This document shows positions 1 through 64,000 of a stretch of DNA of 64,000 bases, piece after piece. The DNA is from an uncultured Actinomycetes bacterium. Its GTDB lineage: Bacteria; Actinomycetota; Acidimicrobiia; Acidimicrobiales; RAAP-2. Under the pieces are notes generated by a model. It was given only the letters and a program-made list of their open reading frames with translations. It was not told the origin of the DNA and did no database searches. The stretch spans positions 1-64,000 of the forward strand of contig CAIUMH010000038.1 in NCBI GenBank assembly GCA_903900235.1. The letters are read 5' to 3'. Within the stretch, counting starts at the first letter, position 1; each line of letters starts with the position of its first letter. The translations under genes were made by a program, and so were the position numbers.

Positions 1-29
1 CCGTAGGGTACCGCCACCGTCCAACCTCG

Positions 30-292
30 CCATCTCGGGTTCCCTCCAGTGGGACCCGGAAGGCGATCTCTGATGTCTCGAGCCGTCGCCGCAGGACCCA
101 GTCCAAGCAAGCACAGGGCTGGCTCGCTTGTCCTCGCTCGGGCTGGATCCCCGGGGCACCCGCCGAGGGAGTGTTCGACGAGCCGGGGGAATCTGGGCCA
201 GCCCGGCGACGGCGCCCACTCCCGCCAGGAGTCCGGCCAGGGCCAGACCACTCTCAGCGTCACGCAGATGGGTGGAGGTGAACGCCGGGCTT
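30..292 (-). pseudogene. Degenerate partial copy of the 3' part of the saccharopine dehydrogenase-like gene at 2047..3231
   Basis: Blocks 52-98 and 108-292 are near-identical to 2082-2128 and 2188-2490, with internal deletions; the reading frame is destroyed. Confidence 0.8.
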
Positions 293-520
293 GGATGTCT
301 GGATCGATCCGGAACCCATCGATGGGCATTGTTCATGGCGGGGCGATGGCTCTCGCTGTCTTTCTCGAGGAGCCAGCAGTGATGGGGAACGAGTCACCTT
401 GATGCCATGGTGTTTGCACCGGCCCTCTGCTTGGGGGAGGATGCGGCGGGCACCGAGCAAGCGTCTTGGGAACGGTTGGTGCGCTTGAGTCCATCGTCAT
501 TCCAACGTCAGGGGAACCCA

Positions 521-829
521 ATGATCGAAGACGCAGCGGTCGCCGCACCAGAGGCCTACAAGGTGGTGTTCGAAAATGAGCGGGTACGTGTTCTCGAGTT
601 GCGCATGGAGCCAGCGGAGCGAACTGAGCCGCACGGCCACCCTGACATGGTGGTGGTGATGGTCGAAGGCGGAACCTTTCGGTTCGGTGGGCCCCATTCG
701 TCAAGCACCCCTGCCGATATTGAGATTCCCAGTGGGACCTTCAGTTTCCAACCGGCAGACCAGCACACGACCGAGAACATCGGTGGTGCCGCCGTCCACG
801 GCTTCCTTATTGAGCTAAAGGATTCCTGA
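521..829 (+). CDS. Small cupin-domain protein
   Basis: In-frame ATG within ORF 407..829; cupin-like pattern EPHGHPDMVVVMVEGG...ADQHTTENIGG. Confidence 0.7.
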   Translation: MIEDAAVAAPEAYKVVFENERVRVLELRMEPAERTEPHGHPDMVVVMVEGGTFRFGGPHSSSTPADIEIPSGTFSFQPADQHTTENIGGAAVHGFLIELKDS

Positions 830-964
830 GTTCTCTGCCGTTCGTGGCGGTGAGCGATGGCCAGAGGAAGTCGCCTTCGGCGCAAACGACCGACATCACT
901 GAAGCGTTGCTCTGGGGACGTTGATTGATGCGTGAACGATGCCTTGTTGGGTGCCCCTCCCAGT

Positions 965-1738
965 TCAGGGGCGCTCGCAGTGCCTCTCATACGAGTCGCA
1001 AAACAGCAAGTGGCCGCTATCGGCCAGCACGAGCATGCCTCCGGCCTTATACAACCTCGGTGCCCAGACGACGTAGTTGGGGTTTCCAGGAACCCGTCCT
1101 TTCAGCTCGAGATACCCCCTGCCAAAAATGCGAAGCCAGACGTTGGTTGCGTTGGGGATACCCGTCTGAAATACCACTGAATGATCGGCCACGCGGCGCT
1201 CAACGAGGTTCCCGTCGGCTTGCATCACAAGGTGGAAGAGGTGATTTTGAGACGAGAGGCGTTCTCCCGAATAGAGGTTCGACCGGTATCTCCAATCCAG
1301 TCGGTCATCAAGGGGAATTCCCTTAATCTCAGCCGTGCCGACCGAGTCACCCACGGCATTGACCGCCGTGACGGTGAAGGAAACGGGGGTATGCAGCGAG
1401 AGGCTGGGGAACCTATTGCCAGGAACGAACACGTGCCTGCACGCATCTCCACTGACGTGGACGCAGGTGGCCGAGGCCGCTAAGTCAACCAGCAGGACAT
1501 GGTCGCCATAGATCTTGTAGTGCGTCACCGGGGAACCCCCGTCGTAGCTCGGAGGGTTCCAGTGCAGATGAACGGCCTGATACCTGTCCGTGATGTTGAA
1601 TCCTGTCGGGGCATCAGGCGCAACAGCTGGGGTGCTCGCAGAGACCGCCGGGCTAGCGAACAGCAGTGCTCCACCGATCAACGACGCCGCAAGCAGGACC
1701 TTCGATCCCTCAGCGCGAATTCTCGTCACACGAGACAT
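965..1738 (-). CDS. Secreted protein with fibronectin type III-like and bulb-type (mannose-binding) lectin-like domains
   Basis: Signal peptide (VLLAASLIGGALLFASPAVSA); Fn3-like APTGFNIT..AVHLHWNPP..DGGSPVTHYKIY; B-lectin-like LVMQADGNLV and MLVLADSGHLLF. Confidence 0.7.
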   Translation of the reverse strand: MSRVTRIRAEGSKVLLAASLIGGALLFASPAVSASTPAVAPDAPTGFNITDRYQAVHLHWNPPSYDGGSPVTHYKIYGDHVLLVDLAASATCVHVSGDACRHVFVPGNRFPSLSLHTPVSFTVTAVNAVGDSVGTAEIKGIPLDDRLDWRYRSNLYSGERLSSQNHLFHLVMQADGNLVERRVADHSVVFQTGIPNATNVWLRIFGRGYLELKGRVPGNPNYVVWAPRLYKAGGMLVLADSGHLLFCDSYERHCERP

Positions 1739-2046
1739 GGTGCAACCCTTCCTTTCTAAGAATGTCGAACGACACCACTAGGCGGGTTCAATGGTGGAGG
1801 TCTTCTTGAGCAGTGACCAGCCAGGATCGGGACGCCAGCCCTCTGCTCGGGGGGTGCTGAGCGCCAGTGCGGCGATCCGCAGCCCTGACCTACCCCAACT
1901 CTGGTGCTCTCCGTTGACCACAGCCGCCCCACCTCGGCGTCGCGCTCTGATCACCCGTGACCTCGTGGCCCAACGTTGGGCTCCTGAATCACCGTCGCAC
2001 CCGAGGCATTACCGCTGATCGTCGATCTACCCCTGCGACTCGTTCA

Positions 2047-3231
2047 TCACCCGACTTCGCCGCCTCGGATTCCCACCGGGAGGACCCGGAAGGCGATGTC
2101 TGATGTCTCGAGCCGTCGCCGCAGGACCGAGCCCATGGCCACGGCTGTCGTCACCTGACCCGACGTCGGGTTGAGATCGTCGAAGGCCAAGCACAGGGCT
2201 GACTCGCTGATCATCTTGGCCGTCTCCGAGTAGCCAGGGTCACCCCCGGACACCTCGGTGACAACCTGACGCCCCGCTGACTCGCCGAAGAAGCGGACCC
2301 GGAACCATGAGCTGGCTCGCTTGTCCTCGCTCGGGCCGGATCCCTGCGGCACCCGTCGAGAGAGTGCTCGACGAGCCGGGGGAATCTGGGCCAGCCCGGC
2401 GACGGCGCCCACGCCCGCCAGGAGTCCGGCCAGGGCCAGACCACTCTCAGCATCAAGAAGGTGGGTGTAGGTAAACGCCGGTCCATAGGCCGGAAGCGCA
2501 CGGGCCGAGTCGGCCACGATCTGCGGATCAATCGTCGGCATGGGAAGAGCCCATCGTCCGGTGTCGCTGCTGCGTCCGAGCCGTGGTGAACCGATCGTGA
2601 TGGTCCGGCCGGGGGTCGGCCCCTCGGATGCCAACCTCCGAGTTCGGGCCGATTTCGCCTGCTTCATCCGACTCATCGCCCCGAGCGCCGAGGCGAAGGT
2701 GCCGCCGGAGAAGGTCCCTGACATCCGCACATGGCCCCGCACGTCGATGGGCTGATCCCCTCCGAGCTGCTCGACCGTGAACTGGACGCCAAGATCGTGA
2801 GGGATCGAATCGAAGCCGCAGGCGTGGACCAGTCGAGCTCCTGATCCCACTGCGACCTCGTGGTGACGCAGGTAGGTCTCGTCAACGAACTCGGACTCGC
2901 CGCACAGGTCGAGGTAGTCCGTACCTGCGGCAGCGCAGGCGCCAACCACGGGATCGCCGTGCTCGGTGTAGGGACCGACAGTCGTGATCAGCACCCGTGT
3001 GGAATTGGCCAGCTGGCGCAGACCCACTGGATCGGTGGCATCGACCACCACTAGGCCGACCTCGCGTCCCAAGCTCGCCGCCACCTCAGCCAGCTTGGCC
3101 TCGCTCCGGCCCGCGAGGCCCAGTCGCGCCGATGGCGGCGCCGTCGAGGTCAGCCGTTCAGCAATCAGTCGGCCAGTGAAGCCTGTTGCACCCAACACTA
3201 CGATGTCGAACTCTCGGTCAGTCATGACCAC
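2047..3231 (-). CDS. Saccharopine dehydrogenase NADP-binding domain / trans-acting enoyl reductase-like protein
   Basis: FDIVVLGATGFTGRLIAERL Rossmann N-terminus; ACGFDSIPHDLG motif. Confidence 0.85.
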   Translation of the reverse strand: MVMTDREFDIVVLGATGFTGRLIAERLTSTAPPSARLGLAGRSEAKLAEVAASLGREVGLVVVDATDPVGLRQLANSTRVLITTVGPYTEHGDPVVGACAAAGTDYLDLCGESEFVDETYLRHHEVAVGSGARLVHACGFDSIPHDLGVQFTVEQLGGDQPIDVRGHVRMSGTFSGGTFASALGAMSRMKQAKSARTRRLASEGPTPGRTITIGSPRLGRSSDTGRWALPMPTIDPQIVADSARALPAYGPAFTYTHLLDAESGLALAGLLAGVGAVAGLAQIPPARRALSRRVPQGSGPSEDKRASSWFRVRFFGESAGRQVVTEVSGGDPGYSETAKMISESALCLAFDDLNPTSGQVTTAVAMGSVLRRRLETSDIAFRVLPVGIRGGEVG

Positions 3232-3292
3232 AGTCTCCCCCGGATCCTCGAGCGGTGGCGTGACACCTAGGCCTCGTCACTACGCTGTGGCG

Positions 3293-4810
3293 ATGACCTC
3301 CCCTGTTGTGGGCAACCACGTCCACGTTCCCGACCCTCGGCGATGGCGGGCCCTTGTGGTCATCGCCATCGCTCAGCTCATGGTGGTACTCGACGCATCG
3401 ATCGTCAACATCGCCCTGCCCGACGCCCAGCGGGAGCTCCACATCTCCGCTGCCAACCGCCAGTGGGTTGTGACTGCCTACACACTCGCGTTCGGTGGCC
3501 TCCTCCTCCTCGGCGGACGCATCGCCGACTACGCCGGCCGCAAGCGAGTGTTCGTGATCGGCCTGATCGGGTTCGCTGGAGCATCGGCCCTCGGAGGGTT
3601 CGCCCCCGACCAAGCCCTGCTGTTCACCGCCCGTGCTCTGCAAGGTGCCTTCGGTGCCATCCTCGCCCCTGCTGCCCTCTCGCTGATCTCGGTCACCTTC
3701 GTCGACTCGAAGGAACGAGCGAAGGCCTTTGGTGTCTACGGCGCGCTCTCGGGCGCCGGCGCCGCCATCGGTCTCATTGCCGGTGGCCTGCTTACGCAGT
3801 ACGCCTCTTGGCGCTGGTGCCTCTTCGTGAATATCCCCATGGCCCTGATCGCCGTCGCTCTGGCCATCCCCAACGTCCGCGAGAGCCGGATCCACGGCAC
3901 CACTCGCTACGACGTGCCCGGGGCACTGCTGTCGACGATGGGCTTCATCTCGCTGGTCTATGGCATCACCGAGGCTGCCAACCCGAGTCTCGGCTGGTCC
4001 TCTCCACGAGCCATCGGCTTCATCGCCGCCGGAGCCGTCCTTCTCGTCGCCTTCGTGGCCTTCGAGTCGAGGACCAGCAATCCCCTTCTCCCCATGAGCA
4101 TCCTGCTCGACCGGGTCCGCGGTGGTTCCTATCTGGCCCAGTTCCTCTTGGCCTCAGGTCTGTTCGGCATGTTCTTGTTCATGACCTTCTACTTCCAGGG
4201 TGTCCATGGCTTCAGCCCGGTCCGTGCCGGCCTGTGCTTCCTCCCCTTCTCCCTCGGCGTGGTCACCTCAGCCGGGGTCTCGAGCCAACTACTCCCTCGA
4301 GTTGGGCCTCGTCCGCTCGGAACCTTGGGGCTCCTCATGGCCAGCGGCGGCCTGCTGTACCTGTCGCGAATCACGTTTGACTCGAGCTACGTCTCCTCGG
4401 TGCTCCCGGCACTCATCCTGATGAGTCTCGGGCTCGGCGCCGTGTTCGTGGTGGTCTCCTCAACGGCACTGTTCAACGTGCCCTTCCATGAGTCCGGCGT
4501 GGCCTCGGCTGTGCTCAATACCACCCAGCAGATCGGGGGCTCGCTCGGCACGGCCATCTTCAACACGTTGGCGATCAGTGCCACCGCCGCCTACGCCATC
4601 GCCCATCCGTGGAGTGGTCCAACGTTGCCTCCCGGTGTCTCACCGCCCGACGCCCTCACCCATGGGTTCTCGGTCGCCTTCGAGCTCGGATCAGGCTGCA
4701 TGCTGGTGGCCGCCATCGTGTTCTTCACCCTGGTCAACGTCGATCGGCACCACCTCGGCCAGCACGATGACGTGGGTGAACCCGACGAGGATGAGGTGTT
4801 GAGCTCCTGA
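3293..4810 (+). CDS. MFS transporter, DHA2 (EmrB/QacA) type
   Basis: MVVLDASIVNIALPDAQ; about 14 hydrophobic segments; GRIADYAGRKRVF. Confidence 0.9.
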   Translation: MTSPVVGNHVHVPDPRRWRALVVIAIAQLMVVLDASIVNIALPDAQRELHISAANRQWVVTAYTLAFGGLLLLGGRIADYAGRKRVFVIGLIGFAGASALGGFAPDQALLFTARALQGAFGAILAPAALSLISVTFVDSKERAKAFGVYGALSGAGAAIGLIAGGLLTQYASWRWCLFVNIPMALIAVALAIPNVRESRIHGTTRYDVPGALLSTMGFISLVYGITEAANPSLGWSSPRAIGFIAAGAVLLVAFVAFESRTSNPLLPMSILLDRVRGGSYLAQFLLASGLFGMFLFMTFYFQGVHGFSPVRAGLCFLPFSLGVVTSAGVSSQLLPRVGPRPLGTLGLLMASGGLLYLSRITFDSSYVSSVLPALILMSLGLGAVFVVVSSTALFNVPFHESGVASAVLNTTQQIGGSLGTAIFNTLAISATAAYAIAHPWSGPTLPPGVSPPDALTHGFSVAFELGSGCMLVAAIVFFTLVNVDRHHLGQHDDVGEPDEDEVLSS

Positions 4811-4829
4811 GCCCTGCTCGGCGGCCACG

Positions 4830-5921
4830 CTAGGGAGCGGTCACCCGTCCGAATCCGGCGAGATCCTTCCAGAAGATCGAGTTGAGCTGAACCAGAGACC
4901 CTGCGTGCGGGGCGTCGATCATGATCCCGTTGCCGACATAGATGCCGACGTGACCGATGTCGCGCTCGAAGAAGACGAGGTCGCCCGGCTGGAGGTCGGT
5001 GAACGAGATCCGAGTCGTTGCCGCGAACTGATCCTTGGCCACCCGAGGCAGGGTGACCCCTCCTGCCGACCATGCCTGTTGGACCAGCCCCGAGCAGTCG
5101 AAGGCCGTAGGACCGGCGGCCCCCCAAGAATACGGCTTGCCGATCTGATCGGTGGCGAACGTCAGTGCCGCTGGCGCACCGGCGAGGACGCCAGCAGGGT
5201 CCACCACGCCCTTGGGAAGCCCCAGACTCCCGGCCCGGAGCATCCTGGCCACCCCTGAGTCTCCAGCGAGCTCGAGCTGAGCCAAGGCCGCCTTGGTCGG
5301 GCCATCGATGGTGGCCAGCGTGACGAGTAACTCCGCCTCGCCGGCCCGGGCCTGATGCAGGGCCTTGGCCGCTACCCGCCGATGTGACGCCGCGGTGGCC
5401 TGGTTGGCGATCGCCTGCTCACTGGCAGTCCGGCGAAGGTTCCGGAGCCATTCGAGTTCGGAAAGCTTGGCGGCCAGCCCTTCACCCACCACAGCGCCAT
5501 AGGCTCGAGATATCTGCTGGACGTTGGCCGCCGACGGACTCATGAACTGCGCAAGTGCACCCGCATGGATGTCGCTACCGACATAGGCCCGAATCACCAG
5601 CCGCTGCGCCTGATGACGCAGGTCACGGTAGGCCCCGGCGGTGGCGGCCAACTGGCCCGCAGCCACTCGAGCGGCCGTGGTTGCAGAGTGTGCAGCTTGG
5701 GTGGCGCGCAAATACTGGGCATCGAGCCGATCGAGGGTCGTCGTCATCGCCCGGATCCGACTCAGGAGGTCGCTTGCGGCGCGCGTCTGCGCCACCGTTG
5801 GTTGAGGCGGGGGTGCCGCGGAGACTGCGGTCGCAGGAACGACCACCAGCCCTCCGGCCATCACCCAAACCAGAGCACGTTGAGCCCAAGCGGTCAGGAG
5901 CGGCGTTCGGACTCGGCACAT
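4830..5921 (-). CDS. NlpC/P60-family peptidoglycan endopeptidase with N-terminal coiled coil
   Basis: Signal peptide; AFDCSGLVQQAW, LQPGDLVFFERDIGHVGIYVGNG. Confidence 0.92.
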   Translation of the reverse strand: MCRVRTPLLTAWAQRALVWVMAGGLVVVPATAVSAAPPPQPTVAQTRAASDLLSRIRAMTTTLDRLDAQYLRATQAAHSATTAARVAAGQLAATAGAYRDLRHQAQRLVIRAYVGSDIHAGALAQFMSPSAANVQQISRAYGAVVGEGLAAKLSELEWLRNLRRTASEQAIANQATAASHRRVAAKALHQARAGEAELLVTLATIDGPTKAALAQLELAGDSGVARMLRAGSLGLPKGVVDPAGVLAGAPAALTFATDQIGKPYSWGAAGPTAFDCSGLVQQAWSAGGVTLPRVAKDQFAATTRISFTDLQPGDLVFFERDIGHVGIYVGNGIMIDAPHAGSLVQLNSIFWKDLAGFGRVTAP

Positions 5922-6003
5922 CGGACCATCAGTCTCACAGCCAAAGGTGAACGTCGTCGGGTCAGGAGATATCTCCTAGGCAACACCTGGGTGAACTCTC
6001 CGC

Positions 6004-7371
6004 CTACTGGCCAGAGAGCACCTCGATGGTCTGGGCTGGAAGCTTCGAGTGGTCGAGGATCCCATCGGACGGGATCGTGACCACCAGGTCCGGCACTGTC
6101 GTGGCCTCAAGGTCGGGCACCGCAAGGGTGGTCATCGACGTCACCCTGGTGGGTCCGCCGGTGATGCGCAGATCGGCGATATCGGTGGCGGTGGTGTTGG
6201 CCAAGACCAGGCGGCGGCCGCCTCCAGGCATACCGATGGCCCATGCCGACACACCAGGCGGCAGAGCTCCGGTGGTGGTTCGGATGCGCAACAGCCTGCC
6301 CCCTTCCAGGCCGGCCACCAGTTGGAGCCCGCTCATGATCGGCGTCCGGCTGAGCAGCTGGGGGGTCTGCGAATCTGATGGGCAGAGCGGTGAGTAGGTC
6401 TGACAGCGAAGGACATTGGTCTGGATACCCACACGGACCACACCACCGCTGGCCGCGGTGAGCAGGGCCCGAACCACCCAGAGTGCCGAGGCCGCCTGCC
6501 ACTGCACTGGAGCGGTCGAACCACACGAGACCGAGTTGAACTCATCGAGTGCGACCGGGATCCCGAGCACATCGGCCAGGCTGTGATCATTGGCGATGGC
6601 TGCGGCCTCTCGGGCAAGGGATCGATCCGAGAGCAGCGCCGAGATGCGCACACCCTTCTTGCCGCAGTCGGAGAAGGGGTAGAAGTGGTCACCGAACTCA
6701 GACAGACCCGCCGACACCCTTGGAGTCGCCAACAGCTGGTCGTACCAGGCGGGGAGATAGGAGTCGGGGCCGGTGAACCGCGTCCCTCGGGACCGAGCGA
6801 GGATGGCCCTCCGGACCGCTGACCATCGTTGGGCGTATTGCTCGAACGACATCGGGTTCCGATACATGTAGGTATAGAGCTCGGGCTCGTTGCCCAGATG
6901 CACGTTGCGCAGCGATGGGCCAAGGATCTTGGTGGCAGCCACCACCTCGTCGGCGGCTCTCGCTGGGTCGTCGTGGTAGAGGTTGATCGCGAGGTCGACC
7001 TTCCAGCCGGTGGCGGTCGCTAGTGCGGCCACCGTGCGGAGCTTGTCCGGGGTGATGGTCGCTGTGGCCCATGCGGGTATGGGGTCGTCGGGCTTCCGCT
7101 GCCAGACCGTGGAGCGGTCGGCTGACGACCCGGCGAAGGTTACGACGCCGGGCCCAAGTGCCAGCATCTCGTCGACCATGTTCGACACTGACGGGTCAAA
7201 GGCTGCCGAACCCATCGTCGAGGCCTCCACGGACAGGCCGAGGAACCCTTCGGGGATGGCGCCCACCGGACCGCGGACATCAAGGGTGATCGGCGAACTC
7301 GTGGCCCCCGCTGGCAACCCCGCCCCCATGGATGCCGCAAGCAGCAACATCACCACGATGCGACGAACCAT
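6004..7371 (-). CDS. Secreted glycoside hydrolase, GH79 (heparanase/beta-glucuronidase)-like
   Basis: Signal peptide from the internal start MVRRIVVMLLLAASMGAG; VHLGNEPELY and ALDEFNS match GH-A clan acid/base and nucleophile contexts. Confidence 0.65.
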   Translation of the reverse strand: MVRRIVVMLLLAASMGAGLPAGATSSPITLDVRGPVGAIPEGFLGLSVEASTMGSAAFDPSVSNMVDEMLALGPGVVTFAGSSADRSTVWQRKPDDPIPAWATATITPDKLRTVAALATATGWKVDLAINLYHDDPARAADEVVAATKILGPSLRNVHLGNEPELYTYMYRNPMSFEQYAQRWSAVRRAILARSRGTRFTGPDSYLPAWYDQLLATPRVSAGLSEFGDHFYPFSDCGKKGVRISALLSDRSLAREAAAIANDHSLADVLGIPVALDEFNSVSCGSTAPVQWQAASALWVVRALLTAASGGVVRVGIQTNVLRCQTYSPLCPSDSQTPQLLSRTPIMSGLQLVAGLEGGRLLRIRTTTGALPPGVSAWAIGMPGGGRRLVLANTTATDIADLRITGGPTRVTSMTTLAVPDLEATTVPDLVVTIPSDGILDHSKLPAQTIEVLSGQ

Positions 7372-7475
7372 GGCCGAAGGATAGAGGCGGATGGTTGAGA
7401 ACCCGGTGCAGCCCGCGACCACCCTTCGTCCCAGCCGCGTCGTAGGGTTGGGGCTCAAGCGTTGGAGGGTTCGCA

Positions 7476-8018
7476 ATGTCTCATCTCGTGGTCGCTGGCC
7501 TAGTCGGTTTCATCGGTGCATTCCTCGGACTGATGGCGGCAGCCACATTGGTCTTTTTCTGGGCCAAGAAGCGTCTCGTGATGGTTCAAGCTCGACTGCT
7601 CACCCGGGTCGCTGCTGGCGATGTTTCCTGGCGAAGCCTCGTCGCCGCCCTCCGGATCCGCCGCCACGCGGTGACCATCGCCATGGTTCGTCGACAGCTG
7701 CTTCAAGACGCCAACCGTGCCTCCCTGGCGGTTGCGGAGGCAGAGCGCCTTGGCGTTGCGGGCGATCAGATGGGCATGGAGGCCGCCACCTTGACAGTGG
7801 CCGCCCGTGACCTCGATGCCCATCTTGGAAGGATCGCCACTGCTGGCATCGATCCGGTCCTCTTCGCTCGGGCCGGCGACCTCGGCATCGCTGCCCACCG
7901 CCTCCAGCGCGACGCCGAGCGGCTCGCCGGGCGGGCGGCTAGCGCTGGCGTTATCCGGCCGACACAGCCGACCGGACCGGATGATCACGGACCGTTCCGT
8001 CACCCCAGCCTCGGCTGA
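7476..8018 (+). CDS. Hypothetical protein with one N-terminal transmembrane helix
   Basis: ORF with hydrophobic N-terminus VVAGLVGFIGAFLGLMAAATLVFFWA. Confidence 0.55.
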   Translation: MSHLVVAGLVGFIGAFLGLMAAATLVFFWAKKRLVMVQARLLTRVAAGDVSWRSLVAALRIRRHAVTIAMVRRQLLQDANRASLAVAEAERLGVAGDQMGMEAATLTVAARDLDAHLGRIATAGIDPVLFARAGDLGIAAHRLQRDAERLAGRAASAGVIRPTQPTGPDDHGPFRHPSLG

Positions 8019-8067
8019 GGGTTCTGCCGTCGATACGCTGCTCCACGACAGGATCCACGGGGGAAGT

Positions 8068-9321
8068 ATGCGACGAGGTCTGATGCCAGGAGTGCTGGCC
8101 CTGGCTGCAGGGTTCGGATCATTACTCCCATCGGGGAGCGCAGCAGCCGTCTCGCCGGCACCAGGCATCGACCACGTCGTGGTCATCAACCTCGAGAACG
8201 AGTCCTATGCCACGACCTTCGGCAGCGGATCGCCGGCCACCTATCTGACCAAGACCCTGGTACCCCAAGGAACCCTGATCACCCACTACTACGCCACTGC
8301 TCACGTGAGCCTGCCCAACTATCTCGCCGAGGTATCCGGGCAGGCCCCCAACCCCACCACCCAATTCGACTGCGGGGGCAGGTTCGCCAATGTGAAGCCC
8401 GGGACCGAGGCGCCCGGTGGCCTCGGCCAGGTGCGGGCGAAGAGAGGCTGCGTCTATCCCGCCACGGTCAGCACCGTCGCCGATCAGATCGACCGTCTCT
8501 CCCCACCCGACCCGACCACTCATCTGGCCAGATGGCGGGCCTACCAGGAAGACATGGGGAGTGATCGTGTCCGCGATGGCGGCAGGACCTGCGCCCATCC
8601 CGCCGTTGGATCCCCCAACACCACGAACTTCGCCAGCCTGGCCAGCGGCTACGCCGCCCGCCACAACCCCTTCGTGTGGTTCCATTCGGTCATCGATCGC
8701 ACGGAGGTCTGCGCGGCCAACGTGCTCCCGCTCGGAACACTCGATCGATCGGGCCACCCCCGATCCTCTGGTCCATTGGCGCAGGACTTCTCCTCCACCT
8801 CGGCCGACCGCACCCCGGCATTGGCGTTCATCACCCCCAGCCTGTGCAACGACGGTCACGACGAGGTCTGCACCTCGAAGAGCGCTGCCGGCGGAACCAT
8901 CGGAGGACTGGTGGCCGCAGATGCGTGGCTGCGCGCTTGGGTGCCCCTGCTGCTCGCCTCCCGGGTGGCCCAGGAAGGCCATCTCCTCGTCGTGATCACC
9001 TTCGACGAGGCCTCGGTGTTCCAGGCCAAGGCCGGGGCGGCCTGCTGCTCCGAGCAATCCGGGCCCAATGTCACCTCGGCCGGGCTCGGCTTCGGGCCGG
9101 GTGGCGGCCAGGTCGGCGCCTTGTTGCTCGGCCCTGCCTCGGTGGTGGCCTCGGGCGCCCGTGACACCACCGACCACTTCAATCACTACAGCCTGCTGCG
9201 CACGATCGAGGATCTGCTGGGGATCACCGCTGGCGGATCCGATGGTCTTGGTCATCTCGGCATGGCCGGGGCGCCCGGTGTGACGAGTTTCGGAAGCAAT
9301 GTCTTCACCGAGGTCGGCTGA
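8068..9321 (+). CDS. Secreted phosphoesterase (phospholipase C / acid phosphatase-like)
   Basis: Signal peptide; IDHVVVINLENESYATTFG; LVVITFDEAS. Confidence 0.8.
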   Translation: MRRGLMPGVLALAAGFGSLLPSGSAAAVSPAPGIDHVVVINLENESYATTFGSGSPATYLTKTLVPQGTLITHYYATAHVSLPNYLAEVSGQAPNPTTQFDCGGRFANVKPGTEAPGGLGQVRAKRGCVYPATVSTVADQIDRLSPPDPTTHLARWRAYQEDMGSDRVRDGGRTCAHPAVGSPNTTNFASLASGYAARHNPFVWFHSVIDRTEVCAANVLPLGTLDRSGHPRSSGPLAQDFSSTSADRTPALAFITPSLCNDGHDEVCTSKSAAGGTIGGLVAADAWLRAWVPLLLASRVAQEGHLLVVITFDEASVFQAKAGAACCSEQSGPNVTSAGLGFGPGGGQVGALLLGPASVVASGARDTTDHFNHYSLLRTIEDLLGITAGGSDGLGHLGMAGAPGVTSFGSNVFTEVG

Positions 9322-9330
9322 GACGAAATC

Positions 9331-10632
9331 TCAAGGGCGGCCCAGGCGATCGGCGGCAGCGAGGAGCTCCTCGCGGAACTGCGGGTGGGCGATGCCGGCC
9401 AGCGCCAGCGCTCGCTCTCTCACCGTGAGTCCCGTCACGTCGGCCGCGCCGAACTCGGTAACGATGGTCCCGGTGTGGTGACGGGGAGTCGACACCACAC
9501 CTCCAGCGGGGAGCACCGGATAGATCCGACTGGTCAAGACGCCAGCCACCTCGATGGTTGAGCTGAGACAGACCAGACTCGTGTCATCGGTCTCAAGGCC
9601 CGCTCCGACCACGAAGTCCTCATGACCCCCCACCCCGGAGATCTGTCGACCATCCACGCAGTCCGCCACGATCTGGCCGTAGAGGTCGATGGCGATGGCC
9701 CCGTTGATGGAGATCAGCCGATCATTGGCGCTGATCACCATCGGGTCGTTCACCAGGCTCACCGGCGCGAACACCACGTCTTCGTTGTGATCGAGCCAGG
9801 TGTACAGCTCGGCTGAACCCAAGGCGAAGGTCGTCACCGAGCGCCCGGGAAAGATCCCCTTGTCAGCATTGGTGACCTTTCCGGCCAGATGGAGCTGCAT
9901 GAGGCCATCGGTGAGCATCTCGGAATGGATCCCGTAGCCCCCGCCAGGGCCAGCGGCAAGCCGCTCGGCGACCTTGGTCGGGATGCTCCCGATGCCGGTC
10001 TGGAGGGTGGCCCCGTCGGGGATGAGTCCGGCCGCCAACTCGGCGATCGCATCGTCGGCTGGCGCAGCTACCGATGCGGGAAGCTCGAAGGGGACGGCAT
10101 CGCCCTCAACGAGGATGTCGATCAACTCGAGGGGAATGGTGTTGGGCTGATCCTGCAGCGAGGAGGTCCACGGGAGGTGCGGGGAGGTCTCGACCATCAG
10201 GATCCGGTTCGGGTCTCGACCGGCAGCGATGAGCTCGTCATAGGTGGCGCCGTGATGGAGCGACAACGACACCCTCCCGTCCGAGCCGGGTGGAGTGGCG
10301 TGGACCATCATGATGCGTGGTGCGAGCTTCTTGAGGATGGGGGCGAATCGCCGAAACCCAGCCGGGACCAACTCCACGTTGGCTCCGATCGAGGCGTAGT
10401 AGCGCTCAGCCGGGCCGAAGAAGCCTGCGTGATAGCGAACTCCTGGGTGCTCGAAGAGGCCATAGAGGCCAAGGACCAGCGCTCCTCCGACAAGCAGATC
10501 CTCCCAGTCGCTGCGTTCGGACAAGGCCGACAGAAGCGTCGGCGGATTGGCAGGTCCCAACCCCATCCCCAGGGTGTCAACCGGTTGAACGAGCGCCGCG
10601 GCCTCGGAGGGGTTCATCGATAGGGGTGCCAT
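9331..10632 (-). CDS. Acetyl-CoA hydrolase/transferase family (4-hydroxybutyrate CoA-transferase-like)
   Basis: TLQTGIGSIPTKVAERL; SGVGGHEDFVVGA; TEFGAADVTGLTVRERALALAGIAHPQFREEL. Confidence 0.88.
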   Translation of the reverse strand: MAPLSMNPSEAAALVQPVDTLGMGLGPANPPTLLSALSERSDWEDLLVGGALVLGLYGLFEHPGVRYHAGFFGPAERYYASIGANVELVPAGFRRFAPILKKLAPRIMMVHATPPGSDGRVSLSLHHGATYDELIAAGRDPNRILMVETSPHLPWTSSLQDQPNTIPLELIDILVEGDAVPFELPASVAAPADDAIAELAAGLIPDGATLQTGIGSIPTKVAERLAAGPGGGYGIHSEMLTDGLMQLHLAGKVTNADKGIFPGRSVTTFALGSAELYTWLDHNEDVVFAPVSLVNDPMVISANDRLISINGAIAIDLYGQIVADCVDGRQISGVGGHEDFVVGAGLETDDTSLVCLSSTIEVAGVLTSRIYPVLPAGGVVSTPRHHTGTIVTEFGAADVTGLTVRERALALAGIAHPQFREELLAAADRLGRP

Positions 10633-10717
10633 GTCCCGATCATTGCGCGCTCCGAGACCGCCTGCCGCATCACCTTCGGCCGCGTGGTCCTGCTCGGCCG
10701 GCGATAGGGTCGGCTCC

Positions 10718-11365
10718 ATGCGAATCGACGTGTGGAGCGATGTGGCCTGCCCGTGGTGCTACATAGGAAAGCGCAACCTCGAGGCAGCGCTGCTCGAGCT
10801 CGATCTCGACAACGACGTCGAGGTGCGATGGCGCGCCTATGAGCTCGATCCCGGGGCTCCTGCATCGTCCAAGCTCGGCATGGCCGAGGTTCTCAGCCGC
10901 AAATATGGGGTGAGTGTCGAGCAGGCGACTGAGATGAATGCACAGATGACCGAAGTGGCGGCCAAGGTGGGCCTCGAGTACCACCTCGACACCGCGCAGC
11001 TCGGCAACTCCTTCGATGCTCACCGGTTGGCCAAGCTCGCCGACGATCGTGGCCTCGGTGGGGAGATGGCCGAGCGCCTCTTCCGAGCACACTTCACCGA
11101 GAACCGGCTCATCTCCGACCACGCCACCTTGGTGGAACTAGCCGTCGAGGTTGGGCTCGACCAGATCGAGGCGGCAGCAGTCCTGGCATCCGATGCCTAT
11201 GCCGACGAGGTGCGCGGCGACGAAGAACTGGCCAGCGAAGCGGGATTCAGCGGTGTTCCCACCTATGTGATCGACGGAAAGCTCGCCATCCCGGGTGCAC
11301 AGCCGCCCGACGTGCTGGTCCGACTGCTCGGTCGCATGGCGGCCGGCCAGCCGATCGACGACTGA
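10718..11365 (+). CDS. DsbA-family oxidoreductase, FrnE-like
   Basis: MRIDVWSDVACPWCYIGKRNLE; FSGVPTYVIDGKLAIPGAQP. Confidence 0.92.
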   Translation: MRIDVWSDVACPWCYIGKRNLEAALLELDLDNDVEVRWRAYELDPGAPASSKLGMAEVLSRKYGVSVEQATEMNAQMTEVAAKVGLEYHLDTAQLGNSFDAHRLAKLADDRGLGGEMAERLFRAHFTENRLISDHATLVELAVEVGLDQIEAAAVLASDAYADEVRGDEELASEAGFSGVPTYVIDGKLAIPGAQPPDVLVRLLGRMAAGQPIDD

Positions 11366-11385
11366 AGCGCCAGCGAGGTCCGCTG

Positions 11386-13872
11386 CTAGGACTCCTCGGT
11401 GGGAGCCTCCTCGGCCACCCTCGCCACGGCGGCGACCGATTGGCCGTCGTCGAGGTTCATGACCCGCACGCCGGTGGCATCGCGACCCTGGGACGAGATC
11501 TCACGCACGGCGGTCCGGATCAGGATCCCACCGGAGGAGACCAGCAGGATCTGCTCCTCAAGGTTGACCATGAAGGCCGACACCACACGTCCGCGTGCAG
11601 CGGTGAGCTTGATGCCCCGGACCCCTTGGCCGCCGCGGCCCTGAGCGTTGAAGCGTTCGACCTTGACGCGCTTGCCGTAGCCGGCGTCGGTCACGAGCAG
11701 CAGGTCGGCGTCCTCCCGGGCGACATCAAGGCTCACCACCTCGTCATCAGCCTTGAGGCGGATCCCTCGGACCCCCGCCGCCGACCGACCCATGTCGCGA
11801 ACATCAGACGCCTTGAATCGAATCGTCATTCCTCGGAGGGTCACGATGAAACAGTGATCCTCCGCTTGGGTCTCGACCACTCGGACTAGTTCATCGCCAT
11901 CCTTGAGGTTGATGGCAATGAAGCCCTCACGGCGAGACTTGTCGTACTCGGTGAACGGCGTCTTCTTCACCACACCCTGCTTGGTGGCGAAGACCAGCGA
12001 CGAGGTCTCCGGGAAATCCTTGGTCGACACAATCGCTTCGATGGTCTCCGAGGGCGACAGGTTGAGCAGGTTCACAACCGCGGTGCCCTTGGCCGTCCGT
12101 TCCTTCATCGGGATCTCGTGGCCCCGCAGGCGGAAGACCCGGCCGCGGTTGGAGAACAGGAGCAGGTGGCTGAGGCTCGTGGTGTGGAGGATCTGAGTGA
12201 CCAGATCCTCTTCCTTGAGCTTGGCGCCCTGGACGCCCCGGCCACCACGCTGCTGGGTGCGGAAGGCTCCAGCGGCGACAGCTTTGATGTAGCCCGCCTG
12301 GGTCATCGTGACGACGACGTCTTCGTCGTCGATCAGGTCCTCCACGCCGAGCTCGCCCGGGTCATGGGTGATGATGCTCCGGCGCTCGTTGGCGAACTTG
12401 TTCCGGACCTCGGTCATCTCCGTGGAGATGACCCCTCTGAGAATCTTGTCATCACCGAGGATGGCCTCGAGGCCGGAGATCTCCTCGCGCAGCTTGGTCA
12501 TCTCGTCTTCGAGGTCGGTCCGGCCGAGTCGAGTGAGCCGGCCGAGGGTCATGTCGAGGATGTGCTTGGCCTGCTCCTCGGAGAACTCGAAGGGCACCGC
12601 CATCAGGGCGACCTGAGCGGCTGGCCGGTCGTCGGAGTTGCGGATCGTTGCGATGACCGCGTCGAGCATGTCGATGGCCTTGAGGAGGCCCTCAACGATG
12701 TGGGCCCGACGCAGGGCCTTGTCGAGGCGGTATTGCGTCCGGCGGGTCAGAACTTCGACCTGGTGGGCGATGTAGTGCGTGAGGACCTGGGCGAGGTTCA
12801 GCGTGCGAGGCACACCATCGACCAACGCCAGGGTGTTGACACCGAACGAGGTCTGCATGGCTGTCTGCTTGAACAGCTTGTTGAGCACCACGTTGGCGTT
12901 GGCGTCACGCTTGAGCTTGATGACGAGTCGCGGCTTTCGTCCGGCCGAGTCATTCTGCAGTGCGGAGATCCCATCGAGCTCGCCGGCCTTGACGAGGTCA
13001 TGGATGCGCTCCTCGATGGCCTCAACCGAGACCTGGAAGGGGAACTCGGTGACCACGATCCGGGTTGCGTCGCGCACCTCCTCGATCTCAGCGACGGCGC
13101 GCATCTTGATCGACCCTCGCCCCGTCCGGATGGCGTCCATGATTCCTTGTCGACCCAGGATCTGAGCACCGGTGGGGAAGTCGGGACCCTTGACGAAGGC
13201 CATGAGGTCGTCGGGGGTGGCATCCGGGTTCTCGAGGAGGTGGAGCGTTGCGTCGATGACCTCGCCGAGGTTGTGCGGCGGGATGTTCGTGGCCATGCCG
13301 ACGGCGATGCCCTGAGAGCCATTGACCAACAGGTTCGGGTATCGCGACGGAAGAACGACGGGCTCCTCGTCGGTGTTGTCGTAGTTCGGGGTGAAGTTGA
13401 CGGTCTCCTCGTCGATGCCCGCCATGAGTTCGAGAGCCAGGGGGGCGAGGCGGCACTCGGTGTAGCGCATGGCCGCTGCGCCCTCGTCCTTGCCGGTGCC
13501 ACCGAAGTTTCCGTGTCCGTCGACGAGTGGGTGCCGCATGGAGAAGTCTTGGACCATCCGGACGAGGGCGTCATAGATGGCCGTGTCACCGTGGGGGTGG
13601 TAGGTGCCCATGACTTCTCCGACGACCTTGGCGCACTTGGTGTGCGGTCGATCAGGCCGAAGACCCTGGGCGAACATCGAGTACAAGATTCGGCGATGCA
13701 CCGGCTTGAGGCCGTCACGAACGTCGGGCAGGGCACGACTGACGATGACGGACATCGAATATTCGAGGAAGGAGCGCTCCATCTCCTCCTGGATCTCGAT
13801 GGGCTGGATATAGCCCTCTACCGGGGCATCGAGCTCCGGTGTCCCGTCGTCGCTGGTCTTCTTGCGTGCCAT
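11386..13872 (-). CDS. gyrA: DNA gyrase subunit A
   Basis: [37 protein letters not shown]-terminal beta-pinwheel repeats. Confidence 0.98.
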
Positions 13873-13892
13873 CGGCTCCCCTTCGTCCGTCC

Positions 13893-17115
<3,223 letters not shown>

Positions 17116-17127
17116 CCGGGGGGCGTC

Positions 17128-17442
17128 CTAGGTTCTGCGAACCACGACCTCGATCTGCTCGACTGGGGTTGCCGCCATCTGACCAAGCTTTTCCAAGATC
17201 TCCCTGGTCATCAGCCTCACCTGGCCGGCCCAGACCGAGCTTGGCACTGACACCAGCAGACGCCCGTCCCTGAGCGTCATCGGCTGGGCCTCGGTGGCGA
17301 GACGTTCGCCGACGACCGCTGTCCAGACGCTGGAGATCTCCGCAATGCCAAGAAGGTCGGTCTGGGTGACTCGGCCCGCCACCGTCCGGAGTGCTTCGCC
17401 GATTGGGATCGGGTTGTCGCCGGACCACCGGGCCCTAGCCAT
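17128..17442 (-). CDS. DUF721 / DciA-like protein
   Basis: Position downstream of recF with start overlapping the recF stop; IGEALRTVAGR...VWTAVVGERLATEAQP...DGRLLVSVPSSVWAGQVRLM. Confidence 0.8.
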   Translation of the reverse strand: MARARWSGDNPIPIGEALRTVAGRVTQTDLLGIAEISSVWTAVVGERLATEAQPMTLRDGRLLVSVPSSVWAGQVRLMTREILEKLGQMAATPVEQIEVVVRRT

Positions 17443-18520
17443 CAGCCACGAGGAGTTGTGCCACGTCGATGACGCTCGTCGGGGCGATCCCCGCTGGCAA
17501 CGGGGAAGCGGTCGACACCAGGGTCTGGCCGGCGGGAAGTTCAGCGACCAGCCGGCGGCCGCGGTCGGGGTCGAGCTCACTGAAGACGTCGTCGAGGATG
17601 AGGATCGGCGGGCTGCCGTGGCGTTCAGCTGCCGCCAAATGGACGGCGAGACGCAGCGCCAAGGCGAAGGTCCTCTGCTCACCTTGGGATGCCTGGGTCC
17701 TGGCGTCGCGGCCCGACAGCACTAGAGCAATGTCATCGCGATGGGGTCCGGTGGAGGTCACTCCTCGCCGAAGGTCCTCGCTTCGGTTGGCGGCCAAGGA
17801 GGCCGCCAACCCCTCTGGAGCAGTGGCCTCGTAGCCGGCGGTGGCCATCTGCGGCTTCGTGGCTCCCGCCAGGGCTCGGTAGGCGTGATCAATGGGGTCG
17901 GTCAAGTCGTCAAGGAGGGCTCGGCGCATGGCCACCAGGCGATCTCCAGATTCTGTGAGGCGGTCATCCCAGACGTCGAGGGTGGTGGCCACGTCGTCGG
18001 TCAGCCGCCCTCCCGACTGACGGAGCAGCGCGTTGCGTTGGGTCACGGTCTTCTCCACCACTGCGATGACGGAACCTGCTGCGGGGTCGAGCAGGGCCAG
18101 GGCATCATCGATCAGGTCACGGCGGCCCGCCGGTCCTCCCTGGACCACCCCCATGTCATCGGGGCAGAAGGTGCTCACCGGAACCGCCTCCGCCATGTCT
18201 CGTCTTGAGCGCACGGCTTGTCGGTTGATCTGCATCCGCGAGCGCGAACTCCGGGAGATCTCCGCCTCGACCAGGATCGGGCGGTCGCCATCGAGCAGCT
18301 CGGCCCGAAGGATCGAGGCTTCGGCGCCATTGCGGATCATGGCCTCCCGGGGACTACCCCGAAACGATCGCCCGAGGCCGAGGTAGGCCACCGCTTCGAG
18401 CAGTGAGGTTTTCCCGGTGCCGTTCGGGCCGGTGAGGATGGTTGTGCCGTCGGGATCAGGGCTGAAAACGAGTGACGCGAAGGGGCGGAAATCCGTCAGC
18501 TCGAGACGGTGGAGGCCCAC
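17435..18520 (-). CDS. recF: DNA replication/repair protein RecF
   Basis: MGLHRLELTDFRPFASLVF; GPNGTGKTSLLEAVAYL; PPILILDDVFSELD. Confidence 0.97.
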   Translation of the reverse strand: MGLHRLELTDFRPFASLVFSPDPDGTTILTGPNGTGKTSLLEAVAYLGLGRSFRGSPREAMIRNGAEASILRAELLDGDRPILVEAEISRSSRSRMQINRQAVRSRRDMAEAVPVSTFCPDDMGVVQGGPAGRRDLIDDALALLDPAAGSVIAVVEKTVTQRNALLRQSGGRLTDDVATTLDVWDDRLTESGDRLVAMRRALLDDLTDPIDHAYRALAGATKPQMATAGYEATAPEGLAASLAANRSEDLRRGVTSTGPHRDDIALVLSGRDARTQASQGEQRTFALALRLAVHLAAAERHGSPPILILDDVFSELDPDRGRRLVAELPAGQTLVSTASPLPAGIAPTSVIDVAQLLVADG

Positions 18521-18527
18521 CGGCCGG

Positions 18528-19628
18528 TCAACTCACCCGGACGGGCATCAGCAGGTAGCGGTAGCTGTCCTGCTCCCCGCTGCGCACGGTGGCTGGGCGA
18601 GTTGCGTCGGACGTCTCGATGATGACCTCGTCACCAGCGACCGCCTCGATCCCCTCGATCAGGTAGCTCGGATTGAAGGCGATCGTCAGATCCTCGCCGG
18701 TGTAGTCACCGTCGACGGTCTCGGTGCCCTCACCAACCTCCTGGCTGACCACCTTCAAGTCAACGCCACCATTGCGCATCGACATCCTCACCGGGGTGGT
18801 GTTGTCCTTGACGAGGATGCGTACACGTCGCAGGGCGCCCAGCAACGTCTCCTTGCCAAGGTGGAGGCTGTTTGGGTACGACTCGGGGATCAGTTGGCGA
18901 TAGTCCGGGTAGGTGCCGGAGATCAGCCGCGTCGAGATGGCGACACCACCAACAAGGAAGGTGATCTCTGAGTCGGTGGTGTGAATTCCAATCGATCCTT
19001 CGTCGGATGGATTCACGAGGCGCTTGAGTTCCTCGAGCGCTCTCGCCGGAACCAAGATGTCGTCTTCTCCAACCACCCCAGCGACCTCAGGGAGCTCCCG
19101 AAGGGCCAGGCGATACGAATCGGTGGCAACGAGTCGCAGGCCGCCGTCCGTCTTCGTCAAGAGGACGCCGGTCAGCAGGGGTCGCGCCTCGTCATTCGAC
19201 GCGGCGCGCACCACCTGGTCGAGGCCCTCGGCCAGCGCCGAGATGGGAATCTGAGCGGAGGTCTGCGTTGTGATTGAGACAGCGGGGAACTCAACCGGAG
19301 GGAAGGCCCGAAGAGAAAACTGGGACCGGCTGGCCGAGATCTCCACTTGCTCAGATGTGGCGTCGAGTGTCACCGCTCCAGGCTCAAGCCGCCGAATGAT
19401 GTCGGTGGCGAGCCTGGCGGGGATCACTGCGGTGCCGTCCTCGATCCCAATCACCTCGAGGGTGACGCGAATCGATAGGTCGTTGTCGGTGCCGATGATG
19501 GTCAGCTGGTTGCCCTCGGTGGTCATCAGGACCCCAGAAAGCACCGGCATGCTCATGCGGGTGCTGACCGCCTGGCGGGCGGTGGAGAGGGCCTCGACGA
19601 GGGAGTCGCGCTCAGATCGGAACTTCAT
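18528..19628 (-). CDS. dnaN: DNA polymerase III beta sliding clamp
   Basis: MKFRSERDSLVEALSTARQAVS; C-terminal YRYLLMPVRVS. Confidence 0.97.
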   Translation of the reverse strand: MKFRSERDSLVEALSTARQAVSTRMSMPVLSGVLMTTEGNQLTIIGTDNDLSIRVTLEVIGIEDGTAVIPARLATDIIRRLEPGAVTLDATSEQVEISASRSQFSLRAFPPVEFPAVSITTQTSAQIPISALAEGLDQVVRAASNDEARPLLTGVLLTKTDGGLRLVATDSYRLALRELPEVAGVVGEDDILVPARALEELKRLVNPSDEGSIGIHTTDSEITFLVGGVAISTRLISGTYPDYRQLIPESYPNSLHLGKETLLGALRRVRILVKDNTTPVRMSMRNGGVDLKVVSQEVGEGTETVDGDYTGEDLTIAFNPSYLIEGIEAVAGDEVIIETSDATRPATVRSGEQDSYRYLLMPVRVS

Positions 19629-19891
19629 CGTGTCGGATCCTTTCATTCGGTGTGCAGTACACAACCGAGATGTTCTCTATAGAGAGGCTGTAGTAGTAGG
19701 GGCTGTGGATTGGGGAGAACTGAGAGTCTTCCCTGTTCAGGGGGGTTCTAGCAATCCCCAGTGTCAAAGAGGGTTGTGGGCCGGATGGAGTGATGTTCGC
19801 GCAATCCTGCATCCTCTGTGGATAGCAGGGTTCCATGTCCCCAACTTATGCGCCCAGGATCACCCGCGCAGGCGTGAGTTCTCCACATGTT

Positions 19892-21283
19892 TCACCCACC
19901 TGCCTTGATCTGCTGGATGAGGGTGGTGACCTGCTCGTAGAGCTGGCGCTTCTCTCCCATCTGATCGGTGATCTTGTCAACGGCGCTGATCACCGTGGAG
20001 TGATCCCGACCACCGAAGACCTTGCCGATCGATGGATAGGAGTAGTCGGTGAGTGAGCGGACGAGGTACATGGCCACATGGCGGGCGGTGACGAGGGGGC
20101 GGGCCCGTCGGGGACCGGTGAGCTCCTCGACGCTGAGGTGGTAGTACTCGGCAACGGCCGCGAGGATCATGTCCGGGGTAATCATGGCGGCCTCGGAGCC
20201 GATGTCAGGCAGCACCTGAATAGCCAACGCCAGAGAGATGGGCTCGCCGGTTAATGATGCGAAGGCGGCGACCCGGGTTAGCGCCCCTTCGAGCTCCCGG
20301 ATGTTGTCGCGCACGTTGGTGGCGATGAACTCACAGACGTCATCGGGTAGGTCGATTCCCTCGAACTGTGCTTTCGCCCGCAAGATAGCCATCCGGGTCT
20401 CGAGGTCGGGGGCCTCGATCTCGGCGACAAGACCCGAGAGGAGCCGGCTACGGAGACGATCTTCGAGCTTCTCGATGGACTTGGGCGGACGATCAGAGGT
20501 CAGCACGATCTGCTTGCCAGCCGAGTGCAGCGTGTTGTACGTGTGGAACAGCTCTTCTTGGATCGCATCCTTGTTCTGGATGAATTGGATGTCGTCGACG
20601 AGTAGGACGTCGCATTCCCGGTAGTTCCGTTTCAGCGCCAACTGGGTCTTGCGCTGGATTGATTCGACGAAGTCGTTGAAGAAGGTCTCCGTCGTGACGT
20701 AGAGCACCCGGCTCGAGGGTCGGGTCTGGACCATCCAGTTACCAATGGCATGGAGGAGGTGAGTCTTGCCGAGACCAGATCCGCCATAGATGAAGAGGGG
20801 GTTGTAGGACCGGCCGGGGGACTCGGCCACGGTCTGGGCGGCGGCTAACGCCATACGGTTGGACTGGGCAGACACGAAGGTATCGAACGTAAACCGGGGA
20901 TCGAGCCGAATCCCGTCAGCCGGGGCGGCCGACACCCGGGGCGCAATGGTTCGGTTGTCGGACTGCGGTGGTGTCGCAGCCGGGGCGTCAGCGCCGATCG
21001 GGAACACCTCTTCAAAGGCGAACTCGGGAGCTTCGGCGACCACCAGCTCGAGGCTGATCTCGACGGGCCGACCTGCCGCCGCTGACGCCAGGTCTCGGAT
21101 CAGCCCAAGGAAACGCTCAGCCACCTTGCTTCGGACATAGTGGCTTGGAACACCAAGGATCAAGTTGTCCCCAGACATATCCACAGGTGTGACGAGTGAC
21201 AGACAAGTTTTCCACACAACATCAGAGACGGATTCCTGCAGGGAAGGCCTGCATTTTCCCCAGATCTCGGTCATCTCGTTCAT
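19892..21283 (-). CDS. dnaA: Chromosomal replication initiator protein DnaA
   Basis: LDPRFTFDTFVSAQSNRMALAAAQTVAE; GLGKTHLLHAIGN; FGGRDHSTVISAVDKI. Confidence 0.98.
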   Translation of the reverse strand: MNEMTEIWGKCRPSLQESVSDVVWKTCLSLVTPVDMSGDNLILGVPSHYVRSKVAERFLGLIRDLASAAAGRPVEISLELVVAEAPEFAFEEVFPIGADAPAATPPQSDNRTIAPRVSAAPADGIRLDPRFTFDTFVSAQSNRMALAAAQTVAESPGRSYNPLFIYGGSGLGKTHLLHAIGNWMVQTRPSSRVLYVTTETFFNDFVESIQRKTQLALKRNYRECDVLLVDDIQFIQNKDAIQEELFHTYNTLHSAGKQIVLTSDRPPKSIEKLEDRLRSRLLSGLVAEIEAPDLETRMAILRAKAQFEGIDLPDDVCEFIATNVRDNIRELEGALTRVAAFASLTGEPISLALAIQVLPDIGSEAAMITPDMILAAVAEYYHLSVEELTGPRRARPLVTARHVAMYLVRSLTDYSYPSIGKVFGGRDHSTVISAVDKITDQMGEKRQLYEQVTTLIQQIKAGG

Positions 21284-21531
21284 TGAAGCCCCACCGTCCT
21301 TCTCACTCTTTTATCCACACCACTGTCCACACCTGTGGAGCGCGAAGATCCCTGTGGACATCCCCCGCGCGCAGAGCGGGTAAGCGAACATAGCCGACCG
21401 AGCGAGCTTCGACTAGTGGTGATGGCCGCGCGCCGTCTAGCATGGGCAGACCGTCACGCACGACCGCCGGCTCGCATCCTCGAGCATGGCTCCGCAGTGC
21501 CGACGCACGAACGGAAGGTCAGGAAGAAAAC
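21170..21531. promoter_or_regulatory. Probable oriC region: DnaA-box cluster between and overlapping dnaA and rpmH
   Basis: TTATCCACA (21311-21319) plus variants ATATCCACA (21177-21185), TTTTCCACA (21208-21216), CTGTCCACA (21323-21331), TGTGGACAT (21353-21361). Confidence 0.75.
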
Positions 21532-21666
21532 ATGAAGCGCACGTACCAGCCCAACACCCGCAAGCGAGCCAAGACCCACGGGTTTCGGTCGCGCATGGCC
21601 ACCAAAGCGGGCCGCAACATCCTTCGCTCACGCCGGGCCAAGGGCCGCCACAAGCTGACCGTCTGA
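21532..21666 (+). CDS. rpmH: 50S ribosomal protein L34
   Basis: [44 protein letters not shown]. Confidence 0.98.
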
Positions 21667-21669
21667 TAG

Positions 21670-22023
21670 ATGGAGGGTCGCAGCGTGGGACCAGTGGTCT
21701 CCCGTGCGACGTTTCTGGCGTTGCGCCGGCCCGCCGGCCGATCCAGGCAGGGTCCACTGCACGTCCGTTGGGTCCCTCTTCCGGGGGATAATGACGAGGT
21801 GCAGGTGTCCTATGTCATCTCGAAGCGCTGCGGGAATGCCGTCCGGAGGAACCGGATCAGACGGCGGACCAAGGGGGCGATTGCCCTGATATCCCAAGGG
21901 ATTCCCGCAGGCGCCTACCTGATTACCACTGAAGCCGAGGTAGCCACCATGAATTTCCAGGAGTTGGTCGAGCGAGTCACCAGCGCGCTCGCTCGCGCTG
22001 GCGGTTCCGAGGTGCGACCATGA
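21670..22023 (+). CDS. rnpA: Ribonuclease P protein component
   Basis: [24 protein letters not shown]; downstream of rpmH. Confidence 0.93.
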
Positions 22024-22274
22024 CGGAACGGCTGGCGACGGGACCGGCTCGGGCGGCGCAGCGCGCCGTCGAGGCCTACCAGGTGGCCCGGAGAGGGAGT
22101 CTGTCCCCCTGTCGGTTCACCCCAAGCTGCTCCGAGTATGCGCACGAAGCACTGGGGGAGCACGGCCTGACACGCGGCCTAGTCCTCGCCGCATGGCGCG
22201 TCCTGCGCTGTAATCCCATCGGCGGCCGAGGTGTCGACCTCGTGCCGCTCAACACCCGAGGGGGAACCCGATGA
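22020..22274 (+). CDS. yidD: Membrane protein insertion efficiency factor YidD
   Basis: [21 protein letters not shown]...[17 protein letters not shown] overlap with rnpA. Confidence 0.95.
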
Positions 22275-23305
22275 ACGATCACGTCCTGCTACTCGGCAAC
22301 ATCATCAGCTCGGTTGGCGCAATCTTCCAGCCAGTCCTGCATCTCTTCGCCTCCATCCTGGCCTTCATCTACTCGGTGATCCCCAACTACGCCTTGGCTA
22401 TCACCATCCTCACCATCTTGATCATGGGGGCGCTTACTCCCCTGACGGTGAAGAGCACGAAGTCCATGATCGCCATGCAGCGAGTGCAGCCCGAGATCAA
22501 GAAACTCCAGCAGAAGTACAAGGGGGCGGAGAACCGGGCACAGCTGAACGAAGAGCTGATGCGCCTCTACAAAGAGGAGAAAGTGAACCCGGCTGGCGGC
22601 TGCCTCCCGATGTTCATCCAGTTCCCCTTCCTGATCATCCTCTACGACGTTATTCGTGGCATTACCAATACGGTGAACCCCTCGGCGGCCATCAAGCAAC
22701 ATGTCATCGATGCCTGCCACCTCACCATCACTCACTCAATAGCGGCACCCCGTTATATCCCCGATACATCAAAGATGTACTGCGACCTAGTTGCCAATAA
22801 TGGTCAAATGAAGTCCTTCGGACTTGACTTGGCTCTCAAGCCATTCTCCCACCACTCCTCGTGGATCGCAGCGATACCATTTTTCGCATTGGTTGGAATT
22901 GCCGTTGCACTTCAGTACGTACAGATGTCAAGGATGAGCAAGCGCAATCCCGCCTCGCAGCAGAATTCGCAGATGGCCACAATTCAGAAGTTCATGCCAA
23001 TTGTGTTTGCCTATATCTATTTTTTGATCCCTGCAGCCGTCCTGATCTACATGGTTGTGTCGTCGACCATCCGAATCCTCACCCAAGAGGCCATCTTCGC
23101 CAGCGGGGTTGCAACCCCGCTGGCGGCATCGTCGGGCACGCAACGGCCGGCAGCTGGGAAGGCTGGAGCAATCGCAGCCACCAGCACAGAGAAATCAGAA
23201 AAGAAAGGGGACGTCGTCCCCGCCGCGTCGGAGGAGGAGATGGACAAGCCAATAGCGAATCCCTCGACGCGTTCGAAGAACAAGCGCAAGAGGAAGGAGC
23301 GCTAG
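22271..23305 (+). CDS. yidC: YidC/Oxa1 membrane protein insertase
   Basis: [46 protein letters not shown]. Confidence 0.96.
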
Positions 23306-23308
23306 ATC

Positions 23309-24196
23309 GTGGAATGGGTTGAGATCACCGCAAACACCGTCGAGGCGGCCAAAGAGAAGGCACTCGAGCAGCTTGGCGTCGCCGAGGGCGACGCCGAGAT
23401 CCAGGTTGTCCAGGAACCCAAGACGGGGCTGTTCGGGAGGGTTCGTCAGGAGGCACGAGTCCGGGCGCGTGTCCAACCGTCGTCGCCGAGACCAAAGCGA
23501 TCCCGAGGGGGCGGCAAGAGTCGCAACGAAGGGCAACGGGGCCAGAAGCCGCGTGCTGAGGGTCAAGGTGGCCAGCGCTCACCGAAGCCCAAGGCGGAGA
23601 AGCAGCAAGGTGGGCGGCAAGAAGGCGGCCGCAACGCAGATCGGAAGGCAGCCGGCGCTGCCGCAGTATCGAGTGTGGCGCCCGCCGGTGGCGCATCAAG
23701 GAACAAGGAAGAGGACGAGATGGCAGATGGTGTGACGCTGGAGGAGCAGGCCGCTGTGGCCAAGGAGTTCCTCGTCGGGTTGATCGAGGTTATGGACCTC
23801 GAAGCGACAGTGGAAATCCGAACTCTCGACGACGAGACCGTGGAGCTGGCGGTCGACGGCGAGGGCCTCGGCATGCTCGTCGGTCCTCGTGGAACGACGC
23901 TCGCTGCCCTGCAGGACATCACCCGCACGGTGGTGCAGGGTCGCTATACGGCAAAGACGGACCGCATCCTCGTTGATGTCGCCCGCTATCGTGAGCGTCG
24001 CTCAGCAGCACTGACCCGCTTCACCAAGGAGCAGGCCGAGCTCGTTCTGTCCTCCGGTGAGGAGCGAGCACTCGAGCCGATGTCACCAGCTGACCGCAAG
24101 GTCATCCATGACGCCGTCAACGAGATCGAGGGCGTGACCACCCGTTCCGAGGGCGAAGATGCCCGCCGGCACGTGGTGCTTGCCCCCGCGGGCTGA
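23309..24196 (+). CDS. jag: Jag/KhpB RNA-binding protein (Jag-N, KH and R3H domains)
   Basis: GTG start; EWVEITANTVEAAKEKALEQLGV; GMLVGPRGTTLAALQDITRTVVQ; R3H-like C-terminus. Confidence 0.93.
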   Translation: MEWVEITANTVEAAKEKALEQLGVAEGDAEIQVVQEPKTGLFGRVRQEARVRARVQPSSPRPKRSRGGGKSRNEGQRGQKPRAEGQGGQRSPKPKAEKQQGGRQEGGRNADRKAAGAAAVSSVAPAGGASRNKEEDEMADGVTLEEQAAVAKEFLVGLIEVMDLEATVEIRTLDDETVELAVDGEGLGMLVGPRGTTLAALQDITRTVVQGRYTAKTDRILVDVARYRERRSAALTRFTKEQAELVLSSGEERALEPMSPADRKVIHDAVNEIEGVTTRSEGEDARRHVVLAPAG

Positions 24197-24203
24197 ACCG
24201 TAA

Positions 24204-24836
24204 ATGGCCTCCACGCCACTTGACGACGTGGAGGCCGTCCTGGTGAAGAGCCGGGATTTGGGCTTCCTGGGGCCCGGCGATGTCGGGCCCCAGATCACCC
24301 ATGCTGCAGCCTTTGCGGCAGCAGCGGAGGTTTCACTCCCCCACCCACCCCAGCGAGTGGTGGACATGGGGTCTGGAGGAGGACTCCCGGGCCTTGTGCT
24401 GGCGGCACTCTGGCCTGAATCGGCGATTGTCTTGCTCGACGGATCTACCCGCCGCTGTGAATTCCTCGAGATGGCGGTCGACGAACTCAATGCCGCTGAC
24501 CATGTGACGGTACGGTGCGGCCGAGCTGAAGACCTGGCGCAAGATCCATCGATGCGGGGAACCGCCGACCTCGTGGTGGCGCGCTCCTTCGGAGCCCCAG
24601 CTGTGCTGGCGGAGTGCTCGGCGGGAATCCTTGAGGTTGGGGGACATCTGCTCGTGTCGGAGCCACCGGATGAGGACCTGGGGCGCTGGCCCTCTGCAGG
24701 ACTCGCTCAGCTTGGTTTCGGACCCGCCCAACTGGTCACGGCCGGAGCCCGGTTCGCGCTGATCCCGCTGAACAGCGCATGTCCCGATCGCTTTCCTCGG
24801 CGAGTCGGAGTTCCCAGCAAGCGTCCCCTCTTCTGA
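24204..24836 (+). CDS. rsmG: 16S rRNA (guanine527-N7)-methyltransferase RsmG
   Basis: RVVDMGSGGGLPGLVLAALWP; jag-rsmG-parAB context. Confidence 0.9.
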   Translation: MASTPLDDVEAVLVKSRDLGFLGPGDVGPQITHAAAFAAAAEVSLPHPPQRVVDMGSGGGLPGLVLAALWPESAIVLLDGSTRRCEFLEMAVDELNAADHVTVRCGRAEDLAQDPSMRGTADLVVARSFGAPAVLAECSAGILEVGGHLLVSEPPDEDLGRWPSAGLAQLGFGPAQLVTAGARFALIPLNSACPDRFPRRVGVPSKRPLF

Positions 24837-24843
24837 CGCAACA

Positions 24844-24859
24844 CGTTTCACGTGAAACA
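24844..24859. promoter_or_regulatory. parS: parS site 1
   Basis: cGTTTCACGTGAAACa, perfect 14-bp palindromic core. Confidence 0.93.
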
Positions 24860-24957
24860 TGCCGGGAGAACCGATGCTGGAGTCCTTGAGGTGGCCCGGC
24901 TGGTACCTCTTGCTGGTTTGATGAGATCGAGCAAGCGCCCTCTGTCCTCACCCAACA

Positions 24958-24973
24958 CGTTTCACGTGAAACA
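24958..24973. promoter_or_regulatory. parS: parS site 2
   Basis: cGTTTCACGTGAAACa, exactly 114 bp after site 1. Confidence 0.93.
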
Positions 24974-25071
24974 TGCCGCGGGAGCCGCTGTTGGAGTTCT
25001 CCGGACGACTTAGTTGGAACTCCTGGTGGGCGTGATGACAGCGAGCAAGCGTCCCCTGCCCTGGTTCGACA

Positions 25072-25087
25072 CGTTTCACGTGAAACA
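25072..25087. promoter_or_regulatory. parS: parS site 3
   Basis: cGTTTCACGTGAAACa, exactly 114 bp after site 2. Confidence 0.93.
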
Positions 25088-25142
25088 TGACGAGGTGCGT
25101 GCTGCTGGCCGGCGACCCTTCGAGATTCAGTCCCGGGGATCA

Positions 25143-25158
25143 GGTTTCACGTGGAACA
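25143..25158. promoter_or_regulatory. parS: parS site 4 (one mismatch)
   Basis: gGTTTCACGTGGAACa, 71 bp after site 3. Confidence 0.75.
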
Positions 25159-25253
25159 TTACGATCACCGCACCTGCTCAGATCCTCGCTTGACGTCAGT
25201 GAGCAGACGGGGCAGTATTGGTCGGTGCTCACCCCGTCAACTCAAGGCTACTG

Positions 25254-26309
25254 ATGGCAATCTGGCGAAAGAACCGGGAGGGCTCGTTCTCCCCTGAGCC
25301 GACCGAGATGACTGACGCTCCAGGAGTGGATTCTGGGACCCAGCCTGTATCGTCGGTAGACGCTGTATCAGGCCCGGAGAGCACCGAGGTTCCCGAGGTG
25401 ACCGCGACCACAACCCACCAGGATGGCCCGCCCGCCTCGCCGGATCCTGAGGTTGCTGAAGCCCCGCAAGCGCCGACAATTGAGCCTGTGGCCGAGATCG
25501 ACGGAGAACCATCGATCGATACATACCGCCCACTCCCCCGCATCCTGGCCGTGGCAAACCAAAAGGGTGGGGTGGGCAAGACCACGACCACCATCAATCT
25601 TGGTGCCGGTTTGGCGGAGTTGGGCTATCGCGTGCTGGTCGTGGACTTGGACCCCCAGGGCAATGCCACCACGGGCCTGGGAATCCAGCGGAAGAACTTT
25701 GAGCACTCGATGTACGACGTCATTATGCGAGAGCACCCCCTTGAGGATGTCATCGAGCCCACAAGCGTCAAGAACCTCTTCGTGGCCCCTGCAACGCTGG
25801 ACCTTTCGGGGGTGGAGATCGAGCTGGTCCCGGCGTTCAGCCGTGAGATGAGGCTCAAGCGAGCTCTTGAGCCGCTTGAGGAGGACTTCGACTTCGTTCT
25901 GATCGATTGTCCCCCCTCCCTTGGGCTGATCACGATCAACGCTCTCTCGGCCGCCGGGGAGGTGCTGGTTCCGATCCAGTGCGAGTACTACGCCCTTGAA
26001 GGCCTCAGCCAGCTGCGCAACACGCTGAAACTGGTGGCGGGCAACCTGAATCCCAGTCTCGAGATGTCCACCATCGTGCTGACCATGTTCGACTCGAGGA
26101 CGCGGCTGGCTTCCGACGTCCGAGACGACGTTCGAGCACACTTCCCCGATCAGGTGTGCGACACCATCATCCCTCGGACCGTCCGCCTCTCTGAGGCTCC
26201 GTCCTTCGGGCAGCCGATCACGACATTCGACACGAACTCCCGGGGAGCACATGCTTATCGGGCCCTGGCACAGGAGGTGAGCGGTGGCGCGCCGAAGCGG
26301 GCTGGGTAA
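25254..26309 (+). CDS. parA: Chromosome partitioning ATPase ParA/Soj, with long N-terminal extension
   Basis: ILAVANQKGGVGKTTTTINLG deviant Walker A; possible TTG start at 25218. Confidence 0.95.
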   Translation: MAIWRKNREGSFSPEPTEMTDAPGVDSGTQPVSSVDAVSGPESTEVPEVTATTTHQDGPPASPDPEVAEAPQAPTIEPVAEIDGEPSIDTYRPLPRILAVANQKGGVGKTTTTINLGAGLAELGYRVLVVDLDPQGNATTGLGIQRKNFEHSMYDVIMREHPLEDVIEPTSVKNLFVAPATLDLSGVEIELVPAFSREMRLKRALEPLEEDFDFVLIDCPPSLGLITINALSAAGEVLVPIQCEYYALEGLSQLRNTLKLVAGNLNPSLEMSTIVLTMFDSRTRLASDVRDDVRAHFPDQVCDTIIPRTVRLSEAPSFGQPITTFDTNSRGAHAYRALAQEVSGGAPKRAG

Positions 26310-27228
26310 GGGTCTCGGGGCGCTGATCCCCGGTGACACGAGTGAAGCGGCTGACGGAGTCCTTCGTGAGGTTCCGATCGGATCCATCACGCCGAACTCC
26401 TTCCAGCCCCGCGACCATTTCGATGAGGAGCAGATCGCCTCACTTGCGGCCTCCATCCGTGAATTGGGTGTCCTCCAACCGATCCTGGTGCGCCCAGTGG
26501 GCGACGAGGGAGACTCCTTCGAGCTCATCGCCGGGGAGCGCCGATGGAGGGCGGCTCGCCGAGCCGGCTTGGCAACCATCCCGGTGCTGGTCCGGATCGA
26601 CACGTCGGACCAGAGCAGCCTTGAGCAGGCCCTGGTGGAAAACCTCCACCGGGCTGACCTGAACGCCCTTGAGGAGGCGGCTGCCTACCAGCAGCTGATC
26701 GACGAGTTTGAGCTTACGCATGATGATGTGGCCACAAGGGTCGGCAAAAGCCGGGTTGCGGTCACCAATACCCTGCGACTGCTTCAGCTCCCCGCTGGTG
26801 TCCAGCGGGCGATCGCCGACGGTGAACTCACGGCTGGCCACGGACGGGCCCTCCTCGGTACTCCAGACAGGGCCCTGCAGGAGTCCTTGGCGGCAACAGT
26901 GGTGGCACAGGGCCTTTCTGTCCGGGCTACCGAGGAGCTGGTGCGCTCGGGCGGTGTTGTCGAGGAGGATGAGACGACCGACGAGGAGGCCACCGCCACC
27001 ACGGCGGGAACCCGACCGCCAGAGCCTCGCCGCACGGCACCGCGCCCACTGCCCCCCGCGGGCATCGTGGAGCTCGAAGACTTGCTGTCGTCCCATCTTG
27101 AGACCCGGGTAAAAGTGGACCTCTCGGCGAAGCGGGGCCGGCTCATGGTTGAGTTCGCAACCCTTGAGGATCTTGAGCGAATCTACCGCCAGATGCTTGG
27201 TTCGCAGCGCTCTCCCGACACTCCCTAA
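26284..27228 (+). CDS. parB: Chromosome partitioning protein ParB
   Basis: GLGKGLGALIPG; NSFQPRDHFDEEQIASLAASIRELGVLQPILVRP; GERRWRAARRAGL; GTG start overlapping parA. Confidence 0.97.
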   Translation: MARRSGLGKGLGALIPGDTSEAADGVLREVPIGSITPNSFQPRDHFDEEQIASLAASIRELGVLQPILVRPVGDEGDSFELIAGERRWRAARRAGLATIPVLVRIDTSDQSSLEQALVENLHRADLNALEEAAAYQQLIDEFELTHDDVATRVGKSRVAVTNTLRLLQLPAGVQRAIADGELTAGHGRALLGTPDRALQESLAATVVAQGLSVRATEELVRSGGVVEEDETTDEEATATTAGTRPPEPRRTAPRPLPPAGIVELEDLLSSHLETRVKVDLSAKRGRLMVEFATLEDLERIYRQMLGSQRSPDTP

Positions 27229-27384
27229 CCACTTGATGGTTCGCTGAACTGGCCGTTCAGAGTTTTCCCCACCCTGTGCATTAGGTTGTGGATTGTCACA
27301 TTCCTGTCGCGTGCCGTTCGCGTCGGATCACGGTGCCGCACGAGCCTTCAGAAGGACGGGGTGAAGCGAACGGGAGCGGAATGG

Positions 27385-28176
27385 TTAGGACTCAGCCCAG
27401 GTGGAGATCGCCCTTGCGAGGGCATCGGCCAGTGGTCCGCTCCGCTCGATGACCGCCTCGAGAGGACCGATCTCAACCACGACGGCGGGCATCCGCGTCT
27501 CGCGCAGGATGGCCAAGCTCATACCCTCCACCGACCCCGAACCACCAATCACGAGGGGGACCTCAGCCACCACGGCCATGGCCAGCTCGCGGCCCCGAAG
27601 CGATTCGGCGGCATACCCGGACCAGTAGGACACATTGCAACTTAAAGTTGCAACTGTGAGCCTCAGGCCGATGAAGGCGTCGATCTGGGCGGTATTCGCC
27701 TCCTGGGCCTGGGCTGATTCGTCTGGGTGACCGAGGAGCGTGACGCGGGCTCCCGCTGCGGTCAGGCGCCGGGTGAGGGCGCCGGCGATGGTTCCGAGAC
27801 CGCCGCTCTCTCCGATGCCAATGTGTCGGCCCCGAAGAGTCGGTGGCTCGTCGCGCCGTCGCTCGGCCTCACGGAGAGGGGTGACGAGGGAGAGGGTCTG
27901 GTGATTGGCGGTCACTCGGTTGATCTCGTTGACCGTGAGGCGCCCGGCGATCCCGTCGACAGGAAGCTGGACGTTGCGCTGGAACACCGCCACGGCCTCG
28001 GCCGTGTTGTCACCGAAGATCCCATCAACCCGGCCCGTGTCGAAACCCAGCGAGCACAGACGACTCTGGAGGTCGGCCACGTCGTCTCCGCGCAACATGG
28101 GATGGGTCCGATACAGAGGCCGATCGCCCAATGACACACCGGCCTCGATCAGGGTGGCCCAGGTGTGGGCTCCCAC
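27385..28176 (-). CDS. cwlM: CwlM-like protein: peptidoglycan-binding repeat(s) plus N-acetylmuramoyl-L-alanine amidase-like domain
   Basis: LRGDDVADLQSRLCSLGFDTGRVDGIFGDNTAEAVAVFQ; amidase-like C-terminal domain; trx-cwlM-parB neighbourhood as in mycobacteria. Homology appears to continue upstream to about 28356. Confidence 0.8.
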   Translation of the reverse strand: MGAHTWATLIEAGVSLGDRPLYRTHPMLRGDDVADLQSRLCSLGFDTGRVDGIFGDNTAEAVAVFQRNVQLPVDGIAGRLTVNEINRVTANHQTLSLVTPLREAERRRDEPPTLRGRHIGIGESGGLGTIAGALTRRLTAAGARVTLLGHPDESAQAQEANTAQIDAFIGLRLTVATLSCNVSYWSGYAAESLRGRELAMAVVAEVPLVIGGSGSVEGMSLAILRETRMPAVVVEIGPLEAVIERSGPLADALARAISTWAES

Positions 28177-28352
28177 AACCCCGTCGATGCGTAGACCCCG
28201 CTGGCGCTGGAAGGCCTCGACGGCAGCGCGAGTCGAGGGCCCGAAGGAGCCTTCGGGGTCGGTGATCGGTGTTGCCCCAATCCTGGTCAGTCGCCCCTGC
28301 AGGTCAGCGACTGCCGGTCCGGAGGACCCGTCGAGCAGCGGCAGGGTCGTGC

Positions 28353-28682
28353 TCAGGACAGGTGCTTGGAGAGGTCCTGCAGCAGGGCGCCCTTGGGCTT
28401 GGCCCCAACGAGGCGCTCGACAACCTCGCCATCTTTGAACAGGAGCATGGTCGGGATGCTCATCACGCCGTACTTCTGGGTCTGGGCCAGGTTGGCGTCG
28501 ATGTCGAGCTTGGCGATGGTGATGCGCCCAGCCTGCTCTGCAGCGATCTCCTCAAGGATCGGCGCGATCTGCTTGCAGGGTCCGCACCACTCGGCCCAGA
28601 AGTCCACGAGGACTGGCACCGAGGCGGACCCGATGGTCTCATCGAAGGTGTCGTCGGTGAGGGTGATGATGTTGGCGCTCAT
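28353..28682 (-). CDS. trxA: Thioredoxin
   Basis: PVLVDFWAEWCGPCKQIAPILEEIA. Confidence 0.97.
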   Translation of the reverse strand: MSANIITLTDDTFDETIGSASVPVLVDFWAEWCGPCKQIAPILEEIAAEQAGRITIAKLDIDANLAQTQKYGVMSIPTMLLFKDGEVVERLVGAKPKGALLQDLSKHLS

Positions 28683-28756
28683 GGCATGCTCCTTGGGTTG
28701 TCGTCGTTCACAACGCCGGAGGACCGGCAGATGTTCCCGAAGGATCTGGTCCTAGC

Positions 28757-29716
28757 CTAGGACCCCTGTGCCTCGAGCCAGCGTTCTGCGTCGATGGCGG
28801 CCATGCAGCCGGTCCCCGCAGCAGTGATGGCCTGGCGGTAGGTGTGGTCGGCTACGTCGCCGCAGGCGAACACTCCGTCGATTGAGGTGCGCGAGCCGTC
28901 GTGGACCGCCAGGTAGCCGTTGCCATGAAGGTCGAGCTGGTCAGCGAAGATATCGGTGGCGGGCTGGTGACCGATGGCCACGAAGACCCCGGCGATATCC
29001 CGGGTGAAGGCGGCGCCGGTGACCGTATCGACGAGCGACACCGAGGCGACCTTGGTGTCGCCATGGATCTCGGTGATCTGGGCATTCCAGAGGAATTCGA
29101 TCTTCTCGTTGGCCATCGCTCGCTCCTGCATGATCTTGCTGGCCCGAAGCGAGTCGCGGCGGTGGACGAGGATTACCTTGTCGGCGAATCGCGTGAGGAA
29201 TGTGGCCTCTTCGAGGGCGGAGTCGCCGCCACCGACCACCATGATCTCCTGGCCTCGGAAGAAGAAGCCGTCGCAGGTGGCGCAAGTCGACACTCCATGG
29301 CCGAGGAGTCGGTCCTCGCCGGGGACGTTGAGCATCAGCGCCCGTGCGCCGGTAGCCAGGATCACGACGCTCGCCTCATAGGTGGCCTCTGCGGCCTCGG
29401 TGTCGCCCACCCAGGCCCGGAACGGCCGGGCGGAGAGGTCAAGGCGAGAGATCTTCTCGCTGCGCAGGTCGGCTCCGAAGCGTTCGGCCTGGGCCCGCAT
29501 CTGGCCCATGAGCTCGGGCCCCATGATCCCGTCAGTGAAGCCGGGGAAGTTCTCGACCTCGGTGGTCAGCATGAGTTGACCACCGGGCTGGTCGGAGGTG
29601 GAGGAGGGCTCACCCTCGATCACGATGGGCCCAAGCTGGGCCCGGGCGGCGTAGATCGCCGAGGTGAGTCCAGCGGGGCCGGAGCCGATGATGAGGACCT
29701 TCGTGGAGATCGCCAT
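28757..29716 (-). CDS. trxB: Thioredoxin-disulfide reductase
   Basis: VLIIGSGPAGLTSAIYAARA; CATCDGFFFRGQEIMVVGGGDSALEEA. Confidence 0.97.
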   Translation of the reverse strand: MAISTKVLIIGSGPAGLTSAIYAARAQLGPIVIEGEPSSTSDQPGGQLMLTTEVENFPGFTDGIMGPELMGQMRAQAERFGADLRSEKISRLDLSARPFRAWVGDTEAAEATYEASVVILATGARALMLNVPGEDRLLGHGVSTCATCDGFFFRGQEIMVVGGGDSALEEATFLTRFADKVILVHRRDSLRASKIMQERAMANEKIEFLWNAQITEIHGDTKVASVSLVDTVTGAAFTRDIAGVFVAIGHQPATDIFADQLDLHGNGYLAVHDGSRTSIDGVFACGDVADHTYRQAITAAGTGCMAAIDAERWLEAQGS

Positions 29717-29747
29717 GGGCGTTCCTTTCAACTCGTTGCCAGCGACT

Positions 29748-30083
29748 TCAGCTGGTGGGCTGGTCGACGTGACGTGGTGCGCGCTTGGTCCAAATGAACA
29801 GTCCGGCGACCGTCACGATCGTGCCGAGGACCAAGTAGGAGGCCCAGACGTCGTTCGGGAAGACATAGTTGTCAAGGACACGCAGAATGGCCACCCCTGC
29901 GGCAACGGCAATCACGATCAAGAGGGTGGCGATCAGCAGGCCGAAGACGATGGCCCGGCCAACCAAGATGATGGGACGGATGACCCGGTCGCGCAGGGTG
30001 TCGACCACCAGATCGATCAGATCGACGGCCTTGACCGGCCAATCGTCTCCGAGCTTGCCTGACTCCTTGGTCTCGTCGCCCAC
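29748..30083 (-). CDS. Small two-helix membrane protein
   Basis: Two hydrophobic segments; between trxB and degV. Confidence 0.65.
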   Translation of the reverse strand: MGDETKESGKLGDDWPVKAVDLIDLVVDTLRDRVIRPIILVGRAIVFGLLIATLLIVIAVAAGVAILRVLDNYVFPNDVWASYLVLGTIVTVAGLFIWTKRAPRHVDQPTS

Positions 30084-30113
30084 GACAGAGAACCTAGCGC
30101 GGACTCCCGCTGA

Positions 30114-30953
30114 TCACGCTCGATCCATCCAGCAGATGCCGATGATGCCTGGCCCCCCATGGGTGCCCACCACCGAGCCGATCTCGGTGACCACGATCGG
30201 CGAGTCGCATTCGACGCCGTCGATCTTGGCCATGAGGACATCGAGGTCAGGAGCCGATCCGTGGGCCACTGCGAGCCGGGCATAGGGCGCACCGTCGAGG
30301 ATGGCCTTGGCGAGGTGGCTGATGGCCTTGGCCCTGGTCCGCTGGCGACCGGCCTCACCCACCTTGCCGTCCTTGAGCTCAAGCAGTGGCTTGATCGCCA
30401 GCACCGATCCCAGCAGGGCCTGCGCACTGCCGACACGACCACCCTTCTTGAGGTGTTCGAGGGTGTCGAGCGAGCCGATGACGCCGATCCGACCGATGTT
30501 CGCTGCCGTGAGCTCGACGATCGAGGCCACGGAGGCGCCGTCTCTGGCGGCCTCAGCCGCTGCGATGGTCAAGAACCCCTCGGCCATGGTCACCGCTCGG
30601 GTGTCGATGACCGCCACGTCGAAGTCCCCGAGCGACTCGGCGGCGGTCAGGGCGGACTGGTAGGTCCCGGACAGTTCGGCCGAGATGGTGAGGCAGACGA
30701 CGCCGGTCGCTCCGGCATCGCGCGCTGCGGTGAAGGCGGCGACGAAGGCCCCCGGTGAAGGGGCGGCGGTTTCGGGGAGAGCGGAGGAACTGGCGCACTT
30801 GGCCCAGAAGTCCGCGGGCGTGAGGTCGACGCAGTCGGTGAACTCTTCGTCGCCGAAGCGGATGGACAGTGGGACGACGACGATGCCGAGGTCGGCAGCG
30901 ATGTTGGGTGGGATGTCGCCGGCTGAGTCGGTGATGATGGTGACGGTTGGCAT
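30114..30953 (-). CDS. DegV family (fatty-acid-binding) protein
   Basis: MPTVTIITDSAGDIPPNIAADLGIVVVPLSIRFGDEEFTD; SAELSGTYQSA. Confidence 0.93.
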   Translation of the reverse strand: MPTVTIITDSAGDIPPNIAADLGIVVVPLSIRFGDEEFTDCVDLTPADFWAKCASSSALPETAAPSPGAFVAAFTAARDAGATGVVCLTISAELSGTYQSALTAAESLGDFDVAVIDTRAVTMAEGFLTIAAAEAARDGASVASIVELTAANIGRIGVIGSLDTLEHLKKGGRVGSAQALLGSVLAIKPLLELKDGKVGEAGRQRTRAKAISHLAKAILDGAPYARLAVAHGSAPDLDVLMAKIDGVECDSPIVVTEIGSVVGTHGGPGIIGICWMDRA

Positions 30954-30979
30954 TGTGGCTCCTAGGGCAGATCCGGACA

Positions 30980-32647
30980 TCATGAGTCTTGCAGACGTCC
31001 CGGTCGATCTCGGGTCTGGCTGGTGTGCACGAGCGCGGCAGTGCCGAGATAGGCACCGGCGCCGAGGATGGCGGCCCCAAGGACCCGGGCGACGAGCGCC
31101 GGACCAGCGAGGGCGCCCGAGAGGTTCGAGACCACGGCGATGACCAGGCCCATGACGGCGCTCGACGCACAGATGCGCCCGAGCGGCCGGTAGCAGCCGG
31201 GACTTCCGAGGTGACCCAGCCAGTGCTCGAGCAGCAAGAGACCGGCTACGGCGGCCACCGAGTAGCCAACCGAGACCGACAGGGCGATGCCGGCGAGCCC
31301 AAGAGGGCCCACCAGGAGCAGTGCGGCACCGACGTTGATGACGTTCTCGCCGAGGTAGAGCCAGAAGGCGGCCTTGGTCCGGTGCATGGCCTGAAGGGCC
31401 CGGACCACATACTGGAACACCGAGAAGCCCACGAGGCCTAGCGAGAGCTCGGCGAGGGCCATGCCGGTCTCCGCTGTCTGGCGAGGCTGGGTGTTGCCAT
31501 GGCCGAGAAGCAGAGCGATGGCGGGTTTGGCCAACAGGAACAGCGCCACCGAAGCCGGAATCATCATGGCGAGGACCGAACGCAGGCCGGAGCCGAAGCG
31601 GGCGATGAAAGCGATCTCGTCCTCGGTGGAGTGGTGGGTGGCGAGGTCTGGGGTGACGGCACTCATCACCGAGACGGCGACGATGGCATAGGGCATCTGC
31701 CAGAAGGCATAGGCATAGGTATAGGACGAGACGGGCCCGGACCCGCCGACGCTGAAGGCCAGGGCGATGACGAAAAACAGCGCTGCCTGGTTGATGACGA
31801 CGAACCCGAAGGTCCATGAGCCGAGGCGAGCCACGGTCCTTACGGCGGGGTCCTTGAGGTCCCATCGCCAGCGGAGGCGGCCGAGCTTGGCCTTGGTCAG
31901 GCTGGGCAGCAGCAGAAGGAACTGGACCAGCACGCCCGCCGTGGTGCCGGCGCCGAGCAAGGCGAGCTGGCCGGGACTCATCGACACCGAGTGCAACGAC
32001 GGCGACGGTGCCACGGTGGCGAAGGTGAGCAGTACGCCGATGCAGACCACGTTGTTGGCGATCGGAACCCACATGGGGGCGCCGAAGCGGCGACGGACGT
32101 TGAGCAGCGCCCCACCGATGCTGAGGAGGCCGTAGAGGAAGACCTGGGGAACGAACCAGCGCAGCAGGACGGTCGCCACGTGGCGCTGTGTGGCGAGGTG
32201 CTGTGCCGAGCCGGTGTGCTGGACGTGCTCGAGCGAGGTGAACGCGTCGATCAGGAGGGGTGCGAGGGCGAGGAAGATGGCGGTGGTGGCGGCAAGGAGC
32301 ACGACGGCCAGGGTGACGACAGCCGAGATCGACTTCCAGGCCTCGCGTTCGCTGGTCGAGGTCAGACGTTGAATGAAGACGGGGATGAAGGTGGCCCCGA
32401 GGACGCCGCCGAGGACGACGTCGTAGACCATGTTGGGGATGGTGTTGGCGAGGTTGTAGGCGTCAGCGAGTGGGGAGATCCCAAGCACGTAGACCAGGGC
32501 GAGAACCCGGAGGACGCCGGTGGCGCGTGAGATGGCCGTGCCGGCGGCCATGGAGCCCACGGCGGCCATGAGCCCGGAGCGGGGTGCCGCGACCTCGCTC
32601 ACCGGCGCGCCCGGCGGCGGGGACGCCGCGTTGAGGTCCGGATCCAC
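30980..32647 (-). CDS. murJ: Lipid II flippase MurJ (MviN)
   Basis: GTAISRATGVLRVLALVYVLGISPLADAYNLANTIPNMVYDVVLGGVLGATFIPVF. Confidence 0.93.
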   Translation of the reverse strand: MDPDLNAASPPPGAPVSEVAAPRSGLMAAVGSMAAGTAISRATGVLRVLALVYVLGISPLADAYNLANTIPNMVYDVVLGGVLGATFIPVFIQRLTSTSEREAWKSISAVVTLAVVLLAATTAIFLALAPLLIDAFTSLEHVQHTGSAQHLATQRHVATVLLRWFVPQVFLYGLLSIGGALLNVRRRFGAPMWVPIANNVVCIGVLLTFATVAPSPSLHSVSMSPGQLALLGAGTTAGVLVQFLLLLPSLTKAKLGRLRWRWDLKDPAVRTVARLGSWTFGFVVINQAALFFVIALAFSVGGSGPVSSYTYAYAFWQMPYAIVAVSVMSAVTPDLATHHSTEDEIAFIARFGSGLRSVLAMMIPASVALFLLAKPAIALLLGHGNTQPRQTAETGMALAELSLGLVGFSVFQYVVRALQAMHRTKAAFWLYLGENVINVGAALLLVGPLGLAGIALSVSVGYSVAAVAGLLLLEHWLGHLGSPGCYRPLGRICASSAVMGLVIAVVSNLSGALAGPALVARVLGAAILGAGAYLGTAALVHTSQTRDRPGRLQDS

Positions 32648-34629
32648 CAGACCAGCAGGACCATGGCGTCGCCGATGGTCAGGACGATGGCGACCACTGA
32701 GGTCTGGGTGGCCCGGACGACAATTCGCTGATGGGCAAGCACAAGCCCCTCAGAAGGGGTGGAGAGCGTCACTGTCACGGTGAGATCACCGGTGGTCTCG
32801 GCCACGACGGGGATGCGCAGCGACTGCGTGGGGTGGTCGAGGAGGAGGTGTCTGGTCTGTCCTCGAGGAAAGCGAAGGTGATCTCCGTGGACCGTGAGGA
32901 CCCCGCGGAGCGACCAGGCGGCGGTCTTGGTCAGGGTGATGGGCAGGGTGCCCTTGAGTGATGTCAGCGTGATGTCGCTGCCACCGATTCCCACCTGGCC
33001 GATCTCGCGGTCCACCTCGCTACTAGCCGCGCTGATGGAGGATCCCCGGCCGGCGATGCCGAGTCGATCACTCTCGGCAGCGAGAAAGTTGTCCGTCAGG
33101 CGGCGGATCACATGGTGCCCTTGGGTGATGGATCCGGAGAGGGCAGCCACCCGCGCCTGGCCAGCGGTCAGCGAGTTGGTCTGGGGGGTAGGCCAGGGCG
33201 CGCTGGGGGAGGTGGTGGCCAGGGAGCGAATGGCGGGTACCCCGTTGCTCCCGGGGCGGAGGCTCCCATAGAGCGAGCTGAGGGTCGAAGAGGCGACCAG
33301 GGGATTGCCGCTCAGTCCACGAAGGAGGGTCGAGACGAACGCGGGATTGGGGGACCATGGGTTCGGAGGCAAGAGCACGACGCCGAGCGGCGCCGACAGG
33401 CTGGGTCGCTCAAGGTGCAGCAGGGCGAGATCGGCCAGGAGCCGCTCGGCTGAGAGAACCGGGTCCGATCCGGGAGTCATCTGAGCCGAGAGGATGGAGT
33501 CGGCCGCCAGGGCGGTCAAGGCAGGTGCGCCGGCCGGAGCGAAGGGCTCACCCCATGAGAGGCTGGCGGACGTCGGAGTGGCCAGCGAGGTGTCCGGGAT
33601 GACCATCCGGTCGACACCGGCTGACGTCAGACCCCCGACGGTGCTTGCGGTGACTTGAGAGCTCGCGATCCACCCGGCGCTGCTGGTCGATGGGATGCCG
33701 GCTCGGCGCAGCAGTCGAGCGCCACGGGTGATCTGAAGGGGGATCTGGGCCGAGAGACCCGAGGCGGACAGCGCACCGGGGTCGATGGACACGAAGGGTG
33801 ACCGCACCACCTCGTGGGTTTCGGATCTGGTCGCTGTGGCCAGCTGAGCGAGGGCCCGACGGCCGGTCGAGGAGGTCGCCAGCCGCTTGGCAGCAGTCGG
33901 TGCCAGCATGACGTCGGCGGACGTGGCGGGAGATGAGCGCAGTGCCCCGGCGAGGCCCGCTACCTGGTCAGCGGTTGCTCCTGGCCCGAGCGTCAGAATC
34001 GGACTGGCCCGGAGGGCTTCGACGGCCGGAGCCTCGGCAACCGTGAGGAAGGTGGTGAGAGACGCCACCTGCGAGCCCGATCGCACGCTGAGGACCACGG
34101 GATAGACGCCGCTGCAGCGGCCGCCCCCGAGGCTGCAGCGGAGGATCCAGACCGGGTTGGTCGGTGCGCCGGCACACAGTCGAGGGGCGCGAGCTCCCGA
34201 GGCACTGGCCATCACGGTGATGCTGAGACGACGGCCCGAGCCGTCGTCGCCGGTCCGGGGAAGACAGCCGAGCGACAAAGGAGCGGTCTCGGCAATCTCT
34301 GAGATCGGACCAGCAGGCGACAGGGCGGCGAGGAATCCTGATCGCGTCGACAGTGGCGCGTAGAGCCGAGTGGTGACGGTGGCTCCGCCGGTGCCGGAAG
34401 GTCGGGTGAAAGCGATCTGAAAGCGACCTGATCCGTCGGAGCCGGGCTGGACTGTGGTCGTCTGTGAGACCAGACGCAGGCCATTGGGAGCCGGCGCCGA
34501 GCCGGCGGGCACACTGAGCGGTGCGACGACGGCCATGATCACGACGGCGATCGCCGCGCCGAGCCGGTGTCTCGCCCTCGCCGCCACAGTCACGACGCTA
34601 GACGGTACCGATGCACTGGCTGGCGACAA
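32599..34629 (-). CDS. Secreted/membrane-anchored DUF6049-like protein
   Basis: Signal-peptide-like N-terminus, C-terminal TM helix, located between murJ and the CCA enzyme as in mycobacteria; exact start uncertain. Confidence 0.75.
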   Translation of the reverse strand: MSPASASVPSSVVTVAARARHRLGAAIAVVIMAVVAPLSVPAGSAPAPNGLRLVSQTTTVQPGSDGSGRFQIAFTRPSGTGGATVTTRLYAPLSTRSGFLAALSPAGPISEIAETAPLSLGCLPRTGDDGSGRRLSITVMASASGARAPRLCAGAPTNPVWILRCSLGGGRCSGVYPVVLSVRSGSQVASLTTFLTVAEAPAVEALRASPILTLGPGATADQVAGLAGALRSSPATSADVMLAPTAAKRLATSSTGRRALAQLATATRSETHEVVRSPFVSIDPGALSASGLSAQIPLQITRGARLLRRAGIPSTSSAGWIASSQVTASTVGGLTSAGVDRMVIPDTSLATPTSASLSWGEPFAPAGAPALTALAADSILSAQMTPGSDPVLSAERLLADLALLHLERPSLSAPLGVVLLPPNPWSPNPAFVSTLLRGLSGNPLVASSTLSSLYGSLRPGSNGVPAIRSLATTSPSAPWPTPQTNSLTAGQARVAALSGSITQGHHVIRRLTDNFLAAESDRLGIAGRGSSISAASSEVDREIGQVGIGGSDITLTSLKGTLPITLTKTAAWSLRGVLTVHGDHLRFPRGQTRHLLLDHPTQSLRIPVVAETTGDLTVTVTLSTPSEGLVLAHQRIVVRATQTSVVAIVLTIGDAMVLLVWWIRTSTRRPRRRARR

Positions 34630-34642
34630 CTACCGTGAAGAG

Positions 34643-36040
34643 GTGCCCGATGAGAACGTTCCTGAGCGCTTCCGGGGCCTCGTGGCCGACACGGCGACGC
34701 TGGTCGAGCGATTCGTGGCGGCCGGGCACCGGATCTACCTCGTCGGTGGCTCGGTGCGCGATGCCCTGCTCGACGGAGCGGCACCCGTGGAGGCCAAGAC
34801 CGACCTCGACCTGACTACCGATGCCCTTCCGGACGAGATCGAAGCCCTGGTCAAGGGATGGGCTGACGCCGTCTGGACCCAGGGCAAGCGATTCGGAACC
34901 ATCGGGGCGCGCCACCGGGGCAAGGTTTTTGAGATCACGACCCACCGGGCCGAGCACTACCATCCTGACTCGCGCAAGCCCGAGGTGACCTTCGGCGACT
35001 CGATCGACACTGATCTCTCCCGGCGCGATTTCACGATCAATGCCATGGCCCTCGAGTTGCCCGGCCTGACGCTCCACGACCCGCACGGGGGGTTGGGCGA
35101 TCTCGCCGCCGGGGTCCTGCGGACCCCGCTTGACCCCAGGGTCAGCTTCGAAGACGATCCCCTCCGGATGCTTCGCGCCGCCCGGTTCTCGTGCCGATTC
35201 GACCTGGCGCCGGATCCCGATCTTCTGCGGGCGATCGCCGAACTCGCCGATCGACTCTCGATCGTCTCGGCCGAGCGGATCCGCGAGGAGCTCGATCGTC
35301 TGATGATGCTCGAGGTCCCCTCCCGGGGGCTCTGGTTCATCGTGCAGACCGGGTTGGCGGAGCACTTCTTGCCCGAGCTCCCGGGCCTCGCACTCGAGCA
35401 GGACCCGATCCATCACCACAAGGACGTGCTGGCTCACACGATGGCGGTGATCGACAAGACCTCGCCGATTCGACTTCTGCGGCTCGCCGCCATGTTTCAC
35501 GACGTCGGGAAGCCCAAGACCAGGAACTTCGTCAATGGTGGCGTGACCTTCCATCACCACGAGGTGGTGGGAGCCCGGATGACGCGCCGCCGGATGGAGG
35601 CCCTGCGGTACTCGAACGAGGACACCGACACGGTCGTGGCACTCGTCGAGCTCCACCTGCGGTTCCACACCTACCGGCTCGGCTGGACCGACAAGGCGGT
35701 CCGACGCTATGTGCGCGACGCCGGGCCACTGCTCGACCTGCTCAACGAGCTCACCCGCTGCGATTGCACGACCCGCAATGCTCGCAAGGCCCGGCAGCTC
35801 GACGCCCGGATGGACGAGCTCGAGGTCAGGATCGCCGAGCTGCGCGACCAAGAGGAGCTCGACGCCATCCGGCCAGATCTCGACGGGGCGCAGATCATGG
35901 AGCACCTTGGCATCGAGCCAAGCCGCGATGTGGGCCAGGCGCTGGACTTCCTGCTCGAGCTCCGGATGGACGAGGGCCCGCTCGGCGAAGAGGAGGCCCG
36001 CCGCCGACTCGACGCCTGGTGGGCGGACCGGAAGACCTGA
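34643..36040 (+). CDS. CCA tRNA nucleotidyltransferase / poly(A) polymerase family with HD domain
   Basis: GHRIYLVGGSVRDALLDG; LSRRDFTINAMAL; LRAARFSCRF; MFHDVGKP. Confidence 0.95.
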   Translation: MPDENVPERFRGLVADTATLVERFVAAGHRIYLVGGSVRDALLDGAAPVEAKTDLDLTTDALPDEIEALVKGWADAVWTQGKRFGTIGARHRGKVFEITTHRAEHYHPDSRKPEVTFGDSIDTDLSRRDFTINAMALELPGLTLHDPHGGLGDLAAGVLRTPLDPRVSFEDDPLRMLRAARFSCRFDLAPDPDLLRAIAELADRLSIVSAERIREELDRLMMLEVPSRGLWFIVQTGLAEHFLPELPGLALEQDPIHHHKDVLAHTMAVIDKTSPIRLLRLAAMFHDVGKPKTRNFVNGGVTFHHHEVVGARMTRRRMEALRYSNEDTDTVVALVELHLRFHTYRLGWTDKAVRRYVRDAGPLLDLLNELTRCDCTTRNARKARQLDARMDELEVRIAELRDQEELDAIRPDLDGAQIMEHLGIEPSRDVGQALDFLLELRMDEGPLGEEEARRRLDAWWADRKT

Positions 36041-36055
36041 TCGCCCGGAGGTGGC

Positions 36056-36937
36056 TCATCCGATTGAGGCGCCGCCCACATAGGTCCAGGTGCCGCACCC
36101 TTGTGAGGCGAATCCGCCATGGTTGTCGCCGGTCTGGTCGCCCCCGACGGCCATCGCCATGGTGACGCTGGTCGGTCCCGTGCTCGAGCCGGCGTCCATC
36201 ACGTCCGCCGGGGTCCCGGTGAACCCCCGCAGAACCTCCCAGCGACAGTCGGGCCCACCGCTGGCCTGCCATGTCCCGTCGGCGATCCCGAGCCAGAAGG
36301 GGTGGGTCCCATCGCCGAACGGCGCCGTCGACGGGCTGGGCTGGCCGAGCCAGTAGGAGTCCGAGGCCGGCCAGGGCACCCAGGCCCCGCAGCCCGTCGC
36401 CCGGACGGCGGCGACTCCGTCGGTGAAGGCCATGAGGGACGGCCCGCTTCCCGTCCGGGTGGCGATGACCGACCCTGGGCCTGCGGAGGGGTCGGCGTAG
36501 GTCGTCCACGTGCAACTCGACGGGGACCCCGCGGTGATCCACTGGGTCCTCGATGGGACCTCGACGCCGGTGACGATCCCGCAGGTCGGAGCGACGGTGC
36601 CCGCCACCGACCCGTCGACGACCGGCCAGACCCCATCACCGGCGAGGGGTGGGACCAGACAGGGGGTTTCGACGACGGAGGTCGAGGGGGCCGAGGTCGC
36701 GGGCGTGGGGCTGGTGACCGGGCCCGCCGCGAGCTCTGACAACGGCGAGGGTTTCGACCCTGGCCCGTGAGCGGCCACCATGGCGCCCGGAACGCGGCTC
36801 GCTGTCGCCGACCGCTCGGTGCGATGGGCCGTGCCCGCGGCTGGGTGGTGCCTGCCGATGGTCACGACGACGACAGCAGAAGCGACGACCGCGGCCATGA
36901 GAGCCGCGGTCGCCGGGCGGGTCGGAATTTTGCGCAT
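36056..36937 (-). CDS. Secreted protein with two copies of a cysteine/tryptophan-containing beta domain
   Basis: Signal anchor; repeated endings C-W...FTDGVAAVRATGCGAW and C-R-W...GGFASQGCGTW. Confidence 0.65.
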   Translation of the reverse strand: MRKIPTRPATAALMAAVVASAVVVVTIGRHHPAAGTAHRTERSATASRVPGAMVAAHGPGSKPSPLSELAAGPVTSPTPATSAPSTSVVETPCLVPPLAGDGVWPVVDGSVAGTVAPTCGIVTGVEVPSRTQWITAGSPSSCTWTTYADPSAGPGSVIATRTGSGPSLMAFTDGVAAVRATGCGAWVPWPASDSYWLGQPSPSTAPFGDGTHPFWLGIADGTWQASGGPDCRWEVLRGFTGTPADVMDAGSSTGPTSVTMAMAVGGDQTGDNHGGFASQGCGTWTYVGGASIG

Positions 36938-36983
36938 GACCCCGAGGCTAGGGATCGCCGGGGTCGATGTCTGGTCGTCGACC

Positions 36984-38084
36984 TCAGTCCTGGGGCCAGA
37001 CCGGGCCAGTCTGGCCAGCGGCGAACTCCTCGACCATGGTCATGGCCACGTCGTCGTGGTACTGCACGGGCGGCGACTTCATGAAGTAGGCCGAAGGTCC
37101 GAGCAGCGGGCCACCGATGCCCCGATCGAGGGCGAGACGGGCGCAGCGAACGGCGTCGATGATCACACCGGCCGAGTTTGGTGAGTCCCAGACCTCGAGC
37201 TTGAGCTCAAGGTCGAGTGGCACGTCGCCGAAGTTGCGTCCCTCCATGCGGATGTAGCACCACTTGCGGTCCTTGAGCCACGGCACGTGGTCCGACGGGC
37301 CGATGTGGACATCGTCGGCGTCGAGCACCTTGTGGTCCATCTGTGAGGTGACCGATTGCGTCTTTGAGATCTTCTTCGACTCAAGCCGATCACGGTCGAG
37401 CATGTTCTTGAAGTCCATGTTCCCGCCGACGTTGAGTTGGTAGGTGTGGTCGAGGGCGAGGCCCCGGTCCTCGAACAAGCGGGTCAGGATCCGGTGGACG
37501 ATGGTTGCGCCGACCTGGCTCTTGATGTCGTCACCGATGATCGGCACGTTGGCGTCGCGGAACTTGCGGGCCCAGTCGGCGTCAGAGGCGATGAAGACCG
37601 GCACGGCATTGACGAAGGCCACCCCCGCGTCGATGGCGGCCTGGGCATAGGCTCGCTGGGCGACCTCGGATCCGACCGGCAGGTAGGACACAAGCACCTC
37701 AGCCCCGGAATCCCGAAGGGCTTGGGCGACATCGACCGCCTCGGCAGCGGACTCCTCGATCACCTCGCGGTAGTACTTCGAAAGGCCGTCGTGAGTCGGC
37801 CCCCGCTGGACCTCGACCCCAAGACCGGGGACGTCGGCGAACTTGATGGTGTTGTTCTGGCTGGCGAGGATGGCCTTGGACAGGTCGTGGCCCACCTTGA
37901 GGGCGTCGACGTCGAAGGCGGCCACAAACTCGAGGTCACTGACGTGGTAGCCGCCGAGGACGACGTGCATGAGTCCCGGGACGATCTCGTCGGGGTCGGC
38001 GCCCCGGTAGTACTCGACGCCCTGGATGAGCGAGCTGGCGCAGTTCCCGACGCCGGCGATGGCGACCTTGATGGGGGTGGGCAT
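36984..38084 (-). CDS. ino1: Inositol-3-phosphate synthase
   Basis: [51 protein letters not shown]. Confidence 0.96.
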
Positions 38085-38104
38085 GATGTCTCCTTGCTTC
38101 TTGG

Positions 38105-38761
38105 TCAGACTCCGGGCGAGGCCGGAGCGGATGGGGGGGCCGAGGCGGCCTGGTCGGATGTGAGCGGTTGAGCAGCTCGCTCGGCGGCGATGAGGTCATC
38201 GAGCCAGGCGATGTCACGGGCCACGCCATCGGCAGCGTGCTCGACGACGCTGCGGGCGTAGGTGTCGAGCCCATCGGTCCCCGCTGCTTCGTCGAGGTGC
38301 TGGACGAGCTGGGCCCGACGGCGCTCAAGCAGGGCCAGCCGGGCGGTCGGGGCGAGGTGCCGGGCGAAGGACCAGCGCAGACCGAAGGTGCGCGAATCAT
38401 CCTTCGAGGGAGCGGCATTGAGCAGTTCGGCGAAGTGGAGTAGGCCCGCATCGGTGATCCGATAGACCTTCTTGCTCCGTCGGGACCGAGTCCCGACGAG
38501 GCGACGGGCCTTGAGTGCCGCTCGTTCACCACTGAGTGACCCGGTTGAGGGCAGGATCGCTGCCTCGGTCTCGCCTTCGAGGGCGATCAGATCACCGGCG
38601 GCTTCGAGGCGAGCCAACGCGGGGTAGAGCGAGCCGAAGGAGATGTTGGCGACAAGGCCCATCTGGGCGCGAAGGCGACGACGGATCTCGTAGCCGTGGA
38701 GAGGTCCGTCTCCGAGGAGTCCAAGGATGGCGAGCTCAAGCACGAGATAATCATATCGCAT
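38105..38761 (-). CDS. PadR family transcriptional regulator
   Basis: [47 protein letters not shown]. Confidence 0.92.
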
Positions 38762-38783
38762 CGATATAACGAATGGGTAGTTC

Positions 38784-39248
38784 ATGCTGCAGGAGATCAG
38801 GCTGGCCATCGCCGCTAGGGTTCTGGAGGTGAGTCGGACCAAGGGCGTCACGGGACCGGGAGAGGCATCAGTCGAGTACCGGCTGGTGCGCAATGCCAAG
38901 GCAGCGGCGGTTCGATCGGGACGTCTGTCGGCCGAGGACGTCTGCGACGCTCACCCTGAACTTCTTCGAGCGGCGCGCAACATCGGGCGTCCCACCGAGG
39001 ACCGGTGCCCGGTGTGCGACGGCGCCGTCACGGTCGAGGTCACCTATGTGTTCGGGGCCAAGCTTCCCGCCGGGGGGACCTGCCCCGGGACGGCCACCGA
39101 GCTCAAGCGCCTTCTGCGTCGAGAGGAGCCGGTTCAGGCCTACACGGTCGAGGTCTGCACCGCCTGCAAGTTCCATCACCTGCTTCGCCGGTTCCCCGGA
39201 GATGCAGCAGCCACGCCGGCTTCCCGGCGGTCGAGGAGCGGATCATGA
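38784..39248 (+). CDS. DUF5318-like protein (zinc ribbon-like)
   Basis: DRCPVCDGAVTVEVTYVFGAKLPAGGTCPGT..YTVEVCTACKFHHLLRRF; located near ino1/padR. Confidence 0.75.
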   Translation: MLQEIRLAIAARVLEVSRTKGVTGPGEASVEYRLVRNAKAAAVRSGRLSAEDVCDAHPELLRAARNIGRPTEDRCPVCDGAVTVEVTYVFGAKLPAGGTCPGTATELKRLLRREEPVQAYTVEVCTACKFHHLLRRFPGDAAATPASRRSRSGS

Positions 39249-40087
39249 GAACACGTCGCACGTCAGTCCCTGCGATCCGGACCACCAAGGCCTCCGCCGG
39301 CGGGCCGCGACTGGCAATGATGACGGCCTATGACGAACCCACGGCCCGCCTGGTCGACGCTGGTGGGGTCGACCTGATCCTCGTCGGTGACTCGGTGGGC
39401 AACGTCGTCCTCGGTCACGAGGACACGCTTCGGGTCACCGTCGACGACATGGTGCATCACACCGCAGCGGTGGCCGCTGCCCGACCGGCGGCACTGATCA
39501 TCGGCGACCTGCCGTGGCTGAGCTACCACGTGACCGTGGAAGAGGCCGTGCGGTCGGCGGCGGCACTGGTGCGAGCCGGTGCCGACGCCGTCAAGCTCGA
39601 AGGCGGTGTCAACCGACTTGAGGTGATCGGGGCCATCATCGACGCGGAGATTCCGGTCATGGGACATCTCGGGCTCACCCCGCAGTCGGTCCGAGCCTTC
39701 GGCGGCTTCAAGGTTCAAGGCCGCTCCGCCGATGCCGCCGACGTGATCCGCCAGGATGCGGCGGCGCTTGAGGAGGCCGGTTGCTTCGCTGTCGTGCTCG
39801 AGGGCGTACCCGACGGCCTCGGGGCGGCGATCACCCTCGAGCGCTCGATCCCGACCATCGGCATCGGTGCGGGGCCGGCCACCGATGGTCAGGTCCTTGT
39901 CTTCCACGACGCCATGGGTCTCGGCGCCGGCACGCCGCCCAAATTCGTCCGCCAGTACCTTGACGGCGCGACCCTGCTGACCGGAGCGGTGGCGGCCTTT
40001 GTGGCGGACGTCCGCTCCGGCGGCTTCCCCGGCCCGGCTGAGTCCTATGTGACCTCCGAGGATCTGCGCAGCCACCTCAAGGGCTGA
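39245..40087 (+). CDS. panB: 3-methyl-2-oxobutanoate hydroxymethyltransferase
   Basis: MMTAYDEPTARLVDAGGVDLILVGDSVGNVVLGHEDTLRVTVDDMVHH. Confidence 0.96.
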   Translation: MRTRRTSVPAIRTTKASAGGPRLAMMTAYDEPTARLVDAGGVDLILVGDSVGNVVLGHEDTLRVTVDDMVHHTAAVAAARPAALIIGDLPWLSYHVTVEEAVRSAAALVRAGADAVKLEGGVNRLEVIGAIIDAEIPVMGHLGLTPQSVRAFGGFKVQGRSADAADVIRQDAAALEEAGCFAVVLEGVPDGLGAAITLERSIPTIGIGAGPATDGQVLVFHDAMGLGAGTPPKFVRQYLDGATLLTGAVAAFVADVRSGGFPGPAESYVTSEDLRSHLKG

Positions 40088-40135
40088 TCGAGTCCGGCCG
40101 GCGGTGCTGTCGCCGAAGAACGTCTAGAGTGGTCA

Positions 40136-40209
40136 GTCCCTCGTCACACAGACGAGGGACAGTTGAGACCCTGCCCCGCGAGAGTCGTGGGGCCCGGCCA
40201 CCAGGCCGG
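40136..40209 (+). promoter_or_regulatory. Structured 5' leader of the rpsF operon (three consecutive hairpins)
   Basis: GTCCCTCGTC-acaca-GACGAGGGAC (40136-40160); GCCCCGCG-agagt-CGTGGGGC (40173-40193); CCGGCC-acca-GGCCGG (40194-40209). Confidence 0.65.
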
Positions 40210-40227
40210 TCCAGAGGGAGGTTGCAC

Positions 40228-40533
40228 ATGCGGCACTACGAAGCCGTAATCATCTATGACGTATCGATTGAGCCCCAGGCCATCCAGGCCTCGCTTGATC
40301 GGTCGCTGGCACTGATCGATGAGGTTGACGGCAAGGCCGGCGCCCTCGATCGCTGGGGACGGCGTCCCTTCGCCTACGAGGTGAAGCACAAGACCGAGGG
40401 TTACTACGTCATCGTCAGCTTCACTGGCGAGCCGTCAACCGTCGCCGAGCTCGACCGGACACTGCGGATCGCCGATGAGGTGCTTCGCCACAAGATCATC
40501 CGCATCCCCGACGCCGTCGTGGCTGCGGCCTAG
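40228..40533 (+). CDS. rpsF: 30S ribosomal protein S6
   Basis: MRHYEAVIIYD...WGRRPFAYEVKHKTEGYYVIVSF. Confidence 0.97.
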   Translation: MRHYEAVIIYDVSIEPQAIQASLDRSLALIDEVDGKAGALDRWGRRPFAYEVKHKTEGYYVIVSFTGEPSTVAELDRTLRIADEVLRHKIIRIPDAVVAAA

Positions 40534-40549
40534 GTCTGAGGAGCGCACC

Positions 40550-41011
40550 ATGGCTGACAGCACCGTGACCATCGTGGGCAACTTGGCCCGCGACCCCGAG
40601 CTCCGGTTCACCAACAGCGGCCAGGCCAACGCCTCCTTCGGCGTGGCCGTGAACCGTCGCTGGCAGAACCGACAGACCCAAGAGTGGGAGGAGCAGGTCT
40701 CCTTCTTCAATGTGGTCTGTTGGGCTGAGATGGCCGAGAACGCCGCCGAGTCCCTGACCAAGGGCATGCGCGTGGTGGTGACCGGACGTCTCGAGCAGCG
40801 CTCCTGGGAGACCAAGGAGGGCGACAAGCGCTCGGTGGTCGAAATTAGGGCTGATGAGATCGGACCTTCCCTTCGCTGGGCCAGCGCCCAGGTGACCCGA
40901 AATGAACGCAGCGATGGTGGTGGCGGCCGACCGGCCCCCCGCCCCACTGCCACAACCCAGAATGAGCCGGCGGCAGGCGCCGGCTATGGATACGACGAGG
41001 AGCCTTTCTAA
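40550..41011 (+). CDS. ssb: Single-stranded DNA-binding protein
   Basis: [34 protein letters not shown]; acidic tail DEEPF. Confidence 0.97.
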
Positions 41012-41460
41012 TGGCCGCACGACCCCCTACCCGAACGACGAAGAGGAATCCCAAGGACCTCAAGCGCGGCTTCAAGAAGAAGCCATGCCAGTTCTGTCGC
41101 GACAAGACGGTCTGGATTGACTACAAGGACCTGAACACGCTCCGCAAGTTCATGTCCGACCGGGGCAAGATCCGCGCCCGTCGGGTGACCGGAAACTGCG
41201 AGCAGCACCAGCACGACGTTGCCGAGGCCATCAAGACGGCTCGTGAGCTCGTCCTGCTGCCCTACACCCAGCGCACGGTGACCGAGCGTCCGGCCCGTCG
41301 GGACCGTGGCGACCGCCCAGAGCGTTCGGATCGCGGCCCGCGTCGTGACGAGGGGGCTGCGAAGGAGGCCGAGGTGTCCGACGAGGTCGCCGAGACCCTT
41401 GAGGACGCTGCCGTCGTCGAGGCCGTCGAGGCCGTCGAGAGCACCGAGGAGGAGATCTGA
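41011..41460 (+). CDS. rpsR: 30S ribosomal protein S18 (CxxC zinc form) with long C-terminal extension
   Basis: [64 protein letters not shown], followed by about 60 residues. Confidence 0.95.
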
Positions 41461-41909
41461 TGAAGGTGTTGCTTCGTGAGGACATCAGGGGCGTCGGCCG
41501 TCGCGGCGACGTCGTCGAGGTGGCAGGCGGCTACGCCCGCAACTTCCTCTTCCCTGGTGGCAAGGCCCTTGAGGCCAACGGCAAGATGGAAGAGCAGGCG
41601 GAGTCGATGCGCAAGTCTCGCGACATGCGTGACGCCAAGGACCGCGCCGCCGCCCAGGCGCAAGCCGGGGTGCTCGGAGGTGCCGTCATCGGCATTCAGG
41701 CCCGCGCTGCCGCCGGTGGCCGACTCTTCGGTTCGGTGGGTCCCGTGGAGATCGTCGCGGCGATCGCCAGCCAGAAGGGCATCGAGATCGACCAGCACAA
41801 GGTCATCCTCCCAGAGCACCTCAAGGAGGTCGGTTCGAGCCAGGTGGCCATCGAGCTGTTCGACGGCGTGGTCGTCGAGGTCTCGATCGAGGTCATCGCA
41901 CAGGGCTGA
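41460..41909 (+). CDS. rplI: 50S ribosomal protein L9
   Basis: [37 protein letters not shown]. Confidence 0.97.
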   Translation: MKVLLREDIRGVGRRGDVVEVAGGYARNFLFPGGKALEANGKMEEQAESMRKSRDMRDAKDRAAAQAQAGVLGGAVIGIQARAAAGGRLFGSVGPVEIVAAIASQKGIEIDQHKVILPEHLKEVGSSQVAIELFDGVVVEVSIEVIAQG

Positions 41910-41931
41910 GTACCAGCTCCCAGCAGTGCGA

Positions 41932-41958
41932 CGAGGCGCCCCATCGGGGCGCCTCGTT
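41932..41958 (+). terminator. Candidate intrinsic terminator of the rpsF-rplI operon
   Basis: CGAGGCGCCCC-ATC-GGGGCGCCTCG (11-bp perfect stem), then a short TT run, 22 bp after the rplI stop. Confidence 0.75.
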
Positions 41959-42102
41959 CGCGTCCCGCCATTGGTTGTCACAGGCGCCAGCGAGACTGGT
42001 CGCGTGGATCCATCTTTCGGTTGCCCACAGGGTTGTCCCCACAAGATCCACGGGCTTTCCCCCTATCGCTCCCCAGCCTCGATAGGCGACAGTTGAGGTC
42101 TC

Positions 42103-43479
42103 ATGGTCCAAGCCTTCGATACTCCTCGCCCCCGTCAGCTCCACCCATCTCCCGGATCGAGCGGGCCTCGTACCCCACCGCATGATCTGAGTGCCGAGGA
42201 ATCGCTCCTCGGCGCCATGCTGCTGAGCGGCGATGCCATCAACATCGCCGCCGCGGTCTGCACGGCGCAGGACTTCTACAAGCCCCGCCACGGCAACCTC
42301 TTCCGAGCCATGACCCAATTGAGCGACCGTGGCGAAGCGGTCGACGTGGTGACCGTCACCGACGAGATGAAGCGGACCTTGGCCGCAGATCTGGTCGCCG
42401 ATCCGGCAGAGCTTGTCGAGCTGCAGTCGACGACCCCATCGGTGGCCAATGTGCAGCACTACGCCACCATCGTCAAGGAACTCTCCACCCTGCGGCGTCT
42501 CGCAGCGGTGGCAGGAGAGATCTCCGACCTGGCCTACTCCTCTCCGTCCGATGTCGAGCAGGCCGTCGACGAGGCCGAGATCAAGCTCATGGAGATCTCC
42601 GATTCGCGCAGCGCCGACACCATGGTGCTGCTGAACGATCTGATCGACCCCAGTCTCGACAGGATCGACCAGTTGTCCAAGAATGGTGGTCAGGTCACCG
42701 GCATCCGTACTGGTTACATCGACGTCGACCGGGTGCTATCCGGCCTCCAGCCGTCTTCACTCTCGATCATTGGCGCTCGACCAGCCATGGGAAAGACAGC
42801 CTTTGCTCTCGGGATCCTCGTCCACGTGGGCGTGATGGAGCGCAAGCCGGCACTGCTGTTCTCTCTCGAGATGAGCCACCTCGAGCTGACCCAACGCCTC
42901 TTGGCCTCAGAATCGAGCGTCGATGCTCAGAAGATGAAGCTCGGCCAGCTCAACGAGTCTGACTGGGTGAAGGTGAACAACCAGGTCACCCGGCTCTCCA
43001 ACGCACCGATCTATATCGACGACAACCCCCATCTGACCGTGATGGACATCCGGAGCCGGGCTCGCCGACTCAAGAAGCAGCACGGTGAGCTGGGCCTGGT
43101 GATGATCGACTACCTGCAGCTGATGACGGGCCGCTCCAAAGCAGAGAATCGGCAGGTTGAGGTGGCTGAGATGAGCCGTGGCCTCAAGATCCTGGCGCGT
43201 GAGCTCGAGTGCCCGGTGGTGGCGCTCTCACAGCTGTCCCGTGGCCTCGAGCAGCGCCAAGACAAGCGCCCGATGCTCTCGGACCTCCGAGAGTCCGGCT
43301 CGCTCGAGCAGGACGCCGATGTCGTGATGTTCCTCTACCGCGAGCAGGCCTACGATCCCCAGGCCTCCCCTGAGGCCGAGGTCATCATCGCCAAGCACCG
43401 CAATGGACCGACCGACACTGCACGTCTGGTGTTCCGCAGCCACCTGGCCCGCTTCGACAACCTCGGCCGCGGCAACTGA
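42103..43479 (+). CDS. dnaB: Replicative DNA helicase DnaB, no intein
   Basis: LSAEESLLGAMLLS; IIGARPAMGKTAFAL; SDLRESGSLEQDADVVMFLYR. Confidence 0.97.
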   Translation: MVQAFDTPRPRQLHPSPGSSGPRTPPHDLSAEESLLGAMLLSGDAINIAAAVCTAQDFYKPRHGNLFRAMTQLSDRGEAVDVVTVTDEMKRTLAADLVADPAELVELQSTTPSVANVQHYATIVKELSTLRRLAAVAGEISDLAYSSPSDVEQAVDEAEIKLMEISDSRSADTMVLLNDLIDPSLDRIDQLSKNGGQVTGIRTGYIDVDRVLSGLQPSSLSIIGARPAMGKTAFALGILVHVGVMERKPALLFSLEMSHLELTQRLLASESSVDAQKMKLGQLNESDWVKVNNQVTRLSNAPIYIDDNPHLTVMDIRSRARRLKKQHGELGLVMIDYLQLMTGRSKAENRQVEVAEMSRGLKILARELECPVVALSQLSRGLEQRQDKRPMLSDLRESGSLEQDADVVMFLYREQAYDPQASPEAEVIIAKHRNGPTDTARLVFRSHLARFDNLGRGN

Positions 43480-43544
43480 CGGTCCCCTCCTCTTGACTCC
43501 CCGCGCTGTAATTTTTGGCGCACACAACCTAGGGGGGTCACACC

Positions 43545-43922
43545 ATGTCGGGAATCATCGCAGCGAGCTCGGCGCTCTCGACGCCGTTCATGGTCGGCAG
43601 CGCGATAGTCCTCGTCCTCGAGATCCTCGCCTTCTGGATGATCTTCTTCAAGGCCGGTCGCCCCGGATGGGCAGCCATCATCCCGATCTACAACCTCTAC
43701 ACGATGTGCAAGGTTGCCGGCCGGCCCGGGTGGTGGTGGATCCTGTTCCTGATCCCGTTCGTCAACATCGTGGTTGTCTTCATCGTCTACATCGAGATCG
43801 CCAAAGCCTTCGGCAAGGGGACGTTCTTCGGCGTGATGATGGTGGTCTTCCCCATGATCTGCGCACTGATCCTCGGCCTCGGCTCCTCGACCTACACCTT
43901 GCCCGAGCGGGCTCGAGCCTGA
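43545..43922 (+). CDS. DUF5684-like small membrane protein
   Basis: MIFFKAGRPGWAAIIPIYNLYTMCKVAGRPGWWWILFLIPFVNIVV. Confidence 0.85.
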   Translation: MSGIIAASSALSTPFMVGSAIVLVLEILAFWMIFFKAGRPGWAAIIPIYNLYTMCKVAGRPGWWWILFLIPFVNIVVVFIVYIEIAKAFGKGTFFGVMMVVFPMICALILGLGSSTYTLPERARA

Positions 43923-43941
43923 TCGGGAGCTGGGCTAGGTC

Positions 43942-44541
43942 TCAGCCTGTCGGTCGCCGGGCGACCACCACGGTGTCGATGGCCTCGGCCGGACCCTCCG
44001 GCGTCGACACGACGCGGATCCGGCGACCCGTCTCGATGGTCTCGAGGTCGCCGAGCACCCTTGTGACGTCGTCGGGCTGGTAGCAGACTGACGGATCCTG
44101 AGGACCGCCGTGGCCACTCGTCACGTTCTCGATGTCATGGGCCACCACGACCAGGGTCCCGCCCGGTGCCACGGAGGCCACGGCGGCCTCAAGGGCGCGG
44201 GCGCGCCCTGGCTCAGGGAGCTGAAGGTACAGCATCACGACCAGGTCGAATGGGTCCTCGCAGCGCCATGAGGTGGCGTCGGCCTCGATGGTGGTGACGG
44301 TCACCCCTCGAGCGGCGGCCAGATTGGCGGCCTTGTCCAGTCCGACGGGCGAGAAGTCCACGCAGGTGGCATCCCAGCCCCGCTCGGCGAGCCAGACCGA
44401 GCTCCGGCCTTCACCCCCGGCGAGATCCAGCGATCGGCCGGGAGAGAGGCTTCTGGTGAACTCCACCAGAAACTCGTTCGCTCGATCGGTCCAGACGAGC
44501 TCTCGGCCCGCGTAGCGCTCGTCCCAGTCACTCGAATCCAT
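43942..44541 (-). CDS. Class I SAM-dependent methyltransferase
   Basis: SLDLAGGEGRSSVWLAERGWDATCVDFSPVGL. Confidence 0.9.
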   Translation of the reverse strand: MDSSDWDERYAGRELVWTDRANEFLVEFTRSLSPGRSLDLAGGEGRSSVWLAERGWDATCVDFSPVGLDKAANLAAARGVTVTTIEADATSWRCEDPFDLVVMLYLQLPEPGRARALEAAVASVAPGGTLVVVAHDIENVTSGHGGPQDPSVCYQPDDVTRVLGDLETIETGRRIRVVSTPEGPAEAIDTVVVARRPTG

Positions 44542-44614
44542 GGTCGACCTCCTGGTCTCATCCTGAGGCTACCCACGTTGACGGAGGCCGCGACCGTCGG
44601 GCTGAGCCGGGACG

Positions 44615-44650
44615 CGACGATCCCCGGGCCATGGGGCCCGGGGATCGTCG
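44615..44650 (-). terminator. Strong hairpin 3' of the SDR gene, candidate terminator
   Basis: Perfect 16-bp stem CGACGATCCCCGGGCC/GGCCCGGGGATCGTCG with ATGG loop, 30 bp past the stop of 44681..45457; no U tract. Confidence 0.6.
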
Positions 44651-44680
44651 GAGATCAGCGGCGGATCGCTCCGCCCGTCA

Positions 44681-45457
44681 TCACTTCGGCTGCATGCGGA
44701 TGCCGGCGTCGATACGGATCGACTCGGCATTGATGTAGCTGTTCGACAGCAGCTCGACGGCAAGCGTGGCGAACTCCTCGGAGCGGCCGAGACGCTTGGG
44801 GAACAGGACGCCGGCGCCGAGCCGAGCCTTGAACTCCTCGGACGCCTCGCCGGTGCCGTAGATCGGGGTGTCGATCAGGCCCGGGAGGATGCAGTTGGCG
44901 CGAACACCGATGGCCGAGAGGTCGCGGGCCAACGGAAGGGTGAGGCCGACGACCCCGCCCTTCGATGACGAGTAGGCAACCTGGCCGATCTGGCCGTCCT
45001 CGGCCGCCACCGAGGCGGTGTTGACGATGGCGCCACGGCAGCCGTCCTCGTCAGGGGTGTTGGCGCTCATCTTGGTTGCCGCGATCCGGCAGACGTTGAA
45101 GGTGCCGACCAGGTTGATCTCGATGACTCGACGGTAGAGCTCGAGGTCGTGGGCGCTGGCGTACTCGCCGTCCTTGCCGATGGTGCGGGTGGCCCAGCCG
45201 ACGCCGGCGCAGTTGACGACGCTGAAGAGCGGTGCCGCCGCCGCAGCTGCCTCGACGGCGGCGATCACCTGGTCGGTGTCGGTGACGTTGCACGACACGA
45301 AGGTGCCGCCGATCTCCTTGGCCAAGGCCTCGCCGGCTTCGGCGTTCAGGTCGGCCACGACGACGTGAGCGCCGCGGTTGGCGAGGGTGCGGGCGGTGGC
45401 CTCACCGAGGCCCGAGGCCCCTCCGGTGACGATGGCTGACGTTCCCTTGAGCTCCAT
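44681..45457 (-). CDS. SDR family oxidoreductase (3-hydroxyacyl-CoA dehydrogenase type)
   Basis: [49 protein letters not shown]. Confidence 0.92.
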
Positions 45458-45575
45458 GGGGGTCCTTCTTTCGATATCGATCCGTGTGCGACCCCCTGTG
45501 GGCCGACACCAGAGGGCATTCTGCCCCGCGAATGGCCTGTCCGGCCACCCGAGGTGTCCGGCGTAGCGTGGAGAC

Positions 45576-46622
45576 GTGCGCTCTGCCTATGACCTCGAGC
45601 TCGAGGACCTCTCAGAACTTCTCCCCGAAGAGCCGGCCTACCGGGCTCGGCAGGTCTTCGATGGACTCCATGGTGGTCTCCGACGGGTCGACGAGATGAC
45701 GGAGATTCCCGCTGCGCTGCGAGGTCGGTTGGCCGAGATTCTCCCCGCTGGCTTGACGGTGGTGTCGGAGCGATCGGCTGACGACGGAGGCACGGTCAAG
45801 TGGGCGCTCGAGCTCGATGATGGTGCGCTGATCGAGACCGTACTGATGCACTACGAGCGACGATCGACGGTGTGCGTCTCGACGCAGGCCGGCTGCGCCA
45901 TGGCGTGCAGCTTCTGCGCGACGGGCCAGGCCGGGTTCACCCGGCACCTGACCACCGGGGAAATCGTCGAGCAGGTGGTGATCGCGGCGCGCGCCGCCGC
46001 CCCTCGCCGGGTGTCCAACATCGTCTTCATGGGGATGGGTGAGCCATTGGCCAACTGGAAGAACCTGGCCCCGGCCCTCCACCGTCTCAACGGCCCCCTC
46101 GGTCTCGGCGCCCGGCGCCTCACCGTGTCGACGGTCGGTCACGTGCCGGGTATCCGGAACCTGACCGCGGAGCCTCTGGCCGTGAACCTTGCGGTGTCGC
46201 TCCACTCCGCTGACGACCGTCGGCGCGACGCGCTGATCCCGTTGAACCGGACCTACCCGCTCGGCGTGCTGGCCGAGGTGCTGGCTGATTACGTGGAGAC
46301 AACCCATCGGCGCCTCTCGTTCGAGTGGGCCCTGATCGACGGGGTGAACGACACCGACCGGGATCTCGACGAGCTGGCGGCCTATGCCCGGCCGCTGGCG
46401 GCACATGTCAACCTGATCCCGCTGAACCCGACTCCGGGCTACCTGGTTCGCGGCTCGACGCCCCGGCGCGTGGCCGAATTCGCCGCCGGCCTAGCCCAGC
46501 GGCAGGTGACGGCCACCGTCCGGATGACCCGTGGCCAGGAGATCGACGCTGCCTGCGGACAGCTGGCGGGACGCACCAAGGTGGAATTGCGGACCAAGGA
46601 GGAGACCGATGTTGGACCGTGA
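45576..46622 (+). CDS. rlmN: 23S rRNA (adenine2503-C2)-methyltransferase RlmN
   Basis: QAGCAMACSFCATGQAGFTRHLTTGEIVEQV; VFMGMGEPLANW. Confidence 0.97.
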   Translation: MRSAYDLELEDLSELLPEEPAYRARQVFDGLHGGLRRVDEMTEIPAALRGRLAEILPAGLTVVSERSADDGGTVKWALELDDGALIETVLMHYERRSTVCVSTQAGCAMACSFCATGQAGFTRHLTTGEIVEQVVIAARAAAPRRVSNIVFMGMGEPLANWKNLAPALHRLNGPLGLGARRLTVSTVGHVPGIRNLTAEPLAVNLAVSLHSADDRRRDALIPLNRTYPLGVLAEVLADYVETTHRRLSFEWALIDGVNDTDRDLDELAAYARPLAAHVNLIPLNPTPGYLVRGSTPRRVAEFAAGLAQRQVTATVRMTRGQEIDAACGQLAGRTKVELRTKEETDVGP

Positions 46623-47382
46623 GCAACTCAAAGCGAGCTTCGATCTCGACGGCCAGGTGGCCATTGTGACTGGAGGCTCGCGCGGGATCGGCCGAGCGCT
46701 GGCCTTCGCGCTGGCATCGTGTGGGGCGAAGGTGGTGGTGTCGAGTCGCAAGGCAGACGCCTGTGTCGAGACGGTGGCTGAGCTGGTGGATGCCGGAGGC
46801 GAGGCGATTGCCGTGCCAGGCAACATGGGCAACCTGGCCGACATCGATGCCTTGGTGTCGGCCACGGTCAAGGCCTACGGGGCCATCGATCTGGTGGTGA
46901 ACAACGCCGCCAATGCCCTGGCTCAGCGCTTCGGGGACATCACGCCCGAAGGCTGGGAGAAGTCTCAGGCGGTCAATGAGCGAGGACCGCTGTTCTTGGC
47001 TCAGGCCGCCGCCCCCTACCTCGAAGCATCGACCCACGCCAGCATCCTCAACGTGGTCTCGGTGGGTGTCTTCACCTCGGGCAACGGCCTGGCGCTCTAT
47101 GCGGCCGCCAAGGCCGGCCTGCTCATGCTCACCCGCTCGATGGCGGCCGAGCTGGCGCCGAAGGGGATCCGGGTCAATGCCCTGGCTCCCGGAGCCGTGG
47201 ACACCGACATGATGGCCGCCAACCCGCCGGCGGCCATCGAGGCGATGCGGGCGAGCTCGGTGATGCGCCGGTTGGCCGACCCTGATGAGATGGTCGGCCC
47301 GGCCCTGTTCCTGCTCTCGGACCTGGCCAGCTTTGTGACCGGCTCGGTGCTGGTGGCCGACGGAGGCATGACCTTCCACTGA
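46609..47382 (+). CDS. SDR family oxidoreductase
   Basis: AIVTGGSRGIGRALAFALASCGAKVVV; YAAAKAGLLMLTRSMAAELAPKGIRVN; overlaps the rlmN stop. Confidence 0.92.
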   Translation: MLDREQLKASFDLDGQVAIVTGGSRGIGRALAFALASCGAKVVVSSRKADACVETVAELVDAGGEAIAVPGNMGNLADIDALVSATVKAYGAIDLVVNNAANALAQRFGDITPEGWEKSQAVNERGPLFLAQAAAPYLEASTHASILNVVSVGVFTSGNGLALYAAAKAGLLMLTRSMAAELAPKGIRVNALAPGAVDTDMMAANPPAAIEAMRASSVMRRLADPDEMVGPALFLLSDLASFVTGSVLVADGGMTFH

Positions 47383-47398
47383 CTCGCCGGGTGAACCC

Positions 47399-48643
47399 TC
47401 AGGTCGGAGCGAGTTCGCCGGGCTGGTGACGCTCCTCCCAGAAGCCCGGCAGGAGCCGGGCGATGGCGATGGCCCCAAGGACGCAGGCCACCCCGCCAGA
47501 GATCACCGAGAGCTCGGTGGACGACACCGCGGCGACGGCGCCCGCCTCGGCGTCTCCGAGGCGAGGGCCACCTTGAACCACGGCCATCTGGAACGAAGAG
47601 AGCCGACTGCGCATGGCGTCGGGGATCGATGTCTGCAGGATGGTGTTGCGCAGCACGGCGGAGATGACATCGGCCCACCCGGCGATGGCCAGCAGGACCA
47701 GTGCCACCCAGAGCCACGGCACTGCTCCCATCACGGCCACGGCGGCGCCCCAGATGATGACCGCCACAACCACCGCCCGCCCGCGTCGCTCGACGCGCTC
47801 GGCCCAGCCGGTGGTGGAGGCTCCCACGAGGGCTCCGATGCCGGGGGCGGCGTAGAGGAGGCCGAGGCCCTGGGGGCCGACGTGGAAGAGGCCCGCCGCC
47901 AGGGCTGGGAAGAGGGCCCGGGGCATGCCGAAGATCATGGCGTTGAGGTCGATCAGGTAGATGCCCTGGAGTGCCTGGCGGCCCCGGAGATACGACATGC
48001 CGGCCAGGATCGAGCGCAGGCCGGCGGTCTGGCCACCGTGCTGAGGTGGGAGCGGCCGGAGCAGGAGCGAGGTGACGAGAAGCCCGCCGAAGCTGGCGGC
48101 GTCGAGGCCGAAGGTCCAGGGGAGCCCGACCGTGGCGATCAGGATCCCGGCGATGGCGGGACCAACGATGGTGGCCACCTGGATGACGATCTGGTTGAAC
48201 GAGTACGCGGCGACGAGCAGTTCAGGCCGAACCATCCGAGGGATGGCGGCGGTGCGGGCCGGACTGGCGAGGCCGAGGAGTCCGGCGGCCAGGGCGCTGA
48301 TCAGGTAGATGGCCACCAAGGAGGGATGGGGCAGGAGGGCATTGGCCATGAGGCCGGCGGCGGCCAGTGCGCTCAAGGCAGATGAGATGACCATGAGCCG
48401 GCGGCGGTCCATGACGTCTCCGAGGGTTCCGCCGATCAAGGAGCCCACCACCAGGGGCACCAGCTGAGCGAGGCTGACCAGGCCGACCTGCAGCGAGGAG
48501 TGGGTCATGGAGAACACCTGGAACGGGATGGCCACCGTGGTGAGCTGATTCCCGAGCATGGACACGAGCAGACCGGCGAAGAGCAGCCGGAAGTCTCGGC
48601 TCTCGCGCAATGGCGCGAGGTCAACGGCGATGCGGGGAGCCAC
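47399..48643 (-). CDS. MFS transporter (EntS-like)
   Basis: RDFRLLFAGLLVSMLGNQLTTVAIPFQVF; GGTLGDVMDRRRLM. Confidence 0.88.
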   Translation of the reverse strand: MAPRIAVDLAPLRESRDFRLLFAGLLVSMLGNQLTTVAIPFQVFSMTHSSLQVGLVSLAQLVPLVVGSLIGGTLGDVMDRRRLMVISSALSALAAAGLMANALLPHPSLVAIYLISALAAGLLGLASPARTAAIPRMVRPELLVAAYSFNQIVIQVATIVGPAIAGILIATVGLPWTFGLDAASFGGLLVTSLLLRPLPPQHGGQTAGLRSILAGMSYLRGRQALQGIYLIDLNAMIFGMPRALFPALAAGLFHVGPQGLGLLYAAPGIGALVGASTTGWAERVERRGRAVVVAVIIWGAAVAVMGAVPWLWVALVLLAIAGWADVISAVLRNTILQTSIPDAMRSRLSSFQMAVVQGGPRLGDAEAGAVAAVSSTELSVISGGVACVLGAIAIARLLPGFWEERHQPGELAPT

Positions 48644-48701
48644 AGCCCAAGGCTACGGATGCGTGGACCGCGTCGTGCGATGGTGGCTAGGTTCGTGGGT
48701 G

Positions 48702-49547
48702 ATGACCTCTGCGGACCCCGCCCTCGCGCTCATCGATCTTGATCGCTACCCCGTTGATGACCCGACGAGCGAAGTGCTGGCCACGGTGATTGCCACGGGT
48801 CGAGCCCAGCTGGCCGAGTCGGGATATGCCGAGCTGCCGGCCTTCGTCACCCCCGAGGCCATCGAGGCCTTGGTTGCCGACGCGGCGGCGCACGCACCGC
48901 GGGCGCACCGATCCACCGGTCCGGGCACCGCCTATCTCGAGCTCCCTGACGAGGAGGCCTTCGCCGAGAATCACCCCCGCCGCCGGTGGATGCCCTATGA
49001 CGTCGGCGCAGTGGCCTACGACCTGATCGGCCTCGACTCGCCGCTGCGGGCGGTCTACGAGTCCGATGCCGTTCTCGGCCTCATCGAGGCGATCCTCGAC
49101 CGGGGCCAGATCTATCGCTACGCAGACCCCTTCGGGGCCCTCAACCTGGCGGTCATGGGTGAGGGCGACCAGCTGCAGTGGCACTTCGACCAGACCGACT
49201 TCGTGGTCTCGCTCGCGGTCCAGTCGGCCGCGGAAGGCGGGGCCTTCGAGGTGGTTCCCAAGGTGCGTGCCGACCATGACGAGCACTATGACATTGTCGA
49301 GCGGGTGCTTGACGGGGACGCCACCGGGATCGTGACCCTGCCGATGGTTGCCGGGACATTGCTCGTCTTCGAGGGTCGCCGCTCTCTGCATCGCGTCAGC
49401 CCCATCGCTGGGTCGGTGCTGCGCCACGTGGGCCTCCTCGGCTACGACACGGCGCCTGGGACCCAGAGCTCAGAGCTGCTCCGGGCTATCCGATACGGTC
49501 GGACGATGCCCCACGATGTCCCCCCGAACCATTGGCCGGCCGCATGA
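48702..49547 (+). CDS. 2-oxoglutarate/Fe(II)-dependent oxygenase-like protein (PhyH/ArpA-like)
   Basis: LQWHFDQTDFVVSLAVQ (HxD) with distal SLHRVSPI (H, R). Confidence 0.75.
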   Translation: MTSADPALALIDLDRYPVDDPTSEVLATVIATGRAQLAESGYAELPAFVTPEAIEALVADAAAHAPRAHRSTGPGTAYLELPDEEAFAENHPRRRWMPYDVGAVAYDLIGLDSPLRAVYESDAVLGLIEAILDRGQIYRYADPFGALNLAVMGEGDQLQWHFDQTDFVVSLAVQSAAEGGAFEVVPKVRADHDEHYDIVERVLDGDATGIVTLPMVAGTLLVFEGRRSLHRVSPIAGSVLRHVGLLGYDTAPGTQSSELLRAIRYGRTMPHDVPPNHWPAA

Positions 49548-50062
49548 TCGAGATCGGGGAGTCCTTCGTGGGCGAGGGCCCAGAGGCCGCGCACCTCAAC
49601 ACCATGCTCGGCGACGTGGAGGGTCCTGTCGGCCAGGCCTGGGCCACGGCCTTGGCGACGCCGCGCCAGGGCCATGCGGCCTTCGTGGTGGTGGCCCGAC
49701 CCAATGTGCCGGTCAAGCCGATGACCCTCTTTGTGAACAAGGCCACCATTGCGTCGGATGGCCACGGAGATCTCACCTGGGGAGCAGCGCAGCTGGGCGT
49801 GGCCTCGGGGGTGCTCGATGCCGTTGCCGACGGGACCATCTCGGCCGAGGCCGCGGACAGGAGCGTCTTGATCGCCGCCGTCTGGGTGGACCCGGCGGCG
49901 ACTGATGCCGACCTCGTCTACACCAACAACCGCCAAGCCACGGCCGAGGCCCTCCGTAACGGTTCGGCGCGCCTCCCGGCACTGGCCGATGTGCTGGCAG
50001 TGCGCGAGACGCCGATCAACGGCTACTACGTCCCCGCCTCGCTCCGACCCGACGAACCATGA
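49544..50062 (+). CDS. fae: Formaldehyde-activating enzyme (Fae)-like protein
   Basis: IGESFVGEGPEAAHLNTMLG...RPNVPVKPMTLFVNKATI...GAAQLGVASGVLDAVADGTI aligns with the remembered methylotroph Fae, including the conserved His context. Confidence 0.85.
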   Translation: MIEIGESFVGEGPEAAHLNTMLGDVEGPVGQAWATALATPRQGHAAFVVVARPNVPVKPMTLFVNKATIASDGHGDLTWGAAQLGVASGVLDAVADGTISAEAADRSVLIAAVWVDPAATDADLVYTNNRQATAEALRNGSARLPALADVLAVRETPINGYYVPASLRPDEP

Positions 50063-50331
50063 GTCGGTTGTTCGCTGTCCTGCTTGGTGGCAGCGGTGGA
50101 CCCGGCCGTTTGGCTGAGGATCACGAGACCGTCTTCGTGGTGGCTGACGACACCGTGACCGCCAAAGCGCAGGCCAAGGCCAAGTGGAGCGGGTCGGGAC
50201 GACCCCATGTCGATGCCCTGATGGAGGTGGACGTGGTCGATGGCTATGCCATCACCGCCGTGCCGACCTCGGCCACCGGTGACTCCGAGCTGGTGGACTT
50301 CAACGACGTGCCGCACGACGAGGCAGGCTGA
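50059..50331 (+). CDS. DUF1543-like protein
   Basis: LFAVLLGGSGGPGRLAEDHETVFVVADDTV...HVDALMEVDVVDGYAI; ATGA overlap with fae. Confidence 0.75.
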   Translation: MSRLFAVLLGGSGGPGRLAEDHETVFVVADDTVTAKAQAKAKWSGSGRPHVDALMEVDVVDGYAITAVPTSATGDSELVDFNDVPHDEAG

Positions 50332-50332
50332 A

Positions 50333-50785
50333 TCAGCCGGCCTGGCGGAGCACCTCGAGCGCCTTGTCGGCGTGTGTGGTCATGGACAGCTCGGAGGAGA
50401 TGACGCTGAGCACCGTCCGATCGGTCCCGATGACGAAGGTCGAGCGCTTGGTCCGCAGCAGACTGATGCGGCGCTTCACGCCGAAGGCTTGGGCGACCTC
50501 GCCGTCGGTGTCGGCGAGGAGCGGGTAGTCGAAGCCATGTTTGGCTGAGAACTCGGCCTGCTTGGCCACGTCGTCCATGGAGATCCCGACCCGCTGGGCT
50601 CCGAGGGCCGTGAACTCGGCACCGATGTCTCGGAAGTGGCAGGCCTCCTTGGTGCACCCGGTCGTCATCGCCGCTGGGTAGAAGAACAGCACCACTGGAC
50701 CGTCGGTGAGCAGGCCAGAGAGTGTCCGCTCTGTGCCGTCTTGGTCGGTGAGGGTGAAGTCGGGTGCGAGGTCGCCAGTGTGCAT
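50333..50785 (-). CDS. bcp: Thioredoxin-dependent peroxiredoxin (Bcp/PrxQ)
   Basis: GDLAPDFTLTDQDG; FFYPAAMTTGCTKEACHFRD. Confidence 0.93.
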   Translation of the reverse strand: MHTGDLAPDFTLTDQDGTERTLSGLLTDGPVVLFFYPAAMTTGCTKEACHFRDIGAEFTALGAQRVGISMDDVAKQAEFSAKHGFDYPLLADTDGEVAQAFGVKRRISLLRTKRSTFVIGTDRTVLSVISSELSMTTHADKALEVLRQAG

Positions 50786-50819
50786 GATCCAAACCTATCG
50801 GCGGTGGCTCGGCTGTGCG

Positions 50820-51551
50820 CTAGGACTGGAACCGGAAGCCCACGCCGCGCACGGTGATGAGGTGGCGCGGTTCGGCGGGATCCGCCTCGATCTTGCGACG
50901 GAGTCGTTTGACATGTGCGTCGAGGGTGCGAGAGTCGAGCAGGTCCTGGCCCCACCAGAGGGCGTCGAGGCACTCTTCGCGGGTCACCACCATTGAGGAC
51001 CGTGACATCAGCAGGAGCAGGAGGTCGAATTCCTTGCGCGACAGATCGACGCGGTCATCATGAACCCGAACCTCGCGGCGCTCGGGATCGAGGCTCACGG
51101 GGCCAACGCGCAGGACGCGGTCGCGGCGTTCCGAGGTCTCCTCCGACGAGGCTCGCCGGAGCACGGCGCGGATCCGGGCCGTCAGCTCGCGCAGCCGATA
51201 GGGCTTGGCGATGTAGTCAGCCGCGCCGAGCTCGAGACCGACGACCACGTCGACCTCCTCGGACCGAGCTGACACCATGACGACCGGGACGTTCGAGGTG
51301 GCCTTGATCTCCTTGCAGACCTCGAGACCAGAGCGATCGGGGAGCATCACGTCAAGCAGGACCAGGTCAGGGGTGCGACTCGAGAAGGCGACGAGGGCCT
51401 CGGCAGCATCGGCGGCCGTCACGACCTCGAAGCCTTCGGCGGCGAGGCCCAGGCTGAGGGCCTCGCGATAGGAAAACTCGTCGTCAACCACCAAGATGAG
51501 CGGGGCTCCGCCGGCGCGATTGCCAAAGCGCATCTCAAGCAGATTTGTCAT
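50820..51551 (-). CDS. OmpR/PhoB-type response regulator
   Basis: ILVVDDEFSYREAL; PDLVLLDVMLPDRSGLEV; winged helix RTLDAHVKRLRRKIE..ITVRGVGFRF. Confidence 0.95.
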   Translation of the reverse strand: MTNLLEMRFGNRAGGAPLILVVDDEFSYREALSLGLAAEGFEVVTAADAAEALVAFSSRTPDLVLLDVMLPDRSGLEVCKEIKATSNVPVVMVSARSEEVDVVVGLELGAADYIAKPYRLRELTARIRAVLRRASSEETSERRDRVLRVGPVSLDPERREVRVHDDRVDLSRKEFDLLLLLMSRSSMVVTREECLDALWWGQDLLDSRTLDAHVKRLRRKIEADPAEPRHLITVRGVGFRFQS

Positions 51552-51899
51552 CGCTCAGCCTGCGACGCGCCACACGATGGCTTGGCGGGGAGCCGTCGAA
51601 CTAGAGACGCCCCCGTCGGCTGAGGGGGACAGCCGAGGGGGAGCGTCTCGAGACAGCCGCGACGGCGGGCGGAGCACCGCGCGGCAGGCCGCCCCATCCA
51701 CAGGGTGGTCGGGGCGAACCGGGTGGGCCGCGGCGACGATGTCATCGGGATCGCCGGCGTGGCCATGGAATGGATGGTACGAGGGGGAGGTAAACCGAAG
51801 GCGACTTCGGTGGGAAAGCGGGGTGATCCCGAGGTGAACTCTTGGAATGCGAGTCGCCCGGGGGTCTATCCTGCGGCGAGGACTCTGAGGGGAGACGAG

Positions 51900-52406
51900 A
51901 TGGCCGATCATGAGGCACCGGCACCGCTGGGTGTGAACCAGCGAGCGCAGATCAAGATGAGTGACGACGAGGTGACGGCCTTTCTCCACGAGCGACGCCC
52001 CATGACGATGTGCACGCTCAACCACGATGGAACGATCCACGCCGTGGCCATGTGGTACGGATTCGTCGATGGCTGCATCGCCATCGAGACCAAGGCCAAG
52101 TCGCAGAAGGCCCGCAACCTGGCCCGCAACCCGATGATGACCTGCCTGTTCGAAGACGGTGACACCTACGACCAGCTGCGCGGCGTCGAGCTGGTCGGCC
52201 GCGCCGAAATCGTTGACGACCCCGAACAGATCTGGGAGGTCGGCGTGAGCGTCTTCGACCGCTACCAGGCTGAGTACACCGAGGAGATGCGGCCGTTTGT
52301 CGAGGTGATGCTCAACAACCGGACCATCTACAAGCTTGTCGTGGACCGCACGGTCACGTGGGACCACCGCAAGCTGGGGATGCCCCCGATGGAGCCGAGG
52401 GCCTGA
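51900..52406 (+). CDS. Pyridoxamine 5'-phosphate oxidase-fold (FMN/F420-binding) protein
   Basis: MCTLNHDGTIHAVAMWYGFVDGCIAIETKAKSQKARNLARNPMMTCLFE. Confidence 0.85.
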   Translation: MADHEAPAPLGVNQRAQIKMSDDEVTAFLHERRPMTMCTLNHDGTIHAVAMWYGFVDGCIAIETKAKSQKARNLARNPMMTCLFEDGDTYDQLRGVELVGRAEIVDDPEQIWEVGVSVFDRYQAEYTEEMRPFVEVMLNNRTIYKLVVDRTVTWDHRKLGMPPMEPRA

Positions 52407-52410
52407 GCCA

Positions 52411-52908
52411 ATGAGGTTTTCGGCCTCCGAGCGCATCGCCGCACCGCGCCATGCCGTGGAGGCGGCGCTGGCCAACCCGGCCTACTACGCCTCCTTGGCG
52501 ACTGCCGCCTCCAACCTCGAGGCCCCAGTGCTGCTGAGCGCGACGGTCACCGACAACACCTTGCACACAAGCGTGCGGTATCGCTTCGCCGGTGACATCT
52601 CGGGCCCGGCAGCCATGGCCCTCGATCGCGACAAGCTGACGTGGGTCATCGACTCGACCATCGATCTCACCCATCATGAGGGCCAGCTCACCGTGATCCC
52701 CGACCACTACGACGGCCTGCTCCGCTGTCAGGCGTCCATCGCGTTTGCCGACGAGACCGGACAGACGGTTGAGACCATCGCCGGGAACCTCGACGTCTCA
52801 ATCCCACTGATCGGTGCCACGGCCGAGAAGGTCATCTTGGCCGGGTTCACCCAGCACCTCGAGCGAGAGGCGGTGGCGTTGGCCGCCTTCTGCTCGGCAG
52901 AAATCTGA
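52411..52908 (+). CDS. DUF2505-like (START/SRPBCC-like) protein
   Basis: MRFSASERIAAPRHAVEAALANPAYYASL; about 165 aa ligand-binding-fold pattern. Confidence 0.7.
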   Translation: MRFSASERIAAPRHAVEAALANPAYYASLATAASNLEAPVLLSATVTDNTLHTSVRYRFAGDISGPAAMALDRDKLTWVIDSTIDLTHHEGQLTVIPDHYDGLLRCQASIAFADETGQTVETIAGNLDVSIPLIGATAEKVILAGFTQHLEREAVALAAFCSAEI

Positions 52909-53009
52909 TCGGGTGATCGACCAATTTCGCCTCCATCCCAAGGCTCATGCGCCGATCTGATCGCCCGAGCCACCGAGCGGTTGACGCGAGGTCACGAACC
53001 CGATGGTGG

Positions 53010-55034
53010 TCATCGCCTCAGGCCTAGACCGAGTCGACCGATCGTCGGGAGGAGTCGGGACCGCAACCACAGACCACCGAACTTGGTGAAGTGGATGCCA
53101 TCGGAGTTCCGGATGGTGACGCCGTCGATGATCGAGGTGTAGCTCCCGTCTGGCCCGACGATCCGGTTCAGGTCGACCACCGTCACCTCGCCGGGGTGTC
53201 GATCCGCCACCGAGCGGACCAGCCGGTTGTAGGCATCGACTCGGGCCGGATTGTTCTCCGGCCACACCGATCCGTCGGGGGCCTCAGGAGGATCGACATA
53301 GGGCATCGTGAACAGCACGGTGGTGGCACCGTGGGACGAGACGATACCGATCGCCCGGTTGAGTTGCTCGGAGAGGTGGGCATCCCAGACCTGCTGGCCG
53401 ATATGCATCCAACGACCATCGTGGAGGCGATCAACGATCTCCCACCTTCCGAGAAGGAGGCCGACGACCTCAGGGTGCTCCGCCGCGATGGCATCAGACC
53501 AGACTGCCTGCCAGTCCCGACAACCAGGGGAGGCAGGGACGGTCGAACCGGAGACCACGATGGTGTCGGCCGGGTCGAGATCGCAGCCGAGGTCGGTGTG
53601 GGTGAATTGCGTGTCGATTCCCCATCGGCCCTGCGCCTCGGACCGGAGACCGAGGGCCATCGTCGTGGCCACCGAGTCGCCGAGGAGCATGAAGCGCACC
53701 GGATGCCCGGCGAAGGCCCCGTGGTCGACGAGGGCCTGCTGCTCGGACGAGGTGAGGCCGGTTCCGGCGGCTGGGTGCGCCCCGGTCGTTCCCCTCGTGG
53801 CCGTCACCAACAGTGCCACCGTGAGGGCCACTGCGATGACCGCCGCCACCGCCCCGCGCCAGCCGGGAAGGGCACCGCGTCGGATCGGCATCTCAAGCAG
53901 GTGGTACGAGGCGATGGCCACGGCGAAGGAAGCGAGGAGCCGCAGGCCGAGCAACCAGAGCCCCGACAGACCGGTTCGACTGTGATCGAGCAGCACATAG
54001 AGCGGCCAGTGCCAGAGGTAGAGGCCGTACGAGATGGCGCCGATGAAGCGGATCGGACCCACCGAGAGCGCTCGGGCGAGGAGGCTGTCGGGCACGAGGG
54101 CCACCGAGGCGATGAGACCGACCGTGGCCACGCCGAGCAGTCCGAACCCGCCGAAGTAGGGCCACTGCGAGCTGGCGTCGACGGTGGCAGTCATCCACCC
54201 GATGATGATGATGCCGATGATCCCGACCGTCACCAGTCGGGTGCGCCCTCGGGCGGTGAGCTGACGATCCCGAACCAGTGCGCCGGAGAGATCTCGACTG
54301 CCGCCAAGACCCAGGGGTCGGGCCAGCATGATGGCGAGGGCTGCACCGAGCAGGAGGGCTTGGACCCGGGTGTCGGTTCCGAAGTACGAGCGATTGGCCG
54401 CCAGCCCCGGGGCGAACAGCACCGCCATGGCCACGGCGCTGGCCGCCGCCCCGACCAGGGTGACGACCAGGAGGGCGACGAGGGAGCGGGTGAGCGCAAG
54501 GATCCCGAGGACGAGGAGGGGCCAGAGCAGGTAGAACTGCTCTTCGATCGAGAGGCTCCACGCGTGCAGGAGCGGCTGCGGAGTGACGAGCTGGGCAAAA
54601 TAGCCCTGAGCGTTGAGGATCTGGTGCCAGTTGTTGACGTAGAGCAGGGTCGAGAGCCCATCGCTGCGCAGCTTGCCCAGCGTGTCGGTCGGTGCCCCGA
54701 TCCAGGCGACGATGACCACGGCCGACAGCATGGCCAGCAGGGCCGGCAGCAGGCGACGGACCCGGTGGGCCCAGAACCGCCGCAGTGCGATGCCTCGGTG
54801 CTGGCGGAACTCCGCCACCAAGAGGCCGGTGATCAAGAAGCCGGACAGGACGAAGAAGACGTCGACGCCGAAGAAGCCGCCCGATGCCCAGGACAGGCCG
54901 CCATGGAAGGCCAAGACCAAGAGGATCCCGAGAGCACGAATCCCGTCGAGGCCGGCGATCCGCACGACCGTTGCCTCAGGGTCAGGGCCCACCGGGATGC
55001 TGGAGCGTCTCTCCGCCTCGGATGCCTGCGTCAC
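53010..55034 (-). CDS. Acyltransferase family 3 (OafA-like) fused to SGNH-hydrolase domain
   Basis: GLDGIRALGILLVLAFHGGLSWASGGFFGVDVFFVLSGFLIT; FMLLGDSVATTMALGL. Confidence 0.93.
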   Translation of the reverse strand: MTQASEAERRSSIPVGPDPEATVVRIAGLDGIRALGILLVLAFHGGLSWASGGFFGVDVFFVLSGFLITGLLVAEFRQHRGIALRRFWAHRVRRLLPALLAMLSAVVIVAWIGAPTDTLGKLRSDGLSTLLYVNNWHQILNAQGYFAQLVTPQPLLHAWSLSIEEQFYLLWPLLVLGILALTRSLVALLVVTLVGAAASAVAMAVLFAPGLAANRSYFGTDTRVQALLLGAALAIMLARPLGLGGSRDLSGALVRDRQLTARGRTRLVTVGIIGIIIIGWMTATVDASSQWPYFGGFGLLGVATVGLIASVALVPDSLLARALSVGPIRFIGAISYGLYLWHWPLYVLLDHSRTGLSGLWLLGLRLLASFAVAIASYHLLEMPIRRGALPGWRGAVAAVIAVALTVALLVTATRGTTGAHPAAGTGLTSSEQQALVDHGAFAGHPVRFMLLGDSVATTMALGLRSEAQGRWGIDTQFTHTDLGCDLDPADTIVVSGSTVPASPGCRDWQAVWSDAIAAEHPEVVGLLLGRWEIVDRLHDGRWMHIGQQVWDAHLSEQLNRAIGIVSSHGATTVLFTMPYVDPPEAPDGSVWPENNPARVDAYNRLVRSVADRHPGEVTVVDLNRIVGPDGSYTSIIDGVTIRNSDGIHFTKFGGLWLRSRLLPTIGRLGLGLRR

Positions 55035-55043
55035 GGGCCGATG

Positions 55044-56555
55044 CTACGTGGCCGATCGGCCGGGGACCGCCTCGGTCGGCGTCCCGCCAGCGGCCGCGGT
55101 GGCACCGACGATCGTCCACACGGCCACGATGAGCCACCCGGTGATGGCCGGAAACTGCGTCACCCGGTGGACGCTGCCTTCGATCCACGGTCCGATCGCG
55201 GCCGAGCCAGTGATGAGCACGCCACCGACCACGACGAGCCCGGCCGTCAGCCCCGCCCACCCCCACAGGTCATGGCCGAGCTCGAGGCGGCGGCGCGTGG
55301 ATCGCAGGAGGAGGCCGCCCACGATCGATACCGCCAAGGCGACCGCCAGCACATGGAGCGAGGGTGAGAATCCGGTCGCCACGGCGTGGGCTCGGTGGAC
55401 CCAGGTGCTCGAGGCCGACAGCGGCGACGACACCTGTCGGGATCCGGTGATGGCGATGGCCGTCGGCCAGGCCGCCATCGCTCCAACGGCTGCGCCAGCG
55501 GTGGCCAAGAGGACTAGCAGTCTCGCGGAGCGCCGAGGGGCGCGAGGAAGGCGCCCGAGCTGTCGGGCCACGATGAGGCCGAGGATGCACAGAGCGGTGA
55601 ACATCCCCTCCTGCTTCGACATTCCTGCGGCCGTGAGGAGCACGACGGCGGCAGCCTGGTTCGAACGGGTCGAGGGAAGGATAAGGCCGAAGAGGACGGC
55701 CCCGGCGGCAGAGAGTGACCACATCGGATCGGCATAGCCATTGGTCAGGAACGGCTCGGTGATCCCGGCGCCGATGAGGACGACCGCGGGCGCCACGATG
55801 GCTGCCACCACCGCCGGCAGAAGGCCTCGCCAACCATCTCGCAGCGCGGTGGCTCGGTGACCGAGACTGAGGATCCCGATTGCTAGGCCAAGCAGGCAGA
55901 GCATGTCGATCAGGGCCACCACCACCACCTCGAGGCGGGCGGTGTGGAGGCCAGTCATCCCCCAGATGAAGGCGGCCTCGGAGCTCACCAGTGGGGGGTA
56001 GCCCGACTGCCCGATGAGGAACTCGGGCACCTTGAAGTCGAGGAGCATCTGTTGGTGGTCGTGGAGCATCCAACCGGCTCGCAGCGACCACAGGGCTCGG
56101 GTGTCGAAGCCGACGGTTGGGGTGGCCAGGCCGCGGAGGCTGAGGCCGGCGGCCACGATGCTGAGCAGCCCACCGAGGACCAGGGGCCCGAACCGGGCGG
56201 TTGCATCGCCTGGGGCCTTCGGGGTCCGGGGCCATGGGCGCAGTTCGGGCCGCCATGCCCACCACGCGATGGTCAGAACCGCCCCGAGCCCGGCCAGAAG
56301 CCAAGACCACACGAGCAGGGGACCGCCGCACGACAGGGCGGCTGCCGCGGCCAGCCCGGTGACGATGGCGCCGGCGACCGGCGACAGGACCAGGCTGAGC
56401 CACCGGACGCCGAGGAGGGCGATAACGGGCAGCACCCCAAGCACCCCAAGCAGGGCGAGGCCCAGTGCGGCGGCCGCCAGCGTGCTCACAGGGGTGGCGC
56501 CGGTGGCGGGCCTGCTCCGGGAACGCTTGCCCCATGGCCAGTGCGCAGGATCCAC
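55044..56555 (-). CDS. Multi-pass membrane protein, probable GT-C-type glycosyltransferase
   Basis: About 12 hydrophobic segments; FDTRALWSLRAGWMLHDHQQMLLDFK luminal-loop-like segment; GTG start. Confidence 0.6.
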   Translation of the reverse strand: MDPAHWPWGKRSRSRPATGATPVSTLAAAALGLALLGVLGVLPVIALLGVRWLSLVLSPVAGAIVTGLAAAAALSCGGPLLVWSWLLAGLGAVLTIAWWAWRPELRPWPRTPKAPGDATARFGPLVLGGLLSIVAAGLSLRGLATPTVGFDTRALWSLRAGWMLHDHQQMLLDFKVPEFLIGQSGYPPLVSSEAAFIWGMTGLHTARLEVVVVALIDMLCLLGLAIGILSLGHRATALRDGWRGLLPAVVAAIVAPAVVLIGAGITEPFLTNGYADPMWSLSAAGAVLFGLILPSTRSNQAAAVVLLTAAGMSKQEGMFTALCILGLIVARQLGRLPRAPRRSARLLVLLATAGAAVGAMAAWPTAIAITGSRQVSSPLSASSTWVHRAHAVATGFSPSLHVLAVALAVSIVGGLLLRSTRRRLELGHDLWGWAGLTAGLVVVGGVLITGSAAIGPWIEGSVHRVTQFPAITGWLIVAVWTIVGATAAAGGTPTEAVPGRSAT

Positions 56556-56956
56556 GAACCGTCAGCCCCGCGAGCCCGCAGGGTCACGACATCACCCAGG
56601 CAGGTTCCAGGGCCGCCGATGTGCCGGAGGCCCAGCCAGCCATCAGGCTCAGTGCCAGGGGGACTCAGGGTGATCCACGAGGCCACCGCCTTGTTCAGCA
56701 CCACAGCCTCGCCGAGCGAGGCCCCGGATCGATAGGCGACGGGGGTGGCGGGCGTGATCAGGCTTCGGGCCTGGCGATCGACACAGGAGTAATACGCCGC
56801 ATCGAGCCGGGCGTCGGCCACCACACTGGCGGAACGCTGCGCCGAGATGGTGGCATTGGCTCGGGTGGCCTGGAGCCCCAGGCAGCCGAGACCGATCACT
56901 GCTACCACGACGCCGGCGATCGTGATGGCGAGCGAGGAGCGGAGTCTCGCGCTCAC
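56486..56956 (-). CDS. Small membrane-anchored hypothetical protein
   Basis: GTG start overlapping the upstream stop; one N-terminal TM helix ([20 protein letters not shown]). Confidence 0.55.
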
Positions 56957-57723
56957 CGCGGGGCTCGGGCTCGGTTGATGGTTCCAGCCGACCAGCCGAG
57001 CAGCCGTTCGGTGGCACGGGTGTCCCGGCGCAGCTCGAGTCGCAGCATGGTCTCGCGCCACGAATGATCGGAGCCCCGGTGGCCATTGAGCTTGGGCAGG
57101 GGACCGGTCTCGTCGAGGGGGGTCAGGCCCAGGTGAGCCAGCGCCATCGCCACCGTGGGGGCGGGTCGGATGACAAGGTCATCGAACCGCAGGAAGAGGG
57201 CATCGGGGAAGTACTCGAGAACTCGAGCCACCTGTCGGTGGTAGCGGCCTCGCGTCCGATAGGCGAAGACCCGTGTGGGGGACCGCAGACTCATGGGATC
57301 TGGGTCCTCGGCCAGACGCTCATCTTCGACTCGGAGGGCGTGGGCGAAGTCGAGCTTCTCCCATCCTCGGGCCTTCTCGAGGGCGTGGTGGGACCTGGCC
57401 CGCTCGGCTGGATCGCGGAGCACGGTGATGACCCGCATCGCCGGGTTGTGACGTTTCAGGGCAGCGAGGCAACCTGGCATGTAGAGGTACGCAGGAGTGG
57501 CATCGAGGAGAACCGATCCCGGCCGGCGCTTGGCGAAGAGCTCATCGAGCCTCTCCGGATCGGGTCCGTGCTCCTGGACGTCGGCACGGTCGAAGAGGTG
57601 GGCTTCCTTGCCCTCGGCGAGGCAGATCTCAGGGTGCGCCGCCATGGCCGCAGCCAGAGAAGAGGTGCCGCCGCGCTGCACGCCGATGATGGCAGCGTCG
57701 ATCGTCACGGGGCCTTGGTCCAC
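56953..57723 (-). CDS. Sulfotransferase domain protein
   Basis: [22 protein letters not shown] (PAPS loop); [16 protein letters not shown]. Confidence 0.88.
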
Positions 57724-57783
57724 GCTCGAGAGTCTGCCACGGCAGGACCACGATCGTCCGGCCTGCCGATAGGGTCGAGCGTG

Positions 57784-58785
57784 ATGACCGCGCTCTCACT
57801 GCACGAGCTCGCCACGGTGGTCGCCGGGGCCACGCCCGTGCAGGCAGTGGCCGAAGCCACTCGCATGGCCCAGGCGGCTGAGGTGGCGGGCCTGTCTCGA
57901 GTCTGGGTGGCCGAGCACCATGGAATGCCCGGCGTGGCGAGTGCCGCACCGGCCGTGCTCGCGGCTCATCTCGCGGCACGCACCACAACCATTCGTATCG
58001 GGTCAGGCGGGGTGATGCTGCCGAACCATGCGCCCCTGGTCGTCGCCGAGCAGTTCGGGACCCTCGAGGCACTGCACCCGGGACGGATCGACCTTGGCAT
58101 AGGACGAGCGCCCGGGACGGACCTCAAGACGGCTCGAGCGCTCGGTCGGGGCAATGCGAACCAGTTTCCCGACGACCTGGTCGAGCTCATCGGCTACTTC
58201 ACTGGGGCCAGCGAGCAGCTGGCCATGCCGGGTCGAGGTCCGCTTCCAGAGATCTGGCTGCTGGGTTCGTCGACCTATTCAGCTCACCTCGCCGGCATGC
58301 TGGGTCTGCCGTTCAGCTTCGCGTACCACTTCAGCCCCGAGCCCCTTGAGGCCGCGCTGGCCACCTATCGAGAGCAATTCCGACCCTCCGCCGTCCTTGA
58401 GGAGCCCCATGTGATGCTCGGCGTGGCGGTGGTGTGTGCACCTGATGACGACGAGGCAGCCTGGCTGGCAGGCCCCTCTCGGCTCAGCACGCTGTTCCTG
58501 CGACAGGGCCGGCCGGCACAGTTGCCAAGCCCCGAGGAGGCCGCCGCCTTCCCGTACACCCCGGCCGAGACCTCGCTGATCGACCATGCCTGTGCCTCCC
58601 ATGTGGTGGGGAGCCCTGAGCGAGTAGCCGAAGGCCTCGCCGCACTCGCCGACAGAACCGGGGCCGATGAGCTCATGCTCGGTGCCCGGCTCTTTGACGT
58701 CGCTGACCGGGAGCGCTCAGTGGCGCTGACCGCCGCCGCGAGTGGCATCAGGCCGCGACCCGTCAGTGTCGCCGCCTCAGGCTGA
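57784..58785 (+). CDS. LLM-class flavin-dependent oxidoreductase
   Basis: [80 protein letters not shown]. Confidence 0.93.
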
Positions 58786-60087
58786 CCAGACGAAGCGGAG
58801 TCGCTCGACGATCGCCTCAGGACCAAGCTCGTCGAACAGAGCCACCTCGTGGCGACGCACTGCGACGAGTGGGCCGAGGAGACCCTCGCCGAGGATCTCG
58901 GCGGCCAGCGACGAGGCGGCGAAGGCATCGAGCGTGACGCCGTGGTTCGCTCCAAGCGGTCGCACGCCCCGCCGGGCGAGCTCATGGGCGGGCAGGGTTC
59001 CCGGGTCCACCGTGATCTCCTCGGGAAGGTCGAGTGGCGTAGCGATCGCCATCCGAACCGTCCCGAGCAGGAGGGCCCCGGCCACGTAGACATTGGCGGA
59101 AGGGTCGATGACCTTGACCTCGAGATGGGCGCCATGGTGGTTTCCGTGATTGGCCTCGCAGAGGCGCACGGCCGCTTCACGGTTCTCGAGGCCCCAGCAG
59201 GCGAAGGCTCCGGACCACGACTCGGGCGCAAGGCGGAGCGCCGAGGGTGCCGACGGGGCGAGGCCACCGAGGATCTCAGGGAGGTGGTGGACGAGGCCGG
59301 CCACGACGGCCTGACCGGGGGCAGTGAGCCCATGGGGACCCTGGCCGCCGGAGAGCAGGGCCACGCCATCGCGGGCAATTGAGAGGTGATGGTGCGCCCC
59401 GGTCCCGACGTCGTCGAGCGAGTGCTTGGGCGAGAAGGAGGCGACGCAGCCATGGCGACGGGCCACGGTGGAGATCACGATGCGGGCGAGCACGTTGCCG
59501 TCGGCGGTGGCCAAGGGGTCGGACGGGGCGAAAGAGACCTCGAAGCGGCCCGGGCCATACTCGGCATGGAGCTGCTCGGGGGTGAGTCCGACGTCGATCA
59601 GGCTCGCCATGAGGTCGTCGATGAGGGCCTCATGGGCATCGAGGCTGGACAGCCCGTAGGCCTGGCTGGCCATCGGCCTGCCGGTCGAGTCTTCGTAGAG
59701 CACAAACTCCACCTCGATGGCGGTCCGCAGGAGCAGCCCGGCCGACTCGGCCAGGGCAACCTGCCGGCGCAGCGCCGTGCGGGGGCACGTGGCGACCGCC
59801 TGGCCGTCCTGGTCGATGAGGTCGGTGGGCGCCCAGAGGATCCCGCCGCCGATGGGCACTGCCGCCTCGAGGTCGGCCCGCAGACGGAGGTCGCCCACCG
59901 GGCCGATGCCGGGGGAGGCGGCGACCTGGTCGTCGGCGGTGAAGGTGGAGAAGACAGGCGAGGCCCCGAGGCCAGCGTCGCCGAACACCTCTGCGTGCTC
60001 AATGGGGACCTGCTTGGCGCGCAGCACACCGGCCGAGTCGACGAAGGTGCCGCGCAGTGTCGTGAGCGGTTCGTGATGACCGGACAT
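58777..60087 (-). CDS. Glutamine synthetase family protein, non-canonical (GlnA-like)
   Basis: [44 protein letters not shown]. Confidence 0.88.
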
Positions 60088-60125
60088 GGGTTCAGGCTAG
60101 GCCGGACCTCGTCCCCGGGCGAGGC

Positions 60126-62297
60126 TCAGGCCAGGTCGAGGGTGATCGGCTCCGGGGTCTCGCCGAGGTGCTGGCACACCCAGAACCGCCAGGTCCCGGG
60201 ACGACGCACCATGGCGTGGGCCACCACGTCGCGCTCGAGGAGGGCACGCTCGTCGAGGGTGAGTTCTATGGTCGCCAGCTCTCCGGCGGCAACATCGACG
60301 CGGCGGAACCCGACCAGGCGGCGGCGCTCGGTGCCGTCGCGCTGGCCGAGGACGAGGACCAGCGCCCGGTCGTCGCGATCTCCGGTGTTGCGCACCGCGG
60401 CGCTCGCCACCAGGTCGCCGCCGACGACGCGGACCTCGGCGTCTGCGATCTCGGTGCTCGAGTAGGACAAGCCCCAGCCGAAGGGCCGCGCCACCTCGCT
60501 GCCCTCGCGCTCGAGTTTCCACCACCCGTGCCACTCGTCGTAGACGATGTGCTCGGCGAAGGGGTCAAAGCTTGGCAGGTCGGCCTCGTGACGCGGCACG
60601 GAGAAGGGCAGTCGGCCCTCCGGGGAGGCATCGCCGAAGAGGACCTCGCCGAGCGCGGTTCCACCCTCGACCCCGGCGTAGAAGCGCTGGAGCACCACGG
60701 GGACACGGTCATCCCACTCGTCGGTGAGCACCGCTGAGCCGGCTTCGATGACCACGATGGTCTGGGCGCAGCGAGCGGCGACCATCTCGATCAGGGCCAC
60801 GTCGTTCTCGGTCAGGCGCAGCGAGGTGCGGTCGCCGCCCTTGGCGAATCCCGTCGGGTCCTTCGTCTTGAGATCCTTGGGGATGACCACCTCGGGGGTG
60901 GATTCGACGAATCGGGCATAGGCGGCCACGTCGGCGTCGTCATCGGCTCCAGGAAAGAGCGCCGAGAGGGCCGCCATGCCATCGGATCCCAGGTACTCGC
61001 CCTCGTCGGCTGCCGTGCAACCCACGACCAGCACCACCGCGTCGGCAGCGCTAGCGAGCGCTGCGGCCCGGTCGAGGTCGGACCCGTCATCGACCACCAC
61101 GGTGTCGTGGCGTGACGCGATGCCGGCAGCGGCGGTGACGACGTCAACGGCCCAGACCTCGCTCGATCCCTGGTCGCCAAGGTTGACGGCGTCGCCGAGG
61201 CGGCCGATGACTGCCACGGTCCCGGTCGTCGCCGGATCGAGGGGGAGCACGGGTTGGTCGCCAACGGCATCGTTCTTGAGCATCACCAAGGTACGTCTCG
61301 CGGCCTCGGCGGCAAGTGCGCGGTGGGGCGCGCAATTGAGCACGTCGCGGCCTTGGACCGATGCACTGAGGATCGGTGCGAAGCGCAGGAGCGTGGCCAT
61401 GGTCCGCACCACGCAGGCGTCGACCTGGTCCCACGTCAACGACCCATCGGCGAGCGCCTCGGGCACCGAGATCGAGCGTCGCATGCGGTAGGGCATCTCG
61501 ACATCGAGGCCGGCTGCCACCGACGCCGCACCGTCGCGCACGCCGAAAATCCAGTCGCTGATCGAGAAACCCTTGAACCCCCACTCGTCATGGAGGATCT
61601 CGCTGAGCAGTTGGTGGCTTTCCCCGGCCCACTGCCCATTGACCTGGTTGTAGGCGGTCATGACGCAGGCCACACCCTCGGCGACGATCCGCCGGAAGTG
61701 GGGCAGGAAGACCTCGTGGAGGGGAATCTCGGCGATCTCGACATCCACCTGGAATCGGGCGTTCTCGATGGAGTTGGCGGCGAAGTGCTTGACCGTCGCC
61801 ATGGCGTGGCGCTGGATGCCCCGGGTCAGGGCTGCGCCCATCTCACCGACGTGGTGAGGATCCTCACCGTAGGTCTCCTGGGCTCGGCCCCAGGCTGGAT
61901 GACGGAGCAGGTTGACACAGACCCCGCCATAGAGAGTGGCCCCCACGGCCCGCAGTTCAGTGCCGATGACGTTGCCGATCCGCTCCTCGAGGTCCACGTC
62001 GAAGGAGGCTCCACGAGCCATCGAGACGGGGAAGGCGGTGGCACGGTCCACCACCACGCCTCGTGGTCCGTCGGAGAAGGTGAATCCGGGGATGCCGAGT
62101 CGTGACACCCCGGCGGCTGGGAAGCAGCGAAGGTGGTAGCCCAGCCGACCGAGCTCAGAGAGGCCGGCCCAGAACGGCCCGTCGCCCTCGAGACACCCCA
62201 GCCGCTCCTCGGGGGTCATGGCGGCGACCAGCGCGCTGGCGGCCTCATGAGGGTCCACTCCCTCGTCGATCGCGTCCAGTGCCATGGCGAAGTCCAT
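60126..62297 (-). CDS. Glycoside hydrolase family 3 (beta-glucosidase-like)
   Basis: ATVKHFAANSIENAR; GFKGFSISDW nucleophile motif; EGRLPFSVPR. Confidence 0.92.
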   Translation of the reverse strand: MDFAMALDAIDEGVDPHEAASALVAAMTPEERLGCLEGDGPFWAGLSELGRLGYHLRCFPAAGVSRLGIPGFTFSDGPRGVVVDRATAFPVSMARGASFDVDLEERIGNVIGTELRAVGATLYGGVCVNLLRHPAWGRAQETYGEDPHHVGEMGAALTRGIQRHAMATVKHFAANSIENARFQVDVEIAEIPLHEVFLPHFRRIVAEGVACVMTAYNQVNGQWAGESHQLLSEILHDEWGFKGFSISDWIFGVRDGAASVAAGLDVEMPYRMRRSISVPEALADGSLTWDQVDACVVRTMATLLRFAPILSASVQGRDVLNCAPHRALAAEAARRTLVMLKNDAVGDQPVLPLDPATTGTVAVIGRLGDAVNLGDQGSSEVWAVDVVTAAAGIASRHDTVVVDDGSDLDRAAALASAADAVVLVVGCTAADEGEYLGSDGMAALSALFPGADDDADVAAYARFVESTPEVVIPKDLKTKDPTGFAKGGDRTSLRLTENDVALIEMVAARCAQTIVVIEAGSAVLTDEWDDRVPVVLQRFYAGVEGGTALGEVLFGDASPEGRLPFSVPRHEADLPSFDPFAEHIVYDEWHGWWKLEREGSEVARPFGWGLSYSSTEIADAEVRVVGGDLVASAAVRNTGDRDDRALVLVLGQRDGTERRRLVGFRRVDVAAGELATIELTLDERALLERDVVAHAMVRRPGTWRFWVCQHLGETPEPITLDLA

Positions 62298-62409
62298 CGA
62301 CGGATCTTCGCGCCGGAGGGGCCCGGCTGGCGAGATTCGCTTCCTCCCGTGTCGGGCTCCCTGGATCAGATGGCCTCAGCGAGCACGAGGAAGTGGGAGC
62401 ATCGACACC

Positions 62410-64000
62410 ATGAGCACTCCTGCGTCGGGTCGGTCCAAGTGGCTTCCCATGCCATTTGTGGCACTGGGAGTCTCGATGATCATCGTGGATGCCACGATCG
62501 TGAACGTCGCGGTCCCGACGATCATCAAGGACCTCCACGTCAGCGCCAACACCTCGGAGTGGTTCAACTCGATCTACTCGCTGGTCTTTGCCTCACTGCT
62601 GATCTCGCTCGGCCACCTTGGCGACGTCTGGGGCCGTCGCCGGCTCTTCGCTCTGGGCACCGTCGTCTTCGTGGCCGCCAGCATGCTCGCCGCTCTCGCC
62701 CCGAGCGGCGGTGCGCTGATCGTGGCACGTCTGCTCCAGGGCATCGGCGGGGCCATGATCCTGCCGGCCACGCTCTCGACGGTCAATGCCACCTACGTGG
62801 GCCAGGACCGCGCCATCGCCTTCGCCATCTGGGGGTCGACCATCGGCGGGATGGCGGCGGTGGGACCACTGCTCGGCGGGTGGCTCACCACTGACCTCTC
62901 ATGGCGGTGGGCCTTCTTCATCAACATCCCCATCGGCCTCATCGTGCTTCTCGGCATCGCTCGCTTCGTCCCCGAGACCAAGGACCCAACCGTGCGACGG
63001 GGGATGGACTGGTGGGGCAACGTGGCGATCATCGTCGGCTTCTCCACCTTGGTCTTCGGCCTGATTGAGGGGGAGCACTATGGCTGGTGGGCCCAGGTCA
63101 CCCCGTTCAGCGTTGGAACACTCCACTGGCCGGTCTCGTGGCCGTCGCCAGCCCTGGTTGCCTTCGTGGTCGCTGCGCTGGCACTGCTGAGCTTCGTCGC
63201 CCTCGAACGTCAGCGATCGGCCGCCGGCCGGGTGGTCCTCGTCGACCTTGGCCTGTTCGGGATCCGGAGCTTCTCCGCCGGCAACGTTGCGGTGACGGTG
63301 GTCTCCTTCGGGGAGTTCGGGATGCTCTTCGTGCTCCCGCTCTTCATTCAGGGGGTCCTCGGCTTCAGTGCCCTCGACACAGGATGGCTGTTCTTGTCCA
63401 TGGCTGTCGGCACCTTCGTGATCGGCGGGGCGACCCCGCAGCTGGCCAAGGCGATGGGAGCACGAGGGGTGGCTCGGCTCGGCCTTGGACTCGAGGTGCT
63501 TGGCATCGCCGGGCTGGGGCTGCTCCTGAGCCCCACGGTGGCGACGGCTGCGCTGGCCGGCTGCCTGTTCGTCTACGGCCTCGGCGTCGGGATGGCCACG
63601 GCCCAGCTGACCGGAGTGATCTTGGTGGACGTGCCCGTGGAGGTCTCGGGCCAGGCCTCGGGTATCCAGTCGACGGCTCGTCAGGTGGGCTCCGCCCTCG
63701 GCGTCGCCGTCCTCGGCACCATCTTGTTGACCCAGCTCGGCGGGCGCACGGCCTCTGCTCTCGCCGGCATTCCCGGTCTCCCGGTGTCGGCTCAGGAGCA
63801 GATCACCCACGTGGTGCGCAGCTCGGGTGGTTCAGCCATCAGCTCACTCGGCACCATGCCACATGGAACCGCCGTGGTGGCGGCCGCATCGCAGGCGGCC
63901 GCTGACGCCGCCAGCATCGTCGCCCTCAGCGCTGCGGGATTCATCCTCGTGGGTCTGCTGGCCACCATGGCGCTGCCCCGCACCACCGCCACGAGATCCA
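62410..64000 (+). CDS. MFS transporter, DHA2 (EmrB/QacA) type, truncated by window end
   Basis: ATG at 62410 opens an uninterrupted frame to the window end: MSTPASGRSKWLPMPFVALGVSMIIVDATIVNVAVPTIIKDLHVSANTSEWFNSIYSLVFASLL; absent from the ORF track because no stop lies inside the window. Confidence 0.92.
   Translation, partial: MSTPASGRSKWLPMPFVALGVSMIIVDATIVNVAVPTIIKDLHVSANTSEWFNSIYSLVFASLLISLGHLGDVWGRRRLFALGTVVFVAASMLAALAPSGGALIVARLLQGIGGAMILPATLSTVNATYVGQDRAIAFAIWGSTIGGMAAVGPLLGGWLTTDLSWRWAFFINIPIGLIVLLGIARFVPETKDPTVRRGMDWWGNVAIIVGFSTLVFGLIEGEHYGWWAQVTPFSVGTLHWPVSWPSPALVAFVVAALALLSFVALERQRSAAGRVVLVDLGLFGIRSFSAGNVAVTVVSFGEFGMLFVLPLFIQGVLGFSALDTGWLFLSMAVGTFVIGGATPQLAKAMGARGVARLGLGLEVLGIAGLGLLLSPTVATAALAGCLFVYGLGVGMATAQLTGVILVDVPVEVSGQASGIQSTARQVGSALGVAVLGTILLTQLGGRTASALAGIPGLPVSAQEQITHVVRSSGGSAISSLGTMPHGTAVVAAASQAAADAASIVALSAAGFILVGLLATMALPRTTATRS

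Follow-up and report, generated by a model that had tools for sequence, protein, structure and literature searches.

A parS array that probably grew by tandem copying of a module containing the end of rsmG

Introduction

In the chromosomal ParABS clusters described in B. subtilis, C. glutamicum, P. aeruginosa, M. xanthus and C. crescentus, several redundant and closely placed parS sites lie beside parAB and the origin, each built on the same 14-mer palindrome as the sites described here (PMC7083940, PMC4368675, PMC3899335). In C. glutamicum and P. aeruginosa, segregation needs no more than one parS (PMC7083940, PMC4368675), and in vitro the condensation force grows with the number of parS sites, an effect that the authors credit to a greater rate of ParB loading (PMC8299390). 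The centromere of plasmid F, sopC/parS, consists of twelve 43-bp tandem repeats, most of which carry a ParB-binding inverted repeat (PMC6238139).

Here we analyse a parS cluster in a stretch of 64,000 nucleotides (the window) from an uncultured bacterium of the Acidimicrobiales. Unlike the chromosomal clusters above, three of its four sites lie in recognisable tandem modules that include a piece of the neighbouring gene. Like sopC, it is a centromere with tandem direct repeats; sopC differs, however, in belonging to a plasmid system of type Ia, with another ParB, another motif, and shorter and more numerous repeats.

Results

The window contains an origin region in the standard layout, dnaA-rnpA-yidC-rsmG-parA-parB, with dnaA on the minus strand (19892-21283); dnaA, rnpA, yidD, yidC and jag were labelled by position and reading frames. 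A ParB with ParB_N and HTH domains is encoded beside ParA (Pfam), the start of its gene overlapping the end of parA (26284 versus 26309), and several 14-bp GTTTCACGTGAAAC palindromes lie close to the origin, as in a ParABS system (Table 1). The N-terminal extension of ParA (25254-25540) precedes the ATPase domain and shows little conservation among relatives, whose ParA matches often start at query residue 30-95. The C-terminal GVPxKRPLF of RsmG is kept in relatives; a plasmid origin of rsmG was rejected, since the gene had no match in a plasmid collection. The probable parA promoter was missed by a strict sigma-70 scan; in four congeners and two sister-genus genomes its TTGACG element likewise lies 3' of the final parS. 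A fixed distance from the last parS to this promoter was ruled out, as it ranges from 13 to 49 bp across relatives.

Table 1. Coordinates of the parS array, its repeat units and the neighbouring genes in the window.
Feature	Position	Strand	Basis or remark
rsmG (gidB), 16S rRNA methyltransferase G	24204..24836	+	Pfam GidB 4e-21
Repeat unit 1: rsmG tail, parS1 and 71-bp spacer	24816..24929	+	repeat search and Tandem Repeats Finder
parS1, GTTTCACGTGAAAC	24845..24858	.	perfect palindrome
Repeat unit 2	24930..25043	+	82/114 identical to unit 1, gap-free
parS2, GTTTCACGTGAAAC	24959..24972	.	perfect palindrome
Partial repeat unit 3: rsmG-tail copy and parS3 only	25044..25092	+	family D2, three 49-nt copies, 84-88%
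parS3, GTTTCACGTGAAAC	25073..25086	.	perfect palindrome
parS4, GTTTCACGTGGAAC	25144..25157	.	1 mismatch; outside the repeat; position counterpart of the congeners' parA-proximal parS
Probable parA promoter: TTGACG, 17 bp, CAGTAT	25190..25218	+	comparison with G001, G002, G003, G005, G018, G033
parA	25254..26309	+	Pfam AAA_31 1e-65; ~90-residue N-terminal extension
parB	26284..27228	+	Pfam ParB_N, HTH_ParB, ParB_C

A motif scan recovered the arrangement given in the original prediction, with three perfect sites at exact 114-bp steps and a fourth at +71 (ending at 25157, where 25158 had been proposed). Allowing up to two mismatches, 4 parS matches were observed in the 64 kb against 0.06 expected, and the whole genome holds four, all of them in the gap between rsmG and parA. 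The spacings of 114/114/71 bp correspond to 10.86/10.86/6.76 turns at 10.5 bp per turn, so that the predicted figure of about 11 helical turns for the 114-bp step is more exactly 10.86.

Tandem Repeats Finder reported a single array at 24816-25089, with a period of 114, 2.4 copies, 75% matches and 1% indels. The repeat does begin inside the 3' end of rsmG, as had been predicted, although at 24816 rather than 24817, and the module's first copy opens with the last rsmG codons (SKRPLF*). Units 1 and 2 align without gaps at 72% identity (82/114, close to the 80 or so identities previously counted by hand; 68/100 excluding the 14-mer). Computational alignment, which had been put forward as the check on their homology, placed the inter-site DNA of these two units at z=14-16 above shuffles, homologous and in register, as expected of a tandemly duplicated module. 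The description of the array as gapless 114-bp repeats thus holds for units 1 and 2, which are complete, but not for unit 3: past its rsmG tail and parS (~49 nt) similarity is at chance level, and the third interval (25087-25143) has no inter-site homology above chance. Likewise, copies 1 and 3 match exactly the GCAAGCGYCCC said to precede three of the sites, but copy 2 reads GCAAGCGCCCT, ending in CCT. The 14-mers of the array are intact at 14/14 positions (3/3 sites perfect), and the remainder averages 68% identity.

The locus was compared within a genus sample of six genomes, comprising the window species and five congeners, each of the latter having exactly two parS sites. In four congeners (G001, G002, G003 and G005) the rsmG-parA gap is intact and contains both sites, 46, 46, 48 and 49 bp apart, together with one rsmG tail, and in the fifth (G004) the two sites fall on two contigs. 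The rsmG stop comes before the first parS, and the TTGACG element shared with the congeners lies after the last one; parS1 and parS4 thus match the two ancestral sites in position. The two extra modules of tail and parS present here are absent from the congeners, and the four-site 114-bp layout is confined to the window species among the genomes compared. With one tail and two parS sites, the congeners bear out the proposal that the array expanded by tandem duplication of a segment including the rsmG tail. Outside parS, units 1 and 2 differ by 32% (JC 0.42 substitutions per site). Four-fold sites have diverged further than this from G003, the nearest congener (91/171 or 53% in parA, 68/103 or 66% in rsmG), and the copies therefore appear to postdate the split.

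Across several genera of the family, the commonest layout is a parS doublet with a spacing of 44-49 bp (14/69 adjacent spacings of up to 350 bp; loci L036, L037, L039, L040, L041, L042, L043, L055, L183, L198, L205 and L207). The parA-proximal pair of the genus and of near relatives belongs to this class; the window species has no such doublet. At L042 (genome G018), four parS spaced 45/161/46 bp resemble a duplicated doublet upstream of parA.

Tandem parS modules are found elsewhere, with repeats of 55 bp (L093), 63 bp (L105 and L155), 56-58 bp (L107), 106-109 bp (L127) and 126 bp (L180). Within the same family, loci L202, L208, L215 and L217 (genomes G116, G169, G174 and G123) have homologous inter-parS spacers, with periods of 298 bp, 153 bp and 110-111 bp in the first three, and homologous spacers also occur in Bacilli, Clostridia, Lachnospiraceae, Oscillospiraceae, Arthrobacter, Rhodospirillales and Chthonomonadaceae. 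Such homology between successive sites points to tandem duplication in these genomes. The periods of these recurring modules range from 55 to 298 bp, often with a drift of 1-3 bp; they differ from that of the window array, and the spacer sequences are unrelated to it. Tandem multiplication of parS is therefore an ordinary and already recurrent route, not one unique to this locus. The exact spacings at L208 (153/153 bp) and L202 (298/298 bp) are independent of the 114-bp repeat in the window. In a Bacilli MAG (L093, ~5385-5900), a 55-bp array holds nine perfect parS, with one interval doubled to 110 bp and successive units 76-100% identical and gap-free.

The original prediction had also suggested that spacing and helical phase may be selected, and had proposed comparing the rsmG-parA region across relatives modulo helical pitch. 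In that comparison the congeners' spacings of 46-49 bp amount to 4.4-4.7 turns versus 10.86/6.76 here, and spacing is not kept modulo pitch across relatives. Adjacent spacings above 52 bp in the family (n=50) show no helical phase (R=0.129, p=0.44). When all 69 adjacent spacings of up to 350 bp are taken, the cluster below 53 bp included, R=0.211 and p=0.045, a signal that we read as reflecting the 44-49 bp length class, not phase. A single scan of at least 117 stretches from many phyla, in which pairs were counted regardless of relatedness, gave at least 115 perfect adjacent parS pairs 99-129 bp apart, again with no phase (R=0.138, p=0.13, 10.5 bp); exactly 114 bp separates one of the pairs listed. 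With no congener at 114 bp and no phase in either the family or the cross-phylum sample, the suggestion was not upheld.

It is accordingly unlikely that the 114-bp spacing is selected because the assembly of ParB or ParA requires a fixed helical face or distance. The argument for such selection is that all 32 differences between units 1 and 2 are substitutions and none is an indel, whereas other tandem parS arrays, when pooled, have 52 gap openings against 287 mismatches, a ratio of ~0.18 that predicts several indels here. However, two pairs that align poorly (L202 and L215) inflate this ratio, which is also very uneven between arrays, and the chance of finding no gap runs from ~0.2 to 0.003 for ratios from 0.05 (assumed) to 0.18. 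Gap-free yet diverged arrays also exist at 55, 63 and 126 bp (L093, L155 and L180), and other homologous arrays drift by 1-3 bp (L107, 56/58/57/57; L127, 107/106/107/109/106; L215, 111/110/109). Moreover, the window genome itself mixes 114/114/71 bp, its congeners use 46-49 bp, neither of the samples shows phase, and ParB slides away from parS (PMC8299390). The absence of indels at ~32% divergence is thus the sole residue favouring selection on spacing, weak and not unique to this array, and suggestive only. Purifying selection on the length of the parS module in this lineage, removing indels and tolerating substitutions, is similarly improbable; if it were acting, the distance between adjacent loading sites would matter for clamp loading or bridging.

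The rsmG-derived part of the repeat permits two further explanations. It is very unlikely that the rsmG tail has been retained in units 2 and 3 as a further functional DNA element beside parS: its copies are slightly better conserved (18-20/26) than the spacer of units 1 and 2 (39/65), but the difference is small, synonymous positions of the tail codons vary freely in congeners, the tail DNA of relatives is unconserved beyond its codons, and the congeners' second parS has no tail copy before it. Searches for RNA families, promoters and terminators at the tail copies found none, and an RNA element in the array was rejected for lack of an Rfam match. Least credible of all is a reading of the array as coding DNA, an rsmG extension in decay in which 114 bp are 38 codons and the SKRPL frame is kept. 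Although 114 is divisible by three and the TTTCACGTGAAACAT frame gives FHVKH in every unit, substitutions between units 1 and 2 have no codon-position bias (29/25/28 of 38 matching), stops interrupt the frame (TGA at 24834-24836 and another in unit 2), and RsmG ends at KRPLF or a few residues beyond in the relatives examined.

Discussion

Given the observed homology of the units, their copy number and the lack of extra modules in congeners, we consider it very probable that this array represents ordinary growth by tandem copying of a ~114-bp module, with a spacing that was inherited, not tuned. The starting point would have been a normal chromosomal ParABS system with its parS cluster in the origin region. 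After the split from the congeners, a segment of ~114 bp, running from the last rsmG codons through the first parS, would have been duplicated in tandem, so that two added modules of rsmG tail and parS came to be inserted between the ancestral rsmG-proximal (parS1) and parA-proximal (parS4) sites. Since tandem copying produces equal spacing, the equal 114-bp distances would be a legacy of duplication; purifying selection would since have held the 14-mers as the spacers drifted. For the 65-bp spacer common to units 1 and 2, no source above shuffles was found in the rsmG coding sequence (its own or that of G003) or in the parS3-parS4 spacer, and a simple one-step duplication is therefore not fully reconstructed.

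If every parS is a loading point for ParB-CTP clamps, which then slide away along the DNA, the extra sites would raise ParB loading near parA and the origin. The simplest function for the array would thus be to supply additional ParB loading sites and redundancy, with no geometric code, and at the available resolution the answer to whether neighbouring parS sites must share a helical face is negative. The locus illustrates how a bacterial centromere may grow: parS number can rise when a module that has taken in part of an adjacent gene is duplicated in tandem, and tandem copying of parS has occurred repeatedly, at differing periods, within this family and across phyla.
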